47,912 nucleotides of DNA, taken from positions 1-47,912 of the forward strand of contig JAFZDQ010000100.1 of NCBI GenBank assembly GCA_017561085.1. The letters run 5' to 3'. This DNA comes from Lachnospiraceae bacterium (GTDB taxonomy: Bacteria; Bacillota; Clostridia; Lachnospirales; Lachnospiraceae). Both the position numbers and the translations under genes were made by a program. This document shows, piece after piece, positions 1 through 47,912 of this stretch. Below the pieces are notes generated by a model, which was not told where the DNA came from, searched no databases, and worked only from the letters and a program-made list of their open reading frames with translations. Each line of letters begins with the position of its first letter. Within the stretch, counting starts at the first letter, position 1.

Positions 1-326
1 ATGGAACGGGTATAGTCTGCCTTATCTGCCTGGGCACGAAGGGAATGAACCGCAGGACCATTAGAAACATTCAGCATTTTGGACTGAATGAAAGTCTTAT
101 CAATATTCTTACCCATTTCTCCGCCAAGGGCATCTATCTCTCTTACTAAATGTCCTTTAGAGGAACCACCTATATTCGGATTACAAGGCATCAATGCAAT
201 ACTATCTACACTAACAGTAAAAATTACCGTATTTAATCCAAGTCTTGCACTTGCAAGAGCTGCTTCACAACCTGCATGGCCTGCACCTATTACACAAACG
301 TCAACTACTTCTCTGATACCGGGCAT
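1..326 (-). CDS. mnmG: MnmG (GidA), tRNA uridine-34 carboxymethylaminomethyl enzyme, N-terminal part only
   Basis: This is the first 108 codons of MnmG; the gene runs off the left edge. With MnmE it makes the 5-carboxymethylaminomethyl group on U34 of tRNAs, using FAD. The start ATG is at 324-326 read in reverse, preceded by a GAGGAG-type ribosome-binding site at about 335-341. The N-terminus carries the Rossmann FAD-binding motif [11 protein letters not shown] at about residues 14-24, followed by the MnmG signature [15 protein letters not shown]. It lies 59 bp downstream of mnmE on the same strand, the usual Firmicute origin arrangement. Identity is secure from these motifs; nothing can be said about the missing C-terminal part. 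Confidence 0.95.
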
Positions 327-385
327 TTTTTACACTCCTCTGTCTGTTTCTCCATACAAATTTTTCATACTAAAATAATTCTTTA

Positions 386-1771
386 TTATTTTCCCATACA
401 GAATTTTGAGAAAATTTCCTGCATTAAATCATCATCTACTTCTTCACCAATAATAAAACCAAGTGAAGTATAAGCACTCATCAAATCGATAGAATAAAAA
501 TCTTCAGGCATATCATCCATCAGACTTCTTTTTACCTGTTTCAAACTTTCATAAGCATCTAAAAGACATTCCTTATGACGCATATTGGTAATATAAATTT
601 CTTCATTCGCCGTTACTTCACCGCTAAAAAACATATTTTTTACGGTTTCTTCAAATTCTTCCATACCTGTTATTTCTTTGGTAGAAGTTTTGATAATTAC
701 CGTATCTTCTTTTATTTTAGATTTTAAATCCTCTTCTGTTACCTTGGGTTCTAAATCTGTTTTATTTAAAAGAACAATACATTTTTTATCCTGTATTAAT
801 TCTAAGATTTCCATATCACTTTCATCAAAATCTACGGAAGAATCTACCACGTAAATAACAAGGTCTGCATCGGTAGCATATTTTTTGGCTTTTTCAACAC
901 CTATTTTTTCAACAATATCTTCCGTATAGCGGATTCCTGCCGTATCTATGATATTTAATCCGATTCCATGTAATTTAATGGATTCTTCCAAAACATCCCT
1001 CGTTGTTCCGGCAACATCCGTAACAATTGCTTTTTCTTCTCCTACTAAAAGATTTAATAAAGAAGATTTTCCTGCATTGGGTTTTCCTACAATTACCGTA
1101 TTAATTCCTTCTTTGATTAATTTTCCGTTATCAGCAGAATGAATCAGTTTATCAACTCTCTTTAATAAATCATCTGTTTTTTGACCTAATTTTTCAGGAT
1201 AACCATCGAGACTGATGTGCTCCGGATCATCCAAAGCAGATTCTATAAATGCGATTTCATAAATAATTTCATCCCTAAGTTTGTGGATGATATCGGAAAC
1301 AGAACCTTTTAACTGTTTCAAGCTGCTTTTTAATGCCATTTCATTTTTGGAAGAAATAATATCCATTACTGCTTCTGCTTCTGATAAATCAATTCTCCCG
1401 TTTAAAAAAGCACGCTTGGTAAATTCACCGGGCTCTGCCAGTCTGGCTCCGGCCCTTATTACCAATTCCAAAATACGGTTCATAATCAACATTCCGCCGT
1501 GACAATTAATTTCAACCGTATCTTCCGCAGTAAAACTTTTCGGTCCTTTCATAAAAGATACCATTACTTCGTCAACTGCTTCCTTTTTTTCATCAAGAAT
1601 AAAGCCATAATGAATGGTATGACTTTTCATCTGTTTCATAATAGGATTGTATTTTTTATCTACAAATAATTTATCAGCAATCAAAACCGCATCATTACCG
1701 CTGATTCTGATAATTCCGATACCGGAATGGGTCATTCCCGTAGCAATTGCAGCAATTGTATCTGTTTTCAC
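386..1771 (-). CDS. mnmE: MnmE (TrmE), tRNA modification GTPase
   Basis: MnmE is the GTPase partner of MnmG in wobble-uridine modification of tRNA. At 461 aa it has the usual family length. Visible parts in order: an N-terminal tetrahydrofolate-binding domain beginning MKTDTIAAIATGMTHSGIGI; a G domain near residue 230 with P-loop GKPNAGKSS, switch motif DTAGIR and NKTD; and the C-terminal FCMGK, whose Cys is the conserved catalytic-end cysteine of the family. It is transcribed away from the origin in the rpmH-to-mnmG direction. The 87 bp between it and jag contains a strong hairpin, so coupling to the upstream genes may be partial. Confidence 0.97.
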   Translation of the reverse strand: MKTDTIAAIATGMTHSGIGIIRISGNDAVLIADKLFVDKKYNPIMKQMKSHTIHYGFILDEKKEAVDEVMVSFMKGPKSFTAEDTVEINCHGGMLIMNRILELVIRAGARLAEPGEFTKRAFLNGRIDLSEAEAVMDIISSKNEMALKSSLKQLKGSVSDIIHKLRDEIIYEIAFIESALDDPEHISLDGYPEKLGQKTDDLLKRVDKLIHSADNGKLIKEGINTVIVGKPNAGKSSLLNLLVGEEKAIVTDVAGTTRDVLEESIKLHGIGLNIIDTAGIRYTEDIVEKIGVEKAKKYATDADLVIYVVDSSVDFDESDMEILELIQDKKCIVLLNKTDLEPKVTEEDLKSKIKEDTVIIKTSTKEITGMEEFEETVKNMFFSGEVTANEEIYITNMRHKECLLDAYESLKQVKRSLMDDMPEDFYSIDLMSAYTSLGFIIGEEVDDDLMQEIFSKFCMGK

Positions 1772-1796
1772 AAAATCACCTCATGTTTGTGTGCAA

Positions 1797-1838
1797 ATAA
1801 AGTTGGGAAATGAGATACTTCTCTTTTCCCAACTTTAT
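1797..1838 (-). terminator. Hairpin between jag and mnmE, possible terminator or processing site
   Basis: A perfect 14-bp inverted repeat (1797-1810 pairing with 1825-1838) encloses a 14-nt loop. In the minus direction it follows the jag stop by about 20 bp and is followed by only a short U-rich stretch, so it is not a textbook intrinsic terminator. It could reduce read-through from jag to mnmE or be an RNA-processing site. Confidence 0.45.
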
Positions 1839-1858
1839 GAGATTATCTTTTCATTCAA

Positions 1859-2482
1859 TTATTTCTTTAATGTAACAACTACTCTTCTGAAAGGTTCTTC
1901 ACCTTCACTGTGGGTGGTTACATATTTGTCATTCTGAAGTGCAGAATGGATAATTCTTCTTTCATAAGGATTCATAGGCTCCAAGGAAACAGATCTCTTG
2001 GTTCTCTTTACCTTATAAGCAATGTTCTTTGCAAGATTTTCAAGAGTTTCTTTTCTTCTCTTTCTGTAATCTTCGGTATCTACCTTTACACGGATATAAT
2101 CTTCAACATCCTTATTTACTACTAAGGAAACAAGATACTGAAGGGAATCTAAGGTCTGTCCTCTCTTACCGATTAAAACTCCCATTTCATCTCCGCTTAA
2201 TTCAATATCAAGATTTTTGTTTTCTTCATCGTATTTTACATCAATAACCACTACAAGGTTCATTGCTTCAAATACTTCCTGTAAGAATTCTTTTGCTTTA
2301 TCTGATACGGAAGATTTTACTTTTGCTTTGATTACCGCAGGTCTTGCACCAATTCCGAGAAAACCTGAAGAACCTTCATCAACAACAGTATAATCTAATT
2401 TATCACTTGTTACTGTTAATTTCTGACAAGCTTCTGTAATAGCATCTGCTACTGTCTTTGCTGAAATTTCAATAAATTCCAT
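1859..2482 (-). CDS. jag: Jag/KhpB-family RNA-binding protein
   Basis: This 207-aa protein has the Jag layout: an N-terminal Jag domain (MEFIEISAKTVADAITEA, then the GSSGFLGIGARPA stretch near residue 37), a KH domain with the nucleic-acid-binding loop GKRGQTLDSLQYL near residue 107, and a C-terminal R3H domain (MNPYERRIIHSALQ, about residues 169-182). In Firmicutes such proteins (KhpB/EloR) bind RNA and influence cell elongation. The gene starts 12 bp after the yidC stop, so the two are almost certainly co-transcribed. Confidence 0.95.
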   Translation of the reverse strand: MEFIEISAKTVADAITEACQKLTVTSDKLDYTVVDEGSSGFLGIGARPAVIKAKVKSSVSDKAKEFLQEVFEAMNLVVVIDVKYDEENKNLDIELSGDEMGVLIGKRGQTLDSLQYLVSLVVNKDVEDYIRVKVDTEDYRKRRKETLENLAKNIAYKVKRTKRSVSLEPMNPYERRIIHSALQNDKYVTTHSEGEEPFRRVVVTLKK

Positions 2483-2494
2483 CTCATCGTCCCC

Positions 2495-3832
2495 CTATTT
2501 ATTATTCTTTTCGTTGTACTGTCTCACCATATTTGCTTTTGCAGCGATACTGCCGGGCTTTGCATTCTGATTATAATAATCAGTAGATTTCTTCATAGCA
2601 GCATCTCTTTCTTCCTGAGTCATAGGTTTTACATTTGCTTTAGAACTCATGGAAGGTCTGTTTGCATTATTCACACTCTTGGTGCTCATATTTGCATATC
2701 TGTTTACGGTGTTAGGATCAATACCTGCTTTTTCTAATTTTTTCTTACGTTTTTCTTCATTCTTCTTAATTAATTCATCAATATCCATCTTATCGATGTG
2801 TTTATTGATGAAAATCTGCTGGATACTTCTTACCACAGAACCGGCAATCCAGTAAAGACCCATACCTGCAGGTAATGTATAACAGAAAAATGCAGACATG
2901 ATAGGCATCATGCTGTTCATCATTTTCATGGACTGTTCCATAGAAGCCTGCTGGTCTGTTTTATTACCTGAAGAAGATGCCTGAGGCATTAACTTGGTAT
3001 TAACCCACTGGGTAAATGCAGCTAATAAAGGAATAATAAATGCTACGATAATTCCAATCCATTTTGCAGCGCCTTCTGCATTCCATGCCTGGCTTACCAT
3101 GAAGGAAGGAGCATTTCCTATATTAATTCCAAGAAAATTGTTGTATCTGTCAAGTAAAGCTAAAGTATTTTCTACATCTCCTGCAAGAGAAGGAAATTTT
3201 TCAACAATACTTGCAAATTCAACGGAAGATGCTTTATTTAATACGTCAATATAAGTATTCTGAACGTATACATTATCTACCATGCCTTCTACAAAAGCTT
3301 CATTACCAAACTGCTTGGAATACATAGCAGCATTTTTAAATGTCTGAAGAAATTCAGAACTTCCTGCCTGTCCGATTAAATTCGTAACAAGAGGGAAAAA
3401 TGCTTCTTTAATTTTACCTACATAAGCAGGCATTGCATAAATAACACGATAAAGTGCAAATAAAATAGGCATCTGAATCAAAAGCTGTACACAGCTACCT
3501 GTAGGAGAAACACCGTATTTTGCATAAACAGCCTGTGTTTCCGCATTCATCGCCATCATGGAATCGTTGTCTTTTTTATTTTTGTATTTTGCCTGAATTG
3601 CCTGAATTTCAGGGTTCATTTTAGCAGAAAGTTTAGAGAACTTCTGCTGTTTAATTGTAAGAGGCATCATCAAAAGATAAACAACGATTGTAAATAAAAT
3701 AATAGATAAACCAATGTTGGGAATTCCTATTTTGTCTAAACAGAAGAAAATTCCTTCCATAATATAACCTAATAATTTAGCAATAGGTCCTATTATTTTT
3801 CCGCCGTATTGGGTTAAAATAATTCCTGACAA
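2495..3832 (-). CDS. yidC: YidC/Oxa1-family membrane protein insertase
   Basis: The protein inserts membrane proteins, alone or with Sec. It is 445 aa, longer than typical Gram-positive YidC because of an insertion between the first two core transmembrane segments (about residues 145-265) and a charged, low-complexity C-tail (KKNEEKRKKKLEKAG onward). Core features are the membrane segment near residues 41-60 followed by the basic TIKQQKFSKLSAKM loop, and the later MMNSMMPIMSAFFCYTLPAG and GLYWIAGSVVRSIQQ helices. The only in-frame start with a good ribosome-binding site is TTG at 3832, seven bases after AGGAGG; the nearby ATG at 3837 is out of frame. No lipoprotein signal is evident, although many Gram-positive YidC proteins have one. 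Confidence 0.94.
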   Translation of the reverse strand: MSGIILTQYGGKIIGPIAKLLGYIMEGIFFCLDKIGIPNIGLSIILFTIVVYLLMMPLTIKQQKFSKLSAKMNPEIQAIQAKYKNKKDNDSMMAMNAETQAVYAKYGVSPTGSCVQLLIQMPILFALYRVIYAMPAYVGKIKEAFFPLVTNLIGQAGSSEFLQTFKNAAMYSKQFGNEAFVEGMVDNVYVQNTYIDVLNKASSVEFASIVEKFPSLAGDVENTLALLDRYNNFLGINIGNAPSFMVSQAWNAEGAAKWIGIIVAFIIPLLAAFTQWVNTKLMPQASSSGNKTDQQASMEQSMKMMNSMMPIMSAFFCYTLPAGMGLYWIAGSVVRSIQQIFINKHIDKMDIDELIKKNEEKRKKKLEKAGIDPNTVNRYANMSTKSVNNANRPSMSSKANVKPMTQEERDAAMKKSTDYYNQNAKPGSIAAKANMVRQYNEKNNK

Positions 3833-3864
3833 ATCATTTCCTCCTAATCGATTCTATAAAAAAT

Positions 3865-4074
3865 TCAAGGTACCGGATCATATCCTCCCTTTGAAAAAGG
3901 ATTACATCTTAAAATTCTCCAAAAAGCAAGAAGCCCACCTTTCAGTGCCCCGTATTTTTGAACCGCTTCAAGTCCGTATTCTGAACAGGTAGGGTAATAA
4001 GGACATTTCGTGTGCTTCATGGGAGAGATGTATTTTCTATAGAATTTAATCAAACCAATTAATAATTTTTTCAT
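3865..4074 (-). CDS. yidD: YidD, membrane protein insertion efficiency factor
   Basis: A 69-aa protein of normal YidD length. It shows the family pattern [19 protein letters not shown], with conserved cysteines and a later [14 protein letters not shown]. YidD helps YidC-dependent insertion by an unclear mechanism and associates peripherally with the inner face of the membrane. It lies between rnpA and yidC, the standard order. Confidence 0.95.
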
Positions 4075-4117
4075 TTCAATTTCAATTTACTTCATCTGCT
4101 AATATCTTATTTATTCT

Positions 4118-4471
4118 TTAATCATTATAAAAATAAATTTTTATCATATGATGAAGTTTCGCAAGATGTAATAAAGCGCTTTCTATTTCTGCATAGGATA
4201 CTTTAGAAGCACTGTTTCTGGCTATGACTACTATATCTAAACCACTATTAAATATATTTTCGTGTAGTCTGTAACTTTCTCTTATCAATCTTGTAACTCT
4301 GTGTCTTACGACACTGTTTCCAACTTTTTTACTTACGCTTATTCCCAGTCTGTTTTTGTCTGTATTATTTTCCACAACATACATTACCAAATATTTGTTG
4401 GCATAAGATTTGCCTGTTTTATAAACATTCTGGAAATCGTAATTCTTTTTTAAAGATTCGGAAAATTTCAT
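4118..4471 (-). CDS. rnpA: Ribonuclease P protein component
   Basis: RnpA is the protein subunit of RNase P, which trims 5' leaders of tRNA precursors. At 117 aa it has normal length. The N-terminus MKFSESLKKNYDFQNVYKTGKSY and the RNR signature (SKKVGNSVVRHRVTRLIRESYR region, about residues 47-68) are clear. It follows rpmH on the minus strand, but here about 200 bp and a terminator hairpin separate the two, so it may have its own promoter. Confidence 0.96.
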   Translation of the reverse strand: MKFSESLKKNYDFQNVYKTGKSYANKYLVMYVVENNTDKNRLGISVSKKVGNSVVRHRVTRLIRESYRLHENIFNSGLDIVVIARNSASKVSYAEIESALLHLAKLHHMIKIYFYND

Positions 4472-4540
4472 ATTAAATTTCCTCTCCTCGAGCTGCGCTG
4501 TTTAACATAATTTTCCTTAATGTAAAAAATGATTAAAATA

Positions 4541-4612
4541 AGATTTCACTGGTGAAATCTTTGCGCGCGAGCAGGTCGCGAAGCGACATTTACCTCTCTG
4601 CGAGCTGCGCAT
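4541..4612. repeat. GC-rich palindromic element between rnpA and rpmH
   Basis: This stretch contrasts with its AT-rich surroundings. It contains a perfect 9-bp hairpin at 4541-4549/4552-4560, a small GTCGC-gaa-GCGAC hairpin at 4575-4587, and an imperfect outer pairing between 4562-4575 and 4598-4611. The 19 bases at 4556-4574 recur (reverse complement, two differences) at 29668-29686, and the 13-mer at 4600-4612 recurs inverted at 18857-18869. It looks like a dispersed palindromic repeat family. Confidence 0.6.
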
Positions 4613-4652
4613 CAAAATTAATCTTATTATAGAAGAATGAAATAATAAGATT

Positions 4653-4676
4653 AAAAAAGGCCACATAATTGCGGCC
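4653..4676 (-). terminator. Intrinsic terminator of rpmH
   Basis: Read on the minus strand, GGCCGC and GTGGCC (4671-4676 and 4659-4664) form a 6-bp stem with one G-U pair and a 6-nt loop, followed by six U residues (4653-4658). The stem begins on the first base of the rpmH stop codon. It implies that L34 mRNA is partly ended before rnpA. Confidence 0.75.
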
Positions 4677-4810
4677 TATGCTGATAATTTTTTTCTTCCT
4701 TTTGCTCTTCTGGCTGCTAAAACTTTTCTACCGCCGGGAGTACTCATTCTTGCTCTGAAGCCGTGTACTTTAGATCTCTGTCTTTTCTTGGGCTGGAAAG
4801 TCATCTTCAT
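4676..4810 (-). CDS. rpmH: 50S ribosomal protein L34
   Basis: A 44-aa basic protein, [14 protein letters not shown] then [17 protein letters not shown] and a lysine/arginine-rich end, which is L34 throughout. The start ATG at 4808-4810 is preceded by AGGAGG at 4821-4826 (reverse strand). It is the first gene of the minus-strand cluster leading away from oriC, as in most bacteria. Confidence 0.98.
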
Positions 4811-4979
4811 ATCGGGTGCACCTCCTTTACTGAACCTTAATCTATTTTAAGGTAAACAAATATTTGAATTTATTGCAAAAAGGCATAAACACACCTTTCT
4901 GTGGAAAATATCAGTTAGAATTATATAGGAATAAACCGCAAACGTCAAGCAAAATCAACGATTTTTAAAAATAAAAAAT

Positions 4980-5208
4980 TAAGAAAAATAGTTATCCACA
5001 ATCATAAATTAACATAATTATATCCACAAATTGTGTATAAGTTGTGGATAACTTTGTTTATATCTAAATTTACTTTTCATAAATGCCTATTTTTCAACCT
5101 TTTTTCATTGTTGATAATGTGTATAAAGTTATCCATAAAATTAACAATACCTACATTATCCACATTTTTTATGTTAACTTGTGGATAATTTTGAGGATAA
5201 ATTAACAT
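4980..5208. other. oriC: oriC, upstream DnaA-box cluster
   Basis: The AT-rich interval between rpmH and dnaA carries a dense set of DnaA boxes. Perfect TTATCCACA sites are at 4992-5000 (+), 5043-5051 (-), 5156-5164 (+) and 5180-5188 (-). TTATACACA variants are at 5032-5040 (-) and 5118-5126 (-). Near matches are at 5020-5028, 5129-5137 and 5192-5200. This is the upstream half of a bipartite origin of the Bacillus/Clostridium type, and the boxes also probably autoregulate dnaA. Confidence 0.93.
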
Positions 5209-5235
5209 TTGAAATTTATGCCCATCTATTATAAT
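5209..5235 (+). promoter_or_regulatory. Probable dnaA promoter
   Basis: TTGAAA at 5209-5214 and TATAAT at 5230-5235 are separated by 15 bp, slightly short of the ideal 17. The site is directly downstream of the DnaA-box cluster and about 50 bp before the dnaA start, which suits autoregulation by DnaA. Confidence 0.6.
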
Positions 5236-5286
5236 ATATAGTAGAGGAAATATTATTTATCTCTATCATTACTTTTGGGGGATGTC

Positions 5287-6642
5287 ATGGATTTTATTAA
5301 AGAAAATTGGGAACTTATTAAAGATACACTCAGAACAGAATATGAAATTTCAAATATTTCTTATAATACATGGGTAAAGCCCCTTACTTTTCATAGTGTG
5401 AAGGATGATGTTGTTACTATCATGATTCCTTCCGATCAGGCCCATTCCCTGAAATATATTTCAAGTAAATACAAAACCTATTTCCAGGTAACCATTTCCG
5501 AGATGATGGACCATACATATGACATTGCTTTTGTACTGGAGTCTGATGATAATAATGAAATGTTATCTTCACCCGGTTCAGGCTCTGTTTATAATGTACG
5601 TTCAGAAAGTGCAAATCTTAATTACAAATACAGATTTGATACCTTTATTGTAGGAAACAATAATAAGTTTGCCCACTCTGCTTCCCTTGCCGTAGCAGAA
5701 TCTCCGGGAGAAGCTTATAATCCTCTTTATTTATATGGAGGAGCCGGACTTGGTAAAACTCACCTTATGCATTCCATCGGACATTTTATTTTGGACCAGA
5801 ATCCGGACATGAAGGTTTTATATGTAACCAGTGAACAGTTTACTAACGAAGTTATTGAATCCATCCGTAGCGGTATTTCTTCCAAAATTAATAACTTCAG
5901 GGAAAAATACAGAACCGTAGATGTATTATTAATTGACGACGTTCAGTTTATTATAGGTAAAGAAAGTACCCAGGAAGAATTTTTCCACACTTTCAATGCC
6001 CTTCATTCTGCCGGTAAACAAATTATTCTTTCCTCAGACAAGCCTCCCAAAGAGATGGAAACTTTAGAAGAAAGATTCCGTTCCCGTTTCGAATGGGGAT
6101 TAATAGCTGATATTCAGGCTCCCGATTATGAAACCAGAATGGCTATCCTGAAAAAGAACGCTGAAAACTGTAATAAGGAAATTAAAGAAGAAGTATTCCA
6201 ATACATTGCTACCAATATTAAGTCAAACATCAGAGAATTAGAGGGTGCATTTAATAAGGTAATTGCTTTTGCTAAATTAAATAATGTAGAAATTACATTA
6301 GACCATGTGGAAGAATCCTTAAAAGATATCATTTCACCCAATGCAGCAAGACAGGTAACTCCTCAGCTGATTATTAATGTAGTAGCCGAACATTTCGGAA
6401 TTACAGCAGAAGAAATTACTTCTAAGAGAAGAAATGCGGAATTTGTACAGCCCAGACATATTTGTATGTATTTATGCCGTAAGCTGACAGCCGAATCTCT
6501 CCAAAATATAGGAAAAGCTCTTGGAAAGAAAGATCATACCACTGTTCTTAACGGTATTGAAAGAATTTCAGAAGATATTAAGACAAATGCAGAATTAAAT
6601 AACAGGATTGATATTATTATGAAAAAAATAAATCCTTCCTAA
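5287..6642 (+). CDS. dnaA: Chromosomal replication initiator DnaA
   Basis: DnaA binds DnaA boxes, oligomerises with ATP and opens the origin. The 451-aa product has domain I (MDFIKENWELIKDTLRTEYE), a short variable linker near residues 90-110, an AAA+ domain with Walker A GGAGLGKTH (151-159) and Walker B LLIDDVQF, and domain IV ending with the helix-turn-helix signature KKDHTTVLNGIERI. I chose ATG 5287 over TTG 5275 because the G-rich ribosome-binding site (5277-5282) sits just before 5287 and the N-terminus then matches the family. It is the usual length for Clostridia. Confidence 0.97.
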   Translation: MDFIKENWELIKDTLRTEYEISNISYNTWVKPLTFHSVKDDVVTIMIPSDQAHSLKYISSKYKTYFQVTISEMMDHTYDIAFVLESDDNNEMLSSPGSGSVYNVRSESANLNYKYRFDTFIVGNNNKFAHSASLAVAESPGEAYNPLYLYGGAGLGKTHLMHSIGHFILDQNPDMKVLYVTSEQFTNEVIESIRSGISSKINNFREKYRTVDVLLIDDVQFIIGKESTQEEFFHTFNALHSAGKQIILSSDKPPKEMETLEERFRSRFEWGLIADIQAPDYETRMAILKKNAENCNKEIKEEVFQYIATNIKSNIRELEGAFNKVIAFAKLNNVEITLDHVEESLKDIISPNAARQVTPQLIINVVAEHFGITAEEITSKRRNAEFVQPRHICMYLCRKLTAESLQNIGKALGKKDHTTVLNGIERISEDIKTNAELNNRIDIIMKKINPS

Positions 6643-6948
6643 GAGTTATCCACTACTTATCCACTTTTTCAACATTTTTTATGTGGTTAACCTGTTGATA
6701 TTTCTTTTATCCTGTTTACAAGGTTTTAATGAAAAATTTTAAGATGTTGATAATTAATGACTTATCCATAATAAAAAATTAATTATCCCCACCTTTATAC
6801 ATTCCATTTTTCCTTGAAAAATAGTATAATAAAAGAGTTATACACATATCTACAACCATTATTATTAATACTACTGAATTACTTATAAATATATAACATA
6901 AGCAAAGCAGTTTTTCCCACATCAATAAAGAAAGGAAGTTATACACAA
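6643..6948. other. oriC: oriC, downstream DnaA-box region between dnaA and dnaN
   Basis: This 306-bp AT-rich spacer holds the second half of the origin. DnaA-box-like sites are at 6646-6654 and 6657-6665 (TTATCCACT, eleven bases apart), 6762-6770 (TTATCCATA), 6838-6846 and 6939-6947 (TTATACACA). A run of T/A-rich triplets at 6857-6876 reads on the reverse strand as TAG/TAT/TAA-like steps and could serve as a DnaA-trio unwinding element; that is inference. A TATAAT at 6825-6830 may belong to a dnaN promoter, but no good -35 box accompanies it. Confidence 0.8.
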
Positions 6949-8058
6949 ATGAAATTAGTATGTAGTAAATCTAAATTATTAAGCGGTGTACAGATTGTAT
7001 CCAAAGCAGTTCCCAACAAAACAACCATGTCTATCCTTGAATGTATTTTAATTGATGCGACTGAAGGACAGATTAAGTTAATTGCAAACGATATGGAACT
7101 TGGTATCGAAACAATTATTGAAGGTGATATCATTGAAAAGGGACAGGTTGCTCTTGATGCAAAGATTTTCCATGAAATCGTTCGTAAACTTCCTGATAAT
7201 GATGTAACCATTACAACAGATTCTTCTTATAAGACAAATATTACTTGTGAAAAAGCAAAATTTAATATTATCGGTAAGTCAGGAGAAGATTTCTCTTATC
7301 TTCCTTCTATCGAAAGAATTGATTCCATTATCGTTTCCCAGTTTACGTTAAAGGAAGTTGTAAGACAGACTATTTTCTCAATTGCTGATAATGACAATAA
7401 TAAATTAATGACAGGTGAATTATTTGAAATTAACGGAGATGTTCTGAAGGTTGTTTCTTTGGACGGACACAGAATTTCTATCCGTAAAATTGAATTAAAG
7501 GATAATTATCCTGCAAGAAAAGTGGTTGTTCCCGGTAAGACTTTAAATGAAGTAAGTAAGATTTTATCCGGTGATGCTGATAAGGATGTTTCCATTTTCT
7601 TTACAGGTAAGCATATTGTATTTGAATTTGATAATACAACAGTTGTTTCCAGATTAATTGAAGGTGAGTATTTTAAGATTGATCAGATGCTTTCCAGCGA
7701 TTATGAAACAAAGGTTTCTATTAACAGAAAAGAACTCCTTGAATGTATTGACAGAGCTACTCTTTTAGTAAAAGAAGGAGACAAGAAACCGATTATTATC
7801 AATATTACCGATGACGTACTGGAACTGAAGATTAATTCTACAGTAGGAAGTATGAATGAAGAAATTGACATTACCAAACAGGGTAAGGATTTAATGATTG
7901 GATTTAATCCTAAGTTTATGATTGATGCCCTGAAGGTAATTGATGATGAAGAAATTGATATTTATCTTGTAAATCCTAAGGCTCCCTGCTTTATCAGAGA
8001 TGCGAAGGAAAAATATATTTATCTGATTCTTCCCGTAAACTTTACGACAGTTTCTTAA
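6949..8058 (+). CDS. dnaN: DNA polymerase III beta subunit (sliding clamp)
   Basis: The 369-aa protein has the three-fold clamp layout; the N-terminus MKLVCSKSKLLSGVQIVSKAV and C-terminus YIYLILPVNF are typical of the family. It encircles DNA and tethers polymerase III. The ribosome-binding site AAAGGAAG (6931-6938) is followed by a DnaA box (6939-6947) that ends one base before the ATG, so DnaA bound there could repress dnaN. Confidence 0.97.
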   Translation: MKLVCSKSKLLSGVQIVSKAVPNKTTMSILECILIDATEGQIKLIANDMELGIETIIEGDIIEKGQVALDAKIFHEIVRKLPDNDVTITTDSSYKTNITCEKAKFNIIGKSGEDFSYLPSIERIDSIIVSQFTLKEVVRQTIFSIADNDNNKLMTGELFEINGDVLKVVSLDGHRISIRKIELKDNYPARKVVVPGKTLNEVSKILSGDADKDVSIFFTGKHIVFEFDNTTVVSRLIEGEYFKIDQMLSSDYETKVSINRKELLECIDRATLLVKEGDKKPIIINITDDVLELKINSTVGSMNEEIDITKQGKDLMIGFNPKFMIDALKVIDDEEIDIYLVNPKAPCFIRDAKEKYIYLILPVNFTTVS

Positions 8059-8109
8059 TATTTATTTTTAAATATTGAGAAAGTATTTTCTAAAAGTAAG
8101 AGGAAAAAA

Positions 8110-8319
8110 ATGAATACAATTAAATTAAGAGATGAGTATATTAAATTAGGACAGGCTTTAAAAGCAGCCGGTCTGGCAGAATCCGGTGTAGATGCTAAAT
8201 TTGTGATTCAGGACGGTTTTGTAAAAGTAAACGGTGAAGTGGAATTTCAAAGAGGCAAGAAACTTTACGACGGAGATGTTGTAGAATTTGACGGAGAAGT
8301 AATAGAGATTAAGGCATAA
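8110..8319 (+). CDS. yaaA: S4-domain RNA-binding protein YaaA (RlbA)
   Basis: A 69-aa single S4 domain (IKLGQALKAAGLAESGVDAKFVIQDGFVKVNGEVE). Its position between dnaN and recF matches B. subtilis yaaA, whose product has been linked to ribosome assembly. It is preceded by AAGAGGAAAA and followed 21 bp later by recF, inside the same operon. Confidence 0.93.
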   Translation: MNTIKLRDEYIKLGQALKAAGLAESGVDAKFVIQDGFVKVNGEVEFQRGKKLYDGDVVEFDGEVIEIKA

Positions 8320-8340
8320 TTATTTTAAAAGAGGTATGAA

Positions 8341-9426
8341 ATGATTATTAAATCCCTTGAACTGGCTGATTTCAGAAATTATGACAATTTAGAAATCAGT
8401 TTTGATAAAGGTACCAATATTCTTTATGGTGACAATGCCCAGGGTAAAACCAATATACTGGAAGCAATTTATGTATCGGCAACTACGAAGTCCCATAAAG
8501 GAAGTAAAGACAAAGAAATTATTCATTTTGATAAAGAAGAAGCGCATATCAGAACTTATTTACAAAAAGAAGATGATGAAATAGGGGTTGATATGCATCT
8601 TCGTAAAAATAAATCAAAAGGAATTGCCATAGACGGTCAAAAAATTAAAAAAGCCGCAGATTTAATGGGACTTTTGAATATTGTTTTCTTTTCTCCGGAG
8701 GATTTGGGAATTATTAAAAACGGTCCTTCCGAAAGAAGACGTTTTGCTGATATGGAGCTTTGTCAGTTAGACAGCTTTTATCTTTATAATTTAAATCATT
8801 ACAATAGGATTATTAATCAGAGAAATAAACTTCTTAAGGATATGTATTTCCAGCCGGAACTTAGGGAAACCTTGAATATATGGGATTCCCAGCTTGTTTC
8901 CTTCGGAAGTAAGATTATTGAAAGAAGAGCGCAGTTTGCTAACCAGATGTGTGAAATCATTACGGATATCCACAGTAAATTATCCGGCGGAAAAGAAGAA
9001 TTAATCATTCAGTATGAGCCGGATGTAACCATTGATGAATTTGAAACTAAAATGAGAATGAGTCAGGAAAAGGATATCAGGGCGAAGGTTACTTCCGTAG
9101 GTCCTCACAGGGATGATTTTTCTTTCATCGTAAACGGAATTGATATCCGTAAATACGGTTCCCAGGGACAGCAAAGAACTGCAGCACTTTCCCTTAAATT
9201 ATCTGAAATTGAATTGGTTAAGAAAATAAGCAAGGATACACCGGTTCTTCTTTTGGATGATGTATTATCGGAGCTTGACAGTAACAGACAGAATTATCTT
9301 TTAAACAGTATCGGTAATATACAGACAATTATTACCTGTACGGGTTTGGATGAATTTATTAATAACAGATTTGAAATTAATAAGATTTTTAAAGTAACAA
9401 ACGGTAGTGTAGTGTGTGAAAACTAG
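8341..9426 (+). CDS. recF: DNA replication and repair protein RecF
   Basis: RecF is an SMC-like ATPase that helps load RecA at gaps. The 361-aa protein shows Walker A GDNAQGKT (residues 30-37), the ABC signature SQGQQRTAALSLKL and Walker B PVLLLDDVLSELD near the C-terminus. The start ATG has AAAGAGG upstream. It is followed 27 bp later by gyrB. Confidence 0.97.
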   Translation: MIIKSLELADFRNYDNLEISFDKGTNILYGDNAQGKTNILEAIYVSATTKSHKGSKDKEIIHFDKEEAHIRTYLQKEDDEIGVDMHLRKNKSKGIAIDGQKIKKAADLMGLLNIVFFSPEDLGIIKNGPSERRRFADMELCQLDSFYLYNLNHYNRIINQRNKLLKDMYFQPELRETLNIWDSQLVSFGSKIIERRAQFANQMCEIITDIHSKLSGGKEELIIQYEPDVTIDEFETKMRMSQEKDIRAKVTSVGPHRDDFSFIVNGIDIRKYGSQGQQRTAALSLKLSEIELVKKISKDTPVLLLDDVLSELDSNRQNYLLNSIGNIQTIITCTGLDEFINNRFEINKIFKVTNGSVVCEN

Positions 9427-11385
<1,959 letters not shown>

Positions 11386-11399
11386 ATTAGGAGACTAAA

Positions 11400-13976
11400 A
11401 TGGAAGAAAATATTTTTGATAAAATCCATGACGTAGACCTGAAAAAAACGATGGAAACCTCTTATATTGATTATGCCATGAGCGTTATTGCGTCCCGTGC
11501 GCTTCCCGATGTAAGAGACGGTCTGAAACCGGTACAGAGAAGAGTTCTTTATTCCATGATAGAATTAAATAACGGTCCCGACAAGCCGCACCGTAAAAGT
11601 GCACGTATTGTCGGTGATACAATGGGTAAGTATCATCCTCACGGTGATAGTTCTATTTATGGTGCGCTGGTTAATATGGCTCAGCCCTGGTCTTTCCGTT
11701 ATCCTTTGGTAGACGGACATGGAAACTTTGGTTCTGTGGACGGCGACGGCGCAGCTGCGATGCGTTATACGGAAGCACGTCTTTCTAAAATTTCAATGGA
11801 ACTTCTTGCGGATATCAACAAAGATACCGTTGATTTTGTTCCGAACTTTGACGAAACCGAAAAAGAACCTGTTGTTCTTCCCAGCAGATATCCTAACTTA
11901 CTTGTAAACGGTACAACCGGTATTGCGGTAGGTATGGCTACCAATATTCCTCCCCACAATTTAAGGGAAGTGGTTAGTGCCATTGTTAAAATTATTGATA
12001 ACAGAATTATTGAGGACAGGGAAACTGATATTGAAGAAATTCTTCCTATCGTGAAAGCACCCGATTTTCCTACAGGCGGTATTATTTTAGGTACCAGAGG
12101 AAGTGAAGAAGCTTACAGAACCGGCCGTGGTAAGGTAAGAGTCCGTGCAGTAACGGATATTGAAACCATGCCGAACGGTAAGAGCAGAATTATTGTTACA
12201 GAGCTTCCTTACATGGTAAATAAGGCAAATCTTATCTTAAAGATTGCCGAGCTTGTAAAACTGAAAAAGATTGACGGTATCACAGACCTTCGTGATGAAT
12301 CTGACAGAGAAGGTATGCGCATTGTTATTGAGCTTCGCCGTGATGCCAATGCCAATGTGATTATGAATCAGCTTTATAAGCATACACAGATGCAGGATAC
12401 CTTTGGTATCATTATGCTTGCGCTGGTAAATAACGAACCTAAGGTTATGAATCTTCTTGATATGCTGAATCATTATATTAAGCATCAGGAAGAAGTAGTT
12501 ACCAGAAGAACCAAATATGATTTAAATAAGGCAGAAGAAAGAGACCATATTTTACAAGGTTTATTAATTGCTTTAGATCATATTGATGAAGTAATTCAGA
12601 TTATCAGAGGCAGTCAGACAACACAGATTGCCAAAGAAAGATTAATGGAACGTTTCGGCCTTACGGAAGTACAGTCTCAGGCTATCGTCGATATGAGACT
12701 TCGTGCTCTTACCGGTTTGGAACGTGAAAAACTGGAAAACGAGCATAAAGAATTACTTGCAAAAATTGCAGAATTAAAAGCAATTTTGGCTGATAATAAG
12801 ATTCTCTTAGGTGTAATCAGAACTGAAATTACCGCTGTTGCGGATAAATTCGGTGATGACAGAAGAAGTGTGATCGGATTTGATGAATTTGATATTTCCA
12901 TGGAAGATTTGATTCCTATGGATAATACCATTATTTCCATGACTAATCTCGGATATATCAAGAGAATGACAGTGGATAATTTCAAATCCCAGCATCGTGG
13001 CGGTAAGGGAATTAAGGGAATGCAAACCATTGAGGATGATTTCATTGCAGACCTTTTGATGACCACAACCCACCACTACATCATGTTCTTTACCAATTTC
13101 GGACGTGTTTACAGACTGAAAGCATATGAGATTCCGGAAGCTTCCAGAACCTCCCGCGGTACAGCGATTATTAATTTATTACAGCTGAATCCCGGTGAAA
13201 AGATTTCAGCCTTTATGCCTGTGAAAGAATATGAAGAAAATAAGAACTTCTTTATGATTACCAAGAACGGTATCGCGAAGAAGACAAGTATTACAGAATA
13301 CAGTCATATCCGTAAAAACGGACTTACCGCAATTAATTTAAGAGAAGATGATGAATTAATTGAAGTAAAGATTACGGATGCCGATACGGAAATTTTCCTT
13401 GTAACCAAAAACGGTATGTGTATCCGCTTTAAAGAAACAGATGTCAGAGCAACCGGCAGAAGTTCTATGGGTGTTATCGGTATGAATCTGACAGATGGTG
13501 ATGAAATTGTAGGTATGCAGCTTGATCATCAGGGTGATTCCCTCCTGATTGCTTCCGAAAAGGGTATGGGTAAACGTACTTACTTAGATGAATTCACCAT
13601 TCAGAAGCGTGGCGGTAAGGGTGTGAAATGTTACAAGATTACCGAGAAGACCGGCGAAGTAATCGGTGTGAAGGCAGTAAATGACGATCACGAAATTCTG
13701 ATGATTACTACAGGCGGAATTATTATTCAGATTCCTATGAGTGACGTTTCAACTATGGGACGTATCACCTCCGGCGTGAAGTTAATTAATCTGGATGATG
13801 ATGTAACGGTAGCCCAGATTGCCAAAGTAAGAGAAAAAGTATCTAACGGCGACCAGGAATTTGAAAACATTGATGATGCCATGGAAGAGATTCCTGAGGA
13901 AGCAAAAATGATTCCGGAAAATGCTTTAGAGGAAGAGGAAGAAATTACACTTCCTACGGAAGAAAATGAAGAATAA
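11400..13976 (+). CDS. gyrA: DNA gyrase subunit A
   Basis: GyrA cleaves and rejoins DNA. The active-site tyrosine is Tyr123 in [11 protein letters not shown]. The C-terminal beta-pinwheel carries a GyrA-box form QKRGGKG, which supports true gyrase rather than topoisomerase IV, and a long acidic tail ([15 protein letters not shown]). The 858-aa length is typical of Clostridia. In the quinolone-determining region [12 protein letters not shown], the residue equivalent to E. coli Ser83 is Ser84, while the Asp87 equivalent is Gly88. A strong terminator follows. Confidence 0.97.
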
Positions 13977-13998
13977 TTAAATAATTATGTATGATTAA

Positions 13999-14031
13999 AG
14001 AGGTTACAAACTTTTTGTAGCCTCTTTTTTT
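13999..14031 (+). terminator. Intrinsic terminator after gyrA
   Basis: A 12-bp stem (13999-14010 with 14014-14025, one G-U pair) with a 3-nt loop is followed by six T residues, about 22 bp after the gyrA stop. It closes the dnaA-gyrA transcription unit. Confidence 0.9.
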
Positions 14032-14178
14032 ATACAATTTATTATGTATAATTCATTTTTATATAAATATATATTCAAATTCTTTAATTATTTATGTAAA
14101 GTGACTATTGCTTTTCTTAGGAAACGGGTATAAAACTAATATGGACTAATACTAGTTTTAAGAGGAGACAAAATTATT

Positions 14179-15372
14179 ATGGAAAGTTATTTGGTTTTAA
14201 AGGATCTTGCAATCATTGTAATTGCTGCAAAAGTCTTTGGTATTGTTGCCCGGAAATTAAAAGCGCCCCAGGTTGTGGGAGAAATCATTGCCGGTCTGAT
14301 TATCGGTCCCAGTGTTCTCGGATTTGTGGAACAGACTGATTTTCTTTTGCAGATGGCAGAAATCGGTGTTATTTTATTAATGTTTTCTGCCGGTCTTGAA
14401 ACAGACTTAAAGGAACTGTTAAAAACAGGACCGCTTGCGACATTGATTGCTTGTGCAGGTGTATTTATTCCTTTGGCAGTCGGTGCACTTTACTATATGT
14501 TATATTACGGAATGTCACCTTGGGGTTCGGATGAATTTTATAAAGCAGTTTTCATGGGAGCCATTATGACGGCAACTTCGGTAAGTATTACCGTCCAATC
14601 GCTAAAAGAAATGGGGAAACTAAAGGGAAAAATAGGTACTACCATTTTGAGTGCGGCAATTATTGATGATATCATCGGTATTATTGTTCTTACTTTTGTG
14701 ATAGGATTTAAAAATCCGGATTCTAACCCCGGAACAGTAATTATGAATACGGTTTTATTCTTTGTACTGGCGGTAGGTGTCGGTTTTATTTCCTACAAAA
14801 TTTTTAAAATTGTAGATAAAAGATATCCTCATACCAGACGTATTCCCATTGCGGCACTTGCTTACTGTTTTGCAATGGCTTATATTGCGGAAAGATATTT
14901 CGGAATTGCCGATATTACAGGCGCTTATGTAGCCGGTATCATTCTTTGTTCCGTAGATGATTGTACTTACATTGAAAGAAAAGTTGATATCAATTCTTAT
15001 ATGTTATTCGGACCTGTCTTTTTTGCAAGTATCGGTTTAAAGACAAATATTGACAATATTAATGGAAGTATCTTGTTATTTTCTGTAGGATTTGTTATAG
15101 TTGCATTATTAACAAAAATAATCGGTTGCGGCATTATGGCAAGGCTTTGTAAATTCAAAGGACATGATGCTTTGAAAATCGGTGTGGGTATGATGACCAG
15201 AGGCGAGGTTGCCCTGATTATTTCCCAAAAAGGTCTTTCCGTAGGACTTTTAGAGCCGGTATATTTTACTTCCGTAATTTTATTGATTATCTTTTCTTCC
15301 ATCGCAACGCCGATTATTTTGAAATTCCTTTATTCGAAAGATAAGGAACCGGAAGAGATTCAGACAGCTTAG
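14179..15372 (+). CDS. CPA2-family cation/proton antiporter (Kef/NapA type)
   Basis: A 397-aa integral membrane protein with about 12 hydrophobic segments. It shows CPA2 features: APQVVGEIIAGLIIGPSVLG in the second helix, FSAGLETDLKEL, ATSVSITVQSLKEMG and SAAIIDDIIGIIVL. The double aspartate IIDD in the ion-binding helix is typical of electrogenic Na+/H+ antiporters such as NapA, so sodium or potassium export against protons is likely; the ion cannot be fixed from sequence. No C-terminal TrkA-N regulatory domain is present. It is followed 43 bp later by an SPFH protein. Confidence 0.88.
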   Translation: MESYLVLKDLAIIVIAAKVFGIVARKLKAPQVVGEIIAGLIIGPSVLGFVEQTDFLLQMAEIGVILLMFSAGLETDLKELLKTGPLATLIACAGVFIPLAVGALYYMLYYGMSPWGSDEFYKAVFMGAIMTATSVSITVQSLKEMGKLKGKIGTTILSAAIIDDIIGIIVLTFVIGFKNPDSNPGTVIMNTVLFFVLAVGVGFISYKIFKIVDKRYPHTRRIPIAALAYCFAMAYIAERYFGIADITGAYVAGIILCSVDDCTYIERKVDINSYMLFGPVFFASIGLKTNIDNINGSILLFSVGFVIVALLTKIIGCGIMARLCKFKGHDALKIGVGMMTRGEVALIISQKGLSVGLLEPVYFTSVILLIIFSSIATPIILKFLYSKDKEPEEIQTA

Positions 15373-15415
15373 GCTGATTGAATAAATACATAAGTGAAAG
15401 GGAAGGAAACTAAAG

Positions 15416-16933
15416 ATGTTAGCAGTAATTATTGGTGTGGTTGTAGTAGTTTTACTTATCATTGTATTTACGGGTTATAAGAAAGCGCCCCCGGATACAG
15501 CATTTATCATTTCCGGTCTCCGTAAGAAAGTAATCATTGGTAAAGCAAGTGTCAAGATTCCTTATTTGGAAAGACTTGATAAGTTGAGTTTGAAGCTGAT
15601 TGCAATTGATGTAAAAACACAGAATGCCGTACCTACGGCAGATTACATCAACATCCGTGTTGATGCAGCTGTAAACGTTAAAATCAGCAGTGAAAAAGAA
15701 AAATTATCTCTTGCAGCTGAAAACTTCTTGAACCAGAACACCCAGTATATTGCAGGTATTGCACGGGAAGTTTTGGAAGGTAACATGAGAGAAATCGTTG
15801 GCCGTATGAGACTGGAAGAAATGGTTAGCGACCGTCAGAAATTTGCAAACCTGGTTAAGGAAAATGCAGAACCTGACCTTGCAGCTATGGGTCTTGATAT
15901 TGTCAGCTTTAACGTACAGAATTTCTCCGACGGAAACGGCGTTATCGATGACTTAGGTATTGATAACATTTCCCAGATTAAGAAAAAAGCAGCAATTGCC
16001 AAAGCAGAAGCTGAAAAAGAAATCGCAGTAGCGAAAGCTGAAGCAGATAAGCAGGCAAACGATGCAAGAATCAATGCAGAACGCGAAATCGCGAAGAAGA
16101 ACAACGAACTTGCCCTTCAGAAGGCAGAACTGCAGAAATTAGAAGATACCAAGCGTGCGGAAGCTGATGCAGCTTACAGCATCCAGGAACAGGAACAGCG
16201 TAAGACCATCGAAATCGCTACCCAGGAAGCTAGTATCGCTAAGCAGGAAAAGGAAGTTATCTTAAAACAGCGTGAAGCAGAAGTTAAAGAAAAAGCATTA
16301 GATGCAGAAGTTAAGAAGAAAGCAGAAGCTGAAAAGTTTGCACGTCAGCAGCAGTCTGAAGCTGAACTTTATGAAAGAATGAAGAAAGCGGAAGCTGAAA
16401 AGTTCGAACGTGAAAAAGAAGCAGAAGCATTAAAGGCAACTGCAGAAGCACAGAAGTTTGCGAAAGAACAGGAAGCAGAAGGTATCCGTATGGTGGGTGA
16501 AGCGGAAGCGGAAGCCATCAGAGCAAAGGGTGTTGCGGAAGCAGAAGCAATGGAAAAGAAAGCAATCGCTTACCAGAAGTACAACAACGCAGCGATGGCT
16601 GAAATGCTTATCCAGGTACTTCCTGAAATCGCAGGCAAGATTGCAGAACCTCTTACCCAGATTGATAAGATTACCATCATCGGTGGTGACGGAAATAACG
16701 GCGTACATAACGTAGCTGATAATGTACCTGCTGTTATGACCAAGTTATTCGAAACCATGAAAGAAACCGTAGGTATTGATCTTGGTGAAATCGTGAAAGC
16801 CGGAACCTACGATGCAAAGGTTAACAGAAATATTAACTTTACCGGACTTCCCGAAGATGCACAGTCTGAAGTAGTGGCTGCTATGGCTGGTGCTGTTGCA
16901 GAAGAAGTAGTAAATGATACTGAGGAAGTATAA
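15416..16933 (+). CDS. Flotillin-like SPFH-domain protein
   Basis: The 505-aa protein has one N-terminal membrane segment (LAVIIGVVVVVLLIIVF), an SPFH/band-7 domain (about residues 22-185), and a long alanine/glutamate/lysine coiled coil (about 190-390, many KAEAE repeats), then a conserved C-terminal region with NAAMAEMLIQVLPEIAGKIAEPL. This is the FloT/YqiK layout; such proteins organise membrane microdomains. Upstream is the antiporter, with which it is probably co-transcribed. A terminator follows at 16990. Confidence 0.9.
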   Translation: MLAVIIGVVVVVLLIIVFTGYKKAPPDTAFIISGLRKKVIIGKASVKIPYLERLDKLSLKLIAIDVKTQNAVPTADYINIRVDAAVNVKISSEKEKLSLAAENFLNQNTQYIAGIAREVLEGNMREIVGRMRLEEMVSDRQKFANLVKENAEPDLAAMGLDIVSFNVQNFSDGNGVIDDLGIDNISQIKKKAAIAKAEAEKEIAVAKAEADKQANDARINAEREIAKKNNELALQKAELQKLEDTKRAEADAAYSIQEQEQRKTIEIATQEASIAKQEKEVILKQREAEVKEKALDAEVKKKAEAEKFARQQQSEAELYERMKKAEAEKFEREKEAEALKATAEAQKFAKEQEAEGIRMVGEAEAEAIRAKGVAEAEAMEKKAIAYQKYNNAAMAEMLIQVLPEIAGKIAEPLTQIDKITIIGGDGNNGVHNVADNVPAVMTKLFETMKETVGIDLGEIVKAGTYDAKVNRNINFTGLPEDAQSEVVAAMAGAVAEEVVNDTEEV

Positions 16934-16989
16934 GATTTACATAGAATCAGTGATTCATGAAAGATGTATGAGAAATAAGTAATTTTTTG

Positions 16990-17023
16990 AAAGGTGTAAC
17001 TCCTGTTGGAGATACACCTTTTT
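16990..17023 (+). terminator. Intrinsic terminator after the flotillin gene
   Basis: A 14-bp stem with one mismatch (16990-17003 with 17008-17021), loop TGTT, and a short T run. It closes the antiporter-flotillin unit. Confidence 0.8.
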
Positions 17024-17087
17024 CAATTGCTTTAGAATTGTTTTTTTAATCAAAAGGAGTATACTTGTAAAAAGAGGTATTATTGCT

Positions 17088-18437
17088 ATGCAGACATCAA
17101 AAGTTGATTTTTCAAAAGGACCCGTTTGGAAGTGTATTATTGCGCAGGCGATTCCGCTGACTATCGCCCAGCTGGTGCAGCTTCTTTACAATGTGGTAGA
17201 CAGAATTTACATAGGACATATGGAAGGAGGAAGTTCGTTAGCACTCACCGGTGTGGGACTTACCTTTCCTATCGTAACATTGATTATGGCTTTTACAGCC
17301 CTGTTCGGAATGGGCGGAGTACCGCTCTTTTCTATGGAAAGAGGTGCCGGAGAACAGGAAAAAGCAGAAAAGATATTGGGAAATTCCTTTGCCCTGTTAC
17401 TGATAAGTGCAGTGACTTTAACGGTAGTAAGTTTCGTTTTCAAAAGGCCCATTTTATTTGCCTTCGGATCCAGTGAAGCATCCTATGTGTATGCAGATGC
17501 TTATCTTAGGATTTATCTGTTTGGAACCATTTTTTCCGTATTGACTACAGGTTTAAACGGATATATTAATGCCCAGGGTTTTCCGAGGGTTGGTATGATT
17601 ACTACCATTATGGGAGCAGTCATCAATATTATTCTGGACCCGGTTTTTATTTTTGGTTTGGGAATGGGTGTATCCGGTGCGGCTTTGGCAACGGTAATCA
17701 GCCAGGCAGTATCCGCTACTTGGGTTCTTCGATTTTTAACAGGTAAAAAAGCTGTGGTGCCGCTGAAATTACAGAATATCAGAATCAGTAAAAAGATTAC
17801 GGGGGACATTTGTGCGCTGGGAGCTTCTAACTTTATCATGAATGCAACCAATTGTCTGGTGCAGGTGGTTTGTAATAAGACGTTACAAATGTACGGCGGC
17901 GATATTTACGTAGGTATTATGACAGTTGCCAATTCCGTGCGGGAAATCACCGTGCTTCCAATCGGCGGAATCGTAAACGGCGGTCAGCCGGTAATCAGTT
18001 TTAATTACGGAGCAAAAGATTTTAAGCGGGCAAAAGCCGGCGTCAATTTCAATACGGTTTTGGGATCGGCATATACGATGCTTGCCTGGATTTTGGTAGT
18101 TGCCGTTCCCGGGTTTTGGTTCGGTCTTTTTTCAGATGATTTGCAAATGATGAATATCGGTGTGGACATGCTGAAAATTTATTTCTTCGGATTTGTGTTT
18201 ATGGCATTTCAGTTTTCCGGACAGTCCACGTTTCAGGCGCTGGGCGATGCGAAACATGCGATTTTCTTTTCCCTGCTTCGGAAAGCAATTATTGTAACAC
18301 CGCTTACGATTCTTTTGCCTATGGCGGGTTTTGGCGTAAAAGGTGTATTTCTGGCGGAGCCCATTTCTAATGTGATTGGCGGCCTTGCCTGTTATATCAC
18401 CATGCGGCTGACGGTTTATAAAAAATTGTTTGGATAA
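17088..18437 (+). CDS. MATE-family efflux transporter
   Basis: A 449-aa protein with 12 predicted membrane segments in two halves. It begins FSKGPVWKCIIAQAIPLTIAQLVQLLYNVVDRIYIG, the standard start of NorM/DinF-like MATE exporters, with GLTFPIVTLIMAFTALFGMGG next. Substrate is unknown; the family exports cationic drugs or metabolites using Na+ or H+ gradients. Eight bases after its stop begins the promoter of the thrS leader. Confidence 0.92.
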   Translation: MQTSKVDFSKGPVWKCIIAQAIPLTIAQLVQLLYNVVDRIYIGHMEGGSSLALTGVGLTFPIVTLIMAFTALFGMGGVPLFSMERGAGEQEKAEKILGNSFALLLISAVTLTVVSFVFKRPILFAFGSSEASYVYADAYLRIYLFGTIFSVLTTGLNGYINAQGFPRVGMITTIMGAVINIILDPVFIFGLGMGVSGAALATVISQAVSATWVLRFLTGKKAVVPLKLQNIRISKKITGDICALGASNFIMNATNCLVQVVCNKTLQMYGGDIYVGIMTVANSVREITVLPIGGIVNGGQPVISFNYGAKDFKRAKAGVNFNTVLGSAYTMLAWILVVAVPGFWFGLFSDDLQMMNIGVDMLKIYFFGFVFMAFQFSGQSTFQALGDAKHAIFFSLLRKAIIVTPLTILLPMAGFGVKGVFLAEPISNVIGGLACYITMRLTVYKKLFG

Positions 18438-18445
18438 AAATAGAA

Positions 18446-18474
18446 TTGACATCTATTGATTCAAGTGTTATGAT
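18446..18474 (+). promoter_or_regulatory. Promoter of the thrS T-box leader
   Basis: TTGACA at 18446-18451 and TATGAT at 18469-18474 with an ideal 17-bp spacer. Transcription should start near 18481, just before the T-box stem I. Confidence 0.85.
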
Positions 18475-18480
18475 ACGTTC

Positions 18481-18739
18481 AAATAACATGAGAAAAGCAA
18501 TGACGGAAAGAGTAGTTTGCGGGAATCATCCAGAGAGAGTGGCAGTTTGGTGGAAGTCACTTATGAAGAAAGCTTACGAAAACCATTCCCGAGCTGTAAT
18601 ACCTAAAACGAAAGTTATTAAGTATTACCGTAAGCCCGCGTTAAGGGATAAGATTTGTTGGAATCTGAAGTGAAAAGTTAAGGTGGAACCGTGCACAATG
18701 CACCCTTAGATTACTGTATAGTAATCTAAGGGTTTTTTT
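18481..18739 (+). promoter_or_regulatory. Threonine T-box riboswitch with intrinsic terminator
   Basis: The leader shows T-box landmarks. CGGGAAT (18520-18526) pairs with ATTCCCG (18585-18591) at the stem I specifier region, leaving ACC (18582-18584, a Thr codon) followed by A, the expected specifier layout. The distal stem I has the AGAGAG motif at about 18533. The T-box proper, AGGTGGAACCGTG, is at 18681-18693; its TGGA bulge fits a tRNA ending in UCCA. The terminator is a 13-bp stem (18703-18715/18720-18732) with loop GTAT and seven T residues. CACCCTTA (18701-18708) can pair with the TAAGGTG segment to form the antiterminator instead. Uncharged tRNA-Thr should therefore turn on thrS. Confidence 0.93.
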
Positions 18740-18870
18740 AATTCATAGGAAATCCTATGAATTAAAAAAACGTAAGAATGCGCATGACGCGTAAGCGGAA
18801 AATGTCGCATAGCGACAACGCGTCAGCGCAAGAATGTGCGAAGCACATTCTTATCTATGCGCAGCTCGCG
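18733..18870. repeat. Palindrome-rich block between the thrS T-box terminator and the start codon
   Basis: Three inverted repeats stand in a row. 18733-18750 and 18753-18770 form an 18-bp perfect palindrome that begins with the terminator T run and ends in an A run. 18779-18792 pairs with 18818-18830 (TGCGC..GACGCGT with ACGCGTC.GCGCA), enclosing an inner TGTCGC/GCGACA hairpin (18803-18808/18812-18817). 18830-18839 pairs with 18843-18852 (10 bp). The 13-mer at 18857-18869 is the inverse of 4600-4612. All of it would lie in the thrS 5' untranslated RNA after anti-termination. Confidence 0.7.
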
Positions 18871-18941
18871 AGAGCATTTATGCAAGCTTTCTTATGTTAT
18901 TCGAAACTAAATATTTTTTTATTCGAAAGGAGACATGAGAA

Positions 18942-20717
18942 ATGAAGGTTTTACAGAGAAACGGAGTAGTAAGCGAAGCAGGTTTTGACAGCAAGGAAGG
19001 AAAAGAGGCGTTTTGGCATACGAGTGCCCATGTGCTTGCCCAGGCGGTAAAGAGATTGTACCCTGAGGTAAAATGTGCCATAGGCCCGGCGATTGCTAAC
19101 GGATTTTATTATGATTTTGATTTTCCTTTTTCTTTTTCCGAAGAGCAATTAGAGGAAGTAGAAAAGGAAATGAAAAAAATCGTGAAGGACTCCTTATCCC
19201 TTCAGGTTTATGAGGTAAGCAGACAGGATGCCATTGCTTATATGGAGGAGCATGAAGAACCTTATAAGTTAGAATTAATCAGGGAACTTCCCGAAGATGA
19301 AATGATTTCTTTTTACAAACAGGGTGAATATGCGGAGTTTTGTGCAGGTCCCCATATCGGAAACGTCAGTGCCATTAAGGCGGTTAAGCTTCTTTCTGTG
19401 GCCGGTGCTTACTGGCGCGGCAGTGAAAAAAATAAAATGCTGACGAGAATTTACGGAATTTCTTTCCCTAAAGCAAGTCAGTTAGAAGAGCATCTTCATA
19501 TGATAGAAGAGGCCAAGAGAAGAGATCACAGAAAGCTTGGCAAGGAACTTGGTTTATTTACGATTTTTGAGCAGGGTCCCGGGTTCCCGGTATTTTTACC
19601 CAAGGGACTGATTTTGAAAAATCTGCTTATAGACTACTGGAGAGAGGTTCATCAGAAGGAAGGCTATGTGGAGGTTTCCACGCCGGTGATGTTGGATAAG
19701 AGTCTTTGGGAGACGTCCGGACATTGGGATTATTACCGCGAAAATATGTACACGACGGAAATTGACGGTGCACAGTTTGCGGTAAAGCCCATGAGCTGTC
19801 CCGGCGGAATGCTGGTTTATAATTTACAACCCAAGTCCTACAAGGAACTGCCCCTTCGAATGGCAGAGCTTGGTCTGGTACACAGAAATGAAAAATCAGG
19901 AACGCTCCATGGTCTGATGAGAGTCCGTGCCCTTACGCAGGACGATGCCCATATTTTTATGATGGAAGATCAGGTGATTCCGGAAATCCAGAACGTGGCG
20001 AAGCTGATTGATAAGGTTTATGCCAAGTTTGGTTTTGAATATGAGGTGGAATTATCCACGAGACCGGAAAACAGTATCGGCAGCGATGAGGAATGGGAGC
20101 TTGCAACGAATGCCCTTAAGGAAGCTATGGATGCCATCCATGTACCTTATAAGATTAACGAAGGCGACGGTGCTTTTTACGGACCGAAGCTTGATTTCCA
20201 CTTAAAGGATTCCATCGGCAGAACGTGGCAATGCGGAACGATTCAGCTTGATTTCCAGTTGCCCCGCAGATTTAACATCGAATATATCGGGCCTGACGGG
20301 GAAGCCCACAGACCTATTATGATTCACCGGGTGGTATTCGGCTCTATGGAACGATTCATCGGAATCTTAATCGAGCATTATGCAGGAAAATTCCCGGTTT
20401 GGTTATCGCCGGTTCAGGTAAAAATTCTTCCCGTATCCGACAAATATTGTGATTATGCAAAAGAAGTACTTGCAGGATTACGGGAAAAAGGCATCCGTGC
20501 AGAAGTAGACTTCCGTGATGAAAAGCTTGGCTACAAAATCCGTGAAGCTCAGCTGGATAAAGTTCCTTATATGATTATCCTGGGTGAAAAGGAAGAAAGG
20601 AACCGCAGCGTTTCCGTCAGATGCAGGGACGCAGAAAAGGATGGAGAAAAGAACGGGCAGGATTTAGGCGAAATGCCTGTTGAGGAATTTGCACAGGTAA
20701 TAAAAGAAAGTAAGTAA
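18942..20717 (+). CDS. thrS: Threonyl-tRNA synthetase lacking the N-terminal TGS domain
   Basis: ThrS charges tRNA-Thr. The 591-aa protein begins directly at the editing domain, with HTSAH (His26, His30) and CAGPH (Cys134, His138), which form the zinc/editing site that removes Ser-tRNA. The class II catalytic core has MSCPGG, motif 2 VHRNEKSGTLHGLMRVR and motif 3 MIHRVVFGSMERFIG, followed by the anticodon-binding domain (WLSPVQVKILPVSDKY). The usual 60-aa TGS domain of roughly 640-aa bacterial enzymes is absent. The ATG at 18942 lies nine bases after GGAG (18929-18932), and no in-frame upstream extension encodes a TGS domain. Controlled by the T-box. Confidence 0.96.
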   Translation: MKVLQRNGVVSEAGFDSKEGKEAFWHTSAHVLAQAVKRLYPEVKCAIGPAIANGFYYDFDFPFSFSEEQLEEVEKEMKKIVKDSLSLQVYEVSRQDAIAYMEEHEEPYKLELIRELPEDEMISFYKQGEYAEFCAGPHIGNVSAIKAVKLLSVAGAYWRGSEKNKMLTRIYGISFPKASQLEEHLHMIEEAKRRDHRKLGKELGLFTIFEQGPGFPVFLPKGLILKNLLIDYWREVHQKEGYVEVSTPVMLDKSLWETSGHWDYYRENMYTTEIDGAQFAVKPMSCPGGMLVYNLQPKSYKELPLRMAELGLVHRNEKSGTLHGLMRVRALTQDDAHIFMMEDQVIPEIQNVAKLIDKVYAKFGFEYEVELSTRPENSIGSDEEWELATNALKEAMDAIHVPYKINEGDGAFYGPKLDFHLKDSIGRTWQCGTIQLDFQLPRRFNIEYIGPDGEAHRPIMIHRVVFGSMERFIGILIEHYAGKFPVWLSPVQVKILPVSDKYCDYAKEVLAGLREKGIRAEVDFRDEKLGYKIREAQLDKVPYMIILGEKEERNRSVSVRCRDAEKDGEKNGQDLGEMPVEEFAQVIKESK

Positions 20718-20753
20718 TTTCTGTTTTCTTTTGGGAATAAAACAGAAATTACT
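20713..20753. terminator. Perfect 15-bp inverted repeat at the thrS 3' end
   Basis: 20713-20727 pairs with 20739-20753 around an 11-nt loop, overlapping the thrS stop codon. No T run follows on the plus strand, so this may be a 3' stabilising hairpin rather than a true intrinsic terminator. Confidence 0.5.
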
Positions 20754-20775
20754 GTAGAATAACCCACCCCATATA

Positions 20776-20784
20776 TGTTATGAT
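20776..20784 (+). promoter_or_regulatory. Possible extended -10 promoter for the sugar kinase gene
   Basis: TGTTATGAT at 20776-20784 matches an extended -10 element (TGn then TATGAT), about 40 bp before the kinase start. No convincing -35 box is visible. Confidence 0.45.
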
Positions 20785-20823
20785 AAGGTTACAAATTCTA
20801 TAGAAGTAATATGGAGGAATAGC

Positions 20824-22416
20824 ATGGATACAAAATTATTGATTCAAGAAGGCAAGGCTGCCTTAGGTATTGAATTTGGTTCTACCAGAATCAAAGCAGT
20901 TTTAATCGGAGAAGGTCACGAAACATTGGCACTGGGTACCCATGACTGGGAGAACCGTCTGGTGGATGGTATCTGGACTTATACCTTAGAGGATATTTGG
21001 GGTGGATTACAGGATTGTTACGCAAGCCTCTTAGCAGATGTAAAGGCGAAATATGATACAGAGATTACTAAGCTTTCTGCAATCGGTTTTTCCGCAATGA
21101 TGCATGGTTATCTGGCTTTTGACAAAGAGGACAACTTACTGGTACCCTTCCGTACCTGGAGAAATACCATTACCGCACAGTCAAGTGCTGTATTAACTGA
21201 AAAATTAGGCTTTAATATTCCCCAGAGATGGAGTATTTCCCACCTTTATCAGGCAGTTTTAAATAAAGAAGAACATGTAAAGGATGTAGCATTCTTTACT
21301 ACTTTGGCAGGATATATTCATTACAAATTAACCGGCGAAAAGGTACTGGGCGTAGGTGATGCTTCCGGTATGTTCCCCATTGATGCACAGACCAATGATT
21401 ACAATCAGAAGATGATAGCACAGTTCGATGAACTGATGGCAGGCGAAGGCTTCTCCTGGAAGCTGGCAGACATTTTACCTAAGAGCTTAAATGCAGGTGA
21501 AGCAGCAGGTACCCTTACCGCAGAAGGTGCGAAACTCCTTGATGTATCCGGTAAATTAGAGGCAGGCATTCCTCTTTGTCCTCCCGAAGGTGACGCAGGA
21601 ACCGGTATGGTAGCTACCAATGCAGTAGCAGTAGGAACCGGTAATGTTTCCGCAGGTACTTCTATTTTTTCCATGATTGTAACCGAGAAGGATTTAGACG
21701 GTGTGCATGAAGAAATCGATATGGTAACTACTCCCGACGGTAAGCCTGTAGCAATGGTACATTGCAATAACTGTACTTCCGATTTAAATGCATGGGTGAA
21801 CTTATTCAAGGAATTTGCTGATACCTTTGGTATGAGCGTTGATATGAACGATTTGTACGGAACTCTTTACCGTAAGGCTTTAGAAGGCGATGCAGACTGT
21901 GGCGGACTGGTTTCCTTTAACTACTTCTCCGGCGAACCGGTAACCGGTTTTGCAGAAGGACGTCCCATGTTTGTACGTAAGCCTGATGCGAAGTTTAATC
22001 TGGCAAACTTTATGAGAACCCATATTTTATCTTCCCTTGCTACCATCAAAATCGGTAACGACATTCTGATTAAAGAAGAAGGCGTGAAAGTGGATTGCAT
22101 CATGGGTCACGGCGGTCTCTTTAAGACTCCCGTGGTTGGACAGAAGCTTTTGGCAGCAGCCCTTAATACTTCTGTAACCGTTATGGATACCGCAAGTGAA
22201 GGCGGTCCTTGGGGTATGGCGGTTCTTGCAGCTTATATGGCAAACAAGGCAGAAGGCGAAACCTTAAGCGCATACTTAAATGACAAGGTATTTGCAGGAC
22301 AGAGCGGCACTACTTTGGCACCCGATGCAGCAGATGTAGCAGGCTTTGATGCATTTGTTGAAAGTTATAAAGCATGCTTCGCAGCAGAACACGGTGCAGT
22401 TGACGCGTGGAAATAA
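20824..22416 (+). CDS. FGGY-family carbohydrate kinase, probably a ribulokinase-type enzyme
   Basis: The 530-aa protein has the FGGY N-terminal ATPase phosphate loop [16 protein letters not shown] (about residues 13-28) and a second actin-like half with the [21 protein letters not shown] motif near residue 422. FGGY kinases phosphorylate sugars such as L-ribulose, D-xylulose or L-fuculose. Because the next gene is L-ribulose-5-phosphate 4-epimerase, L-ribulose is the most likely substrate; this is context inference, and it is shorter and divergent from classic AraB. Start ATG follows ATATGGAGG. Confidence 0.85.
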
Positions 22417-22480
22417 ATCTTTGAATAAAATGATGCGGAAGGGATCCGGAAAGTAAAACCGGTACCGGAAAGGAACTGAA

Positions 22481-23173
22481 ATGTTAGAAGAATTAAAAAA
22501 ACAAGTATATGAAGCAAATATGGCACTTCCCAAATACGGTCTTGTAACCTTTACCTGGGGAAATGTCAGCGGAATCGATGCAGAAAGCGGCCTTTTCGTC
22601 ATTAAACCCAGCGGCGTGGAATATGACAAATTAACACCAGATGATATGGTGGTTATGGATCTTGACGGAAATAAGGTAGAAGGTAAATACAAACCTTCTT
22701 CTGATACTCCTACCCATTTGGAGCTTTATAAAGCTTATCCCGAAATCGGCGGTATCGTACATACCCATTCCTCCTATGCAACCAGCTGGGCGCAGGCAGG
22801 CAGAAGCATCCCTTGCTATGGAACCACCCATGCAGATTATATCTACGGTGAAGTTCCCTGTGTACGTTGTCTGACCAAAGAAGAAATTGAAGATGCTTAT
22901 GAAACCAATACAGGTCTTTTAATCGTAAACGAATTTAAGCGCCTGAAGAAAGACCCTATGGCAGTACCGGCAGTTCTTTGTAAGAATCATGGTCCTTTTG
23001 CCTGGGGTAAGGATGCCATGGATGCAGTGCACAATGCGGTAGTTTTGGAAGAAGTTGCTAAGATGGCATACCGTACCGAAACCATTCAGCCTAAAGTAGC
23101 AGCAGCTCCCCAGGAACTTCAGGACAAGCATTATTTCAGAAAGCACGGAGCAAATGCTTACTACGGACAGTAA
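22481..23173 (+). CDS. araD: L-ribulose-5-phosphate 4-epimerase
   Basis: AraD converts L-ribulose-5-phosphate to D-xylulose-5-phosphate, feeding pentoses into the pentose-phosphate or phosphoketolase pathway. The 230-aa protein has the class II aldolase/epimerase motifs [20 protein letters not shown] and KNHGPF. Predicted zinc ligands are His94, His96 and His169, with Asp75 as a conserved catalytic residue. TTHADYIYG and the ending [11 protein letters not shown] are typical of bacterial AraD. It is 64 bp after the kinase and probably co-transcribed with it. Confidence 0.95.
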
Positions 23174-23187
23174 TATACGGACAGTAA
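23162..23187 (+). repeat. 12-bp tandem microduplication at the araD stop
   Basis: TACGGACAGTAA occurs at 23162-23173 (the last codons and stop of araD) and again at 23176-23187, just ahead of the preferred start of the next gene. It looks like a recent slippage duplication that added a spacer without changing araD. Confidence 0.8.
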
Positions 23188-23189
23188 AG

Positions 23190-24584
23190 ATGAAGACAAA
23201 ATTTTTTTCAAGAATTAAAAACGATCCCTTTTACAGCCAGATGTGGAAGCTGGTGCTTCCCATTGTAATCCAGAATCTTTTGAGTGCGGCTGTAAACTCA
23301 GCGGATGTTATGATGTTAAATTATGTGGGACAGTCGTCAATTTCGGCTGTCTCCCTTGCGTCACAGTATGCGGGTATTCTGTTCTCGGTTTATTACGGAC
23401 TGGGAACCGGCGTTACCATGCTTTGTGCCCAATATTACGGAAAAGGAGATATGCGTGCCATTTCGGTGGTAGAAGGAATTGCCATGCGGTTTTCCGTAAT
23501 CTTTTCTTTGGCTTTTGCCAGCTGTGCGCTTTTTATTCCTGAGCAGATGATGCTGGTATTTACCAATGATGCGGAACTGATTTCTTTGGGCTCGTCTTAT
23601 TTGCGGATTCTCAGTGTAGCATATCTGTGTTGGGGAATTGTGGAGGTTTATTTCTCCGCGCTTCGAAGTGTGGAAAGAGTTGCTATTTGTACTATATTGA
23701 ATATGGTGGCCTTTTTCCTGAACATTTTCTTAAATGCTGTATTTATCTTCGGGCTTTTCGGCGCACCGAAGCTTGGTGTTGTAGGGGTTGCAATTGCAAC
23801 ATCTGCTTCCAGAGTTGTGGAACTGATAGGTTGTATCATTGTATCAGTCAGGTCCAAAGATGTGAAGCTGAAGCTTTCTTATATGTTTATTAAAAACAAA
23901 ATGCTGTTTAAGGATTTCGTGAAGTTATCCTTGCCGGCCCTTGGAAATGATATCGTATGGGGACTTGCGTTCTCAATGTATTCTGTGATTATCGGCCATA
24001 TGGGTACGGATGCCGTGGCAGCAAACTCTTTTGTATCGGTTGCACGTAATCTGGGCACTATCCTTTGCTTCGGCGTAGCCAGTGCCGGTGGTATTTTGCT
24101 TGGAAAGATTATTGGTGAGAACAAATTGGCAGAAGCCAAGGTAGGTGCAACGAAGGTTATTAAGATGACGGTGGTAAGCGGCGTAATTGGCGGGTTAATT
24201 GTATTTGCAAGTATGCCTTTTGTTTTGGCTTATGCATCCACATCTTTAAGTGCGACGGCAATGCACTATTTGAAAGTAATGCTTTTGATTAACACCTATT
24301 ACATTATGGGTGCCGCAGTCAATACAACACTGATAGCCGGAATCTTCCGGGCGGGTGGTGACAGCCGGTTTGGATTTATCTGCGATACCATTGATATGTG
24401 GGGTTATGCGGTTCCGCTGGGATTTTTGGCAGCATTTGTATTCAAACTCCCCGTACTTTGGGTGTATTTCCTGCTATGTACCGATGAGTTTGTGAAATGG
24501 CCTTGGGTAATCAAACATTATCGCAGCGGCAAGTGGCTCAATAATATTACAAGGGATGATTTATTTGAAAATGAACAAACATAA
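23190..24584 (+). CDS. MATE-family efflux transporter, second copy
   Basis: A 464-aa protein with about 12 membrane segments, unrelated in detail to the MATE at 17088. It begins MKTKFFSRIKNDPFYSQMWKLVLPIVIQNLLSAAVNSADVMML, a typical MATE first helix. An in-frame upstream ATG at 23154 overlaps araD and would add 12 residues, but its GGAG is only three bases away; ATG 23190 fits the family start, although its own ribosome-binding site is weak. Translation may be coupled to araD. Substrate unknown. Confidence 0.9.
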   Translation: MKTKFFSRIKNDPFYSQMWKLVLPIVIQNLLSAAVNSADVMMLNYVGQSSISAVSLASQYAGILFSVYYGLGTGVTMLCAQYYGKGDMRAISVVEGIAMRFSVIFSLAFASCALFIPEQMMLVFTNDAELISLGSSYLRILSVAYLCWGIVEVYFSALRSVERVAICTILNMVAFFLNIFLNAVFIFGLFGAPKLGVVGVAIATSASRVVELIGCIIVSVRSKDVKLKLSYMFIKNKMLFKDFVKLSLPALGNDIVWGLAFSMYSVIIGHMGTDAVAANSFVSVARNLGTILCFGVASAGGILLGKIIGENKLAEAKVGATKVIKMTVVSGVIGGLIVFASMPFVLAYASTSLSATAMHYLKVMLLINTYYIMGAAVNTTLIAGIFRAGGDSRFGFICDTIDMWGYAVPLGFLAAFVFKLPVLWVYFLLCTDEFVKWPWVIKHYRSGKWLNNITRDDLFENEQT

Positions 24585-24597
24585 ATAGTAAAGAATA

Positions 24598-24636
24598 AAG
24601 GTGGGACTAATTCATATTTAGCCCCACCTTATATTT
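24598..24636 (+). terminator. Intrinsic terminator after the second MATE gene
   Basis: A long stem, AAGGTGGG/CCCACCTT with an inner extension and one mismatch (24598-24610 with 24618-24630), is followed by ATATTTTT. It also separates this gene from the convergent DUF4153 gene. Confidence 0.75.
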
Positions 24637-24689
24637 TTGTATTGGGATGACAGTTTAAATCGACCATATTAAACTTAAAAGATTGTATC

Positions 24690-26231
24690 CTAATAATCTT
24701 TATTAATTTGAATTGCCCGATATTTAGAAAAATTGAATTTAAGAGGGTTTTTGTCCAAATTAACATAATCATTAATAATGTTATATTGATAATCCGTAAA
24801 CCACCAATAGGTTTCTATATATTCTTTTGAAGGATACCATTTATCAGGATCCGTATGATTCCTGATATCCGTCATTTTTGCAAAGATTACAGGAGCCGCG
24901 TCCTTTGACAATTTGCTTATATAGTGGAGGTCTTGAGTTTCAGCTAAATCATAAGTAATTTTATCTGCTGACTCGTTATAAACCTTAATATAAGTATGGT
25001 CCAAATTGTACTTGGCAATCCAGTAATCCGGATGGGCAAAGGAAAACAGCAGATACAGAACCGTAACGGTAACCGCATAGCTTTTTACCAAGGGAAAATC
25101 ATTCCGGTATACCTTAATCAGTGCGCCCGTCACCAGAAGGAAAATTACCAAAAGCGCCCAAAGTACAAATACCCGAAGGAAAGTCAGCTGATACACTTTG
25201 ATATAAAGAATCATACGGTAAGCACTGGAAAAAATCATGATATAGGTACACCCGCATACGAAGGTCAAAAGCCCGTTCAGCACGGCGTGGTTTTTAAAGT
25301 ATTTTTTGCAAATCAGTACCAGAGACAAGTTAATCATACACACAAACACCAACTGGAAAAATCCTTCTCTGGCATAGGAAGCGTAGGTATAACCCTCCGG
25401 CAGCGTGCCTATACCGCCAAATAAGAAAACAACCTGAATCAAACAAAATACCGCATAAACAAAGGATAAAACAGAGGTAAAGGTAATGGCAATTACAGGT
25501 TGCTTTGTGCGCTTATCTGAGATTTCTTCTTCAAAATTCCGCTCTGACAGGCGGTACATCAGGCAAAAAGCGGAAAAAAAGGCGAACAAAAATAAGCCTG
25601 TGATTTGAAAGGCATGTTTCCCCCATTTTTTGTTCATATCGAAGGTAAACAGATTCTCCAATAAGTTTCCGAACACTGCATCGGCGCTACCAAGTAAAAG
25701 AAGGATGACAAACAGCATCGGCACGGAAATCAAAAGACCGTAAAGGACGTATTTTCCGTTTCCCGGCATTTTCTCTTTGGAGCCTTGCCGTTCTTTGCAA
25801 TAAGCACTCAGTTCCGTGAAAGGTTTCATCAGATACGCAAGACTTCCCAAAATCACATCACAAATATTGAAAAAGTAAGTTCCCAGGTCCCACTTTTTGT
25901 CCTCATAAAAGCAATGAAGCATGAGATAAAAGAACAAAAGAAAGATTCCCAGTTTATTCAGAAACAGTAAGGTCCACGCATCCGTCATGCAGGTGGAAAA
26001 CCCCAGCAGCATCAGGCTGATGGTCAGAAAGATAGAGAACTTTTTGGCGGTACGACCTGACTTTTTCAAAAAGTAAAAGAAAAAGAAGCAGGTTCCGCCT
26101 ACGAAAAAAGGGAAGGTAATCCCGTTTTTGTTCTGATATAAGCATAAAGCATAGAAAAAAGCGTATACGAAGCTGCCCACTGCCATAAACGGAAACAGTG
26201 GATGTATTTTTTTGTTATTTTCAGATTCCAT
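24690..26231 (-). CDS. DUF4153/DUF4173-family multi-pass membrane protein
   Basis: A 513-aa protein with about 11-12 hydrophobic helices and a soluble C-terminal tail of about 100 residues. Stretches typical of this family are AYAREGFFQLVFVCMINL, RMILYIKVYQLTFLRVFVLW and HPDYWIAKYNL. The function is not known. It is the last gene of a three-gene minus-strand operon with a YozG-type regulator and a DUF2975 membrane protein, a recurring combination in Firmicutes. Confidence 0.85.
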   Translation of the reverse strand: MESENNKKIHPLFPFMAVGSFVYAFFYALCLYQNKNGITFPFFVGGTCFFFFYFLKKSGRTAKKFSIFLTISLMLLGFSTCMTDAWTLLFLNKLGIFLLFFYLMLHCFYEDKKWDLGTYFFNICDVILGSLAYLMKPFTELSAYCKERQGSKEKMPGNGKYVLYGLLISVPMLFVILLLLGSADAVFGNLLENLFTFDMNKKWGKHAFQITGLFLFAFFSAFCLMYRLSERNFEEEISDKRTKQPVIAITFTSVLSFVYAVFCLIQVVFLFGGIGTLPEGYTYASYAREGFFQLVFVCMINLSLVLICKKYFKNHAVLNGLLTFVCGCTYIMIFSSAYRMILYIKVYQLTFLRVFVLWALLVIFLLVTGALIKVYRNDFPLVKSYAVTVTVLYLLFSFAHPDYWIAKYNLDHTYIKVYNESADKITYDLAETQDLHYISKLSKDAAPVIFAKMTDIRNHTDPDKWYPSKEYIETYWWFTDYQYNIINDYVNLDKNPLKFNFSKYRAIQINKDY

Positions 26232-26258
26232 AGTGATATCTCCTTTTGAAAGAAAAGA

Positions 26259-26489
26259 TTAGTTTCTGCCCTCCGTATCATCGGCATCTTCCACGTATTC
26301 CAGAATATCTCCCGGCTGGCAGTGGAGTGCCTTACAGATGGCGTCTAAAGTGGATAAACGGACGGCTTTCGCCTTATTGTTTTTGAGAATGGATAGGTTT
26401 GCAAGGGTAATATCCACTTCGCCCGCAAGTTCGGTGAGTCCCTTTTTTTGCTTGGCCATTTCCACGTCAAGATTTATTTTAATTGCCAT
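26259..26489 (-). CDS. YozG-type Cro/C1 helix-turn-helix regulator
   Basis: A 76-aa protein whose whole length is one XRE-like helix-turn-helix (AKQKKGLTELAGEVDITLANLSILKNNKAKAVRLSTL, then CKALHCQPGDILEY). Proteins of this size lying next to DUF2975 are common small regulators. It probably controls its own operon through the palindrome at 26991-27002. Confidence 0.9.
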   Translation of the reverse strand: MAIKINLDVEMAKQKKGLTELAGEVDITLANLSILKNNKAKAVRLSTLDAICKALHCQPGDILEYVEDADDTEGRN

Positions 26490-26507
26490 AATCGTGCCTC
26501 CTTACAG

Positions 26508-26954
26508 TTAAATCGTCAGGTCATTTTCTTCTTTGTAGTTGATTGCCTTTTCGAAAACACCGGCTAATACTTTACTGAAAAGACCGGCAATGACAAATAC
26601 CAGAATCACTACGAGGACAGCCGGTGTCAGATAAAGAAACATGCGGCAGCAGGTAATGACTGCGATAAAGAAGCTGTAGGTGCCCATTTTGCGGAGGCTT
26701 ACCACATTTTCGGAGACAAAGCAATCATCCGCCAAAACTGTGCGGAACATCTTGCGGAGCTCGTAAATAATCAGAACGGCAAAAATTCCCGATAAAATGA
26801 AAATGAGTGAAAGTTCCAAAACATTTTCTGCAAAGTAGGTATTGTACTTTCCGTAGAACCGTATAATAAAGGGAACCAGAAGGGTAGTTGCGATTCCGGC
26901 AAAAAACATAAAGTCAAGTAACCCCTTTGTAAACAATGTCAGTTTATCTTTCAT
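26508..26954 (-). CDS. DUF2975-family membrane protein
   Basis: A 148-aa protein with four hydrophobic helices. The central part, VLADDCFVSENVVSLRKMGTYSFFIAVI, is a typical DUF2975 segment. It is first in the operon with a GGAGGAT-type ribosome-binding site and is followed by the regulator after 18 bp. Function unknown; such proteins are sometimes proposed to sense membrane conditions together with the regulator. Confidence 0.87.
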   Translation of the reverse strand: MKDKLTLFTKGLLDFMFFAGIATTLLVPFIIRFYGKYNTYFAENVLELSLIFILSGIFAVLIIYELRKMFRTVLADDCFVSENVVSLRKMGTYSFFIAVITCCRMFLYLTPAVLVVILVFVIAGLFSKVLAGVFEKAINYKEENDLTI

Positions 26955-26990
26955 AAGTATCCTCCTTATCCGCCTCTAATGAGACGATGC

Positions 26991-27038
26991 TAATCATGAT
27001 TATGATTGTAATATAGCACCCTGAAATCCGAATGTCAA
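26991..27038 (-). promoter_or_regulatory. Promoter and candidate operator of the DUF2975-YozG-DUF4153 operon
   Basis: On the minus strand TTGACA (27033-27038) and TATATT (27010-27015) are separated by exactly 17 bp. The perfect 12-bp palindrome TAATCATGATTA (26991-27002) lies right at the expected transcription start, the place for a repressor. The rest of the 332-bp gap (27039-27286) is AT-rich with no gene; it must also contain the promoter of the DUF1538 gene, and a TATACT near 27226-27231 is the only weak candidate. Confidence 0.75.
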
Positions 27039-27286
27039 TAAAAATTTATTGCAAATCAATAAATTATTTCCCTATTTCAATAAATGGGAGCTGTATTTAA
27101 GAAAAAATCAGGATAAAAACGGGGCAAAAGGATGCGCATTAGGAAGCCGATATTAAGATAGTGTTAAGAAAAGATATTTTTCCTTAAATTTAAATTTTAA
27201 TCTTAATTTCAAAAAATATGTATGTTATACTTTATTTTGTTAGTATAGGAAAGATTTTCAGCTGATTACTTTTTATAGAAAGGCGT

Positions 27287-28828
27287 TTGATATATTTGCG
27301 TTTTAACAGATCAAGATTCAAAGAAAAATTAAGTGAAACTTTAAAGGCAGTATTCCCGATTCTTGCAATCGTTCTTTTGTTATGCTTTTCGATTGCACCG
27401 ATTTCGCCCAGTATCCTGATGGCTTTTCTGATAGGTGCTGTGCTACTTATCGTGGGTATGCTGCTTTTTTCTATTGGTGTGGAATTGTCCATGACACCTA
27501 TGGGAGAGCGAGTCGGTACTACCATGACCAAAAGCCGGAACTTGCCGGTAATCATCATCGTCAGCCTGATTATGGGTATGGTGATTACGATTTCGGAGCC
27601 GGACCTTCAGGTATTAGCGGAGCAGGTACCGTCCATTCCGAATATGGTATTGATTATGGCGGTGGCTATCGGAGTCGGTTGTTTTTTGGTCATTGCCATA
27701 CTCCGTATGTTGTTTTCCATTGCACTTCCCCATATGCTGGTGATATTTTATTTAATTGTTTTTGTCCTGGCGTGTTTTGTTTCAGAGGATTTTCTTTCGG
27801 TGGCATTTGATTCCGGCGGTGTTACCACGGGACCTATGACGGTTCCCTTCATTATGGCACTGGGTATCGGTATTTCTGCCATCCGAAGCGATAAACATGC
27901 AGCAGACGACAGCTTCGGTCTTGTTTCCTTATGTTCCATCGGACCGATTCTGGCGGTACTGATTCTGGGAATGATTTTCCGTCCGGAAAACTCGGAATAT
28001 GTTCCCGCATCCATTCCGGAAATCGATAATTCCGTGGAATTATGGGCACTGTTTTCCCATGAATTACCGGAATATATGAAGGAAATGACGATTTCCCTGC
28101 TGCCTATTATTTTTTTCTTTTTCCTGTTCCAGCTGGTTGCCCGGGACTTGAATAAAAAGGCGTTAATTAAAATTATAATTGGTTTAGTATATACATATAT
28201 CGGTCTGGTGCTTTTCTTAACCGGCGTAAATGTGGGTTTTATGCCTGCCGGAAATTATCTGGGCCATGTCATTGCGGGACTTCCCTATGCATGGATTATT
28301 GTTCCCATCGGTATGATAATCGGTTATTTCATTGTAAAGGCCGAACCGGCAGTATTCGTCCTGACCAAGCAGGTAGAGGAGATTACCTCAGGTGCCATTC
28401 CTGCGAAAGCAATGGGTACCAGTTTATCCGTTGGTGTGGCGGTATCCATCGGGCTTGCCATGATCCGTGTACTGACAGGAATTAACATTATGTGGTTTAT
28501 CATTCCGGGATATGCAATTGCATTGGTTTTGACGTTTTTCGTACCTAAGATTTTTACAGCCATTGCATTCGACTCCGGTGGTGTGGCTTCCGGTCCCATG
28601 ACGGCTACCTTCCTTTTACCCTTTGCCATGGGTGCCTGTGATGCGGTTGGCGGAAATATTGTAACAGATGCATTCGGTGTGGTTGCCATGGTAGCCATGA
28701 CGCCGCTTATCACCATTCAGGTGCTGGGACTTATTTTCAAATTAAAGACGAAGCATTTGGAAAAAACAGAGGCTGCCGGCGATACGTCTGCTATCGTATA
28801 TGGCGATATGGAAATTATCGAATTATAA
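27287..28828 (+). CDS. DUF1538 membrane protein with two DUF1538 domains
   Basis: A 513-aa membrane protein made of two similar halves. Each half carries the family motif: FDSGGVTTGPMTVPF near residue 175 and FDSGGVASGPMTATF near residue 432. About 12 or more membrane segments are expected. The start is uncertain: TTG 27287 is only three bases after AAAGG, and TTG 27296 is 12 bases after it; there is no ATG. It precedes a P-II-like gene by 30 bp. Function unknown; a transporter controlled by the P-II protein is the reasonable inference. Confidence 0.85.
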   Translation: MIYLRFNRSRFKEKLSETLKAVFPILAIVLLLCFSIAPISPSILMAFLIGAVLLIVGMLLFSIGVELSMTPMGERVGTTMTKSRNLPVIIIVSLIMGMVITISEPDLQVLAEQVPSIPNMVLIMAVAIGVGCFLVIAILRMLFSIALPHMLVIFYLIVFVLACFVSEDFLSVAFDSGGVTTGPMTVPFIMALGIGISAIRSDKHAADDSFGLVSLCSIGPILAVLILGMIFRPENSEYVPASIPEIDNSVELWALFSHELPEYMKEMTISLLPIIFFFFLFQLVARDLNKKALIKIIIGLVYTYIGLVLFLTGVNVGFMPAGNYLGHVIAGLPYAWIIVPIGMIIGYFIVKAEPAVFVLTKQVEEITSGAIPAKAMGTSLSVGVAVSIGLAMIRVLTGINIMWFIIPGYAIALVLTFFVPKIFTAIAFDSGGVASGPMTATFLLPFAMGACDAVGGNIVTDAFGVVAMVAMTPLITIQVLGLIFKLKTKHLEKTEAAGDTSAIVYGDMEIIEL

Positions 28829-28858
28829 GGGACTTGTTTGAAAAGAAAGAGGTGTCTT

Positions 28859-29557
28859 GTGAGTAAATTATATTTAATGACCACAATTATCAATAGAAAT
28901 TTAAGTAAAAAATATTCTAATTTCTTTGATGAAGAGGATTTGAAGGTTATGTTCATAACACTGGGTTCCGGAACGGCTTCCGATGATGTACTGGATTATC
29001 TGGGGTTAGAGGATACGGAAAAAGCAGTTGTTTTTACAGTCCTTGAAAAAGAAATCTGGAAGAGTGTGAAAAAAGGACTGCAAAAGAAGCTGCAAATCGA
29101 TGCACCCGGCGGAGGAATTTCCTTTATCGTACCGCTTAGCAGTATCGGAGGAATGAAGACCTTACAGTTTTTAACAGCAGGTCAGGAGTTTGTGAAAGAG
29201 GAGGAATCAGAATTGAAGGCCACAGACCATGAACTTATCGTAGTAATTGCGAATCAGGGATATATTGAGCTTGTAATGGATGCTGCCAGAGGAGCAGGTG
29301 CTTATGGCGGAACCGTAATCCATGCCAAAGGAACCGGCATGGAGCAGGCTGAAAAATTTATGGGCGTTTCTTTAGCAAGTGAAAAGGAAATGATTTTCAT
29401 TGTAGCACAGAAACAGCAGAAGAATGATATTATGAAATCCATTATGGAAAAGGCCGGAATGGATTCCAAGGCGAAATCCGTGGTATTTTCATTGCCCGTA
29501 ACGGATACAGCCGGTCTTAGACTGATAGAAACCGATAATGAAGACGAAGTAGAATAA
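28859..29557 (+). CDS. P-II-like signalling protein with two tandem P-II domains
   Basis: The 232-aa product looks like two ferredoxin-fold P-II units in tandem: residues about 1-110 (with GSGTASDDVLDYLGL) and about 120-220 (ELIVVIANQGYIELVMDAARGAGAYGGTVIHAKGTG, the P-II fingerprint). P-II proteins bind nucleotides and switch transporters or enzymes. GTG 28859 is chosen because AAAGAGG precedes it by a good distance; the longer TTG form from 28838 has no such site. Pairing with a DUF1538 protein suggests regulation of that membrane protein, as AmtB is by GlnK. Confidence 0.87.
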   Translation: MSKLYLMTTIINRNLSKKYSNFFDEEDLKVMFITLGSGTASDDVLDYLGLEDTEKAVVFTVLEKEIWKSVKKGLQKKLQIDAPGGGISFIVPLSSIGGMKTLQFLTAGQEFVKEEESELKATDHELIVVIANQGYIELVMDAARGAGAYGGTVIHAKGTGMEQAEKFMGVSLASEKEMIFIVAQKQQKNDIMKSIMEKAGMDSKAKSVVFSLPVTDTAGLRLIETDNEDEVE

Positions 29558-29604
29558 AGGTAACTAACCGGAATTAAGGTTTATCTAAAAGAAAGCATAA
29601 AGAT

Positions 29605-29643
29605 ACCGCATGTGAGTTTTTCAATATTTCACATGCGGTTTTT
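29605..29643 (+). terminator. Intrinsic terminator after the P-II gene
   Basis: A perfect 11-bp stem ACCGCATGTGA/TCACATGCGGT (29605-29615 with 29629-29639) followed by TTTT. It ends the DUF1538/P-II unit. Confidence 0.85.
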
Positions 29644-29667
29644 GCTTTTCGGAAATTTTGATGTCTT

Positions 29668-29707
29668 CTGCTCGTGCGCAGAGATTGCGCGGATGCGCAA
29701 TTTTTTT
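29668..29707 (+). terminator. GC-rich hairpin with T run, member of the dispersed palindrome family
   Basis: ATTGCGC (29684-29690) pairs with GCGCAAT (29695-29701), loop GGAT, followed by seven T residues: a second terminator-like structure on the plus strand that runs into the xth stop codon. The 19-mer CTGCTCGTGCGCAGAGATT (29668-29686) matches the reverse complement of 4556-4574 with two differences. Confidence 0.65.
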
Positions 29708-30464
29708 AGATTTCAATAAATAATCCTACGGGACAGTGGTCGGAACCTAAAACATCCTTGTAAATCACGGCATCCTTTAAGGAATCCTTCAGGGCGCCGG
29801 AGGTAACAAAGTAGTCAATACGCCAGCCTGTATTCTTGGCCCTGGCCTGGAAGCGGTAGGACCACCAGGAGTAAGCGCCTTCCAAATCAGGATAAAAATG
29901 GCGGAAGGTATCAATAAATCCGGCATCTAACAAAGCGGAGAATTTCTCTCTTTCCTCATCGGTAAAGCCGGGGTTTTTGCGGTTGGTTTTGGGATTTTTT
30001 AAGTCGATTTCCTTGTGGGCAACATTTAAGTCCCCGCAGAAAATAACCGGTTTCTTTGCTTCTAAGCCCTTTAAGTATGCAAGGAAGTCATCTTCCCATT
30101 CCATACGGTAGTCAAGACGCTTTAATTCATCCTGGGAGTTGGGGGTATAGACTGTCACCATGAAAAATTTTTCAAATTCCAACGTGATGACACGGCCCTC
30201 ATGGTCATGCTGCTCAATACCGATTCCGTAGGATACGCTTACCGGCTCCTCCTTAGTAAAAATAGCAGTGCCGGAGTAGCCCTTTTTCTCGGCATAGTTC
30301 CAATACTGGTGATAGCCGGGCAAATCCAGCGCAATTTGTCCTTCCTGTAATTTCGATTCCTGTATACAAAAAATATCCGCGTCTTCCGCCTGTAAAAACT
30401 CTACAAAGCCTTTGCCTACGCAGGCTCTTAAACCGTTTACGTTCCAAGAAATCAGTTTCTTCAT
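29706..30464 (-). CDS. xth: Exodeoxyribonuclease III (AP endonuclease, ExoA/Xth type)
   Basis: A 252-aa base-excision-repair enzyme that cuts at abasic sites. It shows the exonuclease/endonuclease/phosphatase fold motifs: [14 protein letters not shown] (Glu36, metal ligand), GDLNVAH, WRIDYF and GSDHCPVGL (catalytic His). Length and motifs fit the Firmicute ExoA group. It is divergent from the DEDDh exonuclease at 30609. Confidence 0.95.
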
Positions 30465-30608
30465 AAAAACACCCCGTCAGTCTAAAAATATATTTCATCA
30501 AAATATTAAATACGATAAAATCTTTGATATGTACAGAATAGTAAAATAAAGGTATAATGTCAATGGAAACATGAACCATCAGGGCTCGCCGGAGGGGAAG
30601 AGAGAAAA

Positions 30609-31577
30609 ATGAATTACATTGTACTGGATTTGGAATGGAATCAGAGTAACACCGGCGAAGAACCGGAGGTGAAAGAAATTCCATTTGAAATTATAGATAT
30701 CGGTGCCATAAAATTAAATCATGAAAAGGTAATGGTTGGGGAGTTTAACCAGTTAGTAAAGCCTGCCGTTTACCTCCACATGCACAAGATTACCAGCAAG
30801 ATTATCCACCTTCACATGCAGGATTTGTTAAAGGGAAGACCCTTCCCGGAGGTAATGGAGGAATTCCGCAGCTGGTGCGGTACGGATTTTGTTTTTTGTA
30901 CCTGGGGACCTTTGGATTTATTTGAACTGCAGAGAAATATCCGTTTTCACGAGCTTTTGCCCTTAAGTGATGTGCCGATCCGTTTTTTGGATATCCAGAA
31001 GCTGTTCAGTATTGCTTACGAGGACAAAAAGACCAGGAGAAGCTTAGAATATGCCATTGACTTTTTGGAAATAGAAAAGGACATTCCTTTCCACAGGGCC
31101 TTTAGCGATGCCTATTATACAGCGAAGATTTTAGAGCGGCTGGAAGGGGACGTTTTGGATAATTATTCCGTGGATACTTTTGTACTGCCCCGATCCAAGG
31201 AAGAGGAAATCCATATTAAATTCCATGATTATATGAAATATATTTCCAGGGAATTTGAGGATAAGCATGAAGCCATGGAGGATAAAGAGGTTATCAGCAC
31301 CAGGTGCTACCTTTGTCACAAAAATATACGTAAAAAAGTCCGCTGGTTTACGCCCAACGGAAAGCATTATTATTGTGTATCCACATGTCCCGTTCACGGA
31401 TTTATGAAGTCCAAAATCAGAATCCGCAAATCCGAGAACGAAAAAATATATGTGGTAAAAACCTCAAAATTCATCTCAGAAGAAGATGCCCTTAAGCTTC
31501 AGAAAAAACGAGAAGAAGCCAAAGAGCATCGTAAACTCAAGAAAAAAGCAAGTAAGCTTAAAGACCAAAATCATTAA
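30609..31577 (+). CDS. DEDDh-family 3'-5' exonuclease with C-terminal cysteine cluster
   Basis: The N-terminal ~175 residues form an exonuclease domain with Asp7 and Glu9 (LDLEW), Asp103 (WGPLDLFEL), and His162/Asp167 (FHRAFSDAY): the four acids and the His of the DEDDh class, closest in style to the KapD/Eri-1 group. The C-terminal part holds CYLC (Cys233, Cys236) and Cys256 x3 Cys260, a likely zinc-binding unit, then a very basic tail. RNA or DNA 3' trimming is the likely activity. TATAAT at 30553-30558 may be its -10 box. Its last 20 bp overlap the convergent carboxypeptidase gene. Confidence 0.88.
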   Translation: MNYIVLDLEWNQSNTGEEPEVKEIPFEIIDIGAIKLNHEKVMVGEFNQLVKPAVYLHMHKITSKIIHLHMQDLLKGRPFPEVMEEFRSWCGTDFVFCTWGPLDLFELQRNIRFHELLPLSDVPIRFLDIQKLFSIAYEDKKTRRSLEYAIDFLEIEKDIPFHRAFSDAYYTAKILERLEGDVLDNYSVDTFVLPRSKEEEIHIKFHDYMKYISREFEDKHEAMEDKEVISTRCYLCHKNIRKKVRWFTPNGKHYYCVSTCPVHGFMKSKIRIRKSENEKIYVVKTSKFISEEDALKLQKKREEAKEHRKLKKKASKLKDQNH

Positions 31578-33048
31578 ACCGGGAAGAAGGAAACACAGGG
31601 CCTTTATCCCGGTTTCTTTTACGTCTGCGGGGTCTTTTTTTGCGGGACTTGCCATGGGCACTGTCCAAAATCGTATAGTTGGTTACAAGGTCACGGATTA
31701 AGAAAAGTACGATAAGTACCGTTCCTGCCAGCAAGGTGAACAAAATTACCCGGATGACATTGATAAAAATAATCTGTTTGCCGTCAGCGGTGGTCACGAA
31801 TTCCCCTATGGGCATCTTCGTAAAAGTTGCGGTATCCTTAGCGGAATCTGCTACCGCTTCCGGAAGAAGATGAATAGTGGCACTTCCCAGGTAATTGTTA
31901 AGATAGGAATAATCAATTCTTGCCACCTCATCCCCGCTTACGCCTTCGTAAGTAATTTCAGAAGACAGATCCGTAAAATGCAGGGTTTTGGGGAGAATGA
32001 CAAAACTGTTTTTGTTTAAGGAAAAGGTTCCTTCACTATTTCCGAAAATATCGTAGGCCGTATGGAAGGAATGGGTATCCTGTACCTGATAATGTTCTTC
32101 GTTTTCATAGATGTTGGTTACCGCGAAATTGGCAAAGCCGTAATCCATTAATTTCACGGTATCATTAAACTGGTCCGGAGATTCTTCCTTCATTACCACG
32201 CAAATCAGTTTCATACCATTTCGTTCCGCACAGGTAACCAGGGTCTGGCGGGCTTCGTCGGTGTAGCCGGTCTTACCGCCGCGGATTCCTTCGCAGGCAA
32301 TTTCGCCGGTAATCAGCTTGTGCTTGTTTCTGGCAATGAAATCGTCCGGCTGGGTAGGCGTTGCTTTAAAATGATAAGAAGCGGTATTTCCTACCTTGGA
32401 AAGCAATTCATTTTCAAAAAAAGCCCGTCCGATTAAAGCAAGGTCATAAGCGGTGGTGTAGTGATTGTCATCATACAACCCGTGGGCATTGACGAAGTGG
32501 GTATTTTCACAGCCAAGCTCGGCGGCCTTTTGGTTCATCATTTCAGCAAAGGCATCCATGCTGCCTCCCACATGCTCAGCCACTGCATTGGCTACCTCAT
32601 TGGCGGATGCAACCATAATACCGTAAAGGCATTCTTCCAATGGCATGGCTTCTCCTGCGTCAATACCGATATTGGAGCTGTCCCGTTCAATACCAAAGAC
32701 AGCATCATGGGAAAAACGGACAGTTTCCTTGGTGCCTGCATTCTCAGCGGCAATGAGACAGGTCATCAGTTTCGTGGTACTTGCCGGGTAAGCCCGCTCG
32801 TGGATATTTTTGGCATAAAGAATCGTGCCGGTTTCTGCTTCCAGAAGGACTGCCGACTGTGCGGAAACCTTGGGGCCGTCCGGCCAGTTGACGATTTGGT
32901 TGGACTGCACGGGAAGCTGTTTTCTTTCTTCGGCTTCAGCCGCGTAATCCGGCGCCGCCAATACGGTAAGGGCCGTATGTTGTGAAATTGTAAGATAAAG
33001 AAAAGCGGATATTGCAAAGAATATCCGTCTGCGTATTCGTTTGTTCAT
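31558..33048 (-). CDS. D-alanyl-D-alanine carboxypeptidase (DacF/PBP5 type)
   Basis: A 496-aa low-molecular-weight penicillin-binding protein that trims the terminal D-Ala of peptidoglycan stem peptides. It has a signal peptide (MNKRIRRRIFF then hydrophobic, cleavage near VLAAP), the SxxK motif Ser90-Thr-Thr-Lys93, Ser148-Ala-Asn150 and Lys259-Thr-Gly261. After the peptidase domain come a C-terminal beta-rich domain, a membrane helix near residues 437-458, and a basic cytoplasmic tail (GKSRKKRPRRRKRNRD), a less usual end for this class. It is transcribed toward the exonuclease gene. Confidence 0.93.
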   Translation of the reverse strand: MNKRIRRRIFFAISAFLYLTISQHTALTVLAAPDYAAEAEERKQLPVQSNQIVNWPDGPKVSAQSAVLLEAETGTILYAKNIHERAYPASTTKLMTCLIAAENAGTKETVRFSHDAVFGIERDSSNIGIDAGEAMPLEECLYGIMVASANEVANAVAEHVGGSMDAFAEMMNQKAAELGCENTHFVNAHGLYDDNHYTTAYDLALIGRAFFENELLSKVGNTASYHFKATPTQPDDFIARNKHKLITGEIACEGIRGGKTGYTDEARQTLVTCAERNGMKLICVVMKEESPDQFNDTVKLMDYGFANFAVTNIYENEEHYQVQDTHSFHTAYDIFGNSEGTFSLNKNSFVILPKTLHFTDLSSEITYEGVSGDEVARIDYSYLNNYLGSATIHLLPEAVADSAKDTATFTKMPIGEFVTTADGKQIIFINVIRVILFTLLAGTVLIVLFLIRDLVTNYTILDSAHGKSRKKRPRRRKRNRDKGPVFPSSRFNDFGL

Positions 33049-33167
33049 GGGTACTCCCTGTTTTCATCCCAATTTGCTAAAAACATTCTTTGTAGGAATA
33101 GGATACACTATTTTTGAAAAAAACTAAATAAATTTTAGAAAAAATTAATGGATATTACAGGAAATAT

Positions 33168-33176
33168 TGGTATAAT
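33168..33176 (+). promoter_or_regulatory. Extended -10 promoter for trmB-trxA
   Basis: TGGTATAAT at 33168-33176 is an extended -10 element, with a weak -35-like TGGATA 16 bp upstream at 33149-33154. It lies about 37 bp before the trmB start. Confidence 0.6.
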
Positions 33177-33212
33177 CTTTTCAAGGACTTAAGGACAAGA
33201 GAGGAACCTATT

Positions 33213-33851
33213 ATGAGATTAAAAAATGTACCCGGTTCCCGGGAAGCAATTGCAGACAGTGATTTGGTCATTCATGAGCCGGAGAAGGTGAAAGGAAGCT
33301 GGAGAGAAATTTTCGGGAATGACAAACCCATTCATATAGAAATCGGTATGGGAAAGGGTAAGTTTATCCACGAAATGGCAAGACTCCATCCGGAAATTAA
33401 TTATATCGGTATAGAGAAATATTCCAGCGTGCTTTTACGTGCCCTGCAGAAGATGGAGGCGGAGCCTCTTGATAACCTTTTATTTATCCGGATGGATGCG
33501 GAAAATATTGCAGAGGTTTTTGCAGAGGATGAAGTAGACAGGATTTATCTGAATTTTTCCGATCCCTGGCCCAAGGACAGACATGCCAAGAGACGCCTTC
33601 CTTCCAAAGAGTATTTAGCCAGATACAATCAGTTTTTGAAAAAAGACGGTGTTTTGGAATTTAAAACCGACAACAGAGGATTGTTTGATTTTGCGCTGGA
33701 GGAATTAGAGCCTGCGGGCTGGAAGGCGAAACAGGTAACCTTTGACCTGCACAAGGATGAAGAAATGATGCAGGGAAACGTGATGACGGAATATGAAGTA
33801 AAATTCTCCTCCATGGGGAATTCTATATGTAAATACATTATTTATCGATAG
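33213..33851 (+). CDS. trmB: tRNA (guanine-N7-)-methyltransferase TrmB
   Basis: TrmB makes m7G46 in tRNA using S-adenosylmethionine. The 212-aa protein shows IEIGMGKGKFIHEMA (SAM-binding loop), YIGIEKYSSVLLRAL, FSDPWPKDRHAKRRL (family signature) and the C-terminal FKTDNRGLFDF. Preceded by AGAGGAA; trxA follows after 14 bp. Confidence 0.95.
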   Translation: MRLKNVPGSREAIADSDLVIHEPEKVKGSWREIFGNDKPIHIEIGMGKGKFIHEMARLHPEINYIGIEKYSSVLLRALQKMEAEPLDNLLFIRMDAENIAEVFAEDEVDRIYLNFSDPWPKDRHAKRRLPSKEYLARYNQFLKKDGVLEFKTDNRGLFDFALEELEPAGWKAKQVTFDLHKDEEMMQGNVMTEYEVKFSSMGNSICKYIIYR

Positions 33852-33865
33852 AAAGGAGATTAAAC

Positions 33866-34186
33866 ATGGAAATTAAAATTACACAGGCAAACTTTGAAGA
33901 GGAAGTATTAAAGAGTGAAGTGCCCGTTCTGGTTGACTTTTACGCAGACTGGTGCGGTCCCTGTAAAATGCTTGCCCCCATTATCGGACAGCTGGCAGAG
34001 GAATTTGACGGAATTTGTAAAGTAGGAAAATGTAATATTGATGATGACATTACACTGGCACAAAAATTCCGCGTGATGAGCGTACCTACCATTATCATTT
34101 TTAAGAATGGGGAAGCGGTGGCTACTTCTGTAGGCGTGGTATCCAAAAATGAGTTAAAAGAGAAGATAAATCAAGCAATTAGTTAA
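33866..34186 (+). CDS. trxA: Thioredoxin
   Basis: A 106-aa single-domain thioredoxin with the active site WCGPCKM and the conserved cis-proline segment SVPTIIIFKNGE. It reduces protein disulfides in the cytoplasm. It is co-transcribed with trmB and has the strong site AAAGGAG. An unusual detail is the extra cysteines (KVGKCNIDD and the GICK stretch) outside the active site. Confidence 0.96.
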   Translation: MEIKITQANFEEEVLKSEVPVLVDFYADWCGPCKMLAPIIGQLAEEFDGICKVGKCNIDDDITLAQKFRVMSVPTIIIFKNGEAVATSVGVVSKNELKEKINQAIS

Positions 34187-34243
34187 AGAAACATCAAGAA
34201 ATATTAATAGAAATTAAAATCTTGTTAAGAAAACATTTCTTTC

Positions 34244-34272
34244 TTGAAAAATATTATTTATCGTTCTATAAT
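34244..34272 (+). promoter_or_regulatory. Promoter upstream of the ArsB/NhaD permease
   Basis: TTGAAA (34244-34249) and TATAAT (34267-34272) with a 17-bp spacer. Transcription should begin near 34279, only nine bases before a terminator hairpin. Confidence 0.8.
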
Positions 34273-34287
34273 CAAAAATTGGTGTTC

Positions 34288-34325
34288 AAATGGCACTCTG
34301 CTAAAGCGCAGCGTGCCATTTTTTA
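34288..34325 (+). terminator. Terminator in the leader of the permease gene
   Basis: AATGGCAC..GTGCCATT with an inner CTGC/GCAG pair forms a stem-loop (34289-34320) followed by a T run. It sits between the promoter and the start codon (34366), so it could stop most transcripts (attenuation) or simply end trxA read-through. A weaker hairpin, AATTCAT (34325-34331) with ATGAATT (34343-34349), follows just before the ribosome-binding site. Confidence 0.75.
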
Positions 34326-34365
34326 ATTCATTGGAAGGTACGATGAATTTTAGGAGGATAGGATT

Positions 34366-35712
34366 ATGGCACAAATATTGGCAATTGTTATTTTCGTTTT
34401 GATGTTTCTGCTGATTATTACAGAGGTATTTGAGAGACATATTATTACCATGGCAGCAGGACTTCTTACACTGATTTTGGTGTTCGGCATTGGGATGCAC
34501 AGCCCGGATGCCATGTTACATACATTGAATTTTCAGGAGATTTTTACGGCCGGGTTCTGGTACCACAGTGGTGAAGCGGCAGAGAATGCCAGCGGCATCA
34601 ACTGGGCTACCATTTTGTTTATCGCGGGAATGATGGTTATGGTAGAAGGCATGGGCCACGTGGGATTTTTCCGCTGGCTTTGTATGCGGATTGCCAAACT
34701 GGTACAGTATAAAACCCTGCCGATTTTCATTACCTTTATGATTATGTCCAGTGTTTTGTCCATGTTTATCGACAGTATTACCGTTATTTTATTCCTGGCG
34801 GCGGTAACGGTGGAGCTTGCCCAGCTGTTAAAATTCAATCCGGTACCGATGATTCTGGCAGAGATCTTTTGTGCCAACTTAGGCGGTGCGGCAACCATGT
34901 GCGGTGACCCTCCGAATATTATTATCGGAACCTCATTAGGTTATTCTTTTGCAGACTTTATCAGTAATACCGGTGTAATCGTAGCGTTTGCGTTAGTGAT
35001 AACAATTATGTATTTTTATATAGTTTTCCGGAAGGATTTATGTCATAATAGAGTTAAGGATACGACAGCATTTCCTGACCCCAAGGAAGCCATCAAGGAT
35101 CAGAAAGGTTTCGTACTCAGCTGCGTGATTTTCCTTTGTGCGGTGGTGCTTTTGGTTACCCATGCACAAACCGGTCTGACTGTTGCCACCATTGGGGTGG
35201 CAGTAGCGGTGGTTACTCTTTTGGCAGCAGGCAAGGATGCTTTGGAATTACTGAAAAAAGTTGATTATAAAACCCTGCTGTTTTTCATAGGATTATTTAT
35301 CGTAGTAGGCGGTCTGGAGGAGACCGGTGTATTGGAAGTAATTGCCGGCTTCATCGGAAAAATCAGCGGTGGTAATGTGAAGCTGATGATTGCCATTATT
35401 ATCTGGGGCTCAGCAGTGGCCAGTGCATTTGTAGACAATATTCCTTTTGCGGCGACTATGATTCCTGTTATCAAAAGTCTGGCGGCAACACAGGGAGTAG
35501 ATTTAACGACTCTGGCATGGGCGCTTTCCATGGGTACGGATATCGGTGGAAGTGCAACACCCATCGGTGCATCCGCAAACGTAGTAGGTACCGCAGTAGC
35601 AGCGAAGGAAGGCTATCCCATCGGTTGGGGCAAATATTGTAAGGAGCTTGCACCGATTACCGTAATCGTGGTGCTGTTCTCCATGGTATTCATTTTTGTA
35701 AGATATTTATAA
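34366..35712 (+). CDS. ArsB/NhaD-type ion transporter
   Basis: A 448-aa membrane protein of the ion-transporter superfamily with about 11-12 helices. The segment ANLGGAATMCGDPPNIIIG (about residues 168-186) and the second-half motif DIGGSATPIGASANVVG are characteristic of ArsB/NhaD permeases. NhaD members are Na+/H+ antiporters, ArsB members export arsenite; sequence does not settle the substrate, and no ars genes are nearby. AGGAGG ribosome-binding site. Confidence 0.88.
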   Translation: MAQILAIVIFVLMFLLIITEVFERHIITMAAGLLTLILVFGIGMHSPDAMLHTLNFQEIFTAGFWYHSGEAAENASGINWATILFIAGMMVMVEGMGHVGFFRWLCMRIAKLVQYKTLPIFITFMIMSSVLSMFIDSITVILFLAAVTVELAQLLKFNPVPMILAEIFCANLGGAATMCGDPPNIIIGTSLGYSFADFISNTGVIVAFALVITIMYFYIVFRKDLCHNRVKDTTAFPDPKEAIKDQKGFVLSCVIFLCAVVLLVTHAQTGLTVATIGVAVAVVTLLAAGKDALELLKKVDYKTLLFFIGLFIVVGGLEETGVLEVIAGFIGKISGGNVKLMIAIIIWGSAVASAFVDNIPFAATMIPVIKSLAATQGVDLTTLAWALSMGTDIGGSATPIGASANVVGTAVAAKEGYPIGWGKYCKELAPITVIVVLFSMVFIFVRYL

Positions 35713-35754
35713 GCAGTAAACCGGTTTTTTGTGGAATGGAAAAGGAGGAAAAAT

Positions 35755-36357
35755 ATGGGTAAACAGTTGATTATTTCCATAGGACGTGAATTTGGCTCGG
35801 GAGGACATGAAATTGCTGAAATGCTGGCTGAGCGCTTTGGCTTAAAGCTTTATGACAGTAACCTTTTGGATGAAATTGCTTCCGAAAAAAATGTTGACGG
35901 TTATCATTTTGAAAAATATGATGAGGTACCCAGAAATATCCTTTTTTCCAGAAAAGTGAAGGGCTTTTCCAATTCCATGGAAGAAAATATTGCCAATATG
36001 CAGTTTGACTATTTGCAAAAAAAGGCTGCGAAAGGAGATTCCTTCGTGGTAGTGGGACGTTGTGCGGAGACGATGTTAAAAGCGTACCCTGCGCTGATAT
36101 CTATTTTTATTTTAGGTGACTGGGACCACAAGGTAGAGCGTGTTCAAAGATTGTATCACCTGCCTTTGGCGGAAGCGGAAACCTATATTCTCCGTCAGGA
36201 CAAAAAGCGTAAGAACTACCACAATTATTATTGTAACGGTAAATGGGGCGATTCCCGTAATTATGATATTTCCATTAACAGCAGTAAGCTTGGTGAAGAG
36301 GCTACCGCAGATATGTTAGAGGATTATATCCGGAAATGCCTGGCATTAAGGGATTAA
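35755..36357 (+). CDS. Cytidylate-kinase-like protein
   Basis: A 200-aa P-loop protein of the cytidylate-kinase-like family (phosphate loop GREFGSGGHEIA near residues 9-20, then FGLKLYDSNLLDEIA). DKKRKNYHNYYCNGKWGDSRNYDISINSSKLG is typical of the family's C-terminal part. The start is ATG 35755, eight bases after AGGAGG; the GTG at 35731 is not supported. Its substrate is unknown; the related Cmk phosphorylates CMP. It is 42 bp after the permease and probably in the same mRNA. Confidence 0.88.
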   Translation: MGKQLIISIGREFGSGGHEIAEMLAERFGLKLYDSNLLDEIASEKNVDGYHFEKYDEVPRNILFSRKVKGFSNSMEENIANMQFDYLQKKAAKGDSFVVVGRCAETMLKAYPALISIFILGDWDHKVERVQRLYHLPLAEAETYILRQDKKRKNYHNYYCNGKWGDSRNYDISINSSKLGEEATADMLEDYIRKCLALRD

Positions 36358-36406
36358 GGTTTACGGGTCCTTGGGATAGAAATAATGGAAAAACGAAATG
36401 CTGTTA

Positions 36407-36435
36407 TTGACATTTTTACATAAAAATTGTATGAT
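36407..36435 (+). promoter_or_regulatory. Promoter of tRNA-Pro
   Basis: TTGACA (36407-36412) and TATGAT (36430-36435) with a 17-bp spacer, the same pair as at thrS. The start would be near 36442, 13 bases before the mature tRNA. Confidence 0.85.
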
Positions 36436-36454
36436 GTACATTGTCGTAAGAGTA

Positions 36455-36528
<74 letters not shown>

Positions 36529-36530
36529 TG

Positions 36531-36562
36531 AAAAAGAGAATCCTTGGGATTCTCTTTTTTTG
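36531..36562 (+). terminator. Terminator of tRNA-Pro
   Basis: A 13-bp perfect stem (36531-36543 with 36547-36559), 3-nt loop and T run, starting two bases after the mature tRNA. Confidence 0.9.
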
Positions 36563-36626
36563 TTGGTAAGAAATAATAAATACAATTTATTTTAAGTAAT
36601 ATATTTAATTGTTATATCATTTAATA

Positions 36627-36977
36627 TTATTCAGTTTGAGATATGTTTGTAGCAGAAGGTTCTGAAGATGATGAATCATTCTTTACATTAATTCCCATAA
36701 TAGAAATTACTATAGCTAATATGATAGCAATAACTAAAGGAGCTTTACTATTGGTTTTGCCCATAAATAATAAACCTATGATAATGATAATGATGGCGGT
36801 TAACCACCATAAATAAAAAGTAAGTCCTGTCATTATTATGCCAAGAAAAGCTGCCGCTACTAATTCTTTTACAAGGCCATTACCAAGGCTAAAATAATAT
36901 ACTTCAAAACATTTGTGATATAGTATCAATAATGCAATCGTCCATATAATCCATACAATTCCAAATAAAGAATCCAT
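36627..36977 (-). CDS. Hypothetical membrane protein
   Basis: A 116-aa protein with three or four hydrophobic stretches (FGIVWIIWTIALLILYH, AAAFLGIIMTGLTFYLWWL, IIIIIIGLLFM, PLVIAIILAIVISIMG) and a short serine-rich tail. The start ATG 36975-36977 is preceded by GGGAGGTA; a longer frame upstream lacks support. No family recognised. It is divergent from an XRE regulator across twin operators. Confidence 0.65.
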   Translation of the reverse strand: MDSLFGIVWIIWTIALLILYHKCFEVYYFSLGNGLVKELVAAAFLGIIMTGLTFYLWWLTAIIIIIIGLLFMGKTNSKAPLVIAIILAIVISIMGINVKNDSSSSEPSATNISQTE

Positions 36978-37032
36978 AAGTACCTCCCATAATATTAATC
37001 TAATAAATTGCATAAAATTACTTCTTTTGCTA

Positions 37033-37085
37033 ATGCCACCATATGGTAGCATTTACAAGGTTATTATGCCACCGAATGGTAACAT
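37033..37085. promoter_or_regulatory. Two 20-bp inverted-repeat operators
   Basis: ATGCCACCATATGGTAGCAT (37033-37052) and ATGCCACCGAATGGTAACAT (37066-37085) are near-palindromes of the form ATGNNACC-N4-GGTNNCAT, 33 bp centre to centre, about three helical turns. They fill the space between the divergent membrane gene and the XRE gene and are probably the binding sites of that regulator. Confidence 0.75.
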
Positions 37086-37109
37086 TGTCAATGAAAGGAT
37101 AGTGATATT

Positions 37110-37316
37110 ATGCATTGGCAAAGGGTTGAAGATTTAAGGATTGATAACGATTTAACGCAACAGGATATTGCAAATATTCTTAATTGTAAAAGAGAAGTAT
37201 ATCGCAGATATGAAAAGGGAATAAGAGAATTACCTTTATCCTACGCAATTATTCTTGCAAAATACTATGGCGTTACATTGGATTATCTTGTAGGTTTGAG
37301 CGATAAAAGGAATTGA
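37110..37316 (+). CDS. XRE-family transcriptional regulator
   Basis: A 68-aa single helix-turn-helix domain (VEDLRIDNDLTQQDIANILNC, then REVYRRYEKGIRELPLSY) ending GVTLDYLVGLSDKRN, a common small Cro/C1 type. AAAGGA precedes the ATG. It probably controls itself and the divergent membrane gene through the operators at 37033-37085. Confidence 0.92.
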   Translation: MHWQRVEDLRIDNDLTQQDIANILNCKREVYRRYEKGIRELPLSYAIILAKYYGVTLDYLVGLSDKRN

Positions 37317-37383
37317 TTTTTCATAAGAAAAAAAGTATGTTATAATTTAAGAGAAAAGAAATGTATGAAATGAGGAAATAGTA

Positions 37384-37809
37384 GTGTTAGGGAGATGGAA
37401 GGAAAAAATAGATATCACCTTTATCAAATTCGTAATCGTAGGTGTGATTAATACATTGGTGGGAACGGCAGTGATGTTTATCGCTTACAATGTATTCCAT
37501 TTATCGTATTGGATTTCCTCTGCGGCCAATTATATCATAGGCAGCATTTGCAGTTACTTCCTGAATAAGCATTTTACTTTCCAAAACAAAGAAAAGTCAC
37601 TCAAGATCGTAGTGAAGTTTATTATCAATATCACGATATGCTACCTGATTGCCTATGGCGGTGCCAAGAGACTTATTTTGTGGTTGCTCTCCGACCTGCC
37701 TCAGAACTGGCAGGACAATATTGCCATGGTATGCGGCATGGGACTGTTTGTGATTTTGAATTATTTCGGGCAGAGATTTTTTGCCTTCAAGAAAAAGGAA
37801 GAAGCGTAA
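37384..37809 (+). CDS. GtrA-family membrane protein
   Basis: A 141-aa protein with four membrane helices and the GtrA pattern FIKFVIVGVINTLVG..MFIAYN near the start, and NYIIGSICSYFLNKHFTF. GtrA proteins are thought to help move lipid-linked sugars (such as undecaprenyl-phosphate glucose) across the membrane. Starts with GTG, eight bases after GAGG. Followed by the HtrA-like gene after 23 bp. Confidence 0.9.
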   Translation: MLGRWKEKIDITFIKFVIVGVINTLVGTAVMFIAYNVFHLSYWISSAANYIIGSICSYFLNKHFTFQNKEKSLKIVVKFIINITICYLIAYGGAKRLILWLLSDLPQNWQDNIAMVCGMGLFVILNYFGQRFFAFKKKEEA

Positions 37810-37832
37810 AAGACCAAGAAAGGGATTAGTCT

Positions 37833-39152
37833 ATGGAAGAAATGAAAAATCCTGATTCAGGATTTATGAAGGAGACAATTAAACGAAGACCCCTAAACAG
37901 GCGCAAGCTCCTTAGGAGAACCTTAATTACAGCATTAATGGCAGTGATTTTTGGTCTGGTTGCATGCTTTACGTTTCTTTTGTTAGAGCCGATTATCAGT
38001 AAGCGTCTGTACCCGGAGGAAGAGCCGGATACGGTTATTTTTGTAGAAGAGCAGGAGGATGAAATCCTGCCGGAGGATATGTTTGTGGATGATTCCCAGA
38101 TGCAGCCGGAGCCTTCCGGTGCGCCTGCCCTGGTGGACGAACAGATTGCCCAGGTGCTTTCAGAGGTAAAGTTTGGCATTGAGGATTACAACTCTCTTTA
38201 TAAGGGACTTTCCGAAATGGCCGCGGAAGTGGAGAAATCCATGGTTACGGTAGTCGGTGTGAATTCGGAAATTGATTGGTTTAACAATGCCTACGAGTAT
38301 GAAGGAAAAATTTCCGGAGTGATTATTGCCGATAATGGAGTGGAGCTTTTGATTTTGGCGAATGTAGAAGCCATTGAAGATGCGGAAACCCTGAAGGTTA
38401 ATTTTATTGACGGCAAGCAATGTACGGCCACCATTAAGAAAAAGGATAACAATATTAATCTGGCGGTTCTTTCTGTCAGAAAGGCTGTGATTCCCAGAGA
38501 AACCATGGACAAAATTGCCATTGTGGAGATGGGAAGCTCTGCCGGAAGGTCACTTGTGGGAACCCCCATCATTGCCATCGGCCAGCCTATGGGTGTGCCC
38601 GGCTCGCTTTGCTACGGTTTTATCACCTCTGCCGGAAGCGTCATTCATCTTCCCGACTCCGTGTATAAGCTGATTACCACGGATATTTACGGCAGTCAGA
38701 GTGCAACCGGTATTTTGGTGAATATGAAGGGTCAGATGATTGGTATGATAGATTCGCTGGGTCATAGTGAGGATGCCAAGAACCTGATTTGTGCCATCGG
38801 AATTACCGAGCTTAAAAAGGTGGCACAGAATTTGTCCAATGACAGTGAAATTCCCTACTTCGGAATTTACGGAGCGGATGTGACAGTGGATGCCCATCAG
38901 GAATTAGGCGTTCCTTACGGTGCATATATTATGGAAATAGAGATGGATTCACCTGCTATGGAAGCAGGAATCCAAAGCGGTGACGTCATCATCAACATGG
39001 ATGGTTATGAGGTCAATACTTATACGGAATTAATCAGTTATCTCATTGATAAAAATCCGGAAGAAACGACAGATATTGTTCTTTGCAGGCAGGGGCCGGA
39101 AGGCTATATCGAGATGGAATTACAGATAACCTTAAGACAAAAAGCAGACTAA
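37833..39152 (+). CDS. Membrane-anchored HtrA-like protein with degenerate catalytic site and PDZ domain
   Basis: The 439-aa protein has a basic N-terminus, one membrane helix (about 31-52), an acidic linker, an HtrA-like trypsin fold (about 125-330) and a C-terminal PDZ domain (about 340-432). Comparison with HtrA landmarks suggests loss of catalytic residues: the TNxHV position reads LANVEAIEDAE (Glu179 where His is expected), the DLAVLKI segment reads NINLAVLSV (Asn209 for Asp), and GNSGGP reads YGSQSATG with Ser290 only possibly aligned. It is thus likely a non-proteolytic scaffold or sensor. Start supported by AAAGGG. Confidence 0.82.
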   Translation: MEEMKNPDSGFMKETIKRRPLNRRKLLRRTLITALMAVIFGLVACFTFLLLEPIISKRLYPEEEPDTVIFVEEQEDEILPEDMFVDDSQMQPEPSGAPALVDEQIAQVLSEVKFGIEDYNSLYKGLSEMAAEVEKSMVTVVGVNSEIDWFNNAYEYEGKISGVIIADNGVELLILANVEAIEDAETLKVNFIDGKQCTATIKKKDNNINLAVLSVRKAVIPRETMDKIAIVEMGSSAGRSLVGTPIIAIGQPMGVPGSLCYGFITSAGSVIHLPDSVYKLITTDIYGSQSATGILVNMKGQMIGMIDSLGHSEDAKNLICAIGITELKKVAQNLSNDSEIPYFGIYGADVTVDAHQELGVPYGAYIMEIEMDSPAMEAGIQSGDVIINMDGYEVNTYTELISYLIDKNPEETTDIVLCRQGPEGYIEMELQITLRQKAD

Positions 39153-39160
39153 GAAAGGAA

Positions 39161-39176
39161 GACGGCAGCTGCCGTC
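39161..39176 (+). promoter_or_regulatory. Perfect palindrome between ribosome-binding site and start codon
   Basis: GACGGCAGCTGCCGTC (39161-39176) is a perfect 16-bp palindrome. It separates AAAGGAA (39154-39160) from the ATG at 39187. The linear gap is 26 bases; folding the palindrome into a hairpin reduces the effective gap to about 10. Confidence 0.65.
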
Positions 39177-39186
39177 CGGTAGTAAC

Positions 39187-40131
39187 ATGAAATATATTAA
39201 AGACTATAAAGAAGGCGACAGAATTTCGGATGTTTATCTTTGTAAGTTTAAATCCTCTGCCGTTACCAAAAACGGAAAACCTTATGACAACGTAATATTA
39301 CAGGATAAAACAGGTACTATCGATGCCAAGATCTGGGATCCAAACAGTGCCGGAATTGCAGAGTTTGATGCCTTGGATTATATTGATGTGTTTGGAGATA
39401 TTACCAGCTTCCAGGGTGCTTTGCAGGTGAATGTAAAGAGAATCCGCAAGTGCCAGGAGGGGGAATATAATCCTGCAGATTATCTGCCTGTAAGTAAATA
39501 TGATATTGAAGAGATGTACAGTGAGCTGCTTGGCTATATCGGCAAGATTGAAAATACTTATTTGAAACAGCTTCTTCAGGCGTTTTTTGTAGAAGATGAG
39601 GACTTTATCAAAGCGTTTAAGAAGTCTTCCGCAGCGAAGACAGTACACCACGGTTTCGTGGGAGGTCTTTTGCAGCACACCCTTTGTGTCACCAGACTTT
39701 GTCTGTTTTATTGTAAGGCTTATCCCCGCCTGAATAAGGATTTACTGATTAGTGCGGCGATTTGTCATGATATGGGAAAGATTAAGGAATTATCTTTTTT
39801 CCCGGAAAATGACTACACCGACGACGGACAGTTTCTTGGCCATATCGTAATGGGCGTTGAGATGGTAGGTGAGAAAATCCGCCAGATTCCCGGATTCCCC
39901 GGCATTTTGGCAAGTGAGTTAAAGCATTGTATCCTGGCGCACCACGGAGAGTATGAGTTCGGTTCTCCCAAGAAACCCGCCATCATGGAGGCTGTGGCAC
40001 TGAATTTTGCGGATAATACGGATGCGAAGATGCAGACCTTTACGGAACTGATGGAAAACACTTCGGAAGCAGGCTGGCTTGGATTTAACCGTTTGTTTGA
40101 TTCCAATGTCAGAAGCACGAAGGTGGAGTAA
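39187..40131 (+). CDS. YhaM-like 3'-5' exoribonuclease (OB fold plus HD domain)
   Basis: A 314-aa protein with an N-terminal OB-fold nucleic-acid-binding domain (VILQDKTGTIDAKIWDP) and an HD hydrolase domain: HHGFVGGLLQHTL, AAICHDMGKIKEL (the HD pair), and HHGEYEFGSPKKPAIMEA. This matches YhaM of B. subtilis, a 3'-5' exonuclease of RNA and single-stranded DNA. It follows the HtrA-like gene by 34 bp. Confidence 0.92.
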   Translation: MKYIKDYKEGDRISDVYLCKFKSSAVTKNGKPYDNVILQDKTGTIDAKIWDPNSAGIAEFDALDYIDVFGDITSFQGALQVNVKRIRKCQEGEYNPADYLPVSKYDIEEMYSELLGYIGKIENTYLKQLLQAFFVEDEDFIKAFKKSSAAKTVHHGFVGGLLQHTLCVTRLCLFYCKAYPRLNKDLLISAAICHDMGKIKELSFFPENDYTDDGQFLGHIVMGVEMVGEKIRQIPGFPGILASELKHCILAHHGEYEFGSPKKPAIMEAVALNFADNTDAKMQTFTELMENTSEAGWLGFNRLFDSNVRSTKVE

Positions 40132-40200
40132 GTGGTTGAAATGAAAGCATGAAGACGACCCACGGCGGAATTCGCGGCGGGCGCAAGAGAGAGTATACAC

Positions 40201-41715
40201 ATGGAATTTCAAAAAAATGACTATGTAATCGTGACTATCGAAGATATCGGTCACGACGGCGAGGGCATCGGTAAGGTAGACGGTTTCACCCTTTTTATCA
40301 AAGATGCCGTTATCGGCGATGTGGTAGAAGCCAAGATTATGAAAAGTAAAAAGCATTATGCTTATGCGCGTTTAGAGAAGGTGATTACACCTTCTCCTTT
40401 TCGCATTGAGCCCAAATGTGCTCTTCATAAGCAGTGCGGCGGCTGTCAGATTCAGGCCATGAGCTATGAAAAACAGCTGCAGTTCAAAGAAGCGAAAATC
40501 AGGAATAATTTAATCCGTATCGGCGGTTTTGCGCCGGAATTCGTGGATAAGGTGATGGAGCCTATCGTGGGAATGGAGGAGCCCTTCCGTTACCGGAACA
40601 AGGCCCAGTATCCCATCGGAACGGACAAGGAAGGAAACCCCATTGCCGGCTTTTATGCGGGAAGGACCCATTCCATTATCGCCAATACGGACTGCTACTT
40701 GGGCGTGGAAGAAAATAAAGAAATCCTGGAAATCATCCTGGATTATATGAAGAAAAATAAAGTAAGTGCCTACGATGAAACCACCGGAAAAGGCTTGGTG
40801 CGTCACGTGCTGATCCGCAAGGGCTTTACCAGCGGCGAGCTGATGGTTTGCCTGGTGGTGAATGATAAAGGGAAGAAAAATGCGGCTGATTTTAATGCCG
40901 GTCGGAAAGGAATGTATTTGCCGGCGCAGGACAAGTTAGTGGAGGCCCTGCAGCTACTTCCCGGCATGACCAGTATTTCCGTCAGCATCAATGCGGAAAA
41001 TACCAATGTCATCATGGGCAAGGAAGTACACACCATTTGGGGAGAAGACCGGATTAGAGACACCATCCATGTGCGGGATACCGTAAACGGTTTTGCCCTG
41101 ACGGAGAAGGGGATTACTTTTTCCATTTCCCCTTTGTCCTTTTATCAGGTGAATCCCGTGCAAACCGAAAAATTGTACAGTTTAGCACTTGCCTACGCAG
41201 GACTTACCGGCAAGGAAACAGTGTGGGATCTTTACTGCGGAATCGGAACCATATCCCTGTTTTTGGCTGGGGATGCGAAGCAGGTTTACGGCGTGGAAAT
41301 CGTACCCCAGGCCATCGGGGACGCCAAGAAAAACGCTGAAAATAACGGTATCACTAACGCAGAATTTTTCGTAGGAAAGGCAGAGGAAGTGCTTCCTGAA
41401 AAATATGAAAAGGAAGGCATTTTTGCGGATGTAATTGTGGTAGATCCGCCCCGGAAGGGCTGTGATGAGGCCTGCCTTGCGACTATGCTGAAAATGCAGC
41501 CTAAAAGGATTGTTTATGTAAGCTGCGACAGCGCTACTTTGGCGAGAGATTTGAAGATTTTAAGCGACGGCGGCTATGAGCTTAAGAAGGTGCGGGGCGT
41601 GGACCAGTTCGGACATACCGTGCATGTAGAGGTTGCCACTTATCTTGAAAAGAAGAAAAAACCGATTAGCTACCGGGAGGAAGAAATTCCCGAGTGCGGT
41701 TGTATTTATGGGTAA
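40201..41715 (+). CDS. rlmD: RlmD/RumA-type 23S rRNA (uracil-C5)-methyltransferase
   Basis: A 504-aa TrmA-family protein: N-terminal TRAM domain (about 1-65), iron-sulfur cysteines CALHKQC-GGC and a later NTDC, a central domain, and a SAM-dependent methyltransferase domain with DLYCGIGTISLFLA, VDPPRKG and the catalytic-cysteine motif VSCDSATLARDL. It should methylate a uracil of 23S rRNA (U1939 in E. coli), though related enzymes act on U747 or tRNA U54. Weak GAGAG ribosome-binding site. It ends a group of translation/RNA genes. Confidence 0.9.
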   Translation: MEFQKNDYVIVTIEDIGHDGEGIGKVDGFTLFIKDAVIGDVVEAKIMKSKKHYAYARLEKVITPSPFRIEPKCALHKQCGGCQIQAMSYEKQLQFKEAKIRNNLIRIGGFAPEFVDKVMEPIVGMEEPFRYRNKAQYPIGTDKEGNPIAGFYAGRTHSIIANTDCYLGVEENKEILEIILDYMKKNKVSAYDETTGKGLVRHVLIRKGFTSGELMVCLVVNDKGKKNAADFNAGRKGMYLPAQDKLVEALQLLPGMTSISVSINAENTNVIMGKEVHTIWGEDRIRDTIHVRDTVNGFALTEKGITFSISPLSFYQVNPVQTEKLYSLALAYAGLTGKETVWDLYCGIGTISLFLAGDAKQVYGVEIVPQAIGDAKKNAENNGITNAEFFVGKAEEVLPEKYEKEGIFADVIVVDPPRKGCDEACLATMLKMQPKRIVYVSCDSATLARDLKILSDGGYELKKVRGVDQFGHTVHVEVATYLEKKKKPISYREEEIPECGCIYG

Positions 41716-41860
41716 AATATATTGAAGAGTGATACTTAGATAAAGTAATGTGTGTGCAGTTGTTTGATTTTGAAATTTTAGCTCATTTAATTTGTAATTA
41801 ATGTAGTTATAATTATTAAATAGCAAGTCATAGCATATACTATAGTAGCTGTAAAAATTG

Positions 41861-41890
41861 CTTGACATGAAGTTTATAGTCAAGTAAGAT
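41861..41890 (+). promoter_or_regulatory. Promoter of the AbiF-associated RNA, overlapping an inverted repeat
   Basis: TTGACA (41862-41867) and TAAGAT (41885-41890) are separated by exactly 17 bp. CTTGAC (41861-41866) and GTCAAG (41879-41884) form an inverted repeat that covers the -35 box and runs up to the -10 box, a natural operator position. Confidence 0.75.
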
Positions 41891-41896
41891 TAAGAC

Positions 41897-41964
41897 AGTG
41901 ATCGCGTTGCAGAAACCTGTGAGGCCTGCGACCGGGGGAGAACCTGCGGGGTCTCCTCTTTTTT
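41897..41964 (+). ncRNA. Small structured RNA upstream of abiF (probable RNA antitoxin)
   Basis: About 68 nt, from the predicted start to the last T of the terminator. First hairpin: GTTGCAG (41906-41912) with CTGCGAC (41926-41932), internal AAA/C loop, then CCT/AGG (41916-41918/41922-41924) capped by GTG. Second hairpin: 41935-41944 with 41949-41958 (loop TGCG, one A-G mismatch, one G-U pair), followed by six T residues: an intrinsic terminator. The CCTGCG word occurs in both hairpins (41925-41930 and 41943-41948). It ends 20 bp before the abiF start. A conserved abiF RNA motif upstream of Abi_2 genes is known from comparative genomics; identity with that motif is inferred from position and shape. 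Confidence 0.78.
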
Positions 41965-41984
41965 ACTTTAAGGAGACATTGTAG

Positions 41985-42926
41985 ATGCCAAAGATTTTTT
42001 TGAGTTATGATCAGCAAATAGACAAATTGAAGAATGAGAAAAATCTGCAAATTGATGATGATACATATGCCAGGGAGATTTTAAAGCAGACAAGCTACTA
42101 TTCATTAATTGGAGGATATAAGGATATCTTTAAAAATCCAACAACCAAGAAGTACAAGGATGGAGCGAGATTTGAGGATATTGTAGAGTTATATTATTTT
42201 GATGAATCTTTAAGGCAGTTGCTTTTGAGATATCTTATTAAAGTAGAAAATGAAATAAAGTCACAAGTCTCTTACTATTTTACAGAGAAGAATGGCGAGA
42301 ATCAAAAGGAATATCTTGATACTGCAAATTACAATTATGTAGGTAAGAAAAATCAAAGAGATATTGACCGTTTAATAAATATATTAGAGGGGTATGTTAC
42401 AAAGCCGACAGATTATCATTACATAAATCATGCACAGAGAAAATATGGAAATGTTCCGTTATGGGTACTGACAAATGCATTGACATTTGGAAATATCTCA
42501 AAAATGTATATGCTGCTTCCGCAGGATATACAGATTAAAGTCAGCAGGAATTATCCGTGCATCAATGAACGTCAAATGATATCCATTTTGGCTGTAATGG
42601 TTAAATTCAGAAATGTCTGTGCCCATGGTGAACGATTATTTACTTATAGAACTACCGACAGTATTCCAGATTTACCGTTACATATGAAATTAAAGATCGC
42701 TCAAAAAGGCACACAATATGTGAATGGAAAAAATGATTTGTTCTCGGTTGTGATTGCTTTAAGATATATGCTGAGTGATAGTTGGTACAAGGAATTTATA
42801 AAAGAACTTAAAGCACTAATTGATAAGTACCTTAAGAAGCATGATAGTATTACAGAACAAGAGTTATATGAGAAAATGGGTTTTCCAGAAAACTGGCGAA
42901 AAATAACCAGATACAGAAAACAATAA
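41985..42926 (+). CDS. abiF: AbiF/AbiD-type abortive infection protein (Abi_2, HEPN)
   Basis: A 313-aa Abi_2 family protein. It has the family N-terminus (TSYYSLIGGYKDIF, residues 36-49), a helical middle with YLIKVENEIKSQVSYYF, the conserved PLWVLTNALTFGNISKMYMLLP (158-179), and the HEPN nuclease motif Arg209-Asn-Val-Cys-Ala-His214 (R-x4-H) followed by GERLF. Such proteins are RNA-cleaving toxins in phage defence. The ribosome-binding site AAGGAG is nine bases before ATG. Base composition is more AT-rich than neighbouring core genes, as expected for transferred defence genes. It is preceded by its RNA and followed by a terminator, so it is a self-contained unit. Confidence 0.9.
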   Translation: MPKIFLSYDQQIDKLKNEKNLQIDDDTYAREILKQTSYYSLIGGYKDIFKNPTTKKYKDGARFEDIVELYYFDESLRQLLLRYLIKVENEIKSQVSYYFTEKNGENQKEYLDTANYNYVGKKNQRDIDRLINILEGYVTKPTDYHYINHAQRKYGNVPLWVLTNALTFGNISKMYMLLPQDIQIKVSRNYPCINERQMISILAVMVKFRNVCAHGERLFTYRTTDSIPDLPLHMKLKIAQKGTQYVNGKNDLFSVVIALRYMLSDSWYKEFIKELKALIDKYLKKHDSITEQELYEKMGFPENWRKITRYRKQ

Positions 42927-42949
42927 AATATAGAATGACTGAAATCAAG

Positions 42950-42979
42950 CCTCCAAGTCCTAAAAGATTTGGAGGTTTT
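42950..42979 (+). terminator. Terminator after abiF
   Basis: CCTCCAA (42950-42956) pairs with TTGGAGG (42969-42975), followed by TTTT. It closes the AbiF locus. Confidence 0.7.
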
Positions 42980-43026
42980 CTTCTACCCATTTTTAGAGGA
43001 AAGTAATTTCCGAAACAAACAATCTA

Positions 43027-43292
43027 TGGTACAATATCCTAGAAGTTATCAACGGGATAAGCGGATCATAGAGAAAGAGCAGAACACAAATCACCCATAA
43101 GCCAGTCCGGCTTATATCTCAAAAACAAATCTAATCTTTTTCTATGGCAGGTGCAAAGAGATGCAGCATGCTGATTTTTGCAGGTCCGGCAGGGGACTGT
43201 TGCATCATTTTAGAACCCAAACTTGACGAATAAGTCATGGGATGTGCATCTTTATTGTGCACTCATGGCATGTGGAGACGGTATGCTTATTG
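43027..43292 (+). ncRNA. Candidate structured RNA or long structured leader before the lipoprotein gene
   Basis: An extended -10 element, TGGTACAAT (43027-43035), would start RNA near 43041. The next 250 nt contain no gene but many local pairings: ATAAGCC/GGCTTAT (43097-43103/43109-43115), GATGCA/TGCATC (43160-43165/43201-43206) enclosing CA-GTCC/GGAC-TG (43181-43187/43194-43199), GTGCA/TGCAC (43244-43248/43258-43262), and a possible closing ATAAGC/GCTTAT (43057-43062/43285-43290). No terminator follows before the ATG at 43316. I cannot assign it to a known RNA class with confidence. Confidence 0.4.
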
Positions 43293-43315
43293 TCCAAACA
43301 GTAGAAAGGGAAACA

Positions 43316-44527
43316 ATGATAAAGAAAAAAATATTAACTGTTCTTATTTTTTTGGTTTTTACAGTGTTATTTATCGCATGTGAGAACGAGGAGCAGATTG
43401 TAGAAGAGGTAGTTGCAACAGAAGATTTGTCTTCGGAGATAAGTGATGAACAGACATTAGAGTCAGATATTGAAGAAGATGAATTTAGAGCTTTGGTAAA
43501 AAGCATGCTAAATCTTTCATGCGATGAGGTGATAGAAAAATCGGAATGGATTGAAGAGAAAGTTTGTTATAGGGTAGCCGTGGAACGTACCACTGAAGTT
43601 GAGGGCGAGTATAAACATTTGACAGATTACATATTTGTAAAGAATGAAACTGTAAAATGTATTAAAGTAACATATCCTTCCAAGCATGATACGATGGATG
43701 CAGACCGGTATGTTTATGATGCATGTGATTTTGCAGTCAGATATGAGGACATAACTTTTGACGGACAGAAAGATATTGTTATTTCGCTTGGACATCAGGG
43801 AACGGCAGGTACTTGCGTTTCATGTGCTTATGTTTTTGAAGAAAATGATTATGTTTATGTCAAATCTTTGGAACAAATTCCGAATTACTCGCTGAATGAG
43901 GAACAAAAATGTATTGATGGTTTCTATAAGGATGAAACTTTTCAATATCATTTTTGGAATGGAGAATTTGTTGAATTGAAGCAGGATATTTCTAAACCTG
44001 CACTTTCAAAAGAAACAATTGACAGTTACGGTTATGTAGACGGATATTCCGTTTTGAGATTTAATATTGTACCACAGACAGTAGTAGAATATGATGAATT
44101 CTATGTGGTAGATGCGGTTTATACACAGCCGATAGAAGTTCCGGCAAATCTGGCCATTGGAGAACAGATAACAGTGGTTGTTAATGAATTAACCGGTGAA
44201 CAGAGGACTCTCGAACGTAGGGATGATGGTCTTTATCAACTTGAGGTCAATGAGAATGAGCCGTACTATCCGACTTATTTCAGGTATTTTGATAGTGAAG
44301 GTGGTACAACAATAACTTTGATTGACGAAAATTCGGATTGTGTTGACAAAGTTGTTTTTGAAGGAAAGTTGTATGTTCGAAAAGATGCTACGATTGAGTC
44401 AACATTTGACTCTAAAATAGAAGAAGCGACCAAAGAAAACCTCAACAGTAAATATTCCATGGTTTATAACAATGTTTATTTTGATGAAAACGGATATGTA
44501 ACACGGCTTGTATCTATAGGAGATTAG
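43316..44527 (+). CDS. Putative lipoprotein of unknown function
   Basis: A 403-aa protein. The start is ATG 43316, five bases after GAAAGGG; the frame extends upstream but without a ribosome-binding site. It begins MIKKKILTVLIFLVFTVLFIAC, a signal peptide with lipobox-like FIAC (Cys22). Next is an acidic linker, then a region with DITFDGQKDIVISLGHQG, resembling the calcium-binding FG-GAP/VCBS-type turn, and a beta-rich C-terminal half. No family recognised beyond this. The gene is accessory-like in composition. Confidence 0.75.
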   Translation: MIKKKILTVLIFLVFTVLFIACENEEQIVEEVVATEDLSSEISDEQTLESDIEEDEFRALVKSMLNLSCDEVIEKSEWIEEKVCYRVAVERTTEVEGEYKHLTDYIFVKNETVKCIKVTYPSKHDTMDADRYVYDACDFAVRYEDITFDGQKDIVISLGHQGTAGTCVSCAYVFEENDYVYVKSLEQIPNYSLNEEQKCIDGFYKDETFQYHFWNGEFVELKQDISKPALSKETIDSYGYVDGYSVLRFNIVPQTVVEYDEFYVVDAVYTQPIEVPANLAIGEQITVVVNELTGEQRTLERRDDGLYQLEVNENEPYYPTYFRYFDSEGGTTITLIDENSDCVDKVVFEGKLYVRKDATIESTFDSKIEEATKENLNSKYSMVYNNVYFDENGYVTRLVSIGD

Positions 44528-44660
44528 AGCTCAAAGCATTTATGTTTATGAAAAAATGGTGAAATGGATGCAGTTAAATTTGGACAATGGTGATGGTGTT
44601 AAACTGGCAGCTGGACAATCGAAACAGTGAGTTGGCATTCAAAAACGGAAAGGGGATTTT

Positions 44661-45332
44661 ATGAACGGAAAATATATTGTAATAAAGAAAATATTGTTCA
44701 TTTTCTTATCTGTAGCTATATTTTTTGTTGCATTCCAAATATTAGATATTCCGCTTATGTCGAAATCATCAATGGAGGATTTGTCCGGAAATGCTTCTCA
44801 ATTATCTGAGAATATGGAATTAAGTGCAGAAGAATTACTGGAAGAATTTGTGGCTGGAAATATTCCGGCATTTTATCCTGATTCGGAAGCCCCCTCTTTC
44901 TATATTTCAGATCTGGTTACGGATGAGGAGGATTATTTTAGCTATTCTGTTGGTGAAAAAATAGATTTAGATAATGATGGGGAATCAGAATTAATTCTGG
45001 AGGGACCATATGGAGGAATCTATCTTGATGCCAGGGAAAATATGATATATGTATTGGATGAAGGAAGAGCAACGACAGAATTTCTGTCTTATACAACTTT
45101 TGACGGACAGACCTGGATTGTTCATAGTGATACGATTCATACGGGAAGATTCCTGTATGAATTCAAAAAATATGATGCTTCAGGAAAGGTACAGGATACA
45201 TTCCGGTTAAGTCAGGAATTTTGGGAAACACCGGATATGCCGGATGGACCGGATACAGTTTATACTTATCGGGATGAAGTAATTACCAGAGAGGAGTATA
45301 TTTCTTTGAAGGAAAAAATGTTACATTTTTAA
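44661..45332 (+). CDS. Hypothetical membrane-anchored protein
   Basis: A 223-aa protein with a single N-terminal membrane segment (KKILFIFLSVAIFFVAFQIL), so the rest is likely outside the cell. It contains KIDLDNDGESELILEGPYGG, a DxDxDG calcium-loop-like turn similar to one in the preceding lipoprotein. The ribosome-binding site is AAAGGGG. Function unknown. The 133 bp before it show no clear feature. Confidence 0.75.
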   Translation: MNGKYIVIKKILFIFLSVAIFFVAFQILDIPLMSKSSMEDLSGNASQLSENMELSAEELLEEFVAGNIPAFYPDSEAPSFYISDLVTDEEDYFSYSVGEKIDLDNDGESELILEGPYGGIYLDARENMIYVLDEGRATTEFLSYTTFDGQTWIVHSDTIHTGRFLYEFKKYDASGKVQDTFRLSQEFWETPDMPDGPDTVYTYRDEVITREEYISLKEKMLHF

Positions 45333-45375
45333 GTTTAATAAAAACGGGGTGCAATACATAAAGGGGAGGAAACAT

Positions 45376-46164
45376 ATGTATATTTTGGGGCGTACGCAGA
45401 TGATACCGACTGATTCTTATGAGGACGCAGTCCGTCGCATTATGGCAAAAGGATTTGACGGTGTGGAAATTGGTATTTATAACAGAGCGTTTGAGATTCG
45501 GGAAGCTTTTTTTGAGGAAGATTTTCCGGAGCGTATGAAAGTCTGTATGGAGGAGAACAAAGTTAAGGCCTATTCGGTAGGTGCGCATATGGACTATACC
45601 GAAAGCCAAGAAAAACTACAGGCCATCATCAAGGCGGTGGGCGTTGCGGCCAAGCTTGGTGCGAAGCAGATGATTATTAACGGAGCCATCCGGAAAGAGG
45701 AACTTTCTTTTGAGGAGCAGTGGAAGAAATTTATTGAAGATACCAAGCTGATTTGCGCGGAGGCAGAAAAGCAGAATGTATATCTGGCAATGGAGTTTGA
45801 ACCCGGATTTGTGGCTGATAATACGGAAAAAATGTTAAAAGCTTTTGCAGAAATTAACTCACCCATGTTAAAAGTAAATGCCGATATCGGGCATGTATTT
45901 TTGCAGGATGAGGAGCCCATGGCGGCACTGGAAAGCTGCCGCGGCATGATAGTACATGCACATTTGGAAAATATGGCAAAAGGGATTCATAATCATTTGG
46001 TTCCGTGGGAAGGTGATATGGACTTGAAAGCCTATCTTATGAAATTGAAAGAGGTCGGTTTTGACGGAAACGCTTCTTTGGACGTATACCAATATGATTA
46101 TGAAGCGGTAGCTGAAAAGTCCGTTGCCTATTTAAAGGGCGTTTTGAGAGAAACAGAAGTGTAA
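45376..46164 (+). CDS. Sugar phosphate isomerase/epimerase family protein
   Basis: A 262-aa TIM-barrel of the xylose-isomerase-like/AP-endonuclease-2 superfamily. Typical elements are GFDGVEIGIY near the start, LGAKQMIING, LAMEFEPGF (metal-binding Glu), VNADIGHVFLQDEEP (Asp and His ligands), VHAHLENMAKG and GFDGNASLDVYQYD. It probably isomerises or epimerises a sugar or polyol; substrate unknown. Start ATG 45376 follows GGGGAGGA; the longer frame from 45349 is unsupported. Confidence 0.87.
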   Translation: MYILGRTQMIPTDSYEDAVRRIMAKGFDGVEIGIYNRAFEIREAFFEEDFPERMKVCMEENKVKAYSVGAHMDYTESQEKLQAIIKAVGVAAKLGAKQMIINGAIRKEELSFEEQWKKFIEDTKLICAEAEKQNVYLAMEFEPGFVADNTEKMLKAFAEINSPMLKVNADIGHVFLQDEEPMAALESCRGMIVHAHLENMAKGIHNHLVPWEGDMDLKAYLMKLKEVGFDGNASLDVYQYDYEAVAEKSVAYLKGVLRETEV

Positions 46165-46183
46165 TTGTTTTGAGGAACGAAGC

Positions 46184-46528
46184 ATGAAAGAAACAGACAT
46201 TATTTTATTATTCGGAATCGGAACGGCACTCATATGGTCATGTGTTTTCGGTATGACGGAAGGGAAAACCAGGTCCGTTGTAACCTGGGTGGGCGTATTT
46301 ATTGATATTATGCTGTTTGCCATCTGTCAGAATTTTGTGTTGTTAGTGGCCGGCGTGGTGTCCGGAATTCTTCTTGGGAGTATGAAGGAAGGCTTCAACT
46401 ATTTATACCGAAAAATCGGGATTTATGACAGACATAAAATGCAGGGGTGGAAGAACTGGGTGGTTCTCTCCGTTATTATGTTTACGATGTTTTATTTGAC
46501 GATAGGAATTGTGATAACGAAGCAGTAG
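46184..46528 (+). CDS. Small membrane protein of unknown function
   Basis: A 114-aa protein with about four hydrophobic stretches (TDIILLFGIGTALIWSCVFG, VVTWVGVFIDIMLFAIC, FVLLVAGVVSGILLG, WVVLSVIMFTMFYLTIG). No family recognised. It sits 19 bp after the isomerase gene and 14 bp before the next gene, so it is probably in the same operon. Confidence 0.65.
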   Translation: MKETDIILLFGIGTALIWSCVFGMTEGKTRSVVTWVGVFIDIMLFAICQNFVLLVAGVVSGILLGSMKEGFNYLYRKIGIYDRHKMQGWKNWVVLSVIMFTMFYLTIGIVITKQ

Positions 46529-46542
46529 AAGGAAGAAAAAAC

Positions 46543-46884
46543 ATGAAAGTAATTGATGTTTATAAGCAGTATTTCAGCGGAGAGTGTGTGTATAACGGTG
46601 TGGAGAGAAAGGGCGTACTTGTTACGCTGACAGCCACATCCGATAGTGGCAATATTATGTATGAGGTCGGCATTTCTTTCTTCCCGCACAGGGATGAGGA
46701 AGATTATGCCATCTCCTATGATGCGTATGCAAGTAAGGTGATTTTGAATGAAAGCGGCAGACGCTCCAAGAAACGTGATGAACAAATGCTGGAGCAGGTA
46801 AAGGATGTGGCAAGCGCGCTGGCAGAAGAATTGGGCGGTGTCATTTATTGGGATAAGCCACTGCGTGACGCTGTCTACGGATGA
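46543..46884 (+). CDS. Hypothetical protein
   Basis: A 113-aa soluble protein (MKVIDVYKQYFSGECVYNGVERKG, later SKKRDEQMLEQVKDVASAL). ATG 46543 is supported by GAAGGAAG; an upstream extension overlapping the previous gene is not. No family recognised. Confidence 0.65.
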   Translation: MKVIDVYKQYFSGECVYNGVERKGVLVTLTATSDSGNIMYEVGISFFPHRDEEDYAISYDAYASKVILNESGRRSKKRDEQMLEQVKDVASALAEELGGVIYWDKPLRDAVYG

Positions 46885-46924
46885 TTTTCGTTGTTGTGAT
46901 TAATAAAAGAAAAGGAGAATTCTT

Positions 46925-47851
46925 GTGGAAAACAAAAATTTTTGCACCAATCCGATTATTAAGAATATGTATACCGCGGACCCCGCGCCCATGGTGTACG
47001 GGGATACCTTGTATCTTTATGTGACTCATGATGAGGATGAGCTGATTAATGATTTTTATACGATGATTGACTGGAGATGTTATTCTACAAAGGACATGGT
47101 GAATTGGACAGACCACGGCAAGATTTTCTCTTTGGATGACATTGCCTGGGCGGATGACAGGGCATGGGCGCCCCAGGCAGTGGAGCGTAACGGTAAGTTT
47201 TATCTGTATTGTCCCGTGCATAAAATTGATGGCGGCATGGCCATTGCAGTGGGTGTTTCAGACAGTCCCACCGGACCTTTCCGGGATTTGGGATATCCCC
47301 TGGTGGACGAGGGAGACTGGAATGATATCGACCCTACCGTATTTATTGATGATGACGGACAGGCGTATCTTTACTTCGGTAATCCGGAGCTTCGTTACGT
47401 GCTTTTGAATGAGGATATGATTTCCTATAATCAGGAAGTAGGAATTGTTAAGATCCCCATGACCGAAGAATCATTTGCAAAAGGCAGCCACTTTACGGGA
47501 ACTACCTACGGGGAAGGTCCTTGGTTTTATAAAAGAAACGGCCTCTATTATATGGTATATGCAGCCTTCAGAGAAGGACAAAAGGATGAAAGTCTTGCAT
47601 ACTCCACATCGGTTTCTCCCACCGGCCCTTGGGTATACGGAGGTGTGTTGATGACGGAGGAAGGCGGCGTATTTACCAACCATCCCGGAATTATTGATTT
47701 TAAAGGACATTCTTATCTGTTTTATCATACCGGTGAATTGCCCGGCGGCAGTCTGTTCCACAGAAGCGTTTGCGCAGCGGAATTTACTTACAATGAAGAC
47801 GGAAGCATTAGCACGATTCCTAAATGCGACGGGGTTTACGGGATAGAATAA
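46925..47851 (+). CDS. Glycoside hydrolase family 43 enzyme (beta-xylosidase/alpha-L-arabinofuranosidase type)
   Basis: A 308-aa five-bladed propeller enzyme without a signal peptide, so it is likely intracellular. GH43 catalytic residues are visible: Asp19 (TADPAP), Asp136 (NDIDPTVF) and Glu198 (YGEGPW). GH43 enzymes remove xylose or arabinose from plant hemicellulose; the sequence does not tell which. Start is GTG 46925 with AAAAGGAG upstream. It links loosely to the araD/kinase genes at 20.8-23.2 kb. A new gene may begin with ATG at 47907. Confidence 0.92.
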
Positions 47852-47912
47852 GCTGTCGAAACGCTGTATTATGAATAATAGTACAAAAGAAATGAAGGGA
47901 ACGGGTATGAAT

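Follow-up and report, generated by a model that had tools for sequence, protein, structure and literature searches.

In the 47,912-nt stretch of DNA from a gut bacterium of the Lachnospiraceae analysed here (the window), a gene coding for an AbiF/AbiD-like protein is preceded by a small structured RNA, and this unit can be read, with a probability of roughly 85%, as a chromosomal type III toxin-antitoxin (abortive infection) system. By analogy with characterised relatives, the RNA, for which the label "R1" was coined in this analysis, is most likely the antitoxin of AbiF. At the level of sequence, the arrangement is that of a type III system: a small RNA gene with a promoter and a terminator is situated just 5' of a putative toxin gene. 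AbiF-RNA units as such are already known, and a type III toxin-antitoxin system of this kind was reported as demonstrated in C. difficile in 2025 (PMC12373285). Of interest here are the uncatalogued RNA class R1 and the testable hypothesis that toxin-free copies of AbiF antitoxin RNAs serve phages as decoys.

Organization of the R1-abiF unit

The elements of the unit (Table 1) were found where the initial annotation had placed them: a promoter is followed by a two-hairpin RNA ending in a U-tract and, after a spacing of 20 nt, by the Abi_2 gene. Its identification of the 5' neighbour as rlmD is likewise borne out by the score against TIGR00479. The promoter had been called a good one. Taken alone, the site is not significant, as a consensus-promoter scan of positions 41500-43300 yielded no excess (6 found vs. 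6.9 expected from shuffles). What speaks for it, however, is its 10/12 agreement with the consensus together with its conservation: among 53 R1 hits followed by an intact AbiF (window counted in, without deduplication), 51 have a site with at least 9/12 matches within 50 nt 5' of the RNA, compared with 8.3% of shuffles. This promoter would drive the R1 RNA and, by read-through, presumably abiF as well.

The view of the unit as compact and self-contained agrees with the observation that its neighbours differ between relatives. In a comparison of 24 loci (L002 being the same place as L034), a methyltransferase gene of RlmD/RlmC type was found 5' of the R1-abiF unit in the window as well as in five relatives (L034, L037, L041, L031, L043). 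The methyltransferase neighbours belong to two different paralogues (62-79% and 37-41% identity), and the 3' side of an RlmD/RlmC-type gene is perhaps a preferred insertion site of the unit.

Table 1. Features of the R1-abiF unit in the window and positions of solo R1 copies in phage tRNA arrays.
Feature	Sequence	Position	Strand	Basis or remark
rlmD, 5' neighbour outside the unit	window	40201..41715	+	TIGR00479, 430.1 bits (cut-off 183.55)
Sigma-A-type promoter, TTGACA-17-TAAGAT	window	41862..41890	+	10/12 consensus; conserved in relatives
Small RNA of class R1 (proposed antitoxin), 68 nt	window	41897..41964	+	ends predicted from promoter and U-tract
Hairpin 1 (stem of 7 bp, then an internal loop and a tip drawn as GNGA tetraloop or triloop)	window	41906..41932	+	21-sequence alignment
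Intrinsic terminator: hairpin 2 (41935-41958) and T6 (41959-41964)	window	41935..41964	+	sequence, folding, covariation
Ribosome-binding site AAGGAG	window	41970..41975	+	sequence
abiF/abiD-like gene, 313 aa, Abi_2 family (putative toxin)	window	41985..42926	+	Pfam, PADLOC, PDB 8vz6; ATG at 41985
Codons of RNVCAH (R209-x4-H214)	window	42609..42626	+	alignment of 10 proteins; 8vz6 alignment
Solo R1 in phage tRNA array	L158	202-269		
Solo R1 in phage tRNA array	L171	5598-5665		
Solo R1 in phage tRNA array	L165	2473-2540		
Solo R1 in phage tRNA array	L169	5227-5294		
Solo R1 in phage tRNA array	L170	4092-4159		

The AbiF protein

Profile searches support the earlier assignment of the protein to the AbiD/F (Abi_2) family and the presence of a HEPN motif, as judged from its sequence. 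It matches the Pfam family Abi_2 (PF07751) with an E-value of 2e-47 (162.3 bits, cut-off 25.6) and the PADLOC model AbiD with 4.8e-67; a search of the NCBIfam models against it gave no match. The motif RNVCAH at residues 209-214 is the sole R-x4-6-H motif of the protein, and R209, N210, C212, A213 and H214 are unchanged in all ten aligned proteins. A PDB search at E<=1 returned two sequences, of which 8vz6 (PbAbiF) alone gave a convincing match, covering residues 3-305 with E 3.7e-11. The residues R209 and H214 are aligned with R210 and H215 of 8vz6, and the double change of these two residues is reported to inactivate PbAbiF (PMC12373285). The genome to which the window belongs holds one Abi_2 gene.

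Structure and identity of the R1 RNA

A structured RNA of about 70 nt with its own transcriptional signals had been postulated upstream of the gene, and this proposal stands: the predicted RNA of 68 nt combines a conserved promoter, a covarying two-hairpin structure and a terminator. Its folding energy (-27.2 kcal/mol, z -1.79) is modest against shuffles, and hairpin 2 with T6 was not among the calls of a terminator scan. The comparison of homologous loci is more informative. Among 21 distinct sequences, 97.6% of the cells of the whole structure are paired, while shuffles reached 88.0 +/- 0.9% and slid controls no more than 57.1%; 11 of the 16 pairs show changes on both sides. The hairpin-1 stem is paired in 100% of cells with five of its seven pairs changed on both sides. 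Its tip can be drawn as a GNGA tetraloop (95.2% paired, two pairs, neither changed on both sides) or as a triloop (92.1% paired, three pairs, two changed on both sides).

The suggested assignment to the known abiF RNA motif failed. The covariance model RF03085 gave no match over the window at its gathering threshold (37 bits), nor over positions 41700-42020 at E<=10, and the abiF RNA of Rfam was accordingly rejected as the identity of R1. More generally, no family of Rfam 15 reaches its cut-off over 41897-41964; the best weak match, Listeria sbrA (18.7 bits vs. a cut-off of 45, E 0.19), was taken as chance. A covariance model built for R1 scores the window RNA at 92.5 bits, the window being one of its building sequences, and matched none of the RF03085-type loci searched. 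Conversely, RF03085 matched none of the R1 carriers among 15 loci (0/6), in viral records (0/8) or in phage records (0/2). R1 is a distinct covarying RNA class that is absent from the Rfam catalogue.

The RNA had been proposed as either antitoxin or guide. Of the two, the antitoxin is the most likely. The idea of a guide leading AbiF to phage RNA, in a state ancestral to Cas13, can draw on the grouping of AbiD/F with HEPN domains from ancestral Cas13 and on the proposal of RNA guidance before Cas13 (PMC12165695), but R1 contains no variable stretch: 7 of 16 close loci (window counted in) have the same 66 nt, and at about 50% protein identity the loop residues are kept while the stems change in a compensated manner. 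Furthermore, direct repeats of at least 20 nt (families within 400 nt) were absent from positions 40000-44500, leaving no repeat array beside the gene, and a review describes AbiF as being without RNA-targeting specificity (PMC12948488). A guide function of R1 is therefore hardly probable at all.

Proposed mode of action and comparison with known systems

From one promoter, a short RNA would be transcribed that mostly ends at hairpin 2 and the U-tract. As in characterised relatives, rare read-through past the terminator would provide the abiF mRNA, and the RNA would bind the AbiF dimer and hold its shared HEPN site shut. Disturbance of transcription or of RNA stability, for example by a phage, would then lower the RNA level, and freed AbiF would cut RNA and stop growth; this presumed RNase activity is likewise taken from relatives, the local protein contributing the motif. 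Gene order, homology, the catalytic motif, RNA covariation and the adherence of the RNA class to a protein clade (see below) are observed here. As R1 is not RF03085, its proposed role as antitoxin is modelled on relatives whose RNA differs.

The closest functional precedent is RCd22-AbiFCd of the C. difficile prophage phi027, which shares the order of promoter, small structured RNA, terminator and Abi_2 HEPN gene with R-x4-H, and in which RCd22 is reported to neutralise AbiF in cis and in trans via direct binding (PMC12373285). There, two RF03085 motifs occur in an RNA of 132 nt (major form 98 nt) within a prophage lysis module (PMC12373285), whereas the window contains a single 68-nt R1 in a chromosomal setting. 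The window protein shares 29% identity with AbiF of phiC2, a related phage. PbAbiF-AbiFr from a Prevotellaceae bacterium (PDB 8vz6; PMC12737573; PMC12373285) has a homologous protein with aligned catalytic arginine and histidine, a likeness seen at the level of the protein. The RF03085 abiF RNA is similarly a small hairpin RNA located before Abi_2 genes and, in phages, also without them, but differs from R1 in its length of 37 nt, its 6-nt 3' bulge and its 11-nt loop, and the two showed no cross-match in the searches run. Cas13 of type VI CRISPR systems is a HEPN RNase related to AbiD/F (PMC12165695); unlike Cas13 systems, the window unit has no repeat array, no variable guide and one R-x4-6-H motif in its protein.

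RNA classes across AbiF relatives

At E<=1e-20, relatives of the window protein turned up in 32 genomes out of 144 related ones, and 20 loci were collected from named genomes, most of them titled Lachnospiraceae. R1 precedes the gene in close relatives (81-95% identical) with a readable upstream part, in relatives at about 46-61% identity and in one at 40% (L016). In distant relatives (L017-L030 and L047, 28-38% identity), R1 is absent and other small hairpins or none were seen.

In one midpoint-rooted FastTree tree of AbiF, all 25 R1-linked proteins form a single clade (support 0.94) that includes no AbiF of another RNA class; a sequence pattern labelled 22 of them, while the remaining three (L006, L007, L068) were recognised as R1-linked by other comparisons. 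Eight proteins linked to RF03085-like RNAs fall into another clade of ten (support 0.51), and three linked to a third RNA (CTCCGG...CCCGG) into a clade of five (support 0.97). The RNA class thus follows the protein clade, and R1 is tied to one AbiF clade. AbiF is reportedly a proposed ancestor of Cas13, and a further RNA class tied to its own AbiF clade would therefore offer a natural series in which to ask how an antitoxin RNA might turn into a guide.

Some loci deserve separate mention. The third small RNA type (CTCCGGTGTCCTTCGGGCCCGG) was seen 5' of Abi_2 at L017, L018 and L020, which belong to another AbiF clade. Two copies of R1 flank abiF at L068 (232-300 and 1322-1390) and L097 (1501-1569 and 2567-2635), and two R1 occur in tandem at L128 (248-383).

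R1 without AbiF in bacterial genomes

The R1 model, run on 397 genomes of the window's family, returned 87 hits scoring 43 bits or more; at E<=0.1, 102 genomes were matched, the weakest perhaps by chance. Across the order, 40 of 392 genomes had a hit at E<=1e-6, of which 33 belong to the window's family and seven to two other families. After omission of G082 and G038:C25 (AbiF loci already included as L013 and L014) and G184 (contig end), 84 hits were classified by their downstream region: 37 are followed by an intact AbiF, 17 by a broken or partial one, 28 by none detected within the 1.5-2.5 kb examined, and two lie at a contig end.

The 17 broken or partial copies are as expected if the AbiF protein is costly. 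Since such copies are common beside R1 in relatives, the local unit could likewise be an inert, decaying remnant. Its open reading frame is intact, however, and the invariant motif, the ribosome-binding site, the promoter and the RNA are all present, which makes this alternative very unlikely.

Many of the 28 solo hits keep the promoter, and the hairpin-1 stem is preserved. A promoter of at least 9/12 is present in 18 of them and missing in ten, while 9.6% of shuffled upstream sequences from the entire AbiF-less group reach this score. In a model-fitted alignment, which is biased towards structure, the hairpin-1 stem is paired in 195/196 cells of the solo hits, 118/119 of those with broken and 259/259 of those with intact AbiF. 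When 22 solo RNAs (20 from this genomic set and two from phages) were aligned freely, 99.3% of the stem cells were paired and six of seven pairs changed on both sides, although some of these paired changes may be older than the loss of the toxin.

These hits also bear on the possibility that R1 acts as a cis-acting leader only, that is, as an attenuator or riboswitch that ends abiF transcription and never works in trans. Its position in the 5' region of abiF and its terminator would fit this idea, and action in cis is also proposed for RCd22 (PMC12373285). A free-standing RNA gene would be useless as a leader, and R1 stands free both in these 28 genomic hits, most of which keep the promoter, and in two phage sequences that hold it between tRNA genes (see below). 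A function restricted to a leader is therefore unlikely. The frequency of R1 without a detectable AbiF also counts to some extent against the antitoxin reading, as the RNA may have a further role.

Toxin-free R1 in phages

A pattern-based scan for R1 in IMG/VR yielded 16 loci, all matched by the R1 model (L159 with only 40.2 bits). A relaxed pattern added 18 viral loci, but the model gave no match at E<=0.01 for any of them. Intact AbiF adjoins R1 at six of the 16 loci (L157, L160-L162, L166, L167). No AbiF was found in the flank examined at the other ten, this flank being short (350-834 nt) in L163, L168 and L172, and a whole-record Abi_2 search of eight of these ten records found none. Two unverified fecal phage contigs in INPHARED carry R1 with AbiF (L067, L068), and a third record (L173) has R1 and a partial AbiF at the contig end. 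Searches of IMG/VR by peptide patterns returned no relative of the window protein; viral relatives at 46-51% identity were reached via the RNA or in INPHARED.

On five contigs representing two R1 sequences (L158/L171 and L165/L169/L170; Table 1), R1 is located between tRNA-Met and tRNA-Arg of a phage tRNA array. These copies have retained the hairpins and lost the U-tract, and both sequences fold well (z -3.4 and -4.0). Genes for terminase, head maturation protease and an exonuclease lie nearby. The exonucleases of the two R1 phage lineages are 36% identical to each other; their closest INPHARED counterparts are found in Geobacillus virus E3 and SPbeta-like Bacillus phages, and a search for possible hosts among 299 genomes of the window's family gave one distant match (28% identity). 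R1 is present at five of 23 loci with a relative of this exonuclease, and three others (L213-L215) show the Met-Arg junction without it.

Toxin-free RF03085 in phages

RF03085 shows a comparable distribution. The cyanophage S-CREM1 was reported with an abiF RNA, and the portion of the report consulted gives no decoy reading (PMC9964418); in the S-CREM1 record, this RNA lies between tRNA-Asn and tRNA-Gly. Scanning IMG/VR for a strict core of the RF03085 motif gave at least 120 loci (L261-L380), though this core is absent from the AbiF-linked RNA of phiC2 and the scan may thus favour solo RNAs. When the RF03085 model was run on 42 IMG/VR records, all matched at E<=0.1 and 38 scored above the cut-off. 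A whole-record Abi_2 search of 80 strict-core viral records among the matches listed, many viral records being fragments, found one with and 79 without Abi_2, while all six R1-linked viral records used as positive controls were found. A local AbiF profile was positive at the same single locus among the 120 matches listed, of which 102 offered 1200 nt or more of downstream sequence. A tRNA lies no more than 25 nt away, and always on the same strand, at 33 of the 120 viral loci among the matches listed; for the first 80 listed, which are not independent (52 distinct 38-mers), the count is 24, compared with 4.7 for random positions in the same loci.

Among isolate phages, blastn with the S-CREM1 stretch at E<=1 returned 15 records of ten phages. 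Nine were examined: S-CREM1, S-SZBM1, S-SRM01, the Aeromonas phages PZL-Ah8, T7-Ah, PZL-Ah152 and AhaP_PT2, Mycobacterium Redno2 and Salicola CGphi29 (records OP535465, OL473597, MW015081, MZ851152, MT740748, MW671054, OM716005, NC_022066 and HQ634153); Salinivibrio CW02, which matched the side stretch only, was left out. RF03085 scores of the nine range from 44.4 to 55.7 bits, and none of their genomes contains Abi_2, while the controls (phiC2 and two fecal contigs) were positive. In S-SZBM1, 4 nt separate the RNA from the tRNA-Ala that follows. The RNA of the four Aeromonas phages occupies a 90-96-nt gap between the connector and capsid-assembly genes and is preceded by the stretch TATAGGGA, which resembles a T7 promoter. 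The stems of the PZL-Ah8 and T7-Ah RNAs differ by one compensated pair.

In bacteria, too, RF03085 hits frequently stand alone: a search gave 15 matches, four of them above the cut-off. AbiF was detected at four of 14 loci, including two of those above the cut-off; the fifteenth match (L065) adjoins L052 and was left out.

Solo RNAs as candidate phage decoys

Two dissimilar antitoxin RNAs that both occur toxin-free in phages and in tRNA arrays suggest counter-defence by RNA mimicry, in analogy to pseudo-ToxI. This phage-borne copy of a type III antitoxin RNA was reported to let PhiTE replicate despite the toxin; there, the system is ToxIN, with another toxin, and the repeats expand under selection (PMC3475682). 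We give even odds to the reading that phages have taken up R1 and RF03085 RNAs as decoys that keep the host AbiF shut. Such RNAs would constitute a widespread natural counter-defence. In tRNA arrays, of which they are often an extra member, they could be freed by the processing of the tRNAs; in T7-like phages, they would follow a late promoter. Solo copies in bacteria may have the same use when AbiF elements arrive from outside.

Several observations count against decoys. Some AbiF-less R1 hits are probably recent remnants, L108 retaining an apparent abiF start, and ten of the 28 genomic solo copies have no 9/12 promoter. The five tRNA-array contigs reduce to just two sequences, and 18 of the 23 related phage loci do not have R1. 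The RF03085 figures may be affected by the strict core, the non-independence of loci and the fragmentary records, and 89 INPHARED records do carry an AbiF relative. As an alternative, solo RNAs could carry another, further role. An origin as remnants of lost systems, in turn, agrees poorly with the tight tRNA arrays and with the location in a 90-96-nt gap of T7-like phages. Among the matches listed from mostly open-access literature, no title or abstract start described a phage-borne abiF RNA as a decoy.

If the solo RNAs are decoys, AbiF defence would be common enough to select an RNA countermeasure in phages as different as T4-like cyanophages, T7-like Aeromonas phages and large phages that carry tRNA arrays. 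A phage tRNA array would then have to be regarded as storing other RNAs besides tRNAs.

Further observations

A solo R1 with a promoter-like stretch occurs beside two small genes in IMG/VR (L163, L164) and in a bacterial genome (L099); these genes look like a RelE/RelB pair. Elsewhere in the window, a T-box leader (RF00230, 104.3 bits) was identified at positions 18491-18710. The window's own genome also contains an RF03085-like RNA on contig C64 (L059, 1501-1537), which at 32.2 bits stays below the cut-off of 37. It lies some 105 nt 5' of an open reading frame (1643-2185) that resembles AbiEi and has no NCBIfam match.
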